This document shows, piece after piece, positions 1-64,000 of a stretch of DNA of 64,000 bases. This DNA comes from Gracilariopsis chorda (lineage: Eukaryota > Rhodophyta > Florideophyceae > Gracilariales > Gracilariaceae): the NCBI GenBank assembly GCA_003194525.1, contig NBIV01000158.1, positions 111,030 to 175,029 on the forward strand, read 5' to 3'. The position numbers were made by a program, and so were the translations under genes. Numbering within the stretch: position 1 is the stretch's first letter; each line of letters opens with the position of its first letter. The notes beneath the pieces are model-generated. The model worked only from the letters and a program-made list of their open reading frames with translations, had not been told where the DNA came from and made no database searches.

Positions 1-458
1 GCACTTGCCAAGATGGCGTTGACGCCCTTCTTATCAGCGCTGCCCTGGTCTGTGAAAAACTTTATGCCGTTGCGATTCGGGGGGAGGTGGCTGGCGGTGA
101 GCATGCAGGCGCAATCAAAGTTGTAGGGTTGTAATACGGTGGACATGAACATTGCCGGTGTAGTACATAACTGAAAGTCAGTAACAGCTGCGCGCTCTGA
201 AGCGGCACCCGCTGCTGCAGCTTGCAGTAGATGCGGCCCAGTGATGCGAGAGTCGCGACCCAGAGCGATTCGCAGCTCGGAGGTAGGCTTTCCTTTAAGA
301 ACGGATACAGATCGCACAAAGGCGGCTACAATCTCTGCGACGGCTGTATCAGTGAGGGTTACGGGTTGGGCGGGATCTAAGGGTGCGGCCACGCCTCGTA
401 CATCGGATCCGTTTTGCAGGTGTGAGAGCGAGGAAGGTCGAGGTGGGGCGGTTGACAT
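1..458 (-). CDS. Phosphohexomutase (phosphoglucomutase/phosphomannomutase type), 5' part, cut by the window edge
   Basis: The first 152 codons are present, read from an ATG at 456-458 leftward with no stop. Visible family marks, in order: NGSDVRG at residues 16-22, LGRDSR at 66-71, CTTPAMF at about 98-104 and TASHLPPNRNG at 121-131, followed by KFFTDQGSADKKG. In alpha-D-phosphohexomutases the Ser of the TASH loop (Ser123 here) carries the phosphate that is passed between C1 and C6 of the sugar. The loop reads TASHLP rather than the common TASHNP, a variant I associate with a eukaryotic or plastid subgroup. There is no long leader before NGSD, so a plastid location is not obvious. Substrate (glucose or mannose phosphate) cannot be decided from this half. 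The gene is divergent from the PP2C gene at 1747. Confidence 0.9.
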   Translation of the reverse strand, partial: MSTAPPRPSSLSHLQNGSDVRGVAAPLDPAQPVTLTDTAVAEIVAAFVRSVSVLKGKPTSELRIALGRDSRITGPHLLQAAAAGAASERAAVTDFQLCTTPAMFMSTVLQPYNFDCACMLTASHLPPNRNGIKFFTDQGSADKKGVNAILAS

Positions 459-800
459 GCATGGTGGTTGATGGGAGAGACGCGATATTCGCGGGCGGCG
501 CGGCGGCTGCAGTTGAATTGGAGAAGGGCGGGACGAGGGTGTGGATGGACGAAAGCGGGTGGAAGGGGTGAAGGGGACGGCGGAGGTGATGAAGGAGTAC
601 ATGATGAGGCGGGATGACGACGGGGATAGATGCGGGGAGGTGTTCGGGTTGACGGAGATCAGCGAGACGAGAAGATACTGTATGACTGGCGGATGCGCTG
701 GCAGTGGACGAAATGGATCGAATCATGCAGCTCGATACCTCTCCAGTCCAGTTCAGCTCGCGAAAGAGGCACCCGACGCGATGTGCGCGCCAGGACAAGT

Positions 801-880
801 CACGGGTGCGCACGGGTGCGCACGGGTGCGCACGGGTGCGCACGGGTGCGCACGGGTGCAAGCACGGGTGCAAGCATGGG
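801..880. repeat. 10-bp tandem repeat, unit CACGGGTGCG
   Basis: Five units of CACGGGTGCG run head to tail from 801, a sixth is near-perfect, and the array then lengthens to 12-bp variants (CACGGGTGCAAG, CATGGGTGCCCG) to about 890. The unit length is close to one helical turn. It lies about 340 bp upstream of the phosphohexomutase start. Confidence 0.9.
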
Positions 881-1499
881 TGCCCGCTGGGTTCTGCGAG
901 GGAGTTGCGGGGTGATGCCCCACACCGGGTGCCAGCTGCCTGCTCCGCCCGACAGCCGCGCGTGCAACAGCCATGCACGGCTCCGACTCGAGAGAAGAAA
1001 AAAACACGCCACGCTCTAAAGCCGATTGGCCAGCGGAGTAACGCTTGCTACAAAACGGCCGTTGCACCACGCGCTCGCTCGCTCAACTGTATTCTCCGCG
1101 TGACGGCGTCTCCACCACCAACGTACGAAAAGCGCGCCGTCCACAGCACTTTTTCCGCTGCTCCATGCCACGCGCCGCGCACACACAACGCGCCCCCCAC
1201 GCCCACGCGCCGTCCAATCGCAACTCGCTGTACTCGAGATCGGGTCAGATGAGCGCGCCACTCACCCACGTGTACCAATCATGCCATGTCCGCCAGCTTG
1301 CGTCGCGCTCGTTCCACCCGCCACGCGCGCGAACCACATGGCCCGTCTCCGCCCGGCACGTCGCTGCGCTCTTGACTCGTCGCACTGCGCGCCGTTCTGC
1401 GCCCCCCCTGTCCCCCTCCACTACCGCCCCTGCAATCTTGTTACGCCCCGCTACAACCTCCACTTGTGCATCCTATTCGCGCACTTCAACAGCCACCAC

Positions 1500-1720
1500 C
1501 ACCACCCCCCCCCCCATACATTACCCCCAAACTCTCCCTCACCCGTCTCTTCATCTTTGCACCCCTTCCTCAACCAACGCCTCCCATCCCTACCCTACCC
1601 CACCCCCACCCCCACCCCCACCCCACATCCACTACCTCCCCTTCTCATACCAAACAATTCCTCCCATCGTCTCCAACGTGCCCCCCCCCCCCCCATCCCT
1701 CACCCCACCCACCACCGAAC
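1500..1720. repeat. C-rich tract, with (CCCCCA)n, in the leader of the PP2C gene
   Basis: Runs of C (C10 near 1505, CCCCCA repeats at about 1598-1624, C14 at about 1681) in a stretch almost free of G. The minus strand is therefore G-rich with repeated G-tracts, compatible with G-quadruplex formation. The tract ends just before the proposed PP2C start codon at 1747. Confidence 0.8.
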
Positions 1721-1746
1721 CAACCCCCGGAGCCGCTCCAGTCGGC

Positions 1747-3108
1747 ATGAACGCTTGCCGCTCCACCACTCTAGTACGATCACTTCCACCCGGATTCTCG
1801 TCCGCGTTACTCACTCCAACAACGTTATCTTCCCTGCCGGCCCCGCACGTCCCCCGACGTCGACGTCATCACCACCCCACCTTCATCTCCCCCCCGTTAT
1901 CCTCTTCACTTTCGTACAAACGCAACCATTCCTGTATGCTCTGTGCAGCTTCTTCACCGGCCGAACCCCCGCGCCGTCAACCCCGTCCGACATTTGCCGC
2001 CGCTGCTGCCGCCGCAGCAGCTGCCGCCGCAGCAGTCGGACTCACCTCCTCCACCTCCTCCACGACGCCCTCCTCCCCCCCTCAACCTTCGTCCGACTCG
2101 TGTTCGTGTATGGACTTTCAACCGCCCGCATCCGACCGTCCCGCCACCCTGTCCACTTCAACAGTTACAACCGATGATTCTTCACAACATTCATCGCAAA
2201 CTCAACCCGCGCCTTTGTCCTCGCTTACCTTCCGTTCCGGCGCCGTATGCATTCCCCATCCCGACAAGGTCGACAAGGGTGGAGAAGACGCTTTCTTCGT
2301 CCAATCCCAAGCCCTAGGCGTATTTGACGGCGTTGGCGGGTGGGCCAGTATCGGCGTTGACGCCGGCCTGTACTCGAAGCAACTTGCCCAACTCACCGCC
2401 GACCACATATGCAAACAAGGCCCTACCTCCGTCAAGGAAGCGCTAAATAACGCCGCCAACACCAACCAGGCAATCGGCTCGAGCACCGCTTGCGTCGTCG
2501 CTATACATGACGACAAATTGTTCGGTCTCAACTTGGGTGACTCGGGTTTGATAGTCATTCGAGATGGCTCCATTATTTACCGAACCATCGAACAACAGCA
2601 TTACTTCAATTGCCCGTATCAAATCGGAACCGACTCGCTTGACACTGTAGACGCCGCCAACACGATTCAAGTTGCGTTACGGCACGGCGATTGGATCATT
2701 ATGGGCACGGATGGACTTTGGGATAACGTATTCCCGGATAACATTGTGCAAGTGGTAGTAGAACATCAACAAGCAATGGAATGCAGAAAGGACGACGAGA
2801 AAACGCAAGTGAAACCAGCGCCCCCTTCGTTGAGTGATACTTCTTCAGATGGGGGAAGCGTTGTAAGTGATTGTGCACCCGTCCCCAGAGGAGCAGAACA
2901 GGCACAAAGTATTGCTGAAAAACTTGGTGAGGTGGCTGTGAAAGTGGCGAATAATGAACGCTCCGCCTCTCCTTTTGCGGTGAATGCTCGAAATGCGGGC
3001 CATCTTTTCCTTGGCGGAAAGGTGGATGATATTACCATCATTTCGGCGTTCGTGTGTGATCCGAATGCTGGCGTTAACGACGCTTGTGCATCGGAGCAGA
3101 ATGCATAG
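1747..3108 (+). CDS. PP2C-family Ser/Thr phosphatase, PTC7-like, probably organelle-targeted
   Basis: A 453-residue product. Metal-dependent protein phosphatase of the PP2C/PPM fold, closest in layout to the PTC7/TA-PP2C group found in mitochondria and plastids. The catalytic motifs are intact: GGEDAFF at 178-184, FDGVGGW at 193-199, GDSG at 264-267, GTDGLWDN at 320-327 and the late metal pair DD at 427-428. Residues 1-160 form a low-complexity leader rich in Ser, Pro, Arg and Ala, with 14 Ala in a row near 84-97, which fits a transit peptide plus linker. An insert rich in Ser and charged residues (about 345-385) lies before the last domain segment. I chose the ATG at 1747 because upstream codons in the same frame are a C-rich leader. 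A shorter homologue with lost motifs sits at 35231. Confidence 0.9.
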   Translation: MNACRSTTLVRSLPPGFSSALLTPTTLSSLPAPHVPRRRRHHHPTFISPPLSSSLSYKRNHSCMLCAASSPAEPPRRQPRPTFAAAAAAAAAAAAAVGLTSSTSSTTPSSPPQPSSDSCSCMDFQPPASDRPATLSTSTVTTDDSSQHSSQTQPAPLSSLTFRSGAVCIPHPDKVDKGGEDAFFVQSQALGVFDGVGGWASIGVDAGLYSKQLAQLTADHICKQGPTSVKEALNNAANTNQAIGSSTACVVAIHDDKLFGLNLGDSGLIVIRDGSIIYRTIEQQHYFNCPYQIGTDSLDTVDAANTIQVALRHGDWIIMGTDGLWDNVFPDNIVQVVVEHQQAMECRKDDEKTQVKPAPPSLSDTSSDGGSVVSDCAPVPRGAEQAQSIAEKLGEVAVKVANNERSASPFAVNARNAGHLFLGGKVDDITIISAFVCDPNAGVNDACASEQNA

Positions 3109-6100
3109 TGGTTGGCTTTGGTTTGTGTGGTGTGCCTATTTTGTTTTTGTTTTCTCTTGGGGCTTCTCTTTCGTTTTGATTCGCGGATGGTTATATTCTT
3201 ATTTATTCTTTTGTTGTGAAAAGAGCAGAGGGTTGTTTGCGGTTGGGACGGCTGTGTGTGTAGGTGTGTGTGTTTTTTTTTTTTTTGTGATGCGCATAGT
3301 GGAATACCTGAGAAGAAGATGAAGAAGAAGAAGAAGAAGAAAACCGGGGGGATTGGCGTCTTGGTTTTATTGTTATTATATTGTCCTAACTAACTGAAGC
3401 AAGACGGCAAGACGCGAAAGAAGCACAGCGACTTGGGAAACAAGCAGTTTGTGGAAAGTCGTGTTTGTGTGCGCGTTGGGACTCTTGGTACACTCTTCTG
3501 TTTCTTTTTTTTTTTACTAGTAATGAACTGTTGAACTGTTTGACTGATAACGCTAAAGTGGAACGAGGATGATTGTATGTTTCCGTTCGTGCTGTGCGTG
3601 CGGGAGGCGCGCCTTTTTGGTGGTTGGACTGCTGCTGCTCGGTTAGCGATGATAGTAGTATCTTATCTATCTATCTAGTGGCGGTGCACTGAGGACGCTC
3701 GGTGTACGTACGCGCGAACGACTCCGCTGTGTTGAGTGTACCCTTGTATACATAACAGGTTTTTTTGTTGTTGGAGATATGGGTTATTGTTTTATTGGTA
3801 TTGTTTTGGAGAGCTTGTTCCCTCTCGCTTGTTTTCCCTCCGCCTTTCCACACCCCACCCGGCAGTGTCCCTTGAATACACCCCCCCCCCGCGGTGATAC
3901 GGTATATATCTGAGTAAATTGAGGCGTTCATTTATTTTTGTTATTCTTGTGCTTGTTGATTTAATTTGTTTTTGCATGTTAGGAAATCTGACGCATATCT
4001 CCTTGTCTGGCCATGTGCGGGATGTGGATGATGTTTTTCGGGTGTTTTTTTGAAACGAACAGTTTTCTGGTGCATTGTGAGTGGTGTCTCTGCGGTGCCT
4101 TCCATGCACAGCTGGTGGCGGCCATTCTGGTAGCGTTGTGGGTTGTTGTGCGCGTGTCGAACATGGGAGAAGGTGCTTGTCACGGTGAGTGGCGTCTCGT
4201 ATCTATCTGCTGCGTGGGGGACCATGCCGCGCGCTGTTGTGTGGTAAACCAGTGGTGGCCTGCAAAACGAACGCTTGTATGTGCGTGCGGGTGTGCTGGT
4301 GGTGGTAGGGGGTGGACCTGACGCGTGCTGAACAGCCGCTTGCGTTCGGGCGTGAGCCTCCTTTTTCTTTGCCGTTTTTCTCGCCGTGTTGGGGATTGCG
4401 CTCATATGTATGGGGCGCGTTTGACGGGTTGGTGGATGGTAAGATTTTTTTTTGGGGGGGGGTCCATTTGTAGTGACGTGAGGTGGCGGTGTGCATGTGT
4501 ATTTGTGCTTTTGGCCATTGGCGCCTTTTTCGTTTTATGCCTGTGCACGGTGGGGTGCGTGACTGCAGCGATTGCTTGTTTCGGGCACGAATTGAGCCCA
4601 TACGTCCGTATCTAGTAGATGTATCTGTCCGGGCGTGGGCGGTGATTAAGGGGGGTGTTTAAAGCGTTTATGTAAGGGGGCTTTCTGATGCTGCTGCCTG
4701 GATGGGACGGTTTTGATAGCTGTTTTTGAATGGGTTTTTCATGAAACGTCTTTTAGGACAGCAGCTTGATTTTGTGCGCGCGCCGCAATGGCGCCCATTC
4801 TGGTGCGTGAGTGGATGGTGCTTTTTGTTTTGGTTGCGACTTGGGCCACGGCTGTACGAAACCCGGGTGTCAAGGGTGGTAGGGAGTTTGTCCAGCGCGT
4901 ACCGCACTGTACTTGCCTTTTTAACTTGCATAATATATGCTTGTGCACGTATTACCGTGGAGTGTTGTTCATGCGCTCACCATTGCGGACGGGGGGCACG
5001 TCGAAGGCTAAGGGGGGGGGGGGCTTACGAGCGTGTGATGTTGATGAGGAGCGATGCAATCGATGATGGTATCGAGCCGCAGGTAAAGGGGGTGTTAGTG
5101 TTATCTTCTTCTCGATGGTGTGGATTGGATACCCCCCTTTGCGCAATTCACGAAGATGTGCAGCGCGTGAGACCTTCACCACGCGGCTGAAGAAAAAAGC
5201 AAACGCGGAGTGTAAGGCGTACTGTATGTGTCCAAAACGAAATGCGAAAAGTGGGCGGGGGGGTCGGCCTGTGACGTGGCATAAAATAAACGCGCCAAAA
5301 CGCACCAAAACGCGCCAAAACAGGCGTTGAACGCGGAGCCGCGTGCACGAAAAACATCCAATTGTTTGCAGCAAAAGCGCGCTATGCAGAACAAATCGTT
5401 GATTGTGGGTGCTTTTCATTGGGCGCGGTGCGCGCGCTGTGCAGCGAGTGTGATTGGCGCACACTTCGTTTTCACTTGTGCATGGCACAAGTGCTTCGGA
5501 ATGGGCTCCGTGATCCGATGCGCGCCGCATGTTGTTGTACAGCTTGCATTGTTCAATTGGTGCGACAGATATGGCAACGTTTACGAGTGGTGAGCACTCG
5601 TTACTGTAATTTGAGGCTGTTGAATTCGCCGCCCTCCGCCCGCGTGCCCATGGCGCTCCACACTACACAGTCGTGAAACGCGCAACGGCAACGGGGCGTT
5701 GCCGGCGCCAACAGCCACAAGTACAATGCGAGGCGTCTTCGTGGCGATGCGGCGGTTAGTTACAGGGATAGCCTTGCAAGTACCTTTGCCAGACCGATGC
5801 TGAGCGGGCGCCCGGGAAGATGCACCCACCCCCCCAAGATCGTCCACAGCATCATGGCGCGTTGCTGCCACGCCAGCATATCCACGTGACACACGTACGA
5901 TTCACAATGGACGCACCGTGGCCAGAAACGGCGCGCAACCAATGGCCACCCGTCCGCGGCGTCAACCGCCAAAGCACAACGCCGCAGCTCTTTCCCAGCG
6001 CCGCGCGACTTGTCAGCGTGCGCGCACAGCCATTGGATCCGGCCGACCCGCCTCCTCTCTCACGACACGCGCCGCCCTTCGGAACCGCCTCGGCGCCGCA

Positions 6101-6288
6101 AACTGTGCACCCCGCCGCTTATAAACATCTGCGCATTGTACCCTTCCTGCCCGCGCGAAACGACGCGTCGCGCTTGCGATACATCGCGCCCGTGCACCAC
6201 AGTATTGCGCATCGTATTACGCCACTGACTCCCCCCCCCCACCCGCCCCTTAATTCCGCCCCGTACACGCTTCTTGCACCTGCTCGCA
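3109..6288. other. Gene-poor 3.2-kb spacer, G/T-rich on the + strand
   Basis: No open frame here resembles a protein I know. The composition is skewed to G and T on the + strand between about 3100 and 5100. Simple repeats: GT/T tract at about 3255-3285, (GAA)n at about 3318-3345, TATC repeats at about 3663-3677 and several G or C homopolymers (for example near 3886, 4457, 5016). A triplet of 10-mers at 5291-5320 is listed separately. An unrecognised non-coding RNA cannot be excluded. Confidence 0.5.
5291..5320. promoter_or_regulatory. Three tandem E2F-like 10-mers
   Basis: CGCGCCAAAA, CGCACCAAAA, CGCGCCAAAA in direct succession. Read on the minus strand the outer two give TTTTGGCGCG, the core of an E2F/DP site. 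The nearest recognised gene start is about 1 kb away (6289), so the target is unclear. Confidence 0.45.
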
Positions 6289-6960
6289 ATGTCTGCTACC
6301 GCTCTCACCGCCCCGGCCTTCCTCCCCACAATGGCTCCCCTGAAGAACTCCCTGCACACTCCCCCGCTCAGTGCCAAACGGAAACCGCGCTCTTCTTCAA
6401 GTAACAACCCTTCATTATCAACTCCCGCATTTTCCTACCCCGAAAAGCGTCCACCCTCAAAACATAAGACCCCTCTGGCAGCCAATGCACACACTCCCTC
6501 CTCCAAGATGCATTACGTCTTCGTTTACGGCACGCTTAAAAAGGGCTTTCCGAACGCGTACATGCTCGACAGAGCCACGTTTGTAGGCGATTTCCGAACA
6601 CTTACCAGATATCCTCTCGTCGTCGGAGGCAAGTATAACTCGCCGTATTTACTGGATATGCCCTCTAAGGGCTCCCGTGTCAAGGGAGAGTTGTACGCCG
6701 TTGACGACGCCGTCTTGGCTGATTTGGACGACTTGGAAAATGTCGGTGTTAATTATTCTCGCGCTGTCACCAAGGTGTCGAGTTGTGCAGATCGTTCGTT
6801 CGCCATTGACGCCTTTGTATACCTGAAGACCAACAACTTGCACGAACTCGCTGCAAAGGAGTACTTGGACGACTACCAATGTCGTTTGTATGTCCCGCGC
6901 CATATGAGGGCTACCCGTTCAGTGCCGTCTCGAAAGTCTCTTGTGTCTAGTTCCAAGTAG
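6289..6960 (+). CDS. Gamma-glutamylcyclotransferase-like (AIG2/GGACT family) protein with N-terminal leader
   Basis: A 223-residue product. Residues 75-205 match the GGCT/AIG2 fold: YVFVYGTLKKGFPN at 77-90 is the signature substrate-binding loop, followed by YPLVVGG, KGELYAVDD and LDDLENVGVNYSR. Glu150 is placed where the family has its catalytic Glu. The GTLKKG.PN and DLEN context is nearer to gamma-glutamylamine cyclotransferase (GGACT) than to ChaC. These enzymes release 5-oxoproline from gamma-glutamyl compounds. Residues 1-73 are Ser/Pro/Lys-rich without acids, which fits an organelle transit peptide. I took the ATG at 6289; another Met at residue 74 begins the domain itself, so dual targeting by alternative starts is possible. 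Confidence 0.85.
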   Translation: MSATALTAPAFLPTMAPLKNSLHTPPLSAKRKPRSSSSNNPSLSTPAFSYPEKRPPSKHKTPLAANAHTPSSKMHYVFVYGTLKKGFPNAYMLDRATFVGDFRTLTRYPLVVGGKYNSPYLLDMPSKGSRVKGELYAVDDAVLADLDDLENVGVNYSRAVTKVSSCADRSFAIDAFVYLKTNNLHELAAKEYLDDYQCRLYVPRHMRATRSVPSRKSLVSSSK

Positions 6961-9429
6961 AGAGCACCCTAGCTCACACTGTGCACTTGCAACATGCACA
7001 CACACGGTATCCGCTCCCACCTGCTTTAGCATCAGCGTTCACACTGCTTGCTCTCTCTCTGTGGTTTGGTACCGACTACAGTTCTTTCCTCCTCGCCACA
7101 ATAAACGGCCTCTGCCTCTTCCCTACGCTTGTGTATGTACACTACAAAACGAATTCATTCCAACTTGCACTCAGTAAGTTATCTACTGTTGCTCATGCGC
7201 GCATATGAGCCCTTGCGTACTGTCAAGCCACCGATGCTACGAGGATGGGTGCTTGCTGTGTGTACCTTATGCTACCGTATCGGCGTTTGGAATCATGTCA
7301 ACGTCTTCCCACAGTGTCACACGCCTCAGCACCGTCCGATCTCGCAATGCGAGCCGTCCTCTTTCCGCTGATCGCTCAGCTACGGCCCGATCTCGCTGAA
7401 AAGAGTTCATAATCGCTGAAATATGCGTGCTGTACAATCGAGCACAAGCAGCGCAACCCGTTGGGTAGCTGTTTACCCGTCGCACAGCGCTACAACAACC
7501 GAAAGGCCCGCAACTGATCTCTGTCGCCGCCGCAGGAGAAATCGCGTTAGAAAAGACTGGCCGGCAAGGAATGTGTTCAAAAACAATTGGTGGAAAACGG
7601 TGGCGTTTCGGAGCATATCGATTTTGCGTGGTGGCGGTTATTCATTTTGATGCGATAACGCAAGTGCACCAACACGCCAATGGCGTACCAAGGGTACAGT
7701 ATTTTGCTACCTATGAAACATACATTGCGTTTCTGCAGCGGCGCAATGTATTCAGCACTGGCTGACGCTCGTTCACGCTTTTATTTACACTTCGGTTCGG
7801 GCGCCACGAGATCGATTCTCTGGCCGCTTGGAAGTGGGTCGCAACGGCGAATCCTATTCTACATACCTTCCCAGGTTACGACGCTTCGTTTCAAGGCACA
7901 GCCCTTCGCTGTTCCGCAGCATACATTGAAACTCTCAACACATCAAGGCCGACGAAAACCCACCACCGGTTAACCAATGAGCTTTCCCTCAAGATCGGGG
8001 CGCGGGCGTTTGCGCTGCCATTCCTAATGTTTTCCGCATACCCCTCCATATCTGCAGCACTGCAAGCGCCCCTTCACACATATAGGAACGCTATGACAAT
8101 CGCAATGCGCGCATGTGCAAAGGACTGATTGTAACCCCACGCGAGTCATGACCACTTGCCAAACCTGTCTGACGCGGATCGAGATGCATTGCATCACAAC
8201 AATCAACGAGGCATAGTGCAAACCCCGTGTCGTTCATCACTCCAATTCTCAACAGATGATCACGAAGGATACTTGACAACTAGGGGCAAGTCTGCCCGGA
8301 AGAACTGCAATCACTTCGGTCACCAGAATCAAACACAGCTTGCGGATCGTACTCATCCACCTTCACGAACACAATGTCAGGGTTATGCTGACGAACAATT
8401 TGCAACAGTTGCTCATCACACACATGAATCGGGCCTGTTTGCAGTACTTGATGGAGGGTGGGCATCATTCTGTCCCTTTTGACGCGCACTGATCGGGGCA
8501 GATCTGGAGCGAAGCGGGGTAACACTTGTGTCGATGGGGGGTCGCAATGACTGTGACGGCCTTCTCTGGTGACTATAATGCCGTTTGCAGTGCTCGATCG
8601 TGGAGAGCTGTGTGGCTGAGCTGTGTGTGTTGCCGACATGATGACGTGAATGTTTCAACCTGGTGTTGGATGGGAGAAGCAGACCGAGAAGGGGGCGGTT
8701 GGTTACGGTACAGATTTGAGGCGTAGCGGAGATGGCTGTGGGGTTGAAGCTGCCTCGGTGGGTTGCCCTTTCTAATACAAAGTTCGCATGCGCTGGCTTT
8801 GTATGTATGTGCATACATTGTAGCTTGAACGAACAAACACGTCCTGGCTTGTACCGTTGGTATTTGGGATTGGGTAGATAAAAAGTTGTATCTGTAACGG
8901 TAGGGTAGGGTGAGGGGTGGAGGTAGATTGCTACACGTACAGTAGCAATCTATACTACCCTTGGTAACATATCTTCCGTACCAACGGCAAGCGCTGTAGG
9001 AGCCTTGCGCAAAAGTTTACCCTTCTCGGCGCCCAGCAGAGCCAAGCTTTGGCGGTATACAGTTGCGACCGATCAAATCAACGCCCGTGTCCACGGTGAA
9101 CACGTTGACCACGAATACACGATTGACACGCTATGCCTCCGTGTCATGCCCTTAAATCGTTGATTGGCAGTTTTTGAAATGAAACAAGAAATCTTGCACA
9201 GTTCAAAATTGAAGCGTCAACCACAAACGAAGCGCAGCGTTGGGTAAGAGCATTACTCCACCATCTTCTCTAGCGAGTTGACTTGTTCCTAACACAACGG
9301 AACAAGCTTGAGAGCTGCCGTACTGGAGTTGCCAAGGATAAGCTCGCCTGTACCTTTGTAGTTCAAAGTTTGTACTCCTCATACGCACCCCCCGTCCTCC
9401 CCGCATTTTGTCGACAGAGCACTACAACC
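6961..9429. other. 2.5-kb intergenic region without a recognised gene
   Basis: Only short, non-conserved open frames. One minus-strand stretch at about 8300-8480 encodes a protein-like segment (CDEQLLQIVRQ...) without a known family match and is not called. A perfect 11-bp-arm inverted repeat lies at 8924-8952. The last part must contain the promoter of the sterol isomerase gene. Confidence 0.5.
8924..8952. repeat. Inverted repeat with 11-bp arms
   Basis: TAGATTGCTAC at 8924-8934 and GTAGCAATCTA at 8942-8952 are perfect complements around a 7-nt loop. GGTAGGGTAGGG before it and CTACCC after it partly extend the symmetry. It could be a hairpin terminator, the remnant of a small transposon or a binding site. 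Confidence 0.7.
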
Positions 9430-10524
9430 ATGGCCGTTCAAAGATCAAAGCTTCGTCCGAAAAATGCTTCAGACTCCAAACCAGAGTCGCAGAAGCGCGT
9501 AAGAAACAATGGCTGGTTTGCAAACAACCCCTCAAAGGCATACTATGAAAAATTTTCTCTTATATGGGCCCCGGCCTCCATGTTTGTTCTCCTCGTTCTC
9601 GTTCTGGGCACGCCCTTGTACAAGTACTGCGACAAGAACTCTTATTTGGCCATAACCCTCATCGGCTGTCTACCGGGTTTTGTACTTCCGGTGCTGTTTC
9701 CTTGTGATGCGGACCGTGGAAAGCCCTACTCGCAACGCTTTTGGGTCAAGGGTACTATCTGGATTGCTATCTTCGGGTTTTACGGAAACTACTTCTGGAC
9801 CCACTATTTTTACCAACTGCTCGGTGCAAAGTACCTCTTTGACTCGTACCGAATCAATGACGTTCCCGTTGTTTGTTTCACATCAACATTCTTCTACTTT
9901 ACCTTTTACTTCAGTTTCAGCAACCTACTTTTACGTCGTCTTGCCACAAGTATCGCACATTTGCCACGGTATGCACAATCTATCATCTGGTGGACGAACA
10001 TTCTCGTTCTTTCATATGTTACCGCAGTGTTCGAAGCCGTCTCCATTGAACATTTCCCGCTCTACACTTTTGATGACCGTGAATCATTCGTTACAATCGG
10101 TTCCATGTTCTATGCACTATACTTTGTTGTCGGTTTCCCTATGTTTTTCGCGCTTGATGAATATGAGCAAGAAAAAGCTGATGCTACTATCGCCCGCAAC
10201 ATAACCTTACAAGAAACCGCTGTTAATGCGTGCGGAGCTGCAGCTATTGTCACCGTGTTGTTGGATGTGTGGCGTTTAACGTTGGGATCGCTTGAACAGC
10301 TCGGTAGTGGTATGACTTCTCGCCTCCCTTTTGTGTACCAATCAAACACTACAGATACAATTTGTCAGGTTTCGCCTGAGCATGTTATTACAATGTCAGA
10401 GTGTGCTGAAGTTGCGAAAGGTTGGGCTAATGACCAGTTCACCAAAGTTGCTTCTTCAGTACAACACGGGCTAGCGCAGCTTGACCAAGCTATTTCATCT
10501 GGTTGGTTGGGTTACTGGCACTAA
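9430..10524 (+). CDS. CPI1: Cycloeucalenol cycloisomerase-like sterol enzyme (CPI1 family)
   Basis: A 364-residue multi-pass membrane protein. After a basic N-terminus, NNGWFANNPSKAYYEKF at 26-42 and IAIFGFYGNYFWTHYFY at 112-128 followed by LLGAKY match the plant CPI1 family, which opens the cyclopropane ring of cycloeucalenol on the way to phytosterols in the ER. Six or so hydrophobic segments can be seen up to about residue 285. Plant CPI1 is about 280 residues; here about 80 more follow, holding another hydrophobic stretch and a polar tail. The start at 9430 has the context ACCATGG and removes an unlikely upstream extension. The family has a patchy distribution, and I know it best from plants and algae, which helps place the organism. 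Confidence 0.85.
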   Translation: MAVQRSKLRPKNASDSKPESQKRVRNNGWFANNPSKAYYEKFSLIWAPASMFVLLVLVLGTPLYKYCDKNSYLAITLIGCLPGFVLPVLFPCDADRGKPYSQRFWVKGTIWIAIFGFYGNYFWTHYFYQLLGAKYLFDSYRINDVPVVCFTSTFFYFTFYFSFSNLLLRRLATSIAHLPRYAQSIIWWTNILVLSYVTAVFEAVSIEHFPLYTFDDRESFVTIGSMFYALYFVVGFPMFFALDEYEQEKADATIARNITLQETAVNACGAAAIVTVLLDVWRLTLGSLEQLGSGMTSRLPFVYQSNTTDTICQVSPEHVITMSECAEVAKGWANDQFTKVASSVQHGLAQLDQAISSGWLGYWH

Positions 10525-12214
10525 ACGCTGGGCCCAGCATTCTGGAGCGGCCTGAATTGAATCTATATGTGCGGAGAAACCGCTAGTCGGGTTTGCTCTC
10601 GGAATGTCGAAGAGCTTTCGAAAAGCGAGAACAATAACTCACGATAGCGTGCACGATAATTGTACATACTGTCTATACCGGTCTCGAGCGACTGAAGTCA
10701 TGCCCCGGTTTCGTGTGACTTGATCTCCTTTGTCGCACTAGCGCGATGAGATGTAGAGAGAACTGCTGTTCACCTTGCTGGATCCATGCTATGCTACGTC
10801 CTTCAAACGTCTTCCCGGCAGGTTTCGGATGGACATCAGAATCACTGAGCGCAAGAGTTGAGCCGTGCATGGGGAATAGAATAAGGAATCCCATGAATTA
10901 CTGACATTGACTTGACGAGTTGAATCACACTTTCAGGTTTTGGGTTCTTGGGACCCCTTTCTGAAAGTGGGAGGATACGTTCACATGCCGTATTGAGTTC
11001 AATGACAAGTAGGATTGGAACATCTCATGCTGAATAGCAAAGCGAAAAGCTCTTCGCCATTTGGTGTGTTGCAGAGGATGTGTAAGACTATGAAACTCTC
11101 CACTTGCTGTTGTGCACTTAAGATACGTATAGAACAACGATAGCTGTCGAAAACGTTGAGCGCAGTGTTAGGCGCGAATGCGCTTTTGTACTGACGATAC
11201 TCGAAGGCGCGTCGCCATTGTTCCTCTTCTTTACCCCCGCTATCTGGAGTAGATTGAATCCGAGCCGTCTTCCAGCTAGCTGATGATCTTGAAGAGTATT
11301 ACTACTTTCACTATATTTATTGCAGACATACTTACTTCACTCTGTCATCTGAGGGGATCTCGTTAGCTACGAAAACCTGTCTCTGTTACCCTTCGTAGGA
11401 TAACAAAAGCGCCTTCGTCTGGGCATAGATACAAAGTAACAATGGCGAACCCTTTTCTTGAGACGAGAGAGCTATCAAACACTTCCAACGCCATCGAAAT
11501 AAGGTGTCAAGAGCTCATACACATATACAGATATAATATGAATGTGGTTTTGGTAATATGAAGTCTGTGTTTGCTTGTTTCTATAGGCAGTGCCCCAAAT
11601 TCCGAGGCAACGGTATCAACTTCTTCAGTGGAGAGGACTAAACATCTACACGTACTCGACGATTAAGTTACCCTGATAGACCCGATCGCATCTCCATTTG
11701 GCTTCCTCGTCCGGCGTACCTTCAGACTATTGTAGCCCTTTCGGAAGGTCGGCACAACTCCACCGGCGGAACTGCTTGTGCCCATATGAAGCCGCTGGAC
11801 ATGAGAAGCACTTTATACACGTCTACCTTGCCATATGAACACACACGGCTCTTTGTGCGGAGTCGGCGCGGGCACTTCTGTTTTCACCCGCCAGAGGGCA
11901 CTGGTCTGATAAGAATCACTGTACCATTGTCGGATGTGAAAAAAATCCTCTTGCAGCAAATCGGACATCAGAAGCCGAACGACTACCAGACTTCTTCTTT
12001 TGCGCAACCACGTTTACAGTCCAGAGCTACGGCAACTGGGTCTGGCTTTCCTCACCAGGAGTGTTCCTTCTACGCAATCTCGACTCTGCCGTTTCTGCAC
12101 TGTATCATAACCAACCTCTATACTCTTGTCGCACTACTCCGTTCTTTGTTAGTGTGTAGGGCAATTCAGCTCTGCACTACTGGTCGGTATTTTACACTTT
12201 CAACCTCAACTTAG
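10525..12214. other. 1.7-kb intergenic region without a recognised gene
   Basis: I see no conserved coding segment. The open frame ending just before 12214 on the + strand has no protein-like features. Confidence 0.5.
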
Positions 12215-12664
12215 ATGAGCTCTGAAACACCCGATCGTGGTCCCGAACCAGCAAGAAAATGCCTTGTTCGTCACGCTCGTTTCTTGGGGAAGAAAAAGAC
12301 TGTGTGGATCCAAGGAGTCGTGGTCTGGACGGGAGAGAATCAGTTTGCGATAGATGATGGCTCAGGGATTGCAAGAGTTGACGTGCTCAATCATAGGAAG
12401 AGAGACTTGGCATCGTGCGTACTATCTCTCAAAGTCGGGGACTATGTGCTTGCTGTAGGTGAAGTCATTGGACGGTACAAAGGGCATCGCCTAGGTTTAA
12501 GAGCTACAACAGTACGAACCCTTACTCAGTCAGGTGATATGATGGAAAGTATGTGGCATCTTGAAGTCATAGATGCCTTCCTATACAGAAAAGAAAAGGA
12601 GCGGGAAGATGAAGGTAGAAGAAAGTGTAGGACTGACGGCCAGTTGACACAGGTTACATCCTGA
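12215..12664 (+). CDS. RMI2: RMI2-like OB-fold protein
   Basis: A 149-residue product, the usual size of RecQ-mediated genome instability protein 2. It is a single OB fold: KTVWIQGVVVW at about 28-38 is the first strand pair, FAIDDGSGIARVDV the next, then VGDYVLAVGEVIGRYKGHRLGLRAT and MESMWHLEVIDAF at about 112-124. The MW.LEV.D ending is the hallmark that links RMI2 to its partner RMI1. In animals and plants RMI1-RMI2 works with a RecQ helicase and topoisomerase III to dissolve double Holliday junctions in the nucleus. The start follows directly after a spacer with no better Met. A short charged tail ends the protein. The assignment rests on motif resemblance in a short protein, so another OB-fold protein remains possible. 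Confidence 0.7.
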   Translation: MSSETPDRGPEPARKCLVRHARFLGKKKTVWIQGVVVWTGENQFAIDDGSGIARVDVLNHRKRDLASCVLSLKVGDYVLAVGEVIGRYKGHRLGLRATTVRTLTQSGDMMESMWHLEVIDAFLYRKEKEREDEGRRKCRTDGQLTQVTS

Positions 12665-12834
12665 GGTGCCATACGACTCACAAACCCATCCTCAAAAGCT
12701 GGTATATCCATCAAAGTTAGTTCTTTTCAGATGTCAATAGTTCCAATAAGAAACATGGCTGTGATTAAGCAAACTCCGCTTCCCCAGTTCTGTTGCATCC
12801 TTGAGTTTAGATAAGAGCGCTTGCATGCAAAATG

Positions 12835-15804
12835 TCAAAAATTCCCTAACTCGTATGCTTCAAGATCATTGAAAATACTCTGCAAGTTCGTCCATGTCAT
12901 TTGCGCAGATCCATAACTTCGACCTTGTCCAAAACCCGAAAGGCTTGCCAGGTTTGCAAGAGCAGCGTTGATATTGGCATTCGTAGTACTTGCTGTTGTT
13001 GATAACAAAACGTTAAGCGGCTGCAAAGTTGGATCCACAGTAACTTTGACAGTGTTCTGTTCCTTTGTACTGTGATTATTGTCTTTACTTGCCATCTTCC
13101 CAGCCTCAACAGCTTGTGGAAACCATCGAGCAAGTCTTTGTTTCAGATACCTTCGTTTCAAGCGGAAATGAGTGTTTATCCCGTCGGCAAATTCGGGTGG
13201 TGGTTTCCGCACATGACTTTGAATGGCGTGAAAGGCTGTATTGTATCGAATTCGTGCATTGTATTGATCACTGTCCCTTTTCCCTGCTGATGTTCCGATT
13301 TGCGACTCGTAACCAGGCTCATTGAAGTATGGCTCAGAGACGAAGATAAGACTTTGAATCGAAACGAGAACTTGAAGAATAGTTGAGGATTGATTCCACG
13401 AAGGGCCACTCCATGTGCCAAGCAAAGAGAGACAGACCTTACCATTGCTGTACAGATTGGGGTTGAACCTCACCTTTCCCGCGCCAGTTGTCAGAAGAGA
13501 AAACTTCGGCGGGTTTAGAGGATATTGGAGTGGAAGATATATGTCAAATATGAAAGCACCGGAATCATATGGCGTGTCCTCTGGTCCAAAAATACATGCG
13601 CGTAGAATGTCGTACCTATCCTCGTCTACGCGGATGAGTATTGATGAAGACCAACTCAAAGGCAGACTAGATATCAACGACGCAACCTCTGTTGCAATTC
13701 TTCGCTGTCGGCGAGGATGAGGTACGCCAGTGATATCTGCTTCCTGTGCCTTTGCCTTGAACGTGCTAGAATTTATAAGACCTGGTACTGCCTTGAATTG
13801 GTGCTCGCGCATTTGCTGAATATACTCTGCTTCGTCTTCTTCAAACAAATCCGATCCCACTTTTAAGTCCTCGGTATTGTCTTTCTTCTCTTTAGCATTC
13901 CCTTCCTGTAAATTACCCTCGCCTATCCCTTCAGGCGATTCATCTACATCAACAGTTCCTGAGTTAAGTTTCTCTTTCGCAATTTGTATCAAATTGTTGC
14001 GGTTGATGACGCGAATGCACTTCCGAATCTGTTTAACCAGCATTGCGGTATACAAGGGAAGACCGTTCTGTTCAGTGCCTGTGGTAAGAAATGCCGCCTG
14101 TTGGGATAAGGATTGTACTAGTTCAGATATGCTTCGTCCACTAGGGCCGCCTGTCGTTTCGACCATTAGAGAACGTAACTGTGGTGATTCAGCAATAGCA
14201 TGTACAACTCGCAACGCAGAAACAAAGATCGGAACTCGTTCTTGAACGTCCATGATGCTCTCGTTAATCAGGATAAGGGCCAACTGAGGAACAAGTTTGT
14301 TTTCTCTTAATAGTATACGCATGAATCCTGGCCATGTCCGCAGCCCACCTTTCCCTAGGAGAAGAACACATCGCAATCGTCGGAGCCAGAATGCAACCTC
14401 GTTGTCAATGCGAGCCTTCTTCTCCTGCATCTTCTGGCTCACGCCCTGCCATTCTGGGCCCGTACCGCCCGCGTAACCAGTTCCTTTTGCAAACCCAGTC
14501 TTTCGTCTCTTCGATGCTTGAACGGAAGACGCACTCTTGTACCGCTTTCTGGACCTTGTTAACCTTGCAGAGCTAGTGGGGTTTCGCTTCGATCGTTTCG
14601 GAGTGGAAGGCTTTTCCTCGCGCGCCTCTGTTAGCGACTTCATGTATTCCGATACAGCCAAAGCGCGGGCATACGCACAATGAGGGTAATCTGGGGCATC
14701 TGGAGGTGCGCTGTCTAACAGTTCTTGAGATGTGCCTGAGGCGGAAGCATGATTGTTCACACGAACGTCGTAGTCACCGCATGCCGCGCAGAGCCAGGCT
14801 CCGTCATGTGACTTCACATTCACATGCTCGCTGTCCCAAATCCACAACGGGCCCAATGCGCCTTCCGAGTCATCTTCAAGAAGCTCCTCATAGTTTGAAG
14901 CCGCCTGTAGGCTTTGCTGGTCGTGAGATGTTAGCGGAGAGTTTTGGTTTTGCAGGTCTTTGTATGATGGAAATTCGACATTTGCAGCCCCCGATACTTC
15001 GTTTTCTGGAGCAGCCTGTCGCCAAGTTTCAAATGCTTGGTAAGCATCTTGGAATGCAGAGTCCGCTACATCGGGCCCAAGTGCTTCTACAGCCTCGACT
15101 TCAGAGAGAGGGGCAGCACAACGCGGCACGACACAGACAGGAAGCGGGCGCACTGCATGTGCAATGGGAGTGTCCTTGTCTGCCATGTCTGTCACAGATC
15201 GCAAGCGACACAACGCACAAAGCAGGTGTTTGCATCTTGAGAGCGGTCTCGACTTGAGCAAATATGCATCACACGAATGACAGGTCAAACTGGACGGATA
15301 GGTAGGTTTGGAGGTGCCCGGTGCCTTGCATTCAACTATATCGGGTAAGGGTCCTTTCTCCGGCAAAGGAGGGCCAACGGGCACAACGGCTGGCTGAATT
15401 TCTGGGGTGTCGTCGAACATATCTAAATCAAGTTCGTCAACGTCTATGGCGTTGTCATTTGGTTTGTTGTTCTGAGGAGGCATGGGAGGCTCTTTTGGCA
15501 ATGCATTCTGTTCTTCTAATTGGTCGACATCAATAGCTTCATCGTCAGGTTTTTTCGCAGATACGCGAGAAGGTTGGATGATCTGTGCACAAACGATTTG
15601 AACATCCTCAACAGGGAATTGAGAGCATCTCTTTTCATTGACCACCATGACATCGTCGTCTTCCTGGCTAGGCATTTCTTGTTCTTCTGCGTCAAGGTCT
15701 ACGACAGTTGGCATGCTGGGCATGTCATGGGCCTTATAAACAGAGTCGAGAATGCTGTCAAGAATTTGGGATACCGCCGCGGATTTGGAAGCGACCTGAG
15801 ACAT
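12835..15804 (-). CDS. Large ubiquitin-conjugating enzyme (BIRC6/UBE2O-like UBC) with N-terminal RING-like zinc motif
   Basis: A 989-residue product. The C-terminal third holds a UBC domain (about 700-865) with RFNPNLYSNGKVCLSLLGTW around the catalytic Cys791. The flanking VSIQSLIFVSEPYFNEPGYE pattern is typical of the BIRC6 (BRUCE)/UBE2O class of large E2/E3 hybrids. Near the N-terminus C175, C178, C191, H193, C196, C199, C224 and C229 are spaced like a RING or treble-clef finger, and a further Cys pair lies at about 340. Between are acidic stretches with repeated AIDVD(Q/E)L and VVDLDAEE, which look like SUMO-interacting motifs, and a basic nuclear-type patch (KRSKRNP..., SKRRKTG) at about 400-440. 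The combination suggests a nuclear enzyme that is its own ligase, possibly SUMO-directed. This is inference. No inhibitor-of-apoptosis repeat is visible, unlike animal BIRC6. Confidence 0.85.
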   Translation of the reverse strand: MSQVASKSAAVSQILDSILDSVYKAHDMPSMPTVVDLDAEEQEMPSQEDDDVMVVNEKRCSQFPVEDVQIVCAQIIQPSRVSAKKPDDEAIDVDQLEEQNALPKEPPMPPQNNKPNDNAIDVDELDLDMFDDTPEIQPAVVPVGPPLPEKGPLPDIVECKAPGTSKPTYPSSLTCHSCDAYLLKSRPLSRCKHLLCALCRLRSVTDMADKDTPIAHAVRPLPVCVVPRCAAPLSEVEAVEALGPDVADSAFQDAYQAFETWRQAAPENEVSGAANVEFPSYKDLQNQNSPLTSHDQQSLQAASNYEELLEDDSEGALGPLWIWDSEHVNVKSHDGAWLCAACGDYDVRVNNHASASGTSQELLDSAPPDAPDYPHCAYARALAVSEYMKSLTEAREEKPSTPKRSKRNPTSSARLTRSRKRYKSASSVQASKRRKTGFAKGTGYAGGTGPEWQGVSQKMQEKKARIDNEVAFWLRRLRCVLLLGKGGLRTWPGFMRILLRENKLVPQLALILINESIMDVQERVPIFVSALRVVHAIAESPQLRSLMVETTGGPSGRSISELVQSLSQQAAFLTTGTEQNGLPLYTAMLVKQIRKCIRVINRNNLIQIAKEKLNSGTVDVDESPEGIGEGNLQEGNAKEKKDNTEDLKVGSDLFEEDEAEYIQQMREHQFKAVPGLINSSTFKAKAQEADITGVPHPRRQRRIATEVASLISSLPLSWSSSILIRVDEDRYDILRACIFGPEDTPYDSGAFIFDIYLPLQYPLNPPKFSLLTTGAGKVRFNPNLYSNGKVCLSLLGTWSGPSWNQSSTILQVLVSIQSLIFVSEPYFNEPGYESQIGTSAGKRDSDQYNARIRYNTAFHAIQSHVRKPPPEFADGINTHFRLKRRYLKQRLARWFPQAVEAGKMASKDNNHSTKEQNTVKVTVDPTLQPLNVLLSTTASTTNANINAALANLASLSGFGQGRSYGSAQMTWTNLQSIFNDLEAYELGNF

Positions 15805-16679
15805 TCTCAGGAATTAGAAAGCAAGACAGGCTGAACGTTTTTGAACTCGGAACGATAAGATGAAGCTTTTCATGCAAACAGTGCGGTGGGTGATTACAGG
15901 CAGTATATATGCGTTAGTAAACACCAGAGGATATGACGCTGCATTTCAAAAGAAGGTCTTCAGGAGTCTGTTCCACTGGTAGTGTATATAGGCTTGAACA
16001 CCTACCGAACTGTTCCAGAACATCGGCGAAACGAACTGGCTGTTTCGTCGACTATCGGGTTCCACACTTTGCAGGGATAAATAGCTTGCGCACACCAGCG
16101 TGAAGCCAGCTTCAGAGAAATTTGAGCGCTTGAAGTTGAAACCTTCGGAAACGTCTTGTTGCGCCGTGATGGACAAGTGGACACCTTTCTCTCTACACGT
16201 GTCCATACAGGGGGAAAGATGCATTAACTCAATTTACCAAACCGAATAATCTTCATGCTTTATCCACGCAAGATACCATCGGTAAAGGAGCATCTTTCTG
16301 GTAAAGGGCAATCCTCGCCTTCTCGGTCTTAAAGGTTAGAACCCTCTATTTTTTTGCAAGACAGAGTCTCGAAACCATTATCTAACATCTGTCTTGAATT
16401 CAGTAGAATAGCCCTTGTCTTGGTATCACTCTCTGGATTCGCCGCCCTCCCGTTTGCTACTCAGATATTAGGCTGTCTCGTATCGTGTCTAGGACCATAT
16501 ACACATATCTTCATACCTAGTATGAAGACGACGATGTATTCTGGTACACTCTACTGATTCAGTAGTACTGAAGCTGTGAAGCTGGGCACAGCCTGTGCCT
16601 GTGCCGCACAGGGCCTTCACAATCGAGAAACATTGCTGGCTTATGCCGTTTAAATACCGCATAGCATTCCTAAGATGAC
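15805..16679. other. Spacer between the ubiquitin enzyme gene and the 5S rRNA gene
   Basis: I see no gene. The promoter of the minus-strand ubiquitin enzyme lies at its left end and the TATA-like box of the 5S gene at its right end. Confidence 0.5.
16649..16656 (+). promoter_or_regulatory. TATA-like box of the 5S rRNA gene
   Basis: TTTAAATA is centred about 28 bp before the predicted 5S start at 16680. Such upstream boxes accompany the internal control region of 5S genes in plants and several other eukaryotes. Confidence 0.6.
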
Positions 16680-16799
16680 ATATTCAGCCATATCAAGTCG
16701 ACATGCGCCGTAACCCATCCCGCACTACGAAGCTAAATCGCTTTGAGCCGGATTAGTACTGACATGAGGGATCGGTCTGGAATCTTCGGTGCTGAATAT
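16680..16799 (+). rRNA. 5S ribosomal RNA
   Basis: Exactly 120 nt between perfectly complementary ends: ATATTCAGC at 16680-16688 pairs with GCTGAATAT at 16791-16799 to form helix I. The interior follows the eukaryotic 5S consensus: CCATCCCG, then GAAGCTAAATCGC (A-box and loop C region), then GGATTAGTACTGACATGAGGGAT (the GGTTAGTACTTGGATGGGAGACC segment, C-box), then CTGGAATCTTCGGTGCTG. A T6 run follows. It is a single copy in this window, lying between protein genes rather than in a tandem array. Some consensus positions differ (for example GGATTAGTACTGACATGAGGG), so it could be a variant or aging copy, but the intact terminal helix and length argue for function. Confidence 0.9.
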
Positions 16800-16801
16800 T
16801 C

Positions 16802-16807
16802 TTTTTT
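16802..16807 (+). terminator. RNA polymerase III terminator
   Basis: A run of six T begins 3 nt after the 5S 3' end, the simple signal at which Pol III stops. Confidence 0.8.
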
Positions 16808-17473
16808 CTTGGGGGCCGATTGTACGACCGTACTCCGATCTCATGATCTTATGATCCTCCACAAATCCCTAGTACGATTTTGCTCAGGACCATAGTTCAC
16901 GGGACAGAAAAGCTCCATGCTCCATTTGCTCATTTTGTTTAAGTCCAAACAACTACTGAGACCAAACCATTGAGCGAAAAAACGAAGAGTACAGGCTAAT
17001 TTTACACTCTGACAAAAAGATGTTGTGGCAAAGACTGTCGCATCTTACCAATGACACACAGGCAGTCCATACCCTGATGCGAATCAGATTTGTGAGGTAG
17101 ATGCGAGTAGAACTTGCATAGATAAAGCTACGGCGGAAAGCACGCTCACATCCATACCCTTATACGTAGATCATCTCCCATGGTGGACGAGAGGTGTTTC
17201 CCGTGTGCTCTCTCAACGCCATCTATAAATACCCTCACTGTACGCCGAAATGACGTCAGAATAACCTCTCGTCTTGCATCACCTTCGTTGATCTGAAGAT
17301 CGTCTCTTACGATAGTACAGCAATGTTACAGAAATTGGGTTTTGCATTTCGTCTGTGTAGGTGCAAGTTCGGAATACCAGATGCATGGAATAGGATTGCC
17401 ACCCTCCTGCTGAATTTGAGAGAATACGGATGGACCACCGAGCGAGGGCAAGTAGTTTGCCAAGATTGCGGGC
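16808..17473. other. Spacer between the 5S gene and the helicase gene
   Basis: No gene seen. The helicase promoter should lie here. Short upstream open frames in the leader (from about 17323) are out of frame with the helicase and have no family marks. Confidence 0.5.
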
Positions 17474-19024
17474 ATGTCTATGATTCGTGTTCTCTTCCGA
17501 CAGTCTCCTCAGAGATCCTTTCCAAGATACCAATGGCTTCACGCCCGATCCTCATCCTCGCTAGAGACAAGTGTATTTCCCAGGCCTCTACCGTCAGTGC
17601 CTTCTCCTGAGCCTAAGTCATTTGATTCATGGAATATACATCCTAGCATAAAAGATGCCTTGACGTCGAACAACATTATTGAACCCACCGAGATACAAAT
17701 GCTAGCCACACCGACGCTACTCTCCCAGAAGAATGCGATTCTAGCGGCTGAGACTGGTGCGGGGAAGACCCTGGCCTATTTGGCACCTCTTTTGTCACTT
17801 TTGAAGCAATCTGAGCAACAGTCTACGCAAACTCGATTGCCAATGCGCCCATCAGTTCTTGTTCTGGTGCCAACTCGAGAACTGTCCGCGCAGGTCCTGT
17901 CGGTATCGAAATCCCTTTCCCATGTAGCAAAGCTCAGGGTGCGTGCCGCAGTTGGTGGCCCGCAGAAGTCACGTGCCCGAAAGCTTCTACGAGAGTCTCC
18001 AGTGGATCTGTTCGTAGGGACGCCGGGTAGCGTGGCGACTATGCGTGAACAGCAACTGCTCTACATTTCTCGTGTATCGACAATAGTGCTTGATGAGGCG
18101 GATGAACTGGTCTCTCCTGCTGCCGGATTTGGCGATCAATTGGCTGGTCTGATGTCTACCTTACGCGAAAGAAATGCGCATTTTGTTTACGCTGCGGCTA
18201 CGGTACCGACTGCGATGGAAACGGGGCTGCAACGGTGGCATGACGGCAATATTGAAGTTGTTCGAAGCAGCAAGCTACATCGAGCGACGCCTTCTTCGCG
18301 CGTGAAGACAACGTTTGTCAGAGTCGATGGCGCCGAGGATGCAAAACTTAGGAAACTTATAGATATCTTCTCCGTGGCCAAACACCGCGCGAACTCCGGA
18401 AAGGTGCTCATCTTTTGTGATAACGTGCAGAGACGAGAGGCCATCATGCAGACTCTTCGTGCTCGAGGAACAGATGTTGTACACCTTTCTGGAGAAGGTA
18501 GGGACCGCGATGATCGGTATACAGATTGGAACGCGTTTGTTGACGGTCAGGTTTCGGTGGCTGTTTGTTCCAAGAGTTTTGGCAGAGGAATAGATGATCA
18601 TCAAATTCGAACTGTGATCATGTTTGATGTACCGATGACCGGCAGTGAATATCTACACAGAATCGGTCGCATCAGGGGTACTGGGCGAGCGTACATCCTC
18701 GTCAGTAGGCGTGAGCAACCCATTGCCGAAGATCTCTTTCTAGCACATGTCAAAGGGCTCCCTATTGCTGGTGTTAGCCCTCAAAAAGCATGGAAAGGGT
18801 ACACTGGGGCAGGGCGAGATCGGATTGCAACGGATAAGGTCGTGAAGATCGCTCGCTCTAAGAGATACGCTAGATGGGTAGATGAGCGCGCAAGTGCAGA
18901 TGGCACGTTTCGAGGGAGAAAGCGTCAGATATCTGTTCAGCATATGTCCAGAGGAAAGCACAGAGATGAATCTAAGGAGTGGACGATCAAACCGACTAGA
19001 AGATCAAGACGGGCTGTTTACTAA
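17474..19024 (+). CDS. DEAD-box RNA helicase, probably mitochondrial or plastid
   Basis: A 516-residue product. The basic, Ser/Arg-rich N-terminus (MSMIRVLFRQSPQRSF...) has no acids before about residue 31 and looks like an organelle presequence. Helicase motifs in order: Q-motif region IIEPTEIQ at 68-75, motif I AETGAGKT at 92-99, Ia VPTREL at 132-137, motif Ib near TPGS at 183-186, motif II DEAD at 207-210, motif III as AAT at 241-243 instead of SAT, motif V RGIDD at 371-375, and motif VI as HRIGRIRGTGR at 395-405. Motif VI differs from the usual HRIGRTGR by what looks like an inserted or rearranged triplet. The short C-terminal extension is very basic, suiting RNA binding. Candidates are organellar ribosome-assembly helicases such as MRH4/DDX28-like proteins. 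Confidence 0.88.
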   Translation: MSMIRVLFRQSPQRSFPRYQWLHARSSSSLETSVFPRPLPSVPSPEPKSFDSWNIHPSIKDALTSNNIIEPTEIQMLATPTLLSQKNAILAAETGAGKTLAYLAPLLSLLKQSEQQSTQTRLPMRPSVLVLVPTRELSAQVLSVSKSLSHVAKLRVRAAVGGPQKSRARKLLRESPVDLFVGTPGSVATMREQQLLYISRVSTIVLDEADELVSPAAGFGDQLAGLMSTLRERNAHFVYAAATVPTAMETGLQRWHDGNIEVVRSSKLHRATPSSRVKTTFVRVDGAEDAKLRKLIDIFSVAKHRANSGKVLIFCDNVQRREAIMQTLRARGTDVVHLSGEGRDRDDRYTDWNAFVDGQVSVAVCSKSFGRGIDDHQIRTVIMFDVPMTGSEYLHRIGRIRGTGRAYILVSRREQPIAEDLFLAHVKGLPIAGVSPQKAWKGYTGAGRDRIATDKVVKIARSKRYARWVDERASADGTFRGRKRQISVQHMSRGKHRDESKEWTIKPTRRSRRAVY

Positions 19025-19337
19025 ACTTGAAAGTACTGGTTGGGGAGACATGTGTAATAGTAACGATGTTCGTCTAACCGATAGGATTTGTTGCACGTAG
19101 GAGACAGACAGCAGTGTGAACGGCAAGCATTTTGGATGTGATGGCGAACGTACTGGGCTGCCACTTTGCTCCATGCTTGTATCAACGTATGAAAGCATCA
19201 AGTCGTAGAACACTGTGTCGCCTCTGCATCCTACGCAGACAGTCCATGCGGGATGCCGCAGTACATGTATAGCGACAAGTCGAGTGCGAAAACTTGGTTT
19301 CCGTCAGTCATACAGAATGTGAAATGCAATGACTTGG
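19025..19337. other. Convergent 3' spacer
   Basis: This is the space between the stop of the helicase gene and the stop of the minus-strand coiled-coil gene. Nothing else is visible. Confidence 0.5.
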
Positions 19338-19955
19338 CTACAAAGACCGAATGTGATATTCAGCGGCCTTACGGATGTCTCTCTTTTTGCGGATTTCTTC
19401 AACCTTGTTTCGCTCTCTTTCAGCGTTCTCTTTCAACCTGAGCGAAAGGCATTCAAACATGTGAGCGACGGCCGCAACCATTTGGTCATGGGCAGTTTGT
19501 AGATGCTTGTTCATCCTCTGTTCATGGCCGTCAATTCGGGCTAAGATGTTTTCCAAATCGGCGTTCCAGTGGAGACCATCGGCGTCGAGCCCGGGAGTGT
19601 CAGTAAAGTCAGGCCTGTGTGAAGAAGTTGAATGACGGCGACGTGATTTAGTTTTCTTCTTCCTCTTGCCGATAGGGCCAGCTATCCTTTCCTGTTTTTC
19701 ATGTTAGTTCAAGTGCATTATGCGGTTAAAACTGTAGTTGTTTGGATCAAGAAGTAGCGAAGGAAAGCGTCGTACCGAGCGGGGCATGCATGAGATGGAT
19801 GCAGGGTTGGTAGGATCGGCTGTATGATTGTCTTCTTCACATCGTCGAGTGGTTGGCCTTGATGACGATGCCATCTTATCACCTATACCGGCTCGAGACC
19901 TCGGCGTAGGATGGCATGGCGGCCCGACGTTTGAAGCTTCCGCTTCCGTGAGCAT
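19338..19955 (-). CDS. Small coiled-coil protein of unknown function, two exons
   Basis: I join exon 1 (19776-19955) to exon 2 (19338-19691) across an 84-nt intron (19692-19775). It starts GTACGA, ends AACAG, contains a CTAAC branch-point-like sequence, and keeps the frame in phase 0. The 177-residue product has a low-complexity, basic first half (GKRKKKTKSRRR, a nuclear-localisation-like patch) and a helical second half with coiled-coil character (HEQRMNKHLQTAHDQMV..., LKENAERERNKVEEIRKKRD). The start Met at 19953-19955 is preceded by a possible acceptor (CCCAG), so another 5' exon may exist. I do not recognise the family. Exon 2 is the better supported half. Confidence 0.5.
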
Positions 19956-21380
19956 CACTGGGCTGGTTGCAGTATATCGGAAACGAAGCTGATGATGGGA
20001 ATATGGGCTGACTCAAACAGGAAGTATATGATAAGGCCAAGGAAGATGGTCCGCAAGAGACGTACTACGGCATAGTGAGTACTCAGATATGTTAGGTTGT
20101 TATGAGACAGTGACAGAGGGAAGGTTTCGTTCTGCAACATGATGCGCTGTGAAACGAAATTGCAACAGAGAACCGAAACATATGAGGACTTTTTTCTTTT
20201 TCATTCTTTCGTTGTTTGATGGTAAGGTACGCAACTGTTTCGAATGGGAAGAACAACGTTGGCGTAACATTTGAGAAACAGAGTGAAAGGAAAGCCGGTC
20301 TCGCAGGTGGGCGGAACAGAGCGAATGTAGCTAATGGAAAGCGTAGCGAGAATAGATCTACCTAAGGGTAAGGGTTAGATTGCTAGCAATTGCTACTTGG
20401 CACGATTCGGCAGAAAAAGCTTAGCTCACACTGAAGGTAAAGGGCTAATGCGCTTCGTGAGAAGACTCATGCGCCACAGACAGGGCGAGGATGGAAGTGC
20501 AAAGGGTTAGGCTAGCAGTCCCAAGTTAGGAGTCCTAACTTAAGACTCACCCTTTACCAACTCTATACACCATCTCCGGTTTCCGAGTCCGGAATCGATA
20601 GAAGCTTGGTCCGTTCCAAGTCGGAACTTCTACCAGACAACCGTTTCGCAACCTGGAGCGTCAAAAGATCGCGAATTGAAAATGAGCTAAGTTGGTTGCG
20701 ACTATCTGATTGGTGGCCTTGACGCGCACCATGTGCCACAAGTCGGGAACGCAAAACGCATCAGCCAATGGCGATACGCGAAGCGCCAAACCAGAAATGT
20801 GACCCATTGCGTGCCCGCCCCCGTTACATGCCCACCGCACAAGCATCCCACTCCCATGGACAGCCAGTCGGCTGAGATGGAGAGCCGGGGAGCTCGTACC
20901 GCTGTCAACTGACGTGAACACTCGCTCATCGAGCACAAGTAGGGTGAAGTAGCCTCCACCGCCACGCCTAACTTCTCCACTCTTAGCGAAGTACTGCTTG
21001 TGTAACTGTTCTTGTGCCCAGAACCTTCCCTTCCATTGTCCCAGTTCCACACCCTTCTTACTAGGCCAGGCCCCAGCAAGTGACCATCTCGCTCTTTACA
21101 CGCCTACGCCTTTAATAATCTTTATTCTGTACCGGTCTCACCTTGACAAACGTGTCTGGTCGGAGACCGTCACCGCTGCATGTTGCGCTCCAATACCAAT
21201 CCTGCTCAGCTGTGCACTTCCCTACAGCAGTCATGCTTTCCGAGCCCACACCGGTCACACTTACCGCTTCTCCAAGGTGATGAGCGGCACAGTTCACTTT
21301 CCTCCGTTCGTCGCCACAATCGCACTGCGGTTGCCCTTATTCAACACTCATCATCTCACATAACCACTAACTCTTATTCA
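19956..21380. other. 1.4-kb intergenic region with palindromes
   Basis: No recognised gene. It contains a perfect 12-bp palindrome at 20379-20390 (ATTGCTAGCAAT) and a 9-bp-arm inverted repeat at 20523-20541, plus short TAAGGG/AGGGTTAG motifs near 20350-20375. Overlapping minus-strand open frames at 20661-21079 lack protein-like features. Confidence 0.5.
20523..20541. repeat. Short inverted repeat, 9-bp arms around one base
   Basis: AAGTTAGGA, one G, TCCTAACTT. It is symmetric and AT-rich, with unknown role. Confidence 0.65.
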
Positions 21381-22778
21381 ATGGGATCCTATCAGGGCCC
21401 GTTTCCAACTGGTCTCAGCCTCTTTACCGTTCTCCCACAGCATCTTATTGAGCGCTTGCTCTATTGCTCAGGCTTAAACGCCAAAGACCTCGCCGCCTTG
21501 CGATGCGCCGCCCAACTTGAAAAGGTATACACAGTAGCAGCAGCCGCCGAGGCAGCAGCCGCCGTTCTCGTATACGCCCATCCCAACGGAGCCGCCCTTT
21601 TCAACAACAAGCTTCCATCGGAGACATGGATATCGCTTTTAATGTTCGTACAACGTCTCGATGGTGCTGCCCGCCCTACCGGTGCTACAGAAGTATGGAC
21701 CGCTGGTCGCAACGAGTTTGGTCAGGGAGCTCGACCAGGGCACGTAGACCAGAATACTATCACCCAATCCTACAGGATGGCTTCAGATGCATACGAATTT
21801 GAATCACCCCCAGCTAGGATCATTGCAGTCAAGGCGGGCGCTCATCACTCTTTAGCAGTGTCTGAACTTGGTGCACTACACGTTGCGGGCGCTAATCACC
21901 GCGGACAACTGGGACTCGGCGATCTTTCGCTTCGTTCGGCATGGACGCCGGTGCTCGACCTAAAGTGGGCGCGTGTTGCACAAGTTGCCTGTGGGTTGGG
22001 TCACACGGCAGTTCTTACTGGAGAGGGGTTTGTTCTAGTCACTGGAGCTAACGATTTCGGACAGTTGGGGCTAGGTGACCGAGCACAACGTCTCCGGTTC
22101 ACTAAAGTAGGTCTTCCTCCAGCTAGAATGATCGCAACTGGTAATGCTCACACCGTTGTGTTACTTGAAAACGGTAGTGTTTACGCTTCCGGTGATAACT
22201 CGCGAGGACAGCTCGGCGGCAGACGAGATCGAGGAAGAGATAAATTCGCACCTATCGGTTGTTTTGGTAGGCAGGTCGTACGCATTGCATGTGGTTCGGA
22301 TACCACTATGCTGTTAACGGTTGATAACATGATACTGGTCACTGGCAAACGGCACTGCGGTTTGAGTGTTATTGGGGGTCTGGGAATGAGCCGTGTCACG
22401 CATCTGTCCGTTGGAGAAGGGTTTGCTGTGGCCAGCACGGATGAAAGTGAAGTCGCTGTCAGTGTTCATCGAAAACGGTTTCAAGTCACCGATGAATTGT
22501 TGCACATAAGCGCGTCGTGCGTTAGCGCTGGCCTTTCTCACTACGCCATCACGACGGACGATGGATGTGTCTTCGCAACTGGTACAAATACGTTCGGCCA
22601 GGTTGCAGCTGGTGAAATGGGATTAACCATTGAGGGTAGTCAGAACGCGCGAGTTGTCAGACCCCATCGAGTCCCGCTGTCCAGAGTAGCAGTGCCACCT
22701 GGGTATCGAGCGTTGTGTGTAGCGGCAGGAATGTTCCATACTTTGTTCCTCCTTGAAAAGGAGGAACCATGTGTATAA
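21381..22778 (+). CDS. RCC1-repeat protein with N-terminal F-box-like segment
   Basis: A 465-residue product. Residues about 14-55 (LFTVLPQHLIERLLYCSGLNAKDLAALRCAAQLEKVY) resemble an F-box: Leu-Pro start, a helix and an (A/C)-rich second helix. From about residue 108 to the end are RCC1-type blades, seen in VWTAGRNEFGQGA, LHVAGANHRGQLGLGD, VLVTGANDFGQLGLGD, VYASGDNSRGQLGG and VFATGTNTFGQVAAGE. This gives most of a seven-bladed propeller. F-box plus RCC1 proteins can serve as substrate receptors of SCF ubiquitin ligases; plain RCC1 proteins act as Ran exchange factors or chromatin binders. The start at 21381 (TTCAATGGG) avoids a 67-residue extension of poor quality. The gene converges with the TraB gene (stop at 22958). 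Confidence 0.85.
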   Translation: MGSYQGPFPTGLSLFTVLPQHLIERLLYCSGLNAKDLAALRCAAQLEKVYTVAAAAEAAAAVLVYAHPNGAALFNNKLPSETWISLLMFVQRLDGAARPTGATEVWTAGRNEFGQGARPGHVDQNTITQSYRMASDAYEFESPPARIIAVKAGAHHSLAVSELGALHVAGANHRGQLGLGDLSLRSAWTPVLDLKWARVAQVACGLGHTAVLTGEGFVLVTGANDFGQLGLGDRAQRLRFTKVGLPPARMIATGNAHTVVLLENGSVYASGDNSRGQLGGRRDRGRDKFAPIGCFGRQVVRIACGSDTTMLLTVDNMILVTGKRHCGLSVIGGLGMSRVTHLSVGEGFAVASTDESEVAVSVHRKRFQVTDELLHISASCVSAGLSHYAITTDDGCVFATGTNTFGQVAAGEMGLTIEGSQNARVVRPHRVPLSRVAVPPGYRALCVAAGMFHTLFLLEKEEPCV

Positions 22779-22957
22779 CAAACATTGTACAATATAATAG
22801 GAGACTACAAGAAATAAACACTATTGCATTCTTCCCCTGACATTGCAGATGAGACTCTGACGCCGAAACAACATTTTCATCCACGAACAAGGCGTCCATC
22901 GCCAAGTTCTTGGTTTCTAGCGGTGGACATACCGTCAGATTCGACGAGCTTCGTGAA

Positions 22958-24296
22958 TCATTGTGTATGTGTCATACCATCAATGCTAATCCTATTTCGA
23001 TCCTGCAGAATTCTCAGTATACCATTGACATGAAAAAGCCCGACGACAACGCAAATGGTTGCCGGATCCCCTCGCGCAGTTTTGAAGCTAGACGCCGCAC
23101 TCACAATGTTTTGAGCGATGACCTGGTCTCGGTCAGGGATCAAAACCTTCATAAACCGGAGCAGAGACACATTGAAATATGCAATCAATAGAGTTTGCAG
23201 AACGGATGCCACAGATGACGACCATAATGAAACGAGAGGTGGTGTGGTACTACCGGAGATAGGAGCCAAGTCGAGTGCAAGAGCACCAGCATTTCCTATT
23301 ACCCCAATGATAATGGATAACACTCCAGCTGGTAATATTAGCCTGAAAAGTTCAAGAAGCCGAACTGGATCTCTCAAGAATATAGAAAACATTCTGACTC
23401 CACCTTTTGGGGGAAACACGACTCTGTTGAGGAGATCCTTAATTGAGTATATGCAGTCGCTGAGTGATCGCAAGGGAGCAGCGAATGCCTTGAACAAGGC
23501 CTTCACAGTGTCCTTTGCCAATGCGTCACCGCAAATTACTCGATCAGAAGGAAACCGTACAATAGGCTCGACAAATTCTATCCCGGGATCCACACCAACA
23601 AGTGTTTGGAATTCATACACCTTTTCAAGAATGACGGCAACCGCAGCTGGACCGGCCCCCCCAAAAGCTTCTTTCAATTGCGCGAAGGACTTTCGTTTTC
23701 GCGCCTTTATATTAGCCGCGAATGGTTGATCGGCAGATTTTCTTGCGATAGTTTTCAAGAGAGATTTGAGGCGAGGCTCGCAAAGCTCCAGAACCTGTTG
23801 GAGTGTGTTAGAGTTCGTTCGCGTTTTGAACCGTTTGGACGAGGGCAAAGGAAACTGCATAACTTACAACCGCCTCTGGATCTGTTGTGTCCAAAACCGT
23901 CCGCACATCATCTGCACAGGGACTCACTTGCTGTCAATACATACGTTCTCTCAGAAAAATAAAGGAGCAGAAGTTGGGTGAAAACGTACTCGCACTTACA
24001 TTTGAACCATGAACACAGCCGACGATATAAATCCGAGTCCCCGTTGAGCAATCAGTGACAGTGGCAACACTCGGTGGAAGCCACTTTTCTCTCGAACACC
24101 TTGGAGGCTGCCGCCGCGGTGTCGTTGCGCCGGAGGTGCCTTTAGAGAGACGAGAAAGAGACGGACCCACAAAATGACTATTCCGTCTGGAGCATAGCGT
24201 TCTTGTGAACAAAGTACTTGATATGGCGGTTGGTCCGATTGGTGAGACTGCTATAAAGCCAGGTTTCGTCGCAAGTCGCTTAGATGCAAAGTCCAT
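22958..24296 (-). CDS. TraB-domain protein (TraB/PrgY/GumN type), three exons
   Basis: I assemble exon 1 24000-24296, intron 23931-23999 (GTAAGT...GACAG), exon 2 23868-23930, intron 23795-23867 (GTAAGTT...AACAG), and exon 3 22958-23794; all junctions are phase 0. Only the spliced reading gives the family pattern: RIYIVGCVHGSN at the end of exon 1, then DDVRTVLD, then EAVVLELCEPRLKSLL across the second junction, and near the C-terminus CVVVGLFHVNGI. The paired G..H motifs and the ELC..R motif are the signature residues of TraB proteins. The product is about 398 residues, normal for eukaryotic TRABD proteins, with hydrophobic stretches around 240-320. Eukaryotic members act at mitochondria or plastid-ER contacts. 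A Ser/Arg-rich N-terminus could be a leader. The true start may lie upstream if another exon exists. Confidence 0.82.
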
Positions 24297-26277
24297 TCTT
24301 CAACGATACGATCATCCACGTGGGGCGATGTAGGTGCGCTTGCGAAAGGGAATTAGAACCCTATCTGCTATGAATTAGTAGGGTGTCTTGTTCACTCAAC
24401 CCCTTTAGGAACGCTGGGGTATGACTGTTTCTCAATAGTTTCTCTTCTCCAGATTGATTCCTGTTCGTCACTTCTTCAGTTATCGTCTCTGTCGGGGTGA
24501 CGAGCACTGTTAACACGGTGACTGGTCTTTCATATACGCTATGATGCTGGTGTTACGAACTGAGAACGATGGTTGAACGAAGGTGCACCGATGGTAGTTA
24601 CAAATAATCTGCGCGTTTCGCCTAGCGCGCTTGGCCTACAGCGTCGAGATCCGAAGATGAGCACAGCCCAATGTGCGCCACTTTTCTTCATGTGGTCAAC
24701 AACTTCTCAAGCAGTGGTCGCTGAGAACCAAAAATTTGGATATTTTCTGGTTAGTCTCTTGTTAGCGGAAGTCTTCCCTAACAATAATGGGTAAGTCACA
24801 GCCAGTGAACCAAAGCTCTGCCCGCTCCCGCGATGGCCACTTCGTATCATACGCGGTAGGATGCTATGCACCTTTGATGGGCCCTCACGTCTCTTCTTAT
24901 GCTATACTGTGGGCGCGTGATATCAGATGATGACGACGCGGTAGAACTCGTAATGAAACTTCTCGTTTCTTAAGAAGACTAAGAAGTTCTCCGGCCCCTG
25001 ACGGATAGTACCTGTTGCACGCACGTTCTTTCCTCTTCTTGCTGTAGAAGGGGAAAGACATACTCTCCTGTACTCCCTGCGTTTCGAATAGTGGAGGACA
25101 TGGTGGTCCTGCATCGTTTCTCTCCCGTAGCCTAATCAATGAAAGGATGAAGGAGTGTCTTTCACCTTCACCTTTGGTACAGATGTTCAATAAATAGGCA
25201 TCTCACCATGGATACCAAAGAAAGGGCGTGCTTACGTGGGGTAGCCCTAACAACAAGCTGCCTAATTTTTTTTTTGTGGTTTATTCCTTGCGAAGAGCAG
25301 GCATACGCTTTTTTCACATGAAGCGATCTACACTATGTAGGAATTAGACTAGTGTACCCGTAAAAGAGAGAGAGAGAGAGCAGGCATGCGGCATTGAAAA
25401 GTGCTCTATTCACATAATCTCTCTACTACAGGCAAAACTGTGAGTGCAAGGACCCGGTGAGAGAATGATCTGCGCTATGTAGGAATTGCACAAAGGCACC
25501 CATAAAGGGAGAGAGAGAATGTGTGTGTGTGTAGGAATTGCAGAAAGGCACCCATAAAGGGAGAGAGAGAAGAGAGAATGTGTGTGTGTGTGTGTGTGTG
25601 TGTGTGTTGAATTCTATTCATGGCCCAAAGTCACCGTGCTGTTGGAGCGAATGCTTTAACGGTACCATCAATACTACTACGAAACTGCGCGTAAATTACA
25701 ACCGGATAGTGAACAAGATCATCACTCATTCGTTCAGTGTGCAGCAGAGATCGTTGAAGATAAAATAATATTTTCTTTACTGAGAGTACAAAACAATTGC
25801 TTTCTGAACTCGGAAGAGTTGCTTGTATGACCCCAGGGGGTCTCTACGTTTTGGCAAGATCCTCGGATCGAACGCAATTTGATGTCGCTTCGTGCTCTCC
25901 GATTTACCCTACGCGAAGTGTTTCATCCCTCATACCCAAGATGACACATATTCTCGGAACCGTATCAATCATCGGAAACTGATCATTACTGAGAAGTGGA
26001 GGCGTTTGGCACGACAAAGTAGGCATTCATACACAGAAACTATCGCATTACGCGCGGCATTGATCTCCATCTTGCATGCACTTGATGGCGTCAGTCATCT
26101 CAGCGGATCACGTGTTCGATAGAAACGTACCTTGGTACTAATGACGCATGTGCAAAGTCGGCACTACACACCCAACTCCGGGGCATCTCCCACGAAAAGC
26201 AAAGCGTTTGCCTTTCCTGCTTATTCCACACATCCATCCCTTTGTTGCAGGAGAGAAACATTTCATACTCTGGGTTG
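24297..26277. other. 2-kb intergenic region with microsatellites
   Basis: No recognised gene. The middle (25337-25608) is a small repeat cluster listed separately. Scattered open frames have no family marks. Confidence 0.5.
25337..25608. repeat. Minisatellite: about 52-bp unit ending in (GA)n(GT)n
   Basis: Two close copies of a unit beginning GTAGGAATTGCA and containing AAAGGCACCCATAAAGGG then GA and GT runs lie at 25479-25530 and 25531-25608; the second ends in a long (GT)n. A diverged third copy starts at 25337 (GTAGGAATTAG) with a (GA)n run to 25380. Part of the third copy recurs at 40452. Confidence 0.85.
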
Positions 26278-27078
26278 TCACAAATCGAACTCTGTGAAAG
26301 GCAAGGGCTCCCAGAACTCCAGCGGGCGCACGTAAGGGGCAACGATGAGCAGCCCGGTCCTATCAACGATGTGCAGCGTTTTGTTCGAAGCCTTGTCGCT
26401 TCCTATAATCTTCTTCACGACTTCTGCCAGGTCCGGTCTTGTAATGGTTCCATAGCAGCTGATGTCTTCTGTTGCTACGGGTTTGCCGCGGCCGCCGTCC
26501 ACAATTGGTGCTGGTCTAACAATGGTCCATTCCATACCTTCGATCTCTTTGAGATGGAGCTCCGCCCGGCTTTTCTCGAGTAGCAAAGGTCGCATGGTGT
26601 CCATGACTTGGAATGGGACGCTACCCTCACTGTTACCAGCTCCTAATGCAGATACAAGAATAAATCGCTTCACGCCAGCTCGTTTTGAAGCATCGATAAG
26701 GTTCTTGTTTCCTTCGAAGTCCGGCAAATCCCATTGCCCCGCGCGGCCACCTATGCATGAGACAACCACATTTGGACGGAGGCCGCTCAGCAAAGCGTCA
26801 GTTTCGGACTCATCCAATGCGTCAAGAGGATGCGTTGTAGAAACTTGTTGCTGTTCAGCAGATGCTGAGCTGCACGGGCGATGGGTTGTGTGTAGATTCT
26901 CAGTGCCACGAAGTGCAGTGGATAGGTGTGCTCCAAGTCCTCGGTTTGCTGCCACAATCAGAATATCGGCTGGCGGTGACGACACCTTTGCGCATACTTG
27001 GGTGCGAAGCGAACAGGTTTTGCGAGAAACCACCCTACTGACAGGTAAATGCAACAAAAAGGCTTGTCTACTCTTCAT
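26278..27078 (-). CDS. Atypical SDR, NAD(P)-binding protein, probably plastid-targeted
   Basis: A 266-residue product. The N-terminus to about residue 33 is basic with Ser, Val and Cys and no acids, suiting a transit peptide. A Rossmann start follows: ILIVAANRGLGAHL at 39-52, where AANRGLG replaces the usual GATGxxG. Next come VVVSCIGGRAG at about 103-113, RFILVSALGAGNS at 137-149 and WTIVRPAPIVDG at 183-194, the pattern of the NAD(P)-binding or NmrA-like atypical SDRs. The classical YxxxK pair is not evident, so it may bind a nucleotide without dehydrogenase activity. Comparable plastid proteins take part in photosystem assembly or Tic62-like roles. A specific function is not assigned. Confidence 0.8.
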   Translation of the reverse strand: MKSRQAFLLHLPVSRVVSRKTCSLRTQVCAKVSSPPADILIVAANRGLGAHLSTALRGTENLHTTHRPCSSASAEQQQVSTTHPLDALDESETDALLSGLRPNVVVSCIGGRAGQWDLPDFEGNKNLIDASKRAGVKRFILVSALGAGNSEGSVPFQVMDTMRPLLLEKSRAELHLKEIEGMEWTIVRPAPIVDGGRGKPVATEDISCYGTITRPDLAEVVKKIIGSDKASNKTLHIVDRTGLLIVAPYVRPLEFWEPLPFTEFDL

Positions 27079-28172
27079 GCTTGTTGTCGCCGTGTTTGTG
27101 GTGAAGAATGATAAGGGTTAGCCGTGGCTGGCAGTGGATGACGATCGAACGAAGTTTATTGCTAAGCTCACTGGTGATTCACCACTGGTGATGGAACACT
27201 GCATCCAATCCGCCTTGATCACGGATAGGATGCCGGATTTGTAACCTCGATCGTGCACGGCTTGTGCGCAAGATTTTTTCAATATTGAGATACAGCATGA
27301 TCTTGTCTTTGTGAATGCAATTGGAGCCGTGACAGGGGTAGACATACCAAAGGTACTGTAGATAGCATTGCTAACCCTTTTATCATAAATCTCTGAGATT
27401 GAAATCTGGTCGTTATGCGGATTCACGTGGGACGCCCACCCGTGAGATATGACCGGTGAAGTGCGAACCAGGGATGCAACATATATCTACCGAAGGTATG
27501 TGAAACGACTCTCGACGCGTCTCCAGATGCACGAGCGCTATGCATGAAATGTTAAGAAGCGGGAGATCCGTGTCGTGCACAAAGATCGTTCCCCACTCAG
27601 AACGCATGAACGAAAGCGAGACAACTAAAACGGTTGTGTCCTCCCTGTTAGATTTTGCCCTGACAATTGTGCACAGAGCAGATTAAACTCATCATGCCTC
27701 AATACAAAGTGAAGACGCTTTCATAACGAGGTCGAATCGTTTCTAAAAAAAGAGAGCTTCACAAAACCAACCTCTGAAACACCAAGTCCTCATTTCGTAG
27801 GGAGCTCTTAAGATCTCACAATTCTTCTCGAAGTGTCCGGTGATGTCACTTTGTGTTGCACTTGTATTGAGTCAGGATCGAGAGTGAGCCACTAGAGGTA
27901 TCACTTGGGGTGCATGTCGTGCATTGCCCGTAGTAGTGTGGCACCTGGTACTGCGAGTCTGAGGATAGTGAAGTAGATGAGCAGATGCACTTGGGCTTGG
28001 AAGCTACCCCCCGACGTCGAACTTGGAATAGGACTTCGACCGCCTATGATAATTAATCTACAACAAGAATGTTACCACAACAACAACAACAAGTTCCCGT
28101 TTCCATCAGATTCCGGTTACCCTGAATGCTTCTGTCCTGTCAAACATGTCGCCGTGGTTTGCAGAATGTCGG
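27079..28172. other. 1.1-kb intergenic region
   Basis: This lies between the SDR promoter (left) and the 3' end of GLE1 (right). I see no gene and only short unrelated open frames. Confidence 0.5.
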
Positions 28173-29765
28173 TTACATATTTTCGGCGTCCGATCTCGGT
28201 AAAATACGGCCCTCCGGAGGAGTTCGGATAACGAAACCAGCTTGTTGAAACTCTTCAATTAAGATCTGTAGCCTAGTTGTAGGTCCTTTAGGTGCGGACT
28301 TCACAGCTCGCTTGACCACGGCCTCATGAACGCTTAGCATTAGCTTTTTGAACTGCATTCCATATTCCTTTGACAAGCGATACCCAGCAACCTCGAGAAG
28401 GGCGTAGACTATAGACGGTGTGATGCTTCGCTGTTCCTTATTACATAATCGAGCCAGAACGCACCATCCCCACGACAGTGGAAATGGGTTGCGTGCCCCA
28501 CTTGAGTTGTTAGCGGTGTAAACACCTTCAGTCTGTACGACAGCGCCAAACAGATTCATGCACCCGCACATACGTTCAAGATAGCTTTCAGAGTCTTCGT
28601 CTTCTTTGTATCCAATCCGTTCTTTGTACTCTGCAGCCGACTCACCTTTCCTTCTCTTTGCATATCTCGGAATTGTATACATACAGTGGTCATAGAAAGC
28701 CCCAAGAAAAACATATCGGAACTTGTTATAGTTGTCAACACTCGCAGTCAGTCCAACAATAACTGATGCCACAGCAAATGCAGTCGTCTTACATAATGCG
28801 GCGCTGCCATCTGATTCGGCAATCAGACGTTGAGCGATCATCTTCATTACAAATGACTCTCCCAAGATACCTTGACTGGCTTTCGTCTCGCTGACAATTC
28901 TCGTTAGATCCACCACTTTCTTCCAAACTTGTTTTACGCTCGCGGCGATCTGGTTTACCGCAAGGTTAACTCGTTTCTTCAAGATGAGACGGCCTTTCTT
29001 CATGGCTGGATTGTTCCGAAACTCTTCAGCTTCCGTAGAGATTTCTTTCCATACCTTAAGTCCGTCTTCTGCTTGTTTCAGAAGATATTCTTCTTCCTTG
29101 TTCTTGGGAGGTTGTTGAGGAGCTTCAGTCTTTCTCTCCAAGCTATCGGTGTATGATTTATCTCCAGTGTCCGAAGTCCTTTGGGCTGAGATGCTTGGCA
29201 TCACAGAGGTAGCCTTGTCCTCAACCAACGGACTCTGCTTATCTGTACGATTCTGTTGCAGTTGAGCTGTCTCAAGACCAGCTGCCTGAATATTCGCGGG
29301 TGCTCTTATTGGTGCTGCAACAGCAATGGATCTCTCTGCCTGTTTCTTGGCGAAGAGCTCTAATTCTTTTGACCGAGTTTCCTCTTTCTCTCTACGCCGC
29401 CGTTGCTCCTCTTCGTCTTTCGCAATCAGCTCTATTTTTAACCTTCGCAAATTTCGGAGGGTTCGTCTTTCGCCCTCATTACGATTAACTGTTAGTCTAG
29501 ATGACGGTAAGCTCTTGTTCTTCAACGTATTATCGTAAGCTGCTGGCGAGATGCTGAAAGATGCAGCCAACTTTTTGTGTTCATTCCTTGCCGCAATATG
29601 GTAAGAATTCCATTTCGATATCAACCTTGCCGATCTCTTGGACATTCGAATACCATGCTGCACCCATAGATGTAAGGCTTGTTGTCTTGGATTCTGTTTC
29701 AATCTTGGCTTAGAAGAGAAAGACGCTGGTGGTTTGACAGGGTTAAGAACGGCAGGCTTCGTCAT
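28173..29765 (-). CDS. GLE1: Gle1-like nucleoporin / mRNA export factor
   Basis: A 530-residue product. Gle1 at the cytoplasmic face of the nuclear pore stimulates DEAD-box helicase Dbp5 with IP6 and so drives mRNA release. The central part (about 100-150) is a charged coiled coil (LIAKDEEEQRRRREKEETRSKELE). The C-terminal half carries the GLE1 domain: KFRYVFLGAFYDHCMYTIP, then ERIGYKEDEDSESYLERMCGCMNLFGAVVQT and NPFPLSWGWCVLARLCN, which match the family's GYKE....YLERM and HPLG..WRWLARLLN motifs. I start at 29765 rather than further upstream because the extra 30 residues are leader-like and unsupported. It is divergently paired with NUP107, another pore gene, across 0.84 kb. Confidence 0.85.
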   Translation of the reverse strand: MTKPAVLNPVKPPASFSSKPRLKQNPRQQALHLWVQHGIRMSKRSARLISKWNSYHIAARNEHKKLAASFSISPAAYDNTLKNKSLPSSRLTVNRNEGERRTLRNLRRLKIELIAKDEEEQRRRREKEETRSKELELFAKKQAERSIAVAAPIRAPANIQAAGLETAQLQQNRTDKQSPLVEDKATSVMPSISAQRTSDTGDKSYTDSLERKTEAPQQPPKNKEEEYLLKQAEDGLKVWKEISTEAEEFRNNPAMKKGRLILKKRVNLAVNQIAASVKQVWKKVVDLTRIVSETKASQGILGESFVMKMIAQRLIAESDGSAALCKTTAFAVASVIVGLTASVDNYNKFRYVFLGAFYDHCMYTIPRYAKRRKGESAAEYKERIGYKEDEDSESYLERMCGCMNLFGAVVQTEGVYTANNSSGARNPFPLSWGWCVLARLCNKEQRSITPSIVYALLEVAGYRLSKEYGMQFKKLMLSVHEAVVKRAVKSAPKGPTTRLQILIEEFQQAGFVIRTPPEGRILPRSDAENM

Positions 29766-30609
29766 TGTTTCAAAACAAAGCTGGAAACAAGAAGCAATGC
29801 TTTCCGTTCTGTCGATGTGTGAAACTGTCAACGAGCAGTTGTAGATATACGCCAATGCACCTCAAGATATACTTCGAAAGATTCATCAACCATGTCATCG
29901 GTTTTTGAGAGCTTTCCTTGCTAGCGTAGCATGAAGACAGGCGAAACGTTGGTTGCCTTGCTACAAAAAGTAGGATGAAGCTTGTCAAATCTCTTTGATC
30001 CCTCTGCTCTCGCTCCTTCAAGCTTGGAAGTCGTCAGAAGTCGTCAGAGGACTGAAGGCTTGCCACCAAAGATACCCCTCGTAGATACACTGGTTACCAG
30101 TACACATGTAAGAACTTTCCCCTTTTCTTTTCAAAAACGACATTCCTCACAGTTTCGAAATTTCGAGCTTTTTGTTGTTCATTTACGCGCAACGGATAAT
30201 ACACATCACTCTTGGGGTTGCGGACGTTCGCACATTGCGCGTAGATCCCACACCCCCAGAAGGAACGACCTGCTTCGCTACGAGAGGCACTAGGTTCAGG
30301 ATACACGACGCTGGTCCTGCTGGGGTATAAGGGTATCGCTATCTCCTAATCTTGCAAATCTGAAGCATATCGTAAGGTTGTTTGTACATCAGGTTGGGAG
30401 CCTGACCTCTCCGATAGAAAACTATACGTACCAGACGATGCATTGAGAATACTAGTGAAGCCATTCAAACGAAGCAATATTGTGACTGAAGGTTTTGCTT
30501 GAGTTTCGAATCGCACCCTTTTACGGACGGTGCTCTTAAGAAAACACTCCTGCCTTGCATATTCACTTTAACACTTTAGCGAGCTTCATTACTGCCCGTG
30601 AAGCACAAA
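29766..30609. promoter_or_regulatory. Shared intergenic region between GLE1 (-) and NUP107 (+)
   Basis: This 0.84-kb head-to-head spacer lies between two nuclear pore genes and could act as one bidirectional promoter. I see no clear single motif. A short direct repeat (GAAGTCGTCA) occurs at about 30027-30046. Confidence 0.5.
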
Positions 30610-33333
30610 ATGTCCCTCATAACTCCTGCGAATTCCGGCCTCAAACGTTTGACATTTGCGCCAAGCAGCACCCAAGAGCCTTTTACGCGCCCTACGCCTT
30701 CACCTTATACCCCTTCGGCGCGGAGAAGATCAGGCTCGTTGTCTGTGAGCGGCGTACCACAGTCTGAGCATCAAGGAAACGGGCCAGTGAACTTGTCCAG
30801 AGATTTTTCGAAAGCAGAAGAAGCAGAACGTTACATTAATGGAGATCTCATCACTTTTATGCGAGGGCTTGCAATCGACACGGTCTCTGCTTTTCATAAA
30901 AGCTCTACTATCGCATCCCCAATCGAATCCGCAACGGAGTACGTGACCCAACTAATTACTGGATTGCGGGAACAAATCAATATATCTGATGAGTTGGCGA
31001 AAGCAACTTCCTTACGCCCATCTTGTCGAAATGTTCTTCGGCGCCTTAACACGCAGCTCAGGTTAGAATCCAACGCTTGGACTCTGCTCTTGATGGCGTG
31101 GCGAAACGAGGGCGTACAAAGCGATGATCTTTGCAGTCGTCGGCTCTCTCCAAACTTCAGAGACGAGGTATTCTTGTCTGGAATTCAGGGGTACGCCAAA
31201 CTGCAACGAATTGTCGAATGGCTCGAGTGCATTGCGGACAATACATTACGGCGAGAAGGAGGCGTGAAGTTGAGGCCCTTGGACGATCCTGCGTACAGAT
31301 GGGAATATACTGCTTCGAGAGTCGCAAATAACGAGCCGATTTCGATGGACTTTCCTTTGCAGAGCGAAAACAAGCTTGATAATGTCGAGAGAAAAGCAGA
31401 AGCACGGCTTTCAAGAGAGGTCTTCAGACTTGTTCGAGCTGGGCGTCTTTCAGAAGCCGAGGAAGTTTGCCGTGCCGTGCAGCAGCCCTGGCGTGCGGCT
31501 GCCCTTGGAGGTGGGAAAGCTGCTTCTTGTCTTGCTGCAAATGGCGTCAAAGGCCAGGCTCGTCGTGTCTGGCGGAAAGTAGCAAAGGCAGTCGCTCAAT
31601 CCAAAGATGTGTCCATTCTTCCGCACGAAAAGGCAGTTTATGCCGCGTTGTGCGGGGAGCTGGAACCGTTACTGGCGGTGTCGGAGACATATGAAGATGA
31701 GGCATGGGCGCGAACGTCTGTGTTGCTTGATCGTCTCGCGGATAAGGCTCTTCTCGAAGGCCCAGGAAGTGACGCGAAAGTCGAAGATGCCACCATCCTC
31801 CAGGCGTTCACGGAGTGCCAAAGCTCAGGCAAGGGCTCTGAACTTGTCCATCCCGATCTACTAAGCGGAATACGCATTTTGCAGGCTTACATATCTCTTG
31901 GACCAGGTATTAGCTCGAAACACTTGTCAGAACTGTTTGAGAACTTAGCAAGTGTAGCTGAGGTTGCCCAGCATCAAGAAGCAGAGTGGCTATCACGATT
32001 CGTTTCCCAGATTTGCTTGTTCTTCAAGTACAGTGGACGATTGGACGACGTCGACCTCGATTCTAAGATATTCGATAACTTTGACAGAGGAGTTCAATGC
32101 TATGCGCACCTCGTGATCAAGATGGATCTGGACAAGGAAGAAAAATCGATTAGACAACGTACGATTTTGAGACCTCGACCCCTCGTGTATGCAGCAGCCT
32201 CTTACTTTCTGGCAGAGCTGAGGAACCCCGAATTAACAATCGAGACGTACGTAGTTTTGCTTGCGGCGTCACTTCGCCATGACTTTCGACAAGAGAAAAT
32301 GGAGGCTGGGGAAAAGACGATTCCCGGTGCTGAGTTTGATGACCGTAGGACTCTTTGTTTAGCCAGTGCTGGACAGTGCTTCAAAACAGAAGTACTCCAG
32401 CAACTGGTTGTTCGTGCAGTTGATGTAGTATGGGAAGATATTTTACCGTCGAACCAGTTAAGCCGGTCAGTAACTGATCTTCCGTGGCAAGGAGAAGTTT
32501 CAGAGGCGGATGAACTGATTGTTCGAGCTATCAGGTTCCTTACTTTCCCTGCGTTTACCAACGTTACAGAGGCCATACGCCGGATTACAAAAGCGGCTCG
32601 ACTCTTCTTCTTAGCTGGTAGGCGTAAGTCGGCCAAGTATGCCATTGAATGGTTCCCGAAGGATGTGCTACATCATTTGAGGGAAGAAATGTGCTGGGAA
32701 GCACTGCGAGAGTTTAAGAGCTGGGTCGCCTACCATGACGCACTAGAACGACACCACCAATGGAATGTATTCCACGGATCCAATAGACCGCTACCTCCTC
32801 CGGATCACGTGCTTCAAGCTGCAAAGGCACGTCCTGGAAATGCTAACTATGCGGAACAAAGCAGCGCCAAGGTCATGGTTCAAGACTATGAGCAAAGCGT
32901 TAGTGAATTTGAATCAGTCTGTGCGAAAAAGAGAAAGGTTGCTGTGGAGAGTTTGAAATCAGCGCTGCTGTTTGAGAAAGGGTGGATGCAAGACGAGAAG
33001 AAATATGATGCGAATGGTATGACGGAAATGAAAGAGTCTGAATCGGAAAGACAAAGCGAGTTGGAGGCTGTGAGAAAATTTGCTGTGCCGCAGTTGGTGA
33101 TGCTCCTTCACCAAGCATTACATGATAGCGGGCTCTATTCAGAGGCGATGGAGCTTGCTAATGTGGTCGCGGCAGAGGAATTCAAACTGTTCAACAGTTT
33201 TGGTGCGGCGGAGATGAGGGCGTTCTTGGCAAGAATTGCCAGTAGTTCGATTGCCGTGGCGGATCAATCGGTTAAGGCACAAGGTCTACAACGACCGTAT
33301 GAAGGAACATTCTTTGAAGAGTTGCAAAGTTAA
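30610..33333 (+). CDS. NUP107: Nup107/Nup84-family scaffold nucleoporin
   Basis: A 907-residue, all-helical protein without introns, matching the usual length of Nup107. The diagnostic block is at about 273-302: FRLVRAGRLSEAEEVC followed by QQPWRAAALGGG, the LWpyLRaG...A..LC...gQ.WRAA.LeGg motif of the Nup84/Nup107 family. Nup107 is a core arm of the Y-shaped outer-ring complex of the pore. Residues 1-60 are Ser/Thr/Pro-rich and probably disordered and phosphorylated. The C-terminal 250 residues hold further helices. The ATG at 30610 is the first in frame. The stop is close to that of convergent HAT1 (116 bp between stops). Confidence 0.85.
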   Translation: MSLITPANSGLKRLTFAPSSTQEPFTRPTPSPYTPSARRRSGSLSVSGVPQSEHQGNGPVNLSRDFSKAEEAERYINGDLITFMRGLAIDTVSAFHKSSTIASPIESATEYVTQLITGLREQINISDELAKATSLRPSCRNVLRRLNTQLRLESNAWTLLLMAWRNEGVQSDDLCSRRLSPNFRDEVFLSGIQGYAKLQRIVEWLECIADNTLRREGGVKLRPLDDPAYRWEYTASRVANNEPISMDFPLQSENKLDNVERKAEARLSREVFRLVRAGRLSEAEEVCRAVQQPWRAAALGGGKAASCLAANGVKGQARRVWRKVAKAVAQSKDVSILPHEKAVYAALCGELEPLLAVSETYEDEAWARTSVLLDRLADKALLEGPGSDAKVEDATILQAFTECQSSGKGSELVHPDLLSGIRILQAYISLGPGISSKHLSELFENLASVAEVAQHQEAEWLSRFVSQICLFFKYSGRLDDVDLDSKIFDNFDRGVQCYAHLVIKMDLDKEEKSIRQRTILRPRPLVYAAASYFLAELRNPELTIETYVVLLAASLRHDFRQEKMEAGEKTIPGAEFDDRRTLCLASAGQCFKTEVLQQLVVRAVDVVWEDILPSNQLSRSVTDLPWQGEVSEADELIVRAIRFLTFPAFTNVTEAIRRITKAARLFFLAGRRKSAKYAIEWFPKDVLHHLREEMCWEALREFKSWVAYHDALERHHQWNVFHGSNRPLPPPDHVLQAAKARPGNANYAEQSSAKVMVQDYEQSVSEFESVCAKKRKVAVESLKSALLFEKGWMQDEKKYDANGMTEMKESESERQSELEAVRKFAVPQLVMLLHQALHDSGLYSEAMELANVVAAEEFKLFNSFGAAEMRAFLARIASSSIAVADQSVKAQGLQRPYEGTFFEELQS

Positions 33334-33449
33334 AGGTTTAATGGTCTGATTGCTGGCAGTATGGATGCAACGGTACCATTTAGTTGGTCGAGATGTGTTG
33401 TAAATGGTAGGTAGACGCGGGAGCGTGATGTGTGGTTGTACTGTGAATA

Positions 33450-34715
33450 TCAAGACGTATGTTTGGTGGTTGAACGAGCGTCCAAACGCAGAATGGCTTT
33501 GTCATACTCAGTTTGAAGGTCGTCGTAAATCTCAGCTAACCTGTCCTTCTTCTCCTGTTTGTCATACTGATCGAGGATTTCTAAATTGACGTTGAACAAA
33601 CGACGCTTCACCCACAGGCGGTACTTCTTGTACGCATTGTCATCGGCACGATCGGTGTGTCGCAACTGGTGTACTTCAAGACAGCGTCTAGCCTGTGCAG
33701 GCGTGAGCAAAAGCTTTTGGGATAAGTCGTGCAGCAGTTGTTGTTCATCATCCAAACGTAATGGGGCATGGGTGTGGAGAATTTTGGCATCGTAGGCGCG
33801 TCGCAAATCGGTTATATCGCGAAGTAAACGGAAGGATGGACTGGGATCCTCGACGGTGACCTGTATGGCGTCTCTCCGTTTGGCGTCTGCATAGATGACG
33901 TTGAGCAAGTTTGCACCGTGACCGTGTCTTTGAAAGAAGGGCTGCACGAAAACCTGACTGACACGAACGCGCTCGGCGAAGTGCATGGGCCCGTCTCCGA
34001 CGGCAAGAGCGGAAAACGGATAGACGGTTGAATAGGCGGTGAAGACAGCGGGACGACCGTCGTGGTCAAGACAAGCAGTTACGAAGAGCTCCCATCGCTC
34101 ATCTTCGACGTCAATGAAGGAGGCATCGTTGATGTAAAGGAACATTAGAAAGGCCATTCGATGGTGAAAGGCAAGTAATGGAGCATTTTGGGTGGTTGCG
34201 CCGGATTTGTCGCGCTTCATGAAGTTGTGCTTGTACACGACGTAGCGCTTGTCGGCGACGGAGTACTCCGAGAGTGAGTGCTCGAAAGGCAACGGTGGGG
34301 ATTGAGCAATGATAATTTGTTCGAAATCGTCACGAGTGGGACATAATCCATCCTTGATGAAGAGGGCAAGCAGTGCGGGAACGTCGGTATGGTCGGTGTC
34401 AGGGTGCTCGTCGCGTTGACCCTCGCTGTCGATCCAGTACGTGAGCGTGGGCACGTGGACGTAGACGGCGACGTGAAGTGACTGCCATCCGCGCACACGT
34501 TCGTGAGGGATAATCTGGTGGAGAAAGGGTGGAACGAAGGTGAGGTGTGTGGGATGCGGCTGGGTAGGAGATGCGGGCAGGGGAGTATCGGGCCAGATGA
34601 AACGCAACTGGACGCATTCTGTGGCGTCCAATCCGGGTGCGCGGGCGTCGGAAGAAGCGGCGTGATCGAAGCGAACGCGCTTGCGCGCGGGTTGCTGCGA
34701 AGACGCGCCGGCCAT
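33450..34715 (-). CDS. HAT1: Type B histone acetyltransferase HAT1
   Basis: A 421-residue product, the normal size. HAT1 acetylates newly made histone H4 at Lys5 and Lys12 before deposition. The N-terminal domain runs to about 190, with PPFLHQIIPHERVRGWQSLHVAVYVH at 62-87. The GNAT fold follows: RVSQVFVQPFFQRHGHGANLL at 251-271 holds the acetyl-CoA loop QRHGHG (262-267), and VTVEDPSPSFRLLRD at 286-300 holds Glu289 at the place of the catalytic Glu in human HAT1 (ITAEDPS). The N-terminus carries a basic cluster (RKRVRFD) fit for nuclear import. The start codon lies 15 bp from a 26-base G run, and E2F-like sites are placed about 110-140 bp upstream. Confidence 0.9.
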   Translation of the reverse strand: MAGASSQQPARKRVRFDHAASSDARAPGLDATECVQLRFIWPDTPLPASPTQPHPTHLTFVPPFLHQIIPHERVRGWQSLHVAVYVHVPTLTYWIDSEGQRDEHPDTDHTDVPALLALFIKDGLCPTRDDFEQIIIAQSPPLPFEHSLSEYSVADKRYVVYKHNFMKRDKSGATTQNAPLLAFHHRMAFLMFLYINDASFIDVEDERWELFVTACLDHDGRPAVFTAYSTVYPFSALAVGDGPMHFAERVRVSQVFVQPFFQRHGHGANLLNVIYADAKRRDAIQVTVEDPSPSFRLLRDITDLRRAYDAKILHTHAPLRLDDEQQLLHDLSQKLLLTPAQARRCLEVHQLRHTDRADDNAYKKYRLWVKRRLFNVNLEILDQYDKQEKKDRLAEIYDDLQTEYDKAILRLDARSTTKHTS

Positions 34716-34730
34716 CGTGCGCAGCGGAAA

Positions 34731-34756
34731 GGGGGGGGGGGGGGGGGGGGGGGGGG
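34731..34756. repeat. Poly(G) run of 26 just upstream of HAT1
   Basis: Twenty-six G on the + strand, thus poly(C) in the HAT1 leader from about -16 to -41. It is likely length-variable and error-prone in sequencing. Confidence 0.9.
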
Positions 34757-34827
34757 AGGGCGGTACGCGCCGCTACGGCGGGGCGTGGGAAGAGAAGAGG
34801 GCGGCCGTTGTTGAAGGTGCCATCGAA

Positions 34828-34858
34828 TTTGGCGGGAAACCGGTGGCACTTTGGCGCG
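34828..34858. promoter_or_regulatory. E2F-type sites in the HAT1 / PP2C-like divergent promoter
   Basis: TTTGGCGGGAAA at 34828-34839 is a perfect match to the classical E2F consensus (TTTSSCGSGAAA). A second core, TTTGGCGCG, is at 34850-34858. They lie about 113-143 bp upstream of the HAT1 ATG and about 370-400 bp from the PP2C-like start. E2F control would suit HAT1, whose demand peaks in S phase. Confidence 0.65.
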
Positions 34859-35230
34859 TTTGCGTTTCAACTGGTGGCAAGTGCGCAGGAGGGTAAACTG
34901 GGTAACGGGCGGTTATGCGCGGATACTGGCTGCCGGTAACCGCGGGATACCGCCCCCTGCGGCGACTCGTCAGCAGTTGCAGAATGGCTTTTGCAGTGGC
35001 CAATCACGTGACGCCGCGCGCAATGCGCAGCCGCGCGCAGTGGAATCAGCGCACAATGATATCAAATGATACGAAGCGTAAACTACCAACGGTACTGTAC
35101 CGCTTAACTTTAGATATTGCCACCGCAGCGAGTGCGCAACACGTCGTGTCATCGCTCACGGCACATGCAACATTACGCCACTTCAAACTGCAACCCCTTC
35201 TCCCCATCTTCTACCAATCGCCCGCCAACC

Positions 35231-36220
35231 ATGAACACCGCCTTTCTCAACCCGCTTCCCCTCCGTCTTCCCGCCGCCGCCACACCCGCCCCACGCCGCC
35301 GGTTTACCTCGCCGACAAGCTCCGTGCGCGCCCCCGACTCGTTCAGCCCCTCGCGCTACGCCGCCAGTCGCAAGCCCCTTGCCATCGAACTCGCCGCTCA
35401 CACCATCTCTCTGGACGATGCAGCACCCACCGACCACACCTCCGTCCAGAATGACCCTCCCGCATTGGCCATGCTGGACTACCCCGCCCCCTCTTCCGAC
35501 GCAAAGCTCATGATTCAGTACATGCGTCAACGCCTCGCTCAAAGTCGAATTTACGGAGTTCACCAACCTCAGTCTGACTTGCGTGCCATTTTGGCGTCCG
35601 CCCTCACCGCTTTTGGTAGTCCGCCTGGCTTTTCCGCCATGCTTGTAGACACCGCTTATGACTTTCTTCACGTCGCCTGGGTCGGCTCTTGTGGCTTCGT
35701 CGTCGTGCGAGATGATAACATTGTGTACAGGAGTTACGGCGACGATCTTGGCCGACATGCGTTGGAGCACTCTTTTCAAGCACAAGCCCAATCCCATCCC
35801 GAACCGAAAATCGATGTGCCAACCCCGCTCACAACGGATGCGCTGGCCGCCCGAAAACGACCTCACCACGATTCTGTCGATGCCGCTTCCATCCACGTTG
35901 ATTACTTCGCCTTGCAGGATAACGATCTCATCATTGCCGGAACAGATGGCTTCTTTGCAAATGTCAGTGAACGTCAGATACTAGCCTTTGTGCGACCGGT
36001 TCCCGATCCGGAAGACCCCACCCTTGCTATTGCAAATTCCACCTGTCTTGGAAGCTGGCGTTATGATGACCCTCAGTTCATCTCGTATTATCTTGCTATC
36101 ATCGCCGCTAACTTTGCTACTGCCACCAACTCTCAGCCATATCTTCCGTTCCCGTTTCCGCCTAGTCCGCACCTGGATGATGTTACAGTCGCGTGCATGT
36201 CCAGTTCGTTTGCTTTATGA
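35231..36220 (+). CDS. PP2C-like protein with degenerate catalytic motifs, organelle-type leader
   Basis: A 329-residue product. The alignable part shares the order of motifs with PTC7-type PP2C: AWVGSCGFVVVRDDNIVYRSY at 149-169 corresponds to the GDSGLIVIRDGSIIYRT segment of the phosphatase at 1747, IIAGTDGFFANVSE at 234-247 to the GTDG.WDN motif, and LDDVTVAC at 315-322 to the late DD. The N-terminal GGEDA metal motif and the FDGVGGW motif are missing (LDYPAPSSDAK stands near their place), and GDSG has become VGSCG. Metal sites are therefore incomplete, and a pseudophosphatase or regulatory role is more likely than catalysis. Residues 1-55 (MNTAFLNPLPLRLPAAATPAPRRRF...) look like a plastid transit peptide. 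The start is the ACCATGA at 35231. Confidence 0.7.
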   Translation: MNTAFLNPLPLRLPAAATPAPRRRFTSPTSSVRAPDSFSPSRYAASRKPLAIELAAHTISLDDAAPTDHTSVQNDPPALAMLDYPAPSSDAKLMIQYMRQRLAQSRIYGVHQPQSDLRAILASALTAFGSPPGFSAMLVDTAYDFLHVAWVGSCGFVVVRDDNIVYRSYGDDLGRHALEHSFQAQAQSHPEPKIDVPTPLTTDALAARKRPHHDSVDAASIHVDYFALQDNDLIIAGTDGFFANVSERQILAFVRPVPDPEDPTLAIANSTCLGSWRYDDPQFISYYLAIIAANFATATNSQPYLPFPFPPSPHLDDVTVACMSSSFAL

Positions 36221-36683
36221 TGTACACCCACTTTTGATGCTAATGCTGCAAACCATCTGTACTCCCGTCTGTAAATTATCCCGTATATACAATGTAAACC
36301 ATTCACTCCTCACCGCAACTTCTTCACCAAACGCAACCTCGCAACTGTCAAACCGCTCGCTCCAAAACTTATGTGTTGTTGTGTATTGTGAGCTTTATGC
36401 GCCTGACCACAATGCCTAACTTGATCTCCAGAGGAAGCCTCTCTAATCCGAAGCCTAAATTCCGGACGCAAGCTTGAAGGTTTATTGCTGAGCTAGTTAA
36501 AATTTTTGTTTAATTTAATGCTGAGAACTAAGTGCATTCTTCCTCACATATGTAGTACTCCTAGTGAGTCAGCAACGAAAAAAGTCTTCGAAGCCTGGAA
36601 CGTGAAAGCAGTCATATACCTGATTCTTCGAGAACTAACTCACACTGGTGATAGCATACTTATACCCTCATAGTTGATAATCT
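36221..36683. other. Convergent 3' spacer
   Basis: Space between the PP2C-like stop and the stop of the phosphate permease. No gene seen. Confidence 0.5.
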
Positions 36684-38615
36684 TTAGGGAAGACCAGAGC
36701 AGCCAATGCCCTGGAAGGCATTTTCCTTGGTGTTGAAGAGGAACAAATTATCACCAGGGCAGTAGTTGAGGTTACCGCCGTCATTGAATGCTTGAGGAGT
36801 GTAGACAAGAGCTGCGTAGATAGCAGCTGCAGTCACAGCGGTGAGAACGACAGTGAAGACCCAGCCGACGCAAATGAAGAAGAACTGCTTCCAGTTGACG
36901 GTAGAAGACTTGAATTCTACAAGACCAACACCCATAGTAGCACCGACTTGGCAATGAGTGGTAGAAACCGGAAGCCCAACACTGGATGCGATGAGGACTG
37001 TGATAGCGGCACCAATTTCAATAGAGAAACCACGAGAGGGAGTGAGCTTGGTGAGCTTGACTCCAATAGCAACGATAATACGGTAACCCCACATTGCGAG
37101 ACCTGCTACGATACCAGCGCCACCGAGGGCAAGAATCCAGAGCGGGACGCTCTGCTTGTCGCTAGCGTAGCCATTGGCTGCACCTGGCTGGCACTCGCTG
37201 TAGCACTCGCTGTCCCCGGTGTATTTGCCTTCTTCATCGTAGAGAGAGAACGCCTTTGACTTAGCATCTGAGGCAGGAGCAGTTAAGAATGGGAAAGACA
37301 CATTGCACTTGTAGTATTCCGTATCTCCATCCGCACCACAGAAGGCCTCACCGTCCGGAAGATCATCACCTTCTTCATATTTTCCAGTGAGGTTACCGCC
37401 GCCAGAGTAAGAACCGTCCTCCTCAAATTCGTTGACACCATACTTGGAGATCATACCGTTGTTCCTGTACAACTGGTAGATGGAGGCAAAAGGAGCAATA
37501 GCGTTGGCCACATCATTGGCACCATGTGCGAAAGCATCGAAAGCAGCAGTAAAGACCTGGACCCAGGTGAAAAGACGCTCTGTCTTAGGGTCAAACTTCT
37601 CGACGCTGTCGTGCATGCGAATAACGTCGTCATCAAGCTCTTGGTCAACATTAACGTTGATACCAACCTTCTTGAGAGCACCGTCCACCTTGGACTTCTT
37701 CTCAGCCTCAGCAGCGGCGAACTCGGGGTCTTCTTCCAGTTTTTGCTGGTAGTCAGCCCATCTTTCGACGGCCCTCTTGGCCAACGGAACAATGAGGAAG
37801 ACGGAAAGAATAGCAACAAGGGCACCAGCACCAAGTGCTACACCAATAGCTGCACCCAGTGAGAGCTTGCTCTTGAGCTTGAAACGCTTGTCACCCTTAA
37901 AGATAATGAAGAAGATAGCGACGGCAACTGTGATACCGTAGAATAAGGGCATGAAGGTGAACCCGGCCTTCAGCGGGTCCTTACGGCGAAGCACAAGGGT
38001 ACGGACAATCAAGAACATAAGGATAGCCAAAATACCAGACAAAACGGGGGAGATGATCCACGAGAGGATGACACCTACTAGACCCTTGAGCTTGGAGAAG
38101 CCAGAACCCTTAGATATCCAGACGACAGCACTTGCTCCACGGAAGGCAAAGCCCACACCCACGAGAGAACCAATAATTGAGTGGGTGGTGGACACCGGAA
38201 GAGAGAAGTAGGTAGCAACCACCAACCAGGTAGTGGCAGTGATAAGTGCAACAAAGAAACCGGTCATGAGAAGCTCTGGACCGTTGGCTGCTCCACCTTC
38301 TACCGGGTTGAAAACATCAGCCTTGATGATCTTCTTTCGTACAGTATCAGTGACAGAGCCACCCAGTAGAAGAGCACCAAGGAATTCCATCACGGCAGCA
38401 ATAACACAGGCCCACTTTAGGTCCAGAGAACCAGCACCAACGGAGGTAGCGAACGCATTAGCAACATCGTTCGCTCCAATACCCCAGGCCATGAGGAAGG
38501 CGAGAATACCGCCAACAATCACGATCCATAAGTATCTGTCGACGGAGTTGACAATAACACCGTCTACCACTTTGTAAGTTTCTGAAAGAGGCCACTGGAG
38601 TCCTTCTTGAGCCAT
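36684..38615 (-). CDS. Sodium/phosphate (PiT, PHO4 family) symporter
   Basis: A 643-residue membrane protein. The two inverted PiT repeats are plain: GIGANDVANAFATSVGAGSL at 45-64 and AHGANDVANAIAPFAS at 363-378, both with the GANDVAN signature that builds the phosphate path. SLPVSTTHSIIGS at 138-150 and the matching GLPVSTTHCQVGATMG near 565 are the second conserved pair. A long hydrophilic loop with a charged helix (about 281-345) separates the halves, and a second hydrophilic insert with Cys residues (about 390-470: FCGADGD..., ECYSECQ) probably faces outside. Eukaryotic members (Pho89, SLC20) bring phosphate in with sodium at the plasma membrane; a plastid or other location cannot be excluded. 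Codon use is strongly biased, as in a highly expressed gene. Confidence 0.93.
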   Translation of the reverse strand: MAQEGLQWPLSETYKVVDGVIVNSVDRYLWIVIVGGILAFLMAWGIGANDVANAFATSVGAGSLDLKWACVIAAVMEFLGALLLGGSVTDTVRKKIIKADVFNPVEGGAANGPELLMTGFFVALITATTWLVVATYFSLPVSTTHSIIGSLVGVGFAFRGASAVVWISKGSGFSKLKGLVGVILSWIISPVLSGILAILMFLIVRTLVLRRKDPLKAGFTFMPLFYGITVAVAIFFIIFKGDKRFKLKSKLSLGAAIGVALGAGALVAILSVFLIVPLAKRAVERWADYQQKLEEDPEFAAAEAEKKSKVDGALKKVGINVNVDQELDDDVIRMHDSVEKFDPKTERLFTWVQVFTAAFDAFAHGANDVANAIAPFASIYQLYRNNGMISKYGVNEFEEDGSYSGGGNLTGKYEEGDDLPDGEAFCGADGDTEYYKCNVSFPFLTAPASDAKSKAFSLYDEEGKYTGDSECYSECQPGAANGYASDKQSVPLWILALGGAGIVAGLAMWGYRIIVAIGVKLTKLTPSRGFSIEIGAAITVLIASSVGLPVSTTHCQVGATMGVGLVEFKSSTVNWKQFFFICVGWVFTVVLTAVTAAAIYAALVYTPQAFNDGGNLNYCPGDNLFLFNTKENAFQGIGCSGLP

Positions 38616-41142
38616 AATGAAATGATGTCTCGAAGAGCTTGACTACTTCGGAATGAGGAGAGGGTTGTGTCGAACAGAAGAGGCTGTGAGGAGGTCATGC
38701 CGTTCTCTTGAAATAGGCTTCACAGCTGTTCGTTCGTTCAGAATTGAAACCAAGCAGAAGGGCAATGGCGGATGTACCTTTCAAAGCTGCAATAGAAAGG
38801 CCATAGGGTTTTCACGCCGGAGCTGCATGCGTTGATGATTCTCTCAAGATTACATGCATCTTTTCGTTCAACGCATTACTTTCCGTACACGGAAGGTGTC
38901 CCTTTTACACAAAGGACTACATGGGACGAATATTACACAAAAGAATCTTTGAGCACATCTGTCGTTATTGAGTGGACGACAGATGTGTCACTCATGAGAT
39001 GCGGTGCATCCCACTGTTTCATGGGGCCCAGTCCAAGACTCTAAAACACTTTCGTTGAAGAGTACTGAATAAGTTATACTTCTAAAGATGAACAAAGCTT
39101 TCTCGTTTTGGCGTAACGCCAAACTGTTGAAGGTTGGGGACAAGAAAGACCGACGTTGATGTGTTTAGATTCTTACAAGCAGAATATTTTACATCTCGAA
39201 AATGATTCAGAACGTCAACCTTAGTGTTAGAAAGAGGCCTTGTGGGCCAACATCAAAAGGTTATTCGCCGCAAACACCTTTATTCCCTCTGCGAAATCGT
39301 TCTCGCTTAGACAATGCACTACGATCTTGAGAGTAGAATGCTGCCTATATGGTGCTAACAATATCAGAGATAATGAGATATTACGTGTCGCTTGTTTATT
39401 TCTGTCTTTGTACACTCGCAAGAACGAACAAGCTAGGAAATGAAGTCGTGACAAGAAAGAAAGGGTGATAAGCGATTTGTACCAGCGGCATATTTGTGCA
39501 ACTTTAGATTTCTGAATAGTCAGTTGTCAACGGTTTTTACCCGGTAGTCAGTCAAGTTTATCAACTAGTCATGCTTGGAATCTAGAACTAAACTTAAGTA
39601 CCTTTCGCTTGAGTACATACTAGTGTTCTGACCCCCGTGAACAGAAGCTTTAAGTTTCTTGATCGAGAAATATTCGTCTGCCGAACAATTTACTGCTGGC
39701 TCATATGGACTGCACCTAACTGGAATGCAAAAAGTAGTGGTGATGTTAGGAATCACGTGGGCCACTTCAGCACTATCCACGGTGTCATGCATTGCTTAGG
39801 CCATTGTGTGTCAAGGAACTACTTGCTTAGTACACAGGATTTAGGCCTTCTGGATGAGAGCATGGTTCTCGCAGATGAGCGACATGTTCCCTTTCAGAGT
39901 AGAAAACACTGCGTACGTCATCAGAAAACGAATTCCTGTGCTTGAAATTCCTCGTTCGAGAAGGGCATTAAGAGCTCTGAAAAACGAAACCCTCCTTTAG
40001 GTGCGGCCGGACCCGAAGACAACTTGGCAACCAGTGCGGAATATGATGACCTACATTGTTCAGACGAAGACTAGGTTATATCAAACAACAGCATGGGTTC
40101 CATGGCTATGAAAGGAATAGCGAAAATGGGAGTAAAATGTTCAGGAAACTATCAAGGGGAAGGTGGTCTGCCATCTAAGACTGTCATCTACAGAGTTTTT
40201 GCTACTGCGATAAAAACTCACTCAACCCCAGAGACACTAAGGTTACCTAGTAGAGTGTGAAGTAATGCCTCCCCTCCTTGTGTCCCAAACTTGGTCCTGA
40301 TGAGAGATAAGCAGAAAGCCAGAATGGATTAGCGATATGGTTATCTTGAGGCTTAGCGTTCGGGGCCAAGATAAGTCCAGGTTACTACGCCATTCTCGAA
40401 ACCCCAAATTGGGTTCAGATTATGGCCGCCAACAATAACGAAGAAAAGAGAACTAGTGTACCCGTAAAAGAGAGAGAGATTTTTTAGTGAAGGAAGAAAA
40501 GAAGAAAAGAGAAGAGCACTGTGCAAAACATAGAAAGCTGTGTGTTTTCGATTACAAAACGGAATGAACCTGTTAGCAAAGTGGTAGCTTGTCAAGCATT
40601 TACAAAAACTGAAGTCTCACAACCGTCCCGTGAATTTCACTCCATTCCTGGTCGTGCGCGACCTCAAGAAAGTAAACAACACTGATAATGGGCATTATTT
40701 GAGATATCTTTTCCTCTTATGAACAACCAAACCTTTCTTAAAGATTCTTTAGATTCGGCCCGTAAAAGATGCCGAACATCCTTTTCAGCAGCAGACCGTT
40801 TCCTGAATTAAGGGGTTATCTTCTTCTTAGCTAACTTTCACGAATGGGCCCCGAGAGAGTTAAAGAGCTAAATACTATAAGGATACCCTAACACATGATG
40901 ATTATCGTTGTAGTAAGGACTATATCTTCATTTGGTTTAGCATTCTTTAGCTAATTACCTTTGCTCTACAGAAATACAAAAATTCTTCACTCGTCAAAGA
41001 ACTCCCACTGCACCGGCCCGGACATTCACTCGAGATAAGGGTTAGTAATCTATCTAACCAAAACCAACAAAAAAACACCTGAACCCTCTTTTCTGAAAAC
41101 GGCCGGAATCCTAATGCTCTACGTATACAATCATGCACAACG
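38616..41142. other. 2.5-kb intergenic region without a recognised gene
   Basis: No conserved coding segment found. It includes the permease promoter at the left. At 40452-40479 it shares 28 bp with the minisatellite at 25348. Confidence 0.5.
40452..40479. repeat. Dispersed repeat, 28 bp identical to 25348-25375
   Basis: ACTAGTGTACCCGTAAAAG followed by GA repeats occurs identically here and in the diverged copy of the minisatellite 15 kb away. Outside this segment the flanks differ. Confidence 0.8.
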
Positions 41143-43269
41143 TCATTCGTGCTGCGGGTGGGATACGAGGGATTTGATCTTCTCTACAATAGCATTGTGG
41201 CACACTCTTGAAGTTCTATCCGCCCAGTTCATCGTGATTCTTAAGCTACGAATGATCTCTGCGACCTCGAATCTATCTATACTCTTGATGAAAAAAGTTA
41301 CACAACCCTTTCTTTCGAAGACCTTAAGACCGGTTATTGTAAATGCCATGATATTATTGATTCGCACTCTGTCAGAAGTTGACGGCAAATCGATGATATT
41401 TTTCAGAGCAATATTGGTGAGGAAAGCTTCATTCTGACGTATGCTTCTGGACAAAGTTTCATGAGTTTCGGCCAGAGTCCCGCCAGGAAGTCGAAATACG
41501 TCAATCGCACTCATGACGACGGCCACATGCCTCAATACAAGCCTTCTTTCATGATCAGAAGCCGTACCTGAAGCAAGAGTACGCACAACCCACTTTGCAC
41601 AGAGCCAAGATGCCCTTTCAAGTATACCTTCAATGCAGAGTAGGTATGCATGGAAAGTTGCCGAAACACAGCAGCTGCCAGAGTGGTGAACGCACTGATG
41701 TAGGTATTTCATAGCAAGCAAAGCAGCCTTTAGACACCTGTCAGTGTTTCCATGCAGCGTCCACATACACCTTTCCACGGTATCGAGAAAGTTGGCCGTA
41801 CTTCTTAGAAAAGAAGGAACTCTCCTTGCGAGCGGGACCCGATGCCAGGATTGAGCAGTTTCGCCACCTGGTGGAATGATACCACATCGAATAATTCTTT
41901 GAGATTCTGAGAACACCGCCCGATAAAAGCGTCGCTTTCTCCATGATCTCAAACAAAACGGCTCTGAACTTCGTGAAACTTCCCTCCTCACTTCATCCAT
42001 CAGTTCCCAGTGAAGGGTGACATCATCGGCAACAGCAAGAGCGATCGGTTCACATATTTTCTTCTCCATGTCATAAGGAAGTGCTTTCTTGCCTACAAGT
42101 GAATCTTCAACTTTGTCACGAAGCCATTTCCACACGCTATTGCAGTGTCGCAAGAGTATTGACTGGGTGGGAAGCGAAAGCTTTCGAAATAGAAGCTCTC
42201 CGCTACGGATCACATCTCGACCTATGTTACAAATGAATTCATGGGAGTCACGAGCAGAAGTTCCTTTCAGACAAGCAACATATCTATGCGATGCGGTGAG
42301 AAGCAGTTCATTAAGAACTGTTACGCAAACGGGACTGCGGAGAATGGCGCTTACCTGCATCCTGGTCACATGCATATTTCTTCCTTGGTGCTGGCCGCTG
42401 GACCTCAGATCCTGCAAAGTTCCAAGAATTCGTTCAGTCAGACGCTGAGACATAAATGGATCTAATCTGTCGCGCGGGGTAACAAACACCTCTGAAACAT
42501 CGCGGTGCTGAAAGGGTTGTGTAGTGTTGTTTAGAGTAACTTCATCATCGAGACCACAGGTACCTCGAATACTTTGCGACAAAAGCTGCAACGCCCACTG
42601 AGCTGCATGCCTCGCGGTTTCGATGTCCGCTTCCGAATAGTTGCTGAACCTTTGATCTGCAAAAGCTGATCTTCTACGCCTCCCAATATTGCTATAATCT
42701 GGGAGTTCTTCGTTTTGAATCTTGGCCAGATGAAGAAGGGATTCGACAAGCATTTTGTTGGCAAGCAGGGGTTGCTCATCTTCGTCTACGCCTTTTCGAG
42801 CAGCAATGAACAAGACTTTCGGAAGAGACACCGCGGAGGTCAATACCCCGATGGCGGAAGCTTGTCGGAGCACTTCTACTGCTTGTTTCAGTAGTTCGAG
42901 GCTTGGCCGCAATATAGCTTGATTCTTGACGGATAATTGGATAAACTGTTCACTGTTAGCTGATAGGGACCGAATTGATTTTGATACTGTTCCTTCTTCA
43001 TCATTAGAACCCGAAGCTTCTTTGATAAGTCGAACACCATGTTGTTCATTGTCGCTGGCACGCTTTTTCTTCAATCGATTTGTAGTGCATATGATCTGGT
43101 CGCTGTTTTCTTCTCCAACTTCCTCTTCTGCGCCGGAGTTTGGCGCTGCGGAAGGGCTGCAGTTGTCATCATCGGCCCTAGCTCGCTTTCTGCCCACTGC
43201 AGTTGCACGTGCGTGGGGTGATTGCTTCTTGGAGCCAGAGGTTTGGTTTGAAGCCTTCTTTGATGGCAT
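41143..43269 (-). CDS. Unrecognised 708-residue nuclear-type protein
   Basis: One uninterrupted frame with protein-like composition throughout. Residues 1-100 are basic and acidic low-complexity with several nuclear-localisation-like patches (VGRKRARADDD, NRLKKKRASDNE). From about 105 to the end it looks helical, rich in Leu/Ala/Arg with no transmembrane segments (for example RPSLELLKQAVEVLRQAS, WALQLLSQSIRG, VSAILRSPVCVTVLNELL). Some Cys and His are scattered, without a clear zinc motif. A helical-repeat scaffold or chromatin factor is possible, but I do not recognise a family and assign no function. The start is the first Met, near a plausible leader. The neighbours are not functionally informative. 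Confidence 0.7.
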   Translation of the reverse strand: MPSKKASNQTSGSKKQSPHARATAVGRKRARADDDNCSPSAAPNSGAEEEVGEENSDQIICTTNRLKKKRASDNEQHGVRLIKEASGSNDEEGTVSKSIRSLSANSEQFIQLSVKNQAILRPSLELLKQAVEVLRQASAIGVLTSAVSLPKVLFIAARKGVDEDEQPLLANKMLVESLLHLAKIQNEELPDYSNIGRRRRSAFADQRFSNYSEADIETARHAAQWALQLLSQSIRGTCGLDDEVTLNNTTQPFQHRDVSEVFVTPRDRLDPFMSQRLTERILGTLQDLRSSGQHQGRNMHVTRMQVSAILRSPVCVTVLNELLLTASHRYVACLKGTSARDSHEFICNIGRDVIRSGELLFRKLSLPTQSILLRHCNSVWKWLRDKVEDSLVGKKALPYDMEKKICEPIALAVADDVTLHWELMDEVRREVSRSSEPFCLRSWRKRRFYRAVFSESQRIIRCGIIPPGGETAQSWHRVPLARRVPSFLRSTANFLDTVERCMWTLHGNTDRCLKAALLAMKYLHQCVHHSGSCCVSATFHAYLLCIEGILERASWLCAKWVVRTLASGTASDHERRLVLRHVAVVMSAIDVFRLPGGTLAETHETLSRSIRQNEAFLTNIALKNIIDLPSTSDRVRINNIMAFTITGLKVFERKGCVTFFIKSIDRFEVAEIIRSLRITMNWADRTSRVCHNAIVEKIKSLVSHPQHE

Positions 43270-44241
43270 GGTTCACATGGAAAGACGAATAACAGCTAGA
43301 AGAGAAGTTCACCGAGTCCGATCTCAAAGACGTCAGAAGATGTGAACAGCACTTCAAGACGGACGCAATAAAAACGACAGAAAGAACGTGCGGGATGTGG
43401 AATGCTCTTTCTTTTATCATATTATACTTTGCGGCAGTGAAAAGAGTCTCTGCTGTACGGCAGCATCCATCTTCTGTACGACTCAACTGTCTGTCCAGCT
43501 TTGTTGGTATTGTCTCGGCGATATTCACCAAGTCATGATCATCAAGAATTCGTGGACATGAACTTTCCTGCTTCTGATGTAATCACAGAAGTCGTTTTCG
43601 TGAAGGTGCCTTGGTACGTGATGGAGCTGCAGTCCTACGGTTGCAGCTCTGCGTTGATGTTGAAACGAAACACCAACTCCGGACAAGCGTAGGATGCATG
43701 TGTGATGTGTCTTTTGCTCTCGTCGAAGCATCCTGGGTTGCCAGAGCTATCCGTGGATAACCTTGATTGGTATCCCAGTCCAGTCCAAGAGTTGCATTTT
43801 CAAAATATTTAATTTTTTTTAAGTAGTGCTATCTCAAACGGAGTATCATCAATCAACAACGTGTACCTAGGTCCAGTTTCATTCTCAAACAACACGATGC
43901 ACCACACTTCGGGCGGATTGGCTTCAGGGTGGCAGCTTAATCCTTTGCACAGCGGTCAACAAGCGTAAGATACGAACTCCTCACCGTCGTGCCACCTATC
44001 CGCGGTGCTGATCTACTGGAAATACACTTCCACCACCTAACCCGGTGCGACCCATTTGCATTGCTTCGTGCGGTATCTAACCTTTCTTTGGAAGCAAGCA
44101 GCCATCATCGGATCGTGACCTAGCGTTGGCGTATCTCTGTCTCAGCACTTGCATTCGAACCCTATTCTCGGGCACACTACTGCGACAAATCAGGCGCATT
44201 GCGATATATAGAGAAGCATTTGGGTGCTCTAAATCTATCTC
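43270..44241. other. Divergent spacer between the 708-residue gene and TRAP-alpha
   Basis: About 1 kb containing both promoters. I see no gene or strong repeat. Confidence 0.5.
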
Positions 44242-45248
44242 ATGATGCGCGTTGGACGCTTTTCACTGCTGCTTATTGTCTTACTCGCAGCAATTCTATT
44301 CACTGCTATCAATGGTAGGTTGCGATTGCTTTTCCAGATGAAATCAAGTCCATATGCTAACACAATAAGGATATCTTATCTTGAACCTTTCAAATAGCTG
44401 AAGCGCATGACTCCGCCCATGAGGTGGACGTTGACGAAAGCGGTGGTGACGATACCGAGAGTGAGCGCATTGCTAGAGAGATTGAAGAAGAAGCTGCAGC
44501 TGCCGTGGGGGAAGCAGCGGAGGAGGAGGAAGATGACGATGCTGATGCGCTCGACGAGGACGCTGATATCGCTCGCTATGATCCAGAGAGACGTCACCCT
44601 CTATCCGATCTTCCACCTCCTTCAAGTGATGTCAGCGTTGGGCATGCCTTCCTTACAAAGTTTTCTGAAACAAAGAGCAAGGCCAGTGACATCGTTGTTA
44701 CTCTGGGCGAAACAATCAAAACTGTCATTGCATTCGCAAATCATGGTCGCGGATCGTATCATGTTTGGGGGGTCATGGGTTCTCTCAACATGAATGACAA
44801 CTTCAAAATCCATGTGCAGAATTTCACCTACGCTATGATCAACAAGACAGTGGAGCCTCAGGAAGAGCTCAGCTTTTCGTATGCTTTCACTCCCCACGAA
44901 AGGTTAGACATTCGTCCATTTCAGCTTGCTTTAACTGCTTTTTATGAAGCCCAGGGTTCAACTGGAAATGCGATTCGAGGATATTCCACTACCTTCTTCA
45001 ATGCCACGGTGGCCACGGAGCCTGGTCTTCAGACCATGAGTAATGGGCTATTCATGCTTATTGTTGTGGTATTGATCGGGGCTGCGATAGGCGGCTTCTT
45101 CGCGTTCAAGAAAATGGAGGCTGTTAAGACCGCAAAGACCGAAATGGGTACGGAGGATTCATCAAAGAATGAATGGCTCGAAGAGCACGAAGCGATGGTT
45201 AAGACCGGAGGCGGACGCGCTAGGAGTAGAGCTGCTGCAAAGAGATAG
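44242..45248 (+). CDS. SSR1: Translocon-associated protein alpha (TRAP-alpha / SSR1), two exons
   Basis: Exon 1 is 44242-44314 and exon 2 is 44398-45248, joined across an 83-nt intron (44315-44397) that starts GTAGGT, contains GCTAAC near 44356 and ends AAATAG. Exon 1 encodes MMRVGRFSLLLIVLLAAILF..., a signal peptide, and joins in phase 1 to AEAHDSAHEVDVDE. An acidic stretch (EEEAAAAVGEAAEEEEDDDADALDED) follows, then the lumenal TRAP-alpha domain (VGHAFLTKFSE..., MGSLNMNDNFKIHVQNFTYAM, SFSYAFTPHERLDIRPFQLALTAFYEAQG), one transmembrane helix (about GLFMLIVVVLIGAAIGGFFAF) and a basic cytosolic tail. TRAP sits next to Sec61 in the ER and helps translocation. The product is about 308 residues. 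NFTYA is a potential N-glycosylation site. Confidence 0.92.
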
Positions 45249-46065
45249 GATGCCTTTCATTATAATAATTGATGTCAAATGAATTTAGCGTCTCAACGTG
45301 CCACCTGCAGAATGGTATCTTCAATCTCCAATTTCTTGGTCAGTGAGACATGAAACCGGTTTTCTTGGTTCTCAGCGATACCAGTGACGCATAGAGACCT
45401 CACAAATGGATATCCCCTGACGGGATAAGGTTGCTTGTGTTGTGGGACGGAATCCGGATCAACGTGAAATGCAATGCAATTCAATAACCTCAGCTGAAAT
45501 TTGAACAGGTTCACAGGAGGACAGGCTTTCGATATAGTTTGCAAATTGCAGCTCCTCATGAAGATTGAACGATTGAAATAATCCTAGTAGAAAGACCATG
45601 CATTGAGTTGTACTCTCTCGCGAAGAAGGATAAGTACTTTCAAAGTTAAACGATTCATGAGAGCATCAGTTCCTTTGCTCAAGATGATGTCTTGGTACTA
45701 CTTGCGTGGTGTAGTTGGTGTGTCGTCCCCTCTTCCTAGATATACTCCTGCCTTCGCGGGTCCACGACAGGCGTCAAATTCGGTAGGCAAAGCAATGAGG
45801 AGCACTAGCTAGGCATGTGGCAGTACGTAATTCGCTTTGTGGGTTCGGTGCAAGCCGAGAACCGCTTCCGCAATACTGAGATACCCCTTGTTGATAGTGA
45901 CGAGTGCACTTCACACATGAACTGATGAAGGCAGAAACAAAAACCCCTTCGGTTACATGACTCCCCACTTGAGAAACCCAACCGACGGTGAAGTATGGAC
46001 AGAAATGCCCATACGACGGTAGTTCATCAAACAGAATGTCCAAGAAATTATGGACTAGTTGACAT
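45249..46065. other. Convergent spacer with one uncertain coding-like stretch
   Basis: On the minus strand at about 45293-45559 the translation ends with RSLCVTGIAENQENRFHV and looks somewhat protein-like, but I found no partner exon and no family. It is left uncalled. Confidence 0.4.
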
Positions 46066-46833
46066 TCACTTTTTTGTCGCTTTCTTATTCTTCTTCAGAC
46101 GAGACTTAACTCTTAAGCTTTGAGTGTCCTTTGTTTTCGCCTTAGACCCGAAAAAGGCGTCAATGCCCTTCTGTTTCATAACTTTTCCTCTGTACTTGTC
46201 TGCAAGATCCGGTGCCATTCTCCACCAACTGAAACCGGTTCCATCTACGAGCCCTTTCACTGCATCAGTGGGAGATGCATCCATTCTGAGCCATTCTTCG
46301 ACTTGCTTTTCACTCCTGAGAAATACAGGTTGTCTATTATGTAACCACTCAAGCTCCGAAGCGGCTTTTTCCGTAAGCACCACAAACTTGGACGTAGCTT
46401 GTCCATTCTCATTTTCAGTCCTGTAAATTCCCGCCATGTACGCAACAGACACGTCTTCAAAAGCAGCCTTAGGAATGCTTCGAATAAGAAACGGAGTTTT
46501 TGAAGGCTTTCCCGGGCCAGCTTCCTTTTGCCACTCGTAGAAACCAGTGACGGGGATCGCACAGCGTCGGCGCATTTGAGGGCGAAATGTTGGTAGCTCC
46601 AACACAGTTTCTTTACGGGCGTTTATGAGAGGAGAGCCGCCACGGGAAAATCCCCACTTCATCAGCTGAAAAGTGGGGTTAGAGGTTTCGTGTACAAGCA
46701 CTGGGGCCTGTGTAGTGGGGCGAACTTGCTGTCGGGGTTTGTGCTGTTTGGCGTGGTTGGGATGCCAAGTTGCATTTGGATGAGTAGCTGCTAAAGCCGC
46801 AGCTTCAACGTTAAGCTGATAACGGCCGCACAT
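46066..46833 (-). CDS. HMCES: SRAP-domain abasic-site sensor (HMCES/YedK family) with C-terminal PIP box
   Basis: A 255-residue product beginning MCGRY. After Met removal Cys2 becomes the N-terminal nucleophile that forms a thiazolidine crosslink with abasic sites in single-stranded DNA. Other catalytic residues are in place: Asn71 in LINARKET, Glu100 in TGFYEWQK and His165 in LHNRQPVFL. The family protects replication forks by shielding abasic sites. QKGIDAFF at 221-228 fits the PCNA-interacting consensus QxxIxxFF exactly and is followed by a very basic tail (KSRLKKNKKATKK), consistent with recruitment to forks and nuclear import. The length and domain are complete. The next feature upstream is the transposon at 47.07 kb. 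Confidence 0.93.
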   Translation of the reverse strand: MCGRYQLNVEAAALAATHPNATWHPNHAKQHKPRQQVRPTTQAPVLVHETSNPTFQLMKWGFSRGGSPLINARKETVLELPTFRPQMRRRCAIPVTGFYEWQKEAGPGKPSKTPFLIRSIPKAAFEDVSVAYMAGIYRTENENGQATSKFVVLTEKAASELEWLHNRQPVFLRSEKQVEEWLRMDASPTDAVKGLVDGTGFSWWRMAPDLADKYRGKVMKQKGIDAFFGSKAKTKDTQSLRVKSRLKKNKKATKK

Positions 46834-47066
46834 TTGAAGAGACGTTTTCGCGTCTGGAGAGTAGACTTAGCTGGGTAAGTCTTCGCGGTGGTATCTGAAG
46901 CTCAATCGTCTCGCGGATTCTGGATGATCACCGGAGCCAGAAGGTTGCGCTCCGGCAGCTAGCGGTCAGAAAGGCTTAATTTGGAACACATTCATGACCT
47001 TAAAATGTGTAAAATTTTGTGTAGCTTTTGGTACGCCAGCATCGATGGTAAACGACGAAGGGGTTA

Positions 47067-47091
47067 ACCCTCTTGCGGGCTCAATTTGGGA
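47067..47091 (+). repeat. Left terminal inverted repeat of the pogo-like element
   Basis: Begins ACCCTCTTGCGGG and is an exact complement of 49267-49291. A second GGGCTCAATTTGAGAC copy follows directly. Confidence 0.9.
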
Positions 47092-47234
47092 AAGGGCTCA
47101 ATTTGAGACGCTCCGATTTTCAGGACGTTCCACTCCCAATCTGCTCTCCCATTCCCAATCTCCTTGAATTCCACCACAGGCTCTCCCAACGTCTTCCTCC
47201 CAGCAAAATACAAGTTCTAAGAAGCACAAAGGCC

Positions 47235-49130
47235 ATGCCGCTTTCGATGCGAAAACAGACCGCAGGTAGAAAGGCAGCGTACGCCAAGCGTCTGAGTGTA
47301 AAACAACAACCCCAAAATGCAATCAAAGAGCTGAAAAAGAAAACCCCAGTTCCCATTATCATGAAGCAGACCAACATCAGCAGAACCACACTTTATCGTC
47401 TTTGAAATGCGATGTGGAACAAAACACCTGACGTATATCGAAAACTTCTTGACCCAACTGTACATTTTGCTGGACGCAGACCGGTTTTGACCGAAGAAGA
47501 AGAGAAAATGATCGTTGAGCGTACAATATTTGCCGCAGAACGCGGCTTTAATTATGGCGATTTCGAACTAAAAGCCCTAATGGCACAAGTAGCGAACGAT
47601 GGCCGCAAAGGATACGCCAAAATTATGCCATCCGATTATGCCCTCCGGTCCTTTCGTGCAAGGAACCGTACCCTGACTTGCCGTAAAACAGAAAACATCG
47701 ACACCAAGAGATTGTTAGCGCAGAACCCATACCACATCAAGACATTAGTAGAGATAATTGAAATACTTGAGCAATCGATGCCGGATATATTCTTGGACCC
47801 CAACCGCATCTGGAATCTTGATGAAACCAGTATTTGCGCAAAGTTTGGTAGAAGATATCGAGGATACAACGCGTCCAATAGTAGACACGGAGGTTACAGA
47901 ACCAAACTCAAGGACAATGGCAAGCATCTAACCGCTGAAGTTATGATATCAGCATCTGGTCACATTGCTCCACTTTTCCTTATTGCTCAAGGAAAAAAAG
48001 TAATGCCATCTTGGACGACGCCACTTCCTCAAGACGTTGTTAAGAACCTCTCACCCGAATACAAATGGATGTCACTCAAGAACTGGCTTCCAGATGACTC
48101 ACATATATGTTGCAGTGCAAAAGGGTCCGTTACCAAAGCTCTATTACCGTCAGTTATCGAACATCTCAACAATTTCATACGCAAGTTTGTCCCAAAATCA
48201 GTGAAGGTGCTGCTGTTGTTGGATGGTCATAGCTCTCGCAAGGGTGTAGAATGGCTGAACGAAGCCGATGAATGCAACATCGAAATAATCCAGCTTCCTG
48301 CCAATACTTCAGACATATTGCAGCCCTGTGATGACAGAGTCAACAAGGTTTTCTCGGAGAACGTACGAAATGTTCTGGATATATTCTTGTACTCGAATCA
48401 GTTCACCCACGCAAACATTGCTATGAAAATCAAACTCGCCGCTGCCGCGTTTCGTGCGTTGAATTCCAGGCATGCCATAGAAAGTTTCGACCGCTGTGGA
48501 TTGTGGCCGTTAAACAAAGAGCGAATAATGAGCTTTGCGAAAGACAGCGTTCTCTCAAAGATTGTGAAATCGTTTCCCGAAACCCCTATTCGTGTAAGTC
48601 CTCGGGTATCTGACGGCATCATTCATAGCAGGCTAAAGAAGATTGTTAGCGAAGAACAGAATCCCACGACCTGCTTGCGACGCGTTGAGACGTTGTTGCA
48701 GCAGAATTCGTCAGCAAATTCGCTGATGTGGCGACCACAACCCGTAATACTTCCGACAGAAGCTGTAAGAGCAAGAAAGGAAGGTGGTGCTCCAGCGCAG
48801 TGGTTGACAGAAAAAGAGAACAGTTGTCCTAACTCCGAGCGAAAACATAGCGGTGAAAACCCAGTTCAAAATAGACAAGTGCATTTCGACCAGGAAGAAA
48901 AGAGAGGGCAGATTAGTAGGTCAAAGGCAATGGGTGACCGTGGTTTGAGTCAAACGGTTGTGGTGACTGACAATGTGAATGTCATGAGGTGGAAATGCTT
49001 CGATGATGTGCCGATCAAGTGGTGGAGGTATTGGCGCGAGAAACGCAGAGCTGCTGGTGGCGAGGCGAAAGAAGTCGAACGACGCTCAGCAGCAGCGACG
49101 GGGCTGTTGCGTCTACGGCACATGCGCTAG
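47235..49130 (+). pseudogene. Pogo/Jerky-type DDE transposase interrupted by one in-frame stop
   Basis: Reading starts at MPLSMRKQTAGRKAAYAKR (47235) and runs through a helix-turn-helix-like segment ending ISRTTLYRL, where a TGA stands at 47403-47405. The same frame then continues from 47412 for 572 residues. That part has GRRPVLTEEEEKMIVER (second HTH-like domain), then a DDE_1 catalytic core: D137 in WNLDETS, D271 in LLLLDGHSS and D307 in SDILQPCDD, a DD35D spacing typical of pogo. The tail is basic. Only this single stop breaks the gene, so it is either a very recent nonsense change, a read-through codon or a sequence error. Confidence 0.88.
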
Positions 49131-49266
49131 AAGCTTGCAGAGCACGATGTAAGTTTGTCTCAAATTGAGCCCGTGTTGACTGACTTAGTGTGTGGCGCAG
49201 ATTGGGAGTGCCCAAAACAGGGCAAGATGAGGTTGTAAAAGGTGTTTTTGATTGAGTGAGATTCTG

Positions 49267-49291
49267 TCCCAAATTGAGCCCGCAAGAGGGT
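49267..49291 (-). repeat. Right terminal inverted repeat of the pogo-like element
   Basis: Exact complement of the left end. AATTTGAGACG, a piece of the sub-terminal motif, also occurs just outside it at 49293-49303. Confidence 0.9.
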
Positions 49292-49916
49292 TAATTTGAG
49301 ACGAAGATGAGCTTGGACTTTTTGTCGTCTCTTAGAGCATGTCTATTCGTCGTGGTAAATTTGTATTTGTGGTGCAATGCCCCAAAGGGGAAAAACACCG
49401 AAAGACGTTCGGGATCTTCCTCTCACGAGGTGAACCCAGTTGGGTAGAGCCCTCCCAGAGGTGTCACGGCGAAGCCGGTTTGTAAGACCAGGGACACCTG
49501 TCACGACTTGCGCAGGGAGGTGAAGGCGAAGAATCGGTATCCGCGTGAGCGGGATGTGGTCCTCGGTAGAGGTATGTTTCCACGTAAGTGGGGGTGTGTG
49601 AGCGGATGCGCACACGAGGGCCGCGGATAGCGGGAGGTGCTACCCTAAAAAGGGGAAAGAGGAAGGACGAAGTGGGTCGCGAGAGCGACGAGTAGATACG
49701 GCAATGCCGGTGGACAGGACTCCCTATACAGGGCGAAACACCAATATGATTGGAACAATTAGTACTCCCAAGGATGGGCTTCTTTAGATGTGCAAGGGGG
49801 GTGAACTTCCGTACACTACGGTGCTTCCCTCCAAGGAGGAGTTGAGAACACGCGGAGGCGGTAAAGCTCAGAGCCAATTCCCCAGGTTGGGGTCCCTTGT
49901 TGGGGAAGGTTTACTG

Positions 49917-49941
49917 GTGCGACGGAAGTGCGCCGTCGCAC
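49917..49941. repeat. Hairpin in LTR B (9-bp arms, 7-nt loop)
   Basis: GTGCGACGG (49917-49925) pairs with CCGTCGCAC (49933-49941). LTR A has an equally strong hairpin of different sequence at the corresponding place, before the AT-rich block. Confidence 0.8.
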
Positions 49942-50060
49942 TAAGTACTAGCTTCCCAGAAATGGGTGTGAAAATAATAAATAAAATTAACTAAAATACT
50001 CCACATTCCGTGGCATCATCCACTACTGTGGCCAACCGCCAATTGACCCAAAACCGTGTC

Positions 50061-50070
50061 CCACGTGTCC
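50061..50070. promoter_or_regulatory. G-box in LTR B
   Basis: CCACGTGTCC, containing the palindrome CACGTG, is conserved as a 10-mer in LTR A (56054-56063). It lies between the AT-rich block and the start of the antisense ORF, so it may belong to a promoter for that ORF. Confidence 0.5.
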
Positions 50071-50174
50071 ATACCCACCATTGTGGGGCGTAGTTCATAT
50101 ACACACTACACAACCGATAATATCGGGAAAGCGTTCAAGTACCCAGAATCCCTCCCTGAGGGCGTTGCACTTCA

Positions 50175-50190
50175 TATCCCCCCCCTTAAG
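50175..50190 (-). other. Polypurine tract of element B
   Basis: On the minus strand CTTAAGGGGGGGGATA immediately precedes the 3' LTR, the position where plus-strand DNA synthesis is primed. Confidence 0.75.
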
Positions 50191-50231
50191 ACGGGAAAAC
50201 GACCGCGGACGCGGAGGATTCCCAGACGAAA

Positions 50232-52019
50232 ATGGGTGATAAAAGCGCGTGCTTTGTCTCCGGTTCTCCGGTAAATCCCTCTGCACCAGAGTCATCAAGC
50301 ACACAAACGACAACAACAGCCACCCTCCAAAAGGGAAAAATGAACGACGACAACAATATCAACAACAACAGCCAACCGCCGAGACTTCTCGGGCGATACA
50401 CCACCGGTTTCCGGTCAGTTCCCCTGCCTCAGGGCGATCGAAATCCGATACAACCGGGGAATATGGCTGCTGCAGCCGACCATCCCTTCGCACTACCACC
50501 TTCGGTGGTGTCCTCCGGAACCACTCCGGTGTCCAACTGGCCAACCTACAACACCCTGGTGGGGCTCAACCCGATGAATCGGAATCACGCGTCGCGCCTG
50601 CGCCTTGCCCCGTGGTTTCACCCGGTCGCTGTCCTCAATGAGGGATTGGTCACCGCTTATGCGGATGGTTCAGACACCCTTCCGGGGGATCTGCCCAGAG
50701 CAGTCACCACATCGTGGGATTGGCGTCACCGGATTGCGATTCCGCGTCACCACCTCCGAAGAAACTCGGGCGAGACCGTCGCTGCGGCGCAGACCGCGTT
50801 GACGCGGATGGCGTACCAACGGCAGAGCCGGGCTCCATTCGATGTACCGGTCCCACCGGAGTTTGGCTTCGACATTAGCTACTTCCGCACTCGCGGGGAG
50901 ATTGGGTACGGCGAGAACCTGTTCCGCCTCGAGACCCTCGCTTGGAGGAATTTCCCCGCAGCGCGGCAAGAGGCCCTTTGCTGGGAGCGACCGATTATTC
51001 GGGCGGAGTTCAGGTACCTTCCCCGGCAATACCGGTCCAACTTTCTCCAAAACTTCATCCGCTACGAGCGGCGTTGGCGATCCCGATTCGGGTACTTTAT
51101 CCCGTATCAGAACGTGGAGATAGAGCGGATTGCGCCGCCTCACCGGCTAGGTCGGTATGTAGCACTCCCCGAGTGGTGGCGCTTCCATGAAGCCTGCCGG
51201 GGGTGCTACATAGAACTCCCGCCGGTACTTACGTACCTCGGTTCGCTGCTCATGCAGGATCCCCGGTCGGGGTTGTGGTCCGTAGTGGTTACGGAGTGGG
51301 CGGCCCGCAGTGCGGCTTATATCCTCAACGAGGCGTACGACCAGTATCGTCTCTGGTTCCTTCAACCGCGTGTGCGGGCAGCGATCCGAAACCTGGATCT
51401 TCGCATCCCCCTTGGGGGCCAGGCCAACAATGAAGAGGTCCTCCAATTACTTGGGTACATCGACAGCGTTAGCTGGAGTGAGGTCCCGCTGGAGCAAAGC
51501 GGTCGTCTGGATGGCGGCAGCGGTAACACCGGTGGTCCGGGACTCGGTAGAAACACCGCCCTTGCGGGGGATTTTATCTACTTCGACCCCTGGGAGTTCC
51601 GGGAAATTTCCTCCGAGGAGGCGCGAGAGCTTCGCGATACGCCCCGGCATGTGCCGGAAGACCACCCGGTGGGGTACGTCGATTCTGACGACTGCTACCG
51701 CGCATACGGCGGGGATGACCCAATGGTCGATAACGAACCGGAAGAACCCGGGGAGATGGACGTAGAGGAAACCGGCGCTAGCGCGGAAGCTTTCCCAGAG
51801 GGGGTATCTCCGGCCGAGCCGGCTGCTGACCCTTCAACGGCAAGTGCCGGACCTTCTATCCCCAGCGGGGTGACGGCGAATGAAAACGAAATCATCGCAC
51901 GTTTCCTCCGGGGTGCCGGTCTTAGCGCTGCCGAGGTATCGGGGGATGTCACCACCATGGCGGACGCGTTGGCCTACCGCCTTGCTGGGGGTTACGCCCC
52001 GGACGATGGGGGTGAGTGA
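50232..52019 (+). CDS. Antisense accessory ORF of element B, unknown family
   Basis: A 595-residue frame on the strand opposite to pol, between the 3' LTR and the 3' end of pol. It has no stop or frameshift. Residues 1-75 are Ser/Thr/Asn-rich. From about 110 to 440 it is dense in Trp, Tyr, Arg and Phe and aligns along its length with the second antisense protein at 56298. Shared blocks include APWFHP, RAEFRYL.R, RSRFG..PYQN.E.ER, GRY..LP.WW, RGC..E.PP.L.Y.GS, EWAAR.AA..L.E.YD..RLW, R.LDL.IPLG..AN and DPMVD. The C-terminus is acidic and Pro/Ala-rich. I recognise no known domain. Expression could start in the adjoining LTR. It is not gag, protease, RT, integrase or a clear env: no signal peptide or membrane segment is seen. 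Confidence 0.75.
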   Translation: MGDKSACFVSGSPVNPSAPESSSTQTTTTATLQKGKMNDDNNINNNSQPPRLLGRYTTGFRSVPLPQGDRNPIQPGNMAAAADHPFALPPSVVSSGTTPVSNWPTYNTLVGLNPMNRNHASRLRLAPWFHPVAVLNEGLVTAYADGSDTLPGDLPRAVTTSWDWRHRIAIPRHHLRRNSGETVAAAQTALTRMAYQRQSRAPFDVPVPPEFGFDISYFRTRGEIGYGENLFRLETLAWRNFPAARQEALCWERPIIRAEFRYLPRQYRSNFLQNFIRYERRWRSRFGYFIPYQNVEIERIAPPHRLGRYVALPEWWRFHEACRGCYIELPPVLTYLGSLLMQDPRSGLWSVVVTEWAARSAAYILNEAYDQYRLWFLQPRVRAAIRNLDLRIPLGGQANNEEVLQLLGYIDSVSWSEVPLEQSGRLDGGSGNTGGPGLGRNTALAGDFIYFDPWEFREISSEEARELRDTPRHVPEDHPVGYVDSDDCYRAYGGDDPMVDNEPEEPGEMDVEETGASAEAFPEGVSPAEPAADPSTASAGPSIPSGVTANENEIIARFLRGAGLSAAEVSGDVTTMADALAYRLAGGYAPDDGGE

Positions 52020-52210
52020 AACCTCTAGTCCAGTTTCCTGGTTCTTCTTTCCCTGGCTATGCCAGTTAGTGTAGTGTAGTATTGTGGGGAGCTAGCTGCT
52101 CCCTTGAATAAACTTTCCCGTTTAGAACGGTGCTTCTCGGTTGAGTTCCCCGTCTTCGACGGACCTTGTCTTGTTATCCTTTCCTTTCGCTCTCCGCTCG
52201 CGCGGCAACG
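52020..52210. terminator. Convergent end region of antisense ORF and pol in element B
   Basis: The 190 bp between the two facing stops contains a strong hairpin (GGGAGC, TAGCT loop, GCTCCC at about 52088-52104) followed by GAATAAAC, a possible + strand polyadenylation signal. It probably separates the two opposing transcripts. Confidence 0.45.
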
Positions 52211-55200
52211 TTACCCAACTTGGGCATTTACCAGCGTGGCTGGAGCTGCAGTTCCCGTTTGACGGTGGTATCGCACGACCTGCGACCGTGGGAGGTGTTC
52301 CATTGGCTCCCACGTATCCCCACTGGGGTCGTACCCGTACCAGCGGACGCGGTATTGTAGAATACCATCCTGGTCCCAGGTGTGTCCGACAAGTCGGTCT
52401 ACTACGAACTCTCGTTCGTAGACCTGCCGGCCGTGCCGGGTGGTGGTTGTACTTCCCTGCGGGGGCTGCCCGCTGTGCGGTATAATGTCCCTTAGCAGGG
52501 TGTTCGGCGATAACTCCGACGTTGCCGTGCGCTGTCCTAGTGGCCGCTGCTCATGCGGGAAAATATCGCTCAAGAGGGTGTGTGGTGTCACGGTTTTCCC
52601 CGGCAAGTCATTCCCCATTGGGGTGTCGTTGTTCCCGTCTTCACGGTAGGCCGGGCGAACCGCCAGTCGGCGGGGGACTTGGGCTCCGCCTTCGCGGTTG
52701 AGCTCACGAACCGCGAGTTTGCGGGAAGATGACCGCTCCTGCGGGATCGGCATTTCCACAATCCCCTTGGGGGTCCCGTGCGACACGGTGATTGGGTGGC
52801 AAACCGCCTCCCTGCCAGGCGCACGAGCGCTCTGCACCATACGTTCCGGCGACGCCGTGGTGTCCCCGGCTACTGACGGGTTGCCTGGGGCTAACTCCGG
52901 TACACCGGTATTTTGGTCAAAATTCCCCTTCGGGGGGTTCTGGGCAGGTGCCGATGACACCCTTTTCAGGGGAATTGCCGCTGAGCGCAGTGCACCATCT
53001 CCGTGAGGAGGAGCAGCGTCCAGTACGACAGGTTTCGAGCGTGCGATGGCGCGCGTTATTCCCGAGTTCCTCGGTTCTTCGCCGCAGCGATGCGGGGGTT
53101 GGCGCAAATTATTCCCCGTAGCGGGGGCTTTGATTCCGTCAACGACGGGAGGCGTTTCCGGTGCTTGCGAGCCAGGGCTTAAAGCTTCGACTGCAGCTTG
53201 GCCGCCTTTTTCCCCAAGAGGGGTGTGGGTATTCCCCTGTGAGGCCGGCGTATCTGGGCACCCCTTCTCCGCAGGGCGCGGGTCTGATCGACCTGATTGA
53301 ACCGCTTCCGCGGGGACTTCCGCCAACGGCGGCTTCGAGGCATCGGGCGATTGCCTTTCCGCTGCTGCGGTATTGGAGTGAGGCTTCTCGTTTTCCCGTG
53401 ACAAACGGTGTATTTGCCGCTTTTGCGGGGCCTGCGCGTCTGGTTCCTGTTGCACGGCACTGCCCGGGAACGGGGGATTAGTGTCGCGTGACATATTCCG
53501 TGCTCCACGAGTGTTCCGTATGTTACGGTGTGTTTCCCGTTGCGACGGTGATATCGTTCCTCGAAAACGAGTGTTCTCCTCCCCCTCCTTAGACGGAGCG
53601 GCGGGATAAGGGATAACATTCCCAGCCTGGCGGGTATAGATGCGCGCCAGTGGGGCAGACGTGGTAGAGGCGGGCGCTGAGGGGCCCGAATTACCCGTCT
53701 GAGCCGGTGAGTCCGACAGAGTCGGTAGGTCTGAGAGTCCCCGGCTGGGGTGTGGTAGTACCGTAGGTCTAGTACTCCCGGATTGTTCCGGTGTAGCGGA
53801 GTCCGTAGAAACGGGGTTGCCTGGATCCAGGACTACCTCTGACGAGGGAGGAGGGGCGAGGACAACACGATCACGGGAAATCCGTTCGTGCGTGTCCCCC
53901 ATCTCTACCACGACAGTGTCGGTGTTAACAGAGATCACCTTGAAGGGTCCATCCGCCACAGGCGAGAGTTTGTGACGCTTCTCCCGTTCCGGGTTGTAGT
54001 ATTCCTTCCTGATGAAGACGTAGTTATTTGCCCGAGTCGGGGACGGTTTTCCTCGCAAGCGAGCGTCAAAATCCCGCTTGTAAGCGGCTTGGGCCCGTGC
54101 CATAGACTTCCGCGCAGCGGGGACCAGCTTGGAAAGCCATTGCTTCCATTGCTGCCGGTAGATACCCACAGATGGGAAATTGTCCAAGGTAGCTTGGGGT
54201 TCCAGCGCCACAGGCGGGGGTGTTCTAGATAGAACTAACTCGAATGGCGAAACTCCGGTAGTCCGGTGTACCTGCGTATTGTACGCGTAGGTTACCGCAT
54301 CAGCGTAGAGATCCCAATTCGTTGGGTGGTCAGCGACGTAGGAACGTAACGCCGCGAGTAACGTCCGGTTGAACCGTTCAACTTGCCCATTACACTGGGG
54401 GTGGTAGGTAGTCGTGAACAAGTTCTTGAGATCCAGGATGCGACAAACATCCTGGAAGAACTTGCTCACGAACTGCTTCCCGTTGTCAGAGAGCACCTCT
54501 ACAGGGGGACCGTAGACAAAAATCCAGTGTTTCACCAGAGCCTGGGCCACCGTGAGAGCGGTTATCCTCCGAAGAGGGACAGTCCGTACCAGCTTAGAAA
54601 AGCGGTCGGTAATGACAAGTAGAAACTTGTTTCCACGTTTCGTGGTGAGTAATGGTCCGAGAATATCGATTGCGATAAACTCGAGCGGCGCCCTTGCGGG
54701 GAATAGTTTCATCTTCTTCGCATTTTTGCGAAGTTTGACGCGATTCTTCGCGCATTCGCTACAAAACCGCACAGTTGCGTAGCAATCCACCGCCATTGCG
54801 GGCCAATAGAAATCCCTTCGCAGGGTTAGGTAGAGTTTCCTCCCACCTGGGTGACCTCCAATGGGGGCGTAGTGTGATAGATGTAATACCCGCGATTGCA
54901 GGGAATGTGGTACCACAATCTGTGGACGGGCTTCGACCTTTCTTACGAGGTAGCCTTTGTCGTTTACCCCGAAAGGGAGATCTTCACCACCGTTGATACG
55001 GGCACGAATTCTCGTACAGAATGGGTCGCCGAATTGTTCTCGGATCATTTCTTCCGGTGATACCGGTACAAAGTTTCCCGGTAACGGGTTCTCAGATTTA
55101 TCTCGCGATGCGAGTAGTTCGTCAAAATCAGCATCCTCGTCCCAGGTTTCTGGCCTAGCCTCGACGGCATATTCCGGATCATCCGGGTCTATAGCCATGA

Positions 55201-55334
55201 AGCATGGGACTTCATCATCCTCTGTTGGGAGTGCTTCCCCACTTGTGGGTAACCGCGATAAAGCGTCGGCCTGGGTGTTCTGCGCACCCTTTTTATAAAT
55301 GACTTGAAAGTCATATTCCGCGAGGCGGAGTCTC
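52211..55334 (-). pseudogene. Element B pol, 3' part: RNase H tail, integrase, linker, chromodomain; truncated by element A
   Basis: The frame is open for about 1040 codons from the junction. It begins in the last part of RNase H (RLRLAEYDFQVIYKKG, then NTQADALSRL). The integrase has a zinc finger (HLSHYAPIGGHPG... FCSECAKN) and core Asp, Asp, Glu in AIDILGPL, LSDNGKQF and NGQVERFNRT. After the YYNPEREKRHKLSP beta-rich domain come about 400 residues of low-complexity Pro/Arg/Ser linker and a C-terminal chromodomain (REFVVDRLVGHTW...LQYRVRWYGYDPSGDTWEPMEHL), which marks a chromovirus and would guide integration to chromatin. Reverse transcriptase, protease and gag are missing here because element A is inserted at 55334/55335. 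They should continue beyond element A, outside the window. Upstream of the junction the same frame stays open through LTR A by chance. Confidence 0.88.
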
Positions 55335-55955
55335 TGTGGTGCAATCCCGGTGTGGGAAAGGCACCCAAGGCAGCTCGAAGCCTTGCTCTCTTGGAGAGGT
55401 AGGCCCAGCTGGGTAGAGCCCTCCGTGTCCCGTATGACGGGTGTAACTCCGTCGGGAGCCTGGATGTACCTCGGAGGTTTAGGGGTTAGAACGGGTCGGA
55501 ACCACGGCTGGTCCGGAAGTAGCCTGCGAACAGGGGAACAAAAGAGGGAAAGGGACCACCCGACGGGGGCGTGCGGAAAGCGGGAACAGACCCCGGAGGG
55601 GGGTGCCGATACACACACACGAACACGCACCGCGCGGCGGTTAGGGGATATGAGGGGAAGAGATGGTCTCACGGTCTCACGACACACGTCGGTAATATCA
55701 ATACCCAAAACTGGGGCGGAGATAGGGCCTGTACGGACGGTCACACGACAACAATGAATACCACGAGTGGTCACAACCCACTGGGTACGACGAGCACGGT
55801 CTCCTCGGTGGTGCGAGTCGGGTGAAACTATCGGGCAAGCGGTGTACCTCCGCGAGGAGCTAGACACTTCGCATGGCGAATAGAGTCAGAGCCGAACTCT
55901 TGTTACTTTTCTTGGTGAGCTCGCCGTCGTGCGGCCGACGCTCAAGTACTAGCTC

Positions 55956-55980
55956 AGTGCACTACAGTAGGTAGTGCACT
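55956..55980. repeat. Hairpin in LTR A (10-bp arms, 5-nt loop)
   Basis: AGTGCACTAC (55956-55965) pairs perfectly with GTAGTGCACT (55971-55980). It is placed like the hairpin in LTR B, just before the AT-rich block, but built from other bases. Confidence 0.85.
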
Positions 55981-56053
55981 AGCCTAAGTAAAATTAACCC
56001 CTAAACTACACTAAAATAAGTAGCCGTTTTGGGCCTCCTGGCCGGGGCTGTAG

Positions 56054-56063
56054 CCACGTGTCC
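56054..56063. promoter_or_regulatory. G-box in LTR A
   Basis: CCACGTGTCC, identical to the motif in LTR B. The two LTRs are otherwise poorly alignable here. Confidence 0.5.
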
Positions 56064-56247
56064 ACCACCCTTGCCAGGCAAGTACCACAAAATATGAATG
56101 TTCCCATAACCACCCTGGGTAACCCAACCGCTAATTAGCCCGGTAAACGGGGGCTAAAATTCATGCATCCCGCTTCATCGCTCGCACCGAGTACACCTCA
56201 GATATGAGTTTCACCATCGCCCGTACGCGGGAATGTATTGCACTACA

Positions 56248-56263
56248 CATCCCCCTCCTTAAG
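56248..56263 (-). other. Polypurine tract of element A
   Basis: On the minus strand CTTAAGGAGGGGGATG directly before the 3' LTR. Same CTTAAGG core as in element B. Confidence 0.75.
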
Positions 56264-56297
56264 GGCCGAAAACGAACGTGAGTATACGCGTGAGGAG

Positions 56298-58139
56298 ATG
56301 AGGCGCGAGGGTATAAATAGTCCCGACAAGGGAATTGCCGAGATACCGGTCCCCCGTACCAACACGGTTACAACTGATCAACCCTCAGTACCTTCTTCAA
56401 CAGACTCTGCGCCCCTCTCTACTATGACCAACACTCCGTTTTCGAACAACCCGCCTGCGGGCGCCCCGCAGGGGACTTCCGCGAGCGGACAACCTTCCTT
56501 CGCGACGCCGGGGTCGCGGGTTCGTCACCCAACCTCTGGGTTCCTCTCCTTGCCTCTGCCTGGAGGATCGTCTCATGTTCCAACCTTGGATGCCTCGGAT
56601 GCCGCGAGTATCGCCGCCTGTAATTCCGCTCAAGCGATACCGATCACTGCGACCGCCGCCGGCTGGGTGTCACAATCGACACTTTGGGCCCGCAATCCCC
56701 GGGAAGACGCTCTACTCTTTTGGCGTGCGCCCTGGTTCCACCCCACATGGGTTTCCGACTCGGACCTCATCGACTCCTATGTGGAGGAGGGCGAGCTCCC
56801 AGGGGGACTAGGCCGGGATTTGGTCGACTCCTTCGACTGGAGGACGCGTATCGCGGTAGAGCCACAGTTCCTCGCACGGAAGCGCACCAGATATGGTTTC
56901 GAGACGCTGAATGAAGCCTGTGCCGGGATGGCCAAGGTCGCCTACGACCGTCTTGCCCGCGCGAGTTATCCGGATGAGCTGATACCAACGGAATACAGCT
57001 TTGACCTCTCGCGGTACCGTACCTACGGTGAAGTCTCATACTGCGAGAACCTTGCTGCCTACCAGCCATCTACACCGTTCCGGTCCACTCCAATAGAAGC
57101 CGGGATGCTCCTCTGGAGGCGCCCAATTCTGCGTGCAGAGTTCCGATATCTTCGTCGTCCGAATCATCGCGGATCCTTCTTCGACCGACTCCGGTTTGAG
57201 CGAAAGGCGCGCTCCCGCTTCGGGTTCCTGGTACCATACCAAAATCTCGAGGTCGAGAGGCTCCGTCCATCCGCGATGCGCGGCCGGTATGCACCTCTTC
57301 CCCATTGGTGGAGCAGGTTCGAAGTCCCGAGGGGATGCTTTGCGGAGATGCCTCCGTGCCTCAGCTACATCGGTTCACGATTAATCAACAATCCGGATTC
57401 CGGTTACTGGACTCTCTTCCTCGCCGAATGGGCTGCTCGCGTTGCCGCATTTCTCCTCTGGGAGGTGTACGACAAGAACCGTCTGTGGTACATTCCTCCT
57501 CACCTACGCCAGGTTATCCGCCGATTGGATCTCTATATCCCTCTGGGATCCGAAGCCAATGTGGATGAGCTTCAGTGCCTTCTGAACACCATCGATATGG
57601 TTAACTGGGATACAGTCCCCGTCTCCAACGTCCCTGACGGTGAGCCTTCCAGGCATGATCGCTCTCCAGGCCGGAGAAATCCAAACGCTGGCAACTTCGT
57701 CTTCTATGACCCTTGGGAGGTATCCGTGACTTCACGGGCTCACGCGCTAGCGTTACGCGATGTACCACGCTCCGTTCCGCGAGGCCACCCGGTTGGGTTC
57801 ATGTTTTCCGATGAATGGCACGGTTCCTACGAGGATGATCCAATGGTGGATGACGACCCCGATGAGGTGGAGGAGGCCGTAGCCCCGGTAACGGCGATGG
57901 TCAACGATCTCGACGGATCCGGCCAGCATGTGGCTGCTCCAGATGGCTGGAATATGGCCGCCAGTGCGGCTGCTTCTCCGTCTACCGCATCTCCGGTCCC
58001 CGTGGACCCTCAGGCCGTTGCCCTCAGGGCTCACCTCCAGTCCATTGGAGTGGTTGCGCCTTCCAACCTCACCAGCGTGAGCGAGTTATTGGCTTTCGCG
58101 TCTGCGAACTACCAACCGCCAACGAGCGGCTCATCCTAA
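56298..58139 (+). CDS. Antisense accessory ORF of element A, unknown family
   Basis: About 613 residues, on the strand opposite to the pol of element A and intact although that pol is broken. It is a clear homologue of the antisense protein at 50232: WRAPWFHP, DWRTRIA, YRTYGEVSYCENL, RRPILRAEFRYLRR, ARSRFGFLVPYQNLEVERL, GRYAPLPHWW, RGCFAEMPPCLSYIGS, EWAARVAAFLLWEVYD and RLDLYIPLGSEAN in the same order. The C-terminal acidic block contains DDPMVDDDPDEVEE. The N-terminal 120 residues are Pro/Ser/Thr-rich and poorly conserved. I used the first ATG (56298); the Met at 56424 is an alternative. No transmembrane segment, signal peptide or zinc motif is seen. A function in silencing control, nuclear transport or particle assembly is conceivable but unsupported. 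Confidence 0.75.
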   Translation: MRREGINSPDKGIAEIPVPRTNTVTTDQPSVPSSTDSAPLSTMTNTPFSNNPPAGAPQGTSASGQPSFATPGSRVRHPTSGFLSLPLPGGSSHVPTLDASDAASIAACNSAQAIPITATAAGWVSQSTLWARNPREDALLFWRAPWFHPTWVSDSDLIDSYVEEGELPGGLGRDLVDSFDWRTRIAVEPQFLARKRTRYGFETLNEACAGMAKVAYDRLARASYPDELIPTEYSFDLSRYRTYGEVSYCENLAAYQPSTPFRSTPIEAGMLLWRRPILRAEFRYLRRPNHRGSFFDRLRFERKARSRFGFLVPYQNLEVERLRPSAMRGRYAPLPHWWSRFEVPRGCFAEMPPCLSYIGSRLINNPDSGYWTLFLAEWAARVAAFLLWEVYDKNRLWYIPPHLRQVIRRLDLYIPLGSEANVDELQCLLNTIDMVNWDTVPVSNVPDGEPSRHDRSPGRRNPNAGNFVFYDPWEVSVTSRAHALALRDVPRSVPRGHPVGFMFSDEWHGSYEDDPMVDDDPDEVEEAVAPVTAMVNDLDGSGQHVAAPDGWNMAASAAASPSTASPVPVDPQAVALRAHLQSIGVVAPSNLTSVSELLAFASANYQPPTSGSS

Positions 58140-58475
58140 GTCAGGATCCTGGACCGTGGCACGCACACCTGATATAGGTTAGCGCTTAACGCTCCATAGC
58201 TTGTGGTAAACGACTTCCTTCTTCTATATCCGTATGTCCGGACTCTTCTTTTTCTTCTTCATAGCATCTTCATGCTGGACCGCTAAGCGGTATTCTTCAT
58301 TAAACCGTTACTTCGGTCGGACCGCTAGGCGGTGTGACGTACAATGACCATTGGTTTCCCTATGCAGTCCATTACTTCGTGTAACCTTCTGTAGCCAGAT
58401 CTCTTCCTGTGTCCTCTTCTCTTCGGAGACTTCTCTTCCGTCTTCGGAATCTTCTGCATAGTGCAGTGTATCGTC
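58140..58475. terminator. Convergent end region of antisense ORF and pol in element A, with repeated hairpins
   Basis: Two near-identical hairpin motifs, GGACCGCTAAGCGGT and GGACCGCTAGGCGGTG, lie at about 58276-58290 and 58318-58333 in a pyrimidine-rich region between the facing stops. They may be end or processing signals for the opposing transcripts. Confidence 0.4.
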
Positions 58476-61400
58476 CTACCCAACCTGGGCCATGTCCAAA
58501 GTGGATGGGAGTGGGAACCGCGTCCGGCGGTGGTAGGTTATCACCTTGGAACGAGGAAGGTGCTGAATGGGCTCCCATGTGCCCTCTTCCGGGGGGTATC
58601 CGTACCATCGGATTTGGTAAAACCACACTCCTTTGGAGTCCAGAACATGATCCACGATGTGGTCAACGACAAACTCCTGGTCGTACGTAGCCGGCTCCTG
58701 ACCCGTCATGGCAGGGCTTAAGGGGAGAACCCTGTGAGGGGACTTGCCTGAAATTGGCGCGACCCTGCGGGCAAACTCAGTTTTCCTCGACGCTGCGAGT
58801 GCTGGGACTTGATACCGCATTGCGGTCTTTCCGCTTCCTAATCCTCTCCTTGTGGGGGGGGCCTTCCGTTCTAACCGGATTCCCCTATTGACTCGCAGCT
58901 CGCGAGCTCTTCTCCCACGCGACCCGTGCAACTCTGGTGAGTTTGACCGTTCACGGTGAGGGAGGCGGTTCACTACGGTTCCGACGCCAGGAGGCGGATT
59001 GCCATGCATCACACACTGTGATTGGCTGGCCGCTGGCGGCAAGTGTCGCGCGCGGTCTTTCCACGACGCGGGTCTTGACTGTACTCCTGACGTCGGCCGG
59101 CGGTATGTACGTGTACACCTTTCCACGGTTTGGAATTTCGGGCTTCGTCCGCGTGACAGTGGCGTCACAGTGTCCATTTGTGGGGCTCTGCGGTAACGCA
59201 CGCAGTGTCAACCACACTCTCCGTGTCCGCGGTTGCTTTTCAGCTCACCACGAAACTGGTTATGACCGAGGTTGTATGTGCTCCGTGCTCGAAAATATCA
59301 TTCGCCACATTAGTGACCACACCGAGTCCGGTTCCCTACTTCCTCCTTCGCTACCCAGCGACTCGCTCGACAGGAGTGCATCCGGGTCCGCGGAGACGGC
59401 CTTCTCGCTTCGCGATGCGTTCAACTCCTCCCTGCTCCGGTGGTGCTCATCCGACGATGCCGTATTCCCGATGCGGGCTCGTCCACTGTTCCCAACCTTC
59501 TCCCGTGCCGGGCTTACCACGCGTTCCGTGACGGCAGTACCCTTGCTCTGAAGAGCCTCGGTTAGCGCAGAGTGCGGCGCGAGGGAACTCGCTCGCGAAG
59601 CCGTATGAAACAGGACACCATCCGACGCCGGAGCTTCCTTCCGCGATGGCGCGATCGATTCCCGTCCCTCCCCCTCCTTAGGTGAGAGGGCGGTGGGTTC
59701 AGGCTGAAGGACCTCCGCGGGCGGAGTAACGGTTAGGCGTTTGGGGTCAAGCGTGCGTTGCACGATACGCGCGGCGCGCCCAACCGGTTGATCGGCAATC
59801 GGAAGATCCGAGAGTCCCCGTTCCGGGTGCGGTAAGACGGGTGGGCGGGACGGAAGCAGATTATCCGTTGGCCGAGTTACGAGGTCATCCTCCGGGATTG
59901 TCACGAGCGGTGATGAGCCCTCAGGGGGCGCAGGCGCGTGGGCTACGCGGTCGCGTGAGACGCGTTCGAACTGGTTATCGATGTCCAGTACGACTGTGTC
60001 GTCGGCGACGGAAACCACCCGATAGGGTCCATTCACTATCGGTGACAACTTGTGGCGCTTTTCCTTTTCGGGATTATAATATTCCTTTCGCAGGAAGACA
60101 GAATCCCCTTCCGAGACCTGGGGTATCGGGGTACGAATCTTCGCGTCGAAGTTCTGTTTGTATGCCTCCTGGGCTTTTTCCATAGCCTTTCGGGCGGTAG
60201 GGACCATGTTCTTCAACCATTCCTTCCAGGAATCTCGATATAACCTTGGTGAAGGGTACCCCGAGACGTTCGGTTGCGCTTCAATAGCCATGGGTGGCGG
60301 AATCCGAGACAGGACCAGCTCAAATGGAGCGAGGGTCGTGACCCGGTGTACCTGGGTGTTGTACGCGTACGTAATAGCGTCCGTGTACAAGTCCCATTCC
60401 ATGGGGTGATCCGCGAAATACGCGCGCAGTGCGTTGAGCATAGTACGATTGAATCGTTCCACTTGTCCGTTACACTGCGGGTGGTAGGTGGTAGTAAACA
60501 TATTCTTGATTCCCAAGATTCTACATACGTCCTGAAAGAACTTTGAGGTAAATTGAGATCCGTTGTCGGAGAGTAGATGTACCGGCGGGCCGTAAGTAAA
60601 GACCCAGTGGGTTACGAACGCACGCGCAACCACGTCCGCGGTAATACGTTTAAGGAGTACTGTTCTCACCAACTTTGAGAAGCGGTCAGTAATGACGAGA
60701 AGATACTTGTAACCACGTTTGGTTTTGACAAGCTCGCCCAAGATATCAATAGCGACATATTCGAGTGGCGCCCGTGCCGGGAATAGTGTTAACTTCTTCG
60801 AGTACTTCCGAAGTTTCACATTATTCTTCGCACATTCCACGCACGAGCGGCGAACTGCATAGCAGTCAAATGCCATAGCAGGCCAATAGAAGTCCCTGCG
60901 AAGAGTCAGGTATAGTTTCCTCCCGCCGGGATGTGCGCCCAACTTCGCGTAATGCGATAGATGCAAGACGCGCTGCTGCAGCGTGTGAGGTACAACGATC
61001 TGTGGGGCCCGTGTCAGCGACCTGACTAGGTAGCCTCGATCGTTCACCGCAAAGGGTATCTGTGCACCCCCGTTAAGACGGGCACGAATCTGGGCACAGA
61101 AAGGATCCTGCTGTTGTTCACGGATCATTTCCTCAGAGAATATGGGGACAACCTGGTCATCCGGAGGATCCGTAGGGTTTGCAGCCAGAATATCATCACA
61201 GATGTCATCCCCATTCACGTCTGGGTCGTCTTCTTCCGTTCCCTCCGGGGATTGTGCCATGAAACATGGTATTTCCAGATCGTCGACCGGTTCGGTTTCC
61301 GCTGATGTTCCTAAGCGCGATAGGGCGTCAGCCTGAGTATTCAGGGATCCCTTCTTGTAGAGGACATCAAATGTAAATTCCGAGAGTCGGAGACGCCAAC

Positions 61401-62530
61401 GCATGAGGCGGCCCGACGGTTCTCGAATTTCGAGTAGCCAACGGAGAGCCGAGTGATCGGTGTGAACCTTGAAATGGTTACCCATAAGGTATGGGCGAAG
61501 CGTTGCCAACGCCCAAACAACAGCAAGACACTCCTTCTCGGACACCGAGTAGTTGCGCTCGTGAACGTTCAACGAACGTGACCAATATCCGATCGGATGT
61601 CTTTGTCCTTCTTCCGTGACTTGGAACAACGCACAACCCACCTGGTGGGCACTTGAGTCAGTATCCACTTCGAAGGGTAAGTCCGGGTGCGGTAAGGCCA
61701 GAACTGGCGGGGACGTTACAGCATCGACAAGAGACGAGAATGCTGACGACTCAGCCTCGTCAAAAACGTCCAGTTCGGTGGGTTGTCCTTTCCGGAGGAG
61801 TGCGTTAAGCGGTGCTGACAAGTCGGCGAAGTTCGGGACGAATCGGCGATATACATTGCAAAGTCCTAGGAAGGATCGAAGCTCCGTTTGATTAGTCGGA
61901 TGTTTCGCCTCTCGAAGTGATTTCACTCTTGCTTCATCGATTGAAAGCTGTCCGGGGCGGATGATGTGCCCCAGATATTTTACCGAATCGGCGCAGAACT
62001 CACACTTTCCCAGCTTCAGGGTGATGCCCGCGTTGCGGAGCACTGTCAAGACTTCCCGGACATGGGACAGGTGATCGTCCAAGTTATTGGAGAACACTAT
62101 AATGTCGTCCAAGTATACCAGACAGCTGGTCCATTTGAACCTCGCCAAGAGGATATCGATTGCCCGTTGGAATGTAGCTGGGGCATTCGTTTAGTCCAAA
62201 CGGCATTCGCTTAAAGCGATATAGTCCTTGATGGCACACAAACGCGGTCTTATCACGATCTTCCTTCCTAATAGGGACCTGCCAGTATCCCGAATTGGCA
62301 TCAAGGGTAGTGAACACCGTTGCGCTCCCCAGGGAGTCAATGTACTCGTCCATTCGTGGAATCGGATAGACGTCCTTGACAGTAACCGCATTCAGGCGGC
62401 GGTAATCCACACAGAAACGCCATGATCCATCGGCTTTCGGAACAAGGACAACAGGAGAAGCCCAAGGGGATTGTGCTGCTTCGATAACTCCAGCTCGCAG
62501 CATCTTCTCCACCTGAGATTTCTCTTCCCC
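58476..62530 (-). pseudogene. Element A pol: reverse transcriptase, RNase H, integrase, chromodomain, with frameshifts
   Basis: The RT palm begins VEKMLRAGVIEAAQSPWASP (about 62510) with WRFCVDYRRLN and FTTLDANSGYWQV. The frame shifts at about 62190, where one extra A in CTAAACG breaks the FGL.NAP motif. It then continues with YLDDIIVFSN (catalytic Asp pair), RNase H (VDTDSSAHQVGCAL, YSVSEKECLAVVWA, HTDHSALRWLL), integrase (HLSHYAKLGAHPG, CVECAKN, AIDILGELV, LSDNGSQF, NGQVERFNRT) and a long polar linker to 59260. Another frame change near 59.2-59.3 kb separates the C-terminal chromodomain (QEFVVDHIVDHVLD...FYQIRWYGYPPEEGTWEPIQHL, to 58476). Homology with element B is high over integrase and chromodomain. 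Chromovirus lineage of Ty3/gypsy. Confidence 0.88.
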
Positions 62531-64000
62531 CTTGCTTTAGGGCCTGCCCGATACGGGTGCTGTGCAATAGGCCGTGTATCCGGCAACAAATCAATCCGAT
62601 GTTCGGTTACCCCTATCGTCCCCAGGGAACCGTCCCACATGGCGGTAAAGTCCCTGAGCATGTCACGAAACTTCTCACGATGAGATTCATTAATGTGATC
62701 CAGGTCCAACTTATCCAAAGCCTGTTCTGGGTCTAACGCAGTATCTGCCGATGCTGAAGTCGTGCTCTTCTGAGCTTCTTCGACAGTCGAATCTGAACTT
62801 TCCCGGGCGGGATCCAACGGAACGAACGGGACCTCCTCCCCCTCCTTAGGGTCTTGTATTCCGAGAACGTCGGATATCGGAATCTTTGTAGGAAGGATAG
62901 CCAACGGATGCGGAAGCATGTTGCCCAGGACCTGGTTTTTAACCAACCACTGAGTGGTAGTTCCGAGGTTAGCAACGAGAACCTTAAAGGGTTTGTCCGG
63001 CTCGACGGATACGATCCCATTTGCTAATGCGAGACGGCGCTGTTCGTAGAGCGAGGGGAGCGGTTTGAACAACCTGCAACCCGTGGTGTTTGGATGTTAC
63101 TGAGACCCCACACCTGAGATTCCTTCGGGATCGAAACTGGTTCCGCGACGCGAATCTTCGTAGATGCTCGATCCACATTGGACGCTTCCTGAGCAGCAGG
63201 TAAAGGTACCCGTTTACGGGAGGCGTGTCGCAAGGGCTTCCGTACAATCGGGATGGTCGAACCGTTGGCCAATTCCACGGATCTGGAGCGAGGGCGGATA
63301 GCTTCCACGAAGCGGTCACAGAAATCACAACCGAGGATGACCGGTGCAGCAAGAGAATCGCATACGATGAAGTCCAACTTCACCACGTAGGTGCCTAGTC
63401 TGAGTACCAGAGGAATTGTTCCAAGAGTCTGGAGCGGATTGTTATTAGCGTCCGCCAGATCCAGACTTGGACCAATGCGAATGCATTTCCGCATGGCGGG
63501 TTGGAATAATCCCGATATTGATCAGGTTCGGAGCGGCACCTGTATCCAGGACAGATAACTGACGAACCATGAACTGGTTTAGAGAGACGAGGTCACTATA
63601 AACTTTATTAGTTCCTCTTGGCCATTACCAAAACTCGATCCGGGGATGCGGAGGTTACGGGACCGTATCCACGGACGACGCAGAGCCACTAAGTGGTCCG
63701 AGCTCACGTCTTCTTGAGCCAGTTTCCTCGTAAGGATTTTGGCAGGGGAGCGAAGCGGTGGCGCCTCAGGCGTCTTCAACTTTGGCTTGGAAGACACCCC
63801 TCCCGTGGGGAGACTCCCAAGATTAGTTTTTCGGGACCGAATCGACCGCTGGGTGCGGCTGAGTCCGTTCCGAAAGGTTAGGGTTGTTACCGTTCGCGGT
63901 TTTCGCGGCTTCTCGAGCTTGAGCATTGTGGACCGCAGCCTTTTGCGTCTTCATACGAATTACTCGGGACACGAGCCTTATGCTCCGGTGGGAGATTCTC
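62531..64000 (-). pseudogene. Element A gag-protease remnant and RT approach region, frameshifted, cut by the window edge
   Basis: The retropepsin active site is at about 63530-63555 (QLSVLDTGAAPNLI). The rest of the protease lies in another frame from 63494 (RKCIRIGPSLDLADANNNPLQTLG..., VILGCDFCDRF). Then comes the pre-RT segment to about 62530 (ALDKLDLDHINESHREKFRDML, HRIDLLPDTRPIAQHPYRAGP), where a G5 run carries a further frame change. Right of 63600 a basic, low-complexity reading (VIRMKTQKAAVHNAQAREAAKTANGNN) may be the end of gag; a TAA blocks the protease frame there. No zinc knuckle, primer site or 5' LTR is inside the window. Confidence 0.75.

Follow-up and report, generated by a model that had tools for sequence, protein, structure and literature searches.

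HBZ of HTLV-1 is a retroviral antisense protein whose transcript starts in the 3′ LTR. Regulatory roles are known for the antisense proteins of some retroviruses, and have been proposed for those of the plant elements Grande and Retand. The plant genes of this kind, termed aORF-3R, include maize Grande gene23 and Silene Retand ORF4, along with those of rice RIRE2 and Phaseolus PvRetro13 (PMC7264820; PMC11963269). HTLV-2 APH-2 is treated in PMC11963269 and the HTLV antisense promoter in PMC7264820, which, where it discusses antisense accessory genes of LTR elements, describes their function as not established.

We analyzed a 64,000-nt stretch of contig NBIV01000158.1 from the red alga Gracilariopsis chorda (hereafter, the window), which holds two LTR elements, A and B, each with an antisense gene. 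Like the plant aORF-3R genes, these are encoded on the opposite strand, in the space that separates pol from the 3′ LTR; they occur in most copies and are conserved at the protein level (PMC7264820; PMC11963269). Retand, in the accounts available, falls outside the chromoviruses, and its antisense protein usually carries Transposase_28 (PF04195), whereas the elements described here carry chromodomains and reside in a red alga. Their antisense protein, unlike Retand’s, has no credible Pfam domain, a comparison made by domain content rather than by alignment. Boty of Botrytis cinerea provides another case outside plants of an antisense accessory ORF before the 3′ LTR, the likeness being one of arrangement (PMC7264820). 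A protein of the HBZ type would work alike, from a transcript starting in the 3′ LTR, but the protein here has no bZIP or other match in Pfam, and we found no evidence of shared descent with retroviral antisense proteins of that type. Bdelloid rotifer LTR elements with ORF3 are likewise a clade that has gained third genes; several kinds of ORF3 can be recognized in the published description (env-like, GDSL, DEDDy; PMC5408684), whereas no Pfam model gave a credible match to the red-algal gene. The red-algal protein looks like a new form of the Retand/Grande-type antisense accessory ORF, found in chromoviruses. This extends the antisense accessory arrangement to chromoviruses and to red algae, with a protein outside the libraries searched.

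Anatomy of the two elements and their antisense genes

An initial sequence-only reading had proposed an ORF of about 600 codons between pol and the 3′ LTR of each element, on the strand opposite to pol, and both are present, each running from ATG to a stop codon (Table 1). In 300 mononucleotide shuffles per region, with any frame counted, the longest stop-free run was 297 (A) or 302 (B) codons versus the ~600 observed, and the sense-strand frames of the two window copies contain 8–22 stops each. The similarity between the A and B proteins, claimed over about 330 residues, proved wider, with identity at 183 of the 447 aligned columns (E = 1e-102). The LTRs of the two elements are indeed largely unalignable, as their best local matches span 21 bases (E = 3e-5) and 27 columns at 85% identity.

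Table 1. Features of elements A and B in the window (positions count from its first nucleotide).
Feature	Position	Strand	Remarks
3′ LTR, A	49368..50174	-	~807 bp; TG...CA boundaries set by analogy with B
G-box-like CACGTG, LTR A	50062..50067	.	~170 nt before ATG; CACGTGTCC in 29/30 A loci; weak, putative function
Polypurine tract, A	50175..50189	-	read from sequence; just upstream of antisense ORF
Antisense accessory ORF, A	50232..52019	+	595 codons, ATG-TGA; opposite to pol
Conserved Arg-rich basic core, A	50562..51677	+	~residues 111-482; cut at shared motifs
AATAAA, candidate poly(A) signal of antisense mRNA, A	52107..52112	+	in gap of 30/30 A loci on +, 0/30 on -
3′ part of pol, A	52211..55334	-	RNase H-like end, integrase, chromodomain; one open frame
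3′ LTR, B	55335..56247	-	~913 bp; outer end interrupts pol of A
G-box-like CACGTG, LTR B	56055..56060	.	243 nt before ATG; CACGTGTCC in 30/30 B loci; weak, putative function
Polypurine tract, B	56248..56264	-	read from sequence; just upstream of antisense ORF
Antisense accessory ORF, B	56298..58139	+	613 codons, ATG-TAA; opposite to pol
Conserved Arg-rich basic core, B	56682..57800	+	~residues 129-501; cut at shared motifs
ATTAAA, candidate poly(A) signal of antisense mRNA, B	58299..58304	+	in gap of 30/30 B loci on +, 0/30 on -
Chromodomain-bearing C-terminal pol frame, B	58476..59207	-	ORF list and Pfam
RT (part), RNase H and integrase frame, B	59260..62190	-	ORF list and Pfam

We assigned both elements to the chromoviruses, a Ty3/gypsy group, by their RT-RNase H-integrase domain order and a C-terminal chromodomain. 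In B, Pfam detected RVT_1, RT_RNaseH and rve in one frame and Chromo in the next, and in A, rve and Chromo in a single frame, all above cut-off; the RNase H-like end of A pol was recognized by eye. The pol of A had been described as frameshifted, which is incorrect: it is a single open frame in the window, and the broken-up pol is that of B, split into five overlapping or adjoining ORFs (the two in Table 1 together with 62084-62536, 62392-63096 and 63024-63521). The A frame breaks off where the 3′ LTR of B begins, the interruption that nesting of B within A would produce. A copy of B on contig C74 has an LTR pair 99.67% identical, and a 5-bp target duplication, CACTA, was read from its flanks. 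In one B copy, a separate sense ORF occupies the gag position and has a CCHC-like motif by eye, with no Pfam match and no similarity found to the antisense ORF. The layout of the elements is LTR, gag-like ORF, pol with chromodomain, and then a convergent gene on the opposite strand.

Copies, families and constraint

Searches of the 91.3 Mb genome returned at least 74 matches to the A protein, and at least 72 larger matches plus 3 fragments to the B protein. One motif of the protein occurs at 472 genome sites, as opposed to 0 for its reversed control. The sequence-only reading spoke of two different chromoviruses, which holds for the window but understates the distribution, as we read two further families (C and D) whose antisense proteins share 33–49% identity. 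The counts imply more families than these four. In all four, the likely start codon lies next to the polypurine tract, ~50–70 nt inward of the 3′ LTR end, and in C and D a chromodomain frame was also seen opposite the ORF. Among the matches listed, 90 of 150 chromodomain matches had a convergent antisense ORF and 60 had none listed; on contigs C1 to C46, a hand count paired 26 of 32. Position between pol and the 3′ LTR, as well as opposite orientation, are thus recurrent. Both window copies of the gene and all 90 paired cases are antisense, which sets the gene apart from env-like genes, defined by sense orientation.

The ORF is present in most copies and constrained at the protein level, marginally so in B. 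Among the matches listed, 60 of 74 copies of the A ORF and 47 of 56 full-length copies of the B ORF were stop-free, although such counts are biased because the loci read were the best protein matches; the same bias applies to the single-copy ratios (A, 0.78, p = 0.044; B, 0.68, p = 0.022). For inherited substitutions, N/S in the A ORF was 0.27 of neutral, with 0 of 500 permutations as low, and in the B ORF 0.50 of neutral (p = 0.07). Restricted to the core, the inherited ratio was 0.23 in A (p = 0.001) and 0.37 in B (p = 0.051), and in the acidic tail of B it was 1.10. Compared with the C-terminus of pol, the core showed stronger constraint in A and no weaker constraint in B, and bins of the antisense ORF were mostly better conserved among copies than the adjoining end of pol. 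Control frame -2 in A was also low (0.34, p = 0.002); it overlaps the antisense frame at wobble positions and contains 18 stops.

Between families, third codon positions were the most diverged in 6 of 6 pairs among the four, and, with Met and Trp excluded, 62–68% of the residues that matched were encoded by a different codon. Between A and B, dS was 2.83 and dN 0.63, a ratio on which we do not rely because synonymous sites are saturated. The inherited substitutions suggest that purifying selection acts in the antisense frame. The earlier proposal of selection on the protein is supported: it gains from the strong nonsynonymous depletion in A, the third-position divergence and the recurrent position and orientation, while the result for B is marginal and the appeal to a frameshifted A pol was mistaken.

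In some A copies almost all of the antisense ORF is missing, and one such deleted form has multiplied, indicating that an element does not strictly require the gene in cis.

Protein properties and explanations for the gene

The protein consists of a disorder-prone N-terminus, an Arg-rich basic core of ~370 residues and an acidic tail, the basic-core/acidic-tail layout being common to the proteins of all four families. The core has a pI of 8.75 with 12.1% Arg and no Lys in A, and a pI of 8.93 with 12.3% Arg and 1.1% Lys in B; mean hydropathy is negative in all segments. No convincing nuclear localization signal was seen, and A and D have no Lys/Arg cluster by simple pattern. The earlier impression of no recognized family holds for Pfam, NCBIfam, PHROGs and PDB sequences, none of which gave a credible match. 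Transposase_28 was not among the matches of any of the four family proteins with the E limit set at 10, although filters drop most matches above ~0.1. We dropped DUF6220 (E = 0.094) and TPR_10 (E = 0.035), each a single weak hit for one member, and likewise a spider-silk PDB chain (E = 2.2).

Because the gene has apparently been kept intact by selection, its product is probably a helper or control protein for the elements. The explanation we favor, at roughly even probability, is a third gene of a clade of red-algal chromoviruses, expressed from its own antisense mRNA and encoding a trans-acting regulatory protein. The protein would most likely act in trans, perhaps in the nucleus, probably on chromatin or nucleic acid, and would regulate element transcription or replication. 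The anatomy, conservation and constraint of the gene are observed; the regulatory role is proposed by analogy with the plant and retroviral antisense proteins. A structural or replication component expressed antisense by happenstance, such as a particle protein, an RNA chaperone or a partner of integrase or the chromodomain, would also suit a basic core fit for nucleic-acid binding, the recurrent chromodomain neighborhood and the level of core constraint relative to pol. We consider it unlikely, since a B copy has its own gag-position ORF with a CCHC-like motif, antisense expression uncouples the protein from gag-pol ratio control, copies lacking the gene have spread, and no credible match to a Pfam capsid model or PDB chain sequence was found. 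The idea of a gag in disguise was rejected given that separate, dissimilar gag-position ORF.

The lack of similarity to the gag-like ORF is compatible with a host or viral gene captured once by the elements’ common ancestor and kept for a benefit against the host, for example counter-silencing, as are its compact single-exon form and the poly(A)-like signals of A, B and D. Searches of viral contigs (IMG/VR) and prokaryote genomes yielded pattern matches, none of them confirmed as a relative. We regard such a capture as unlikely too. That the antisense RNA matters rather than the protein, through copy control of the dsRNA/siRNA type with an incidental ORF, is very unlikely: a convergent arrangement could yield overlapping transcripts, and regulation through antisense RNA has been considered for other elements (PMC7264820), but amino acids are conserved between families despite saturated synonymous change, and N/S in A is well below neutral. 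A chance open frame, or a by-product of sense-strand coding constraint, could appeal to the low ratio in frame -2 of A, yet is scarcely tenable, being already contradicted by the stops in every sense-strand frame, the shuffles and the retention of the ORF in four families.

Extending the trans-acting regulator that we favor, one might picture its protein as a new superfamily and the master control or helper of the whole red-algal chromovirus clade, with the A-deletion lineage, which shed the gene and retains long open pol frames, living as satellites of gene-bearing copies; we find this rather doubtful. The deletion lineage does raise the question of whether copies that lack the gene rely on those that carry it. 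Because a single genome combines several diverged families, motif sites in the hundreds, a strongly constrained A family and a naturally deleted lineage, function can be tested by comparison.

Candidate signals for antisense expression

The gene’s own mRNA would start at a promoter that the 3′ LTR carries in antisense orientation, and would end within the short interval separating the ORF from pol. The outward transcription from this LTR that the sequence-only reading proposed would fit the position of the ATG, 51–67 nt in from the LTR end or the tract, and the candidate poly(A) signals of A and B; poly(A)-like hexamers also occur on the antisense strand in D, and C has none. The G-box-like word shared by the LTRs is a weak candidate because it could occur by chance in both of two LTRs 800–900 bp long, and it does not lie equally far from the ATG in A and B. 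No TATA-like box was seen on the antisense strand of the window copy of A, and that of B has two, one far upstream and one within the ORF.

Antisense ORFs beside pol in four element families

The two Ty3/gypsy elements A and B were assigned to the chromoviruses by their Pfam domains. The sequence-only reading had placed a long ORF opposite to pol, between the end of pol and the 3' LTR, in each of them, and both ORFs were confirmed at that place and on that strand (see table), as was the similarity of their proteins (41% identity over 447 columns). Pol of A stops at the start of B's LTR, just past a stretch judged RNase H-like by eye, as would be expected if B had inserted into A; the window is the terminal part of its contig, C158, and the far side of such a nested B would lie beyond the contig end. 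A B copy on contig C74, read in separate pieces, had 5' and 3' LTRs of 99.67% identity, a 5-bp target duplication and, at the gag position, a 689-codon sense ORF.

Positions of the antisense ORFs and neighboring features (window coordinates unless a genome piece or contig is named)
Feature	Position	Strand	Remark
TRAP alpha subunit	44385-45248	+	ordinary host gene
SRAP-domain protein	46066-46866	-	ordinary host gene
DDE_1 transposase-like frame	47406-49130	+	574 codons; adjoins element A
3' LTR of A	about 49368-50174
Antisense ORF of A	50232-52019	+	ATG 58 nt inside LTR end; convergent with pol
Gap after antisense ORF of A	52020-52210
3' LTR of B	about 55335-56247
Antisense ORF of B	56298-58139	+	ATG 51 nt inside LTR end; convergent with pol
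Gap after antisense ORF of B	58140-58475
Pol of B	58476-63521	-	split into five ORFs; antisense ORF of this copy intact
Gap after antisense ORF of C	L062 1884-2030
Gap after antisense ORF of D	L063 1988-2321
A-family copy without nearly whole antisense ORF	L065 (C17:23900-24400)
A-family copy without nearly whole antisense ORF	L066 (C42:130560-131060)

Two further families, C and D, also carried the ORF. Their likely start codons (ATG) are 54 and 67 nt away from where a polypurine-like tract begins on the opposite strand, and the ORFs counted from these codons have 560 and 620 codons, respectively; the open frame of D extends past the left end of its piece. Pairwise identity among the four families was 0.34-0.49 (509 gap-free codons), and a separate comparison of C and D with B gave 33-40%. 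In both C and D a chromodomain frame follows the ORF on the opposite strand (by eye), and that of C matches B's Pfam-recognised chromodomain. Among the matches listed for query C, three were at ≥93%, others formed bands near 62-70% and 49-57%, and some were at 37-40%; among the 76 listed for D, 26 were at ≥86%, 48 at 45-52% and two were intermediate. From these bands, the families probably number more than four. Chromodomain frames beside B-type ORFs were short (68-245 codons by eye; up to 1875 in other families), and a chromodomain in its own frame may therefore be a family-wide trait of B.

Genome-wide copies and copies without the gene

Across the 91.3 Mb searched (1081 contigs), the antisense gene is real and widespread. 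The genome also had seven matches to PF00427, the phycobilisome-linker family, which point to a red alga as the likely host; among 14 control genomes this family matched in Synechococcus alone. The ORF of B had at least 75 matches, 56 of them full length, and that of A at least 74; by hand count, 47/56 and 60/74 were stop-free, figures drawn from best matches only and biased toward intact copies. The motif RAEFRYL, searched as a degenerate 20-mer, had 472 matches (reversed control, 0), with 21 codon spellings among the 100 listed. In each of A and B, 29 further loci, chosen as best protein matches, aligned with the window copy across the entire ORF and LTR, the outermost bin of LTR A being aligned in 27 of 29.

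The proposed search for copies elsewhere also bore out the position beside pol. Among 150 matches listed for a family C chromodomain query, 90 were immediately preceded, on the opposite strand, by the end of a listed antisense ORF, none had a same-strand ORF at that distance, and 60 had no listed ORF; this count took in only ORFs ending just before the chromodomain, on either strand. On contigs C1-C46, where the RAEFRYL list is complete, 26/32 chromodomain matches were paired (hand count). Counted from the ORFs, a chromodomain was present among the matches listed for 57/72 B, 4/74 A and 21/42 C-type ORFs, the low A figure reflecting chromodomains that either fell beyond the matches listed or were lost.

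The expectation that other copies keep the ORF held for most of those listed and failed for some A copies, which lack nearly all of it. Two of the six unpaired chromodomain places on C1-C46 were examined. Both pieces match the A LTR; of the antisense ORF, the C17 piece matches no more than the 21 opening codons and the C42 piece about six, and in neither does the distance to the chromodomain leave room for a complete ORF. A 23-base word spanning the C17 break occurred at 24 genome sites (≤2 mismatches; 10 exact; control, 0). These are sites of the word itself; chromodomain context covers three of them (C17, C222 and C299), each with a listed chromodomain 187 bases away and with open frames there of 459, 1317 and 1875 codons, respectively. 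We read this pattern as a putative single deletion lineage that multiplied; an ancestral gene-less form is less likely, because the first ORF codons are still present. Multiplication of ORF-less A copies shows that the gene is not strictly required in cis, and suggests, without proving, that its product acts in trans. A trans-acting regulatory role is our best guess, one as apt to be wrong as right.

PMC11963269 describes an antisense protein, TRP28, in 97% of clusters of Retand, a non-chromovirus lineage, whereas A and B are chromoviruses. The antisense gene of A and B is not described in the accessible parts of PMC12477816, PMC5408684, PMC8282616, PMC6317226 and PMC5970526, and the literature titles and abstract openings listed, covering few subscription journals, contained none for red-algal chromoviruses. 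The gene encodes an unrecognised protein within an already known kind of arrangement.

Protein architecture and constraint

In all four family proteins the N-terminal part is rich in P, S, T, G, Q, N, E and D, the core spans 367-373 residues (pI 8.5-9.0, 11-12% Arg, Lys ≤1.6%) and the tail is acidic (107-140 residues, pI 4.05-4.59), with boundaries set by hand at common motifs and D's N-terminus shortened by the query used. The libraries searched returned no credible match, and within them the sequence-only reading, which recognised no family for the protein, stands.

The suggested dN/dS comparison between the ORFs of A and B was run, but synonymous change was saturated. Within families (30 loci each), changes inherited by at least two copies and single-copy changes were compared with random placements of those changes. 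In A, inherited changes (22 synonymous, 13 nonsynonymous) gave a ratio 0.27 of neutral, with 0/500 permutations as low, and those in B (11 and 13) gave 0.50 (p = 0.07). By part, ratios were 0.32 (N-terminus), 0.23 (core; p = 0.001) and 0.38 (tail) in A, and 0.65, 0.37 (p = 0.051) and 1.10 (four changes) in B. Thus A provides good evidence of constraint on the antisense protein and B suggestive evidence; the claimed selection is upheld for the former and only probable for the latter. Single-copy ratios of 0.78 in A (p = 0.044) and 0.68 in B (p = 0.022), biased downward because loci were picked by protein score, lay nearer neutral, as expected of dead copies. Nine of ten control frames gave ≥0.94; the exception, frame -2 of A (0.34, p = 0.002), has wobble positions in common with the antisense frame and contains 18 stops. 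The pol C-terminus gave 0.58 in A (p = 0.005) and 0.82 in B (p = 0.41). Amino-acid conservation across the four families lends constraint independent support.

Candidate expression signals and gap sequence

In the gap between the ORF stop and the end of pol, the antisense strand carried AATAAA in 30/30 A loci and ATTAAA in 30/30 B loci, and neither hexamer occurred on the sense strand of the gap in these loci. By eye, the D gap has AATAAA on the antisense strand and the C gap has neither hexamer. Within-family copies are nearly identical, so these amount to four observations, not sixty. CACGTGTCC was present in the LTR of 29/30 A and 30/30 B loci and, with the gap hexamers, only hints at expression signals of the antisense gene. 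TATAAATAG lies at 56312-56320 (+), within the opening codons of ORF B; should it serve as a TATA box, the B protein would begin at a later Met. Pyrimidine runs on the + strand of the gap, seen by eye, are purine runs on the sense strand, including TTCTTTTTCTTCTT in B and D, and are perhaps a second polypurine tract.
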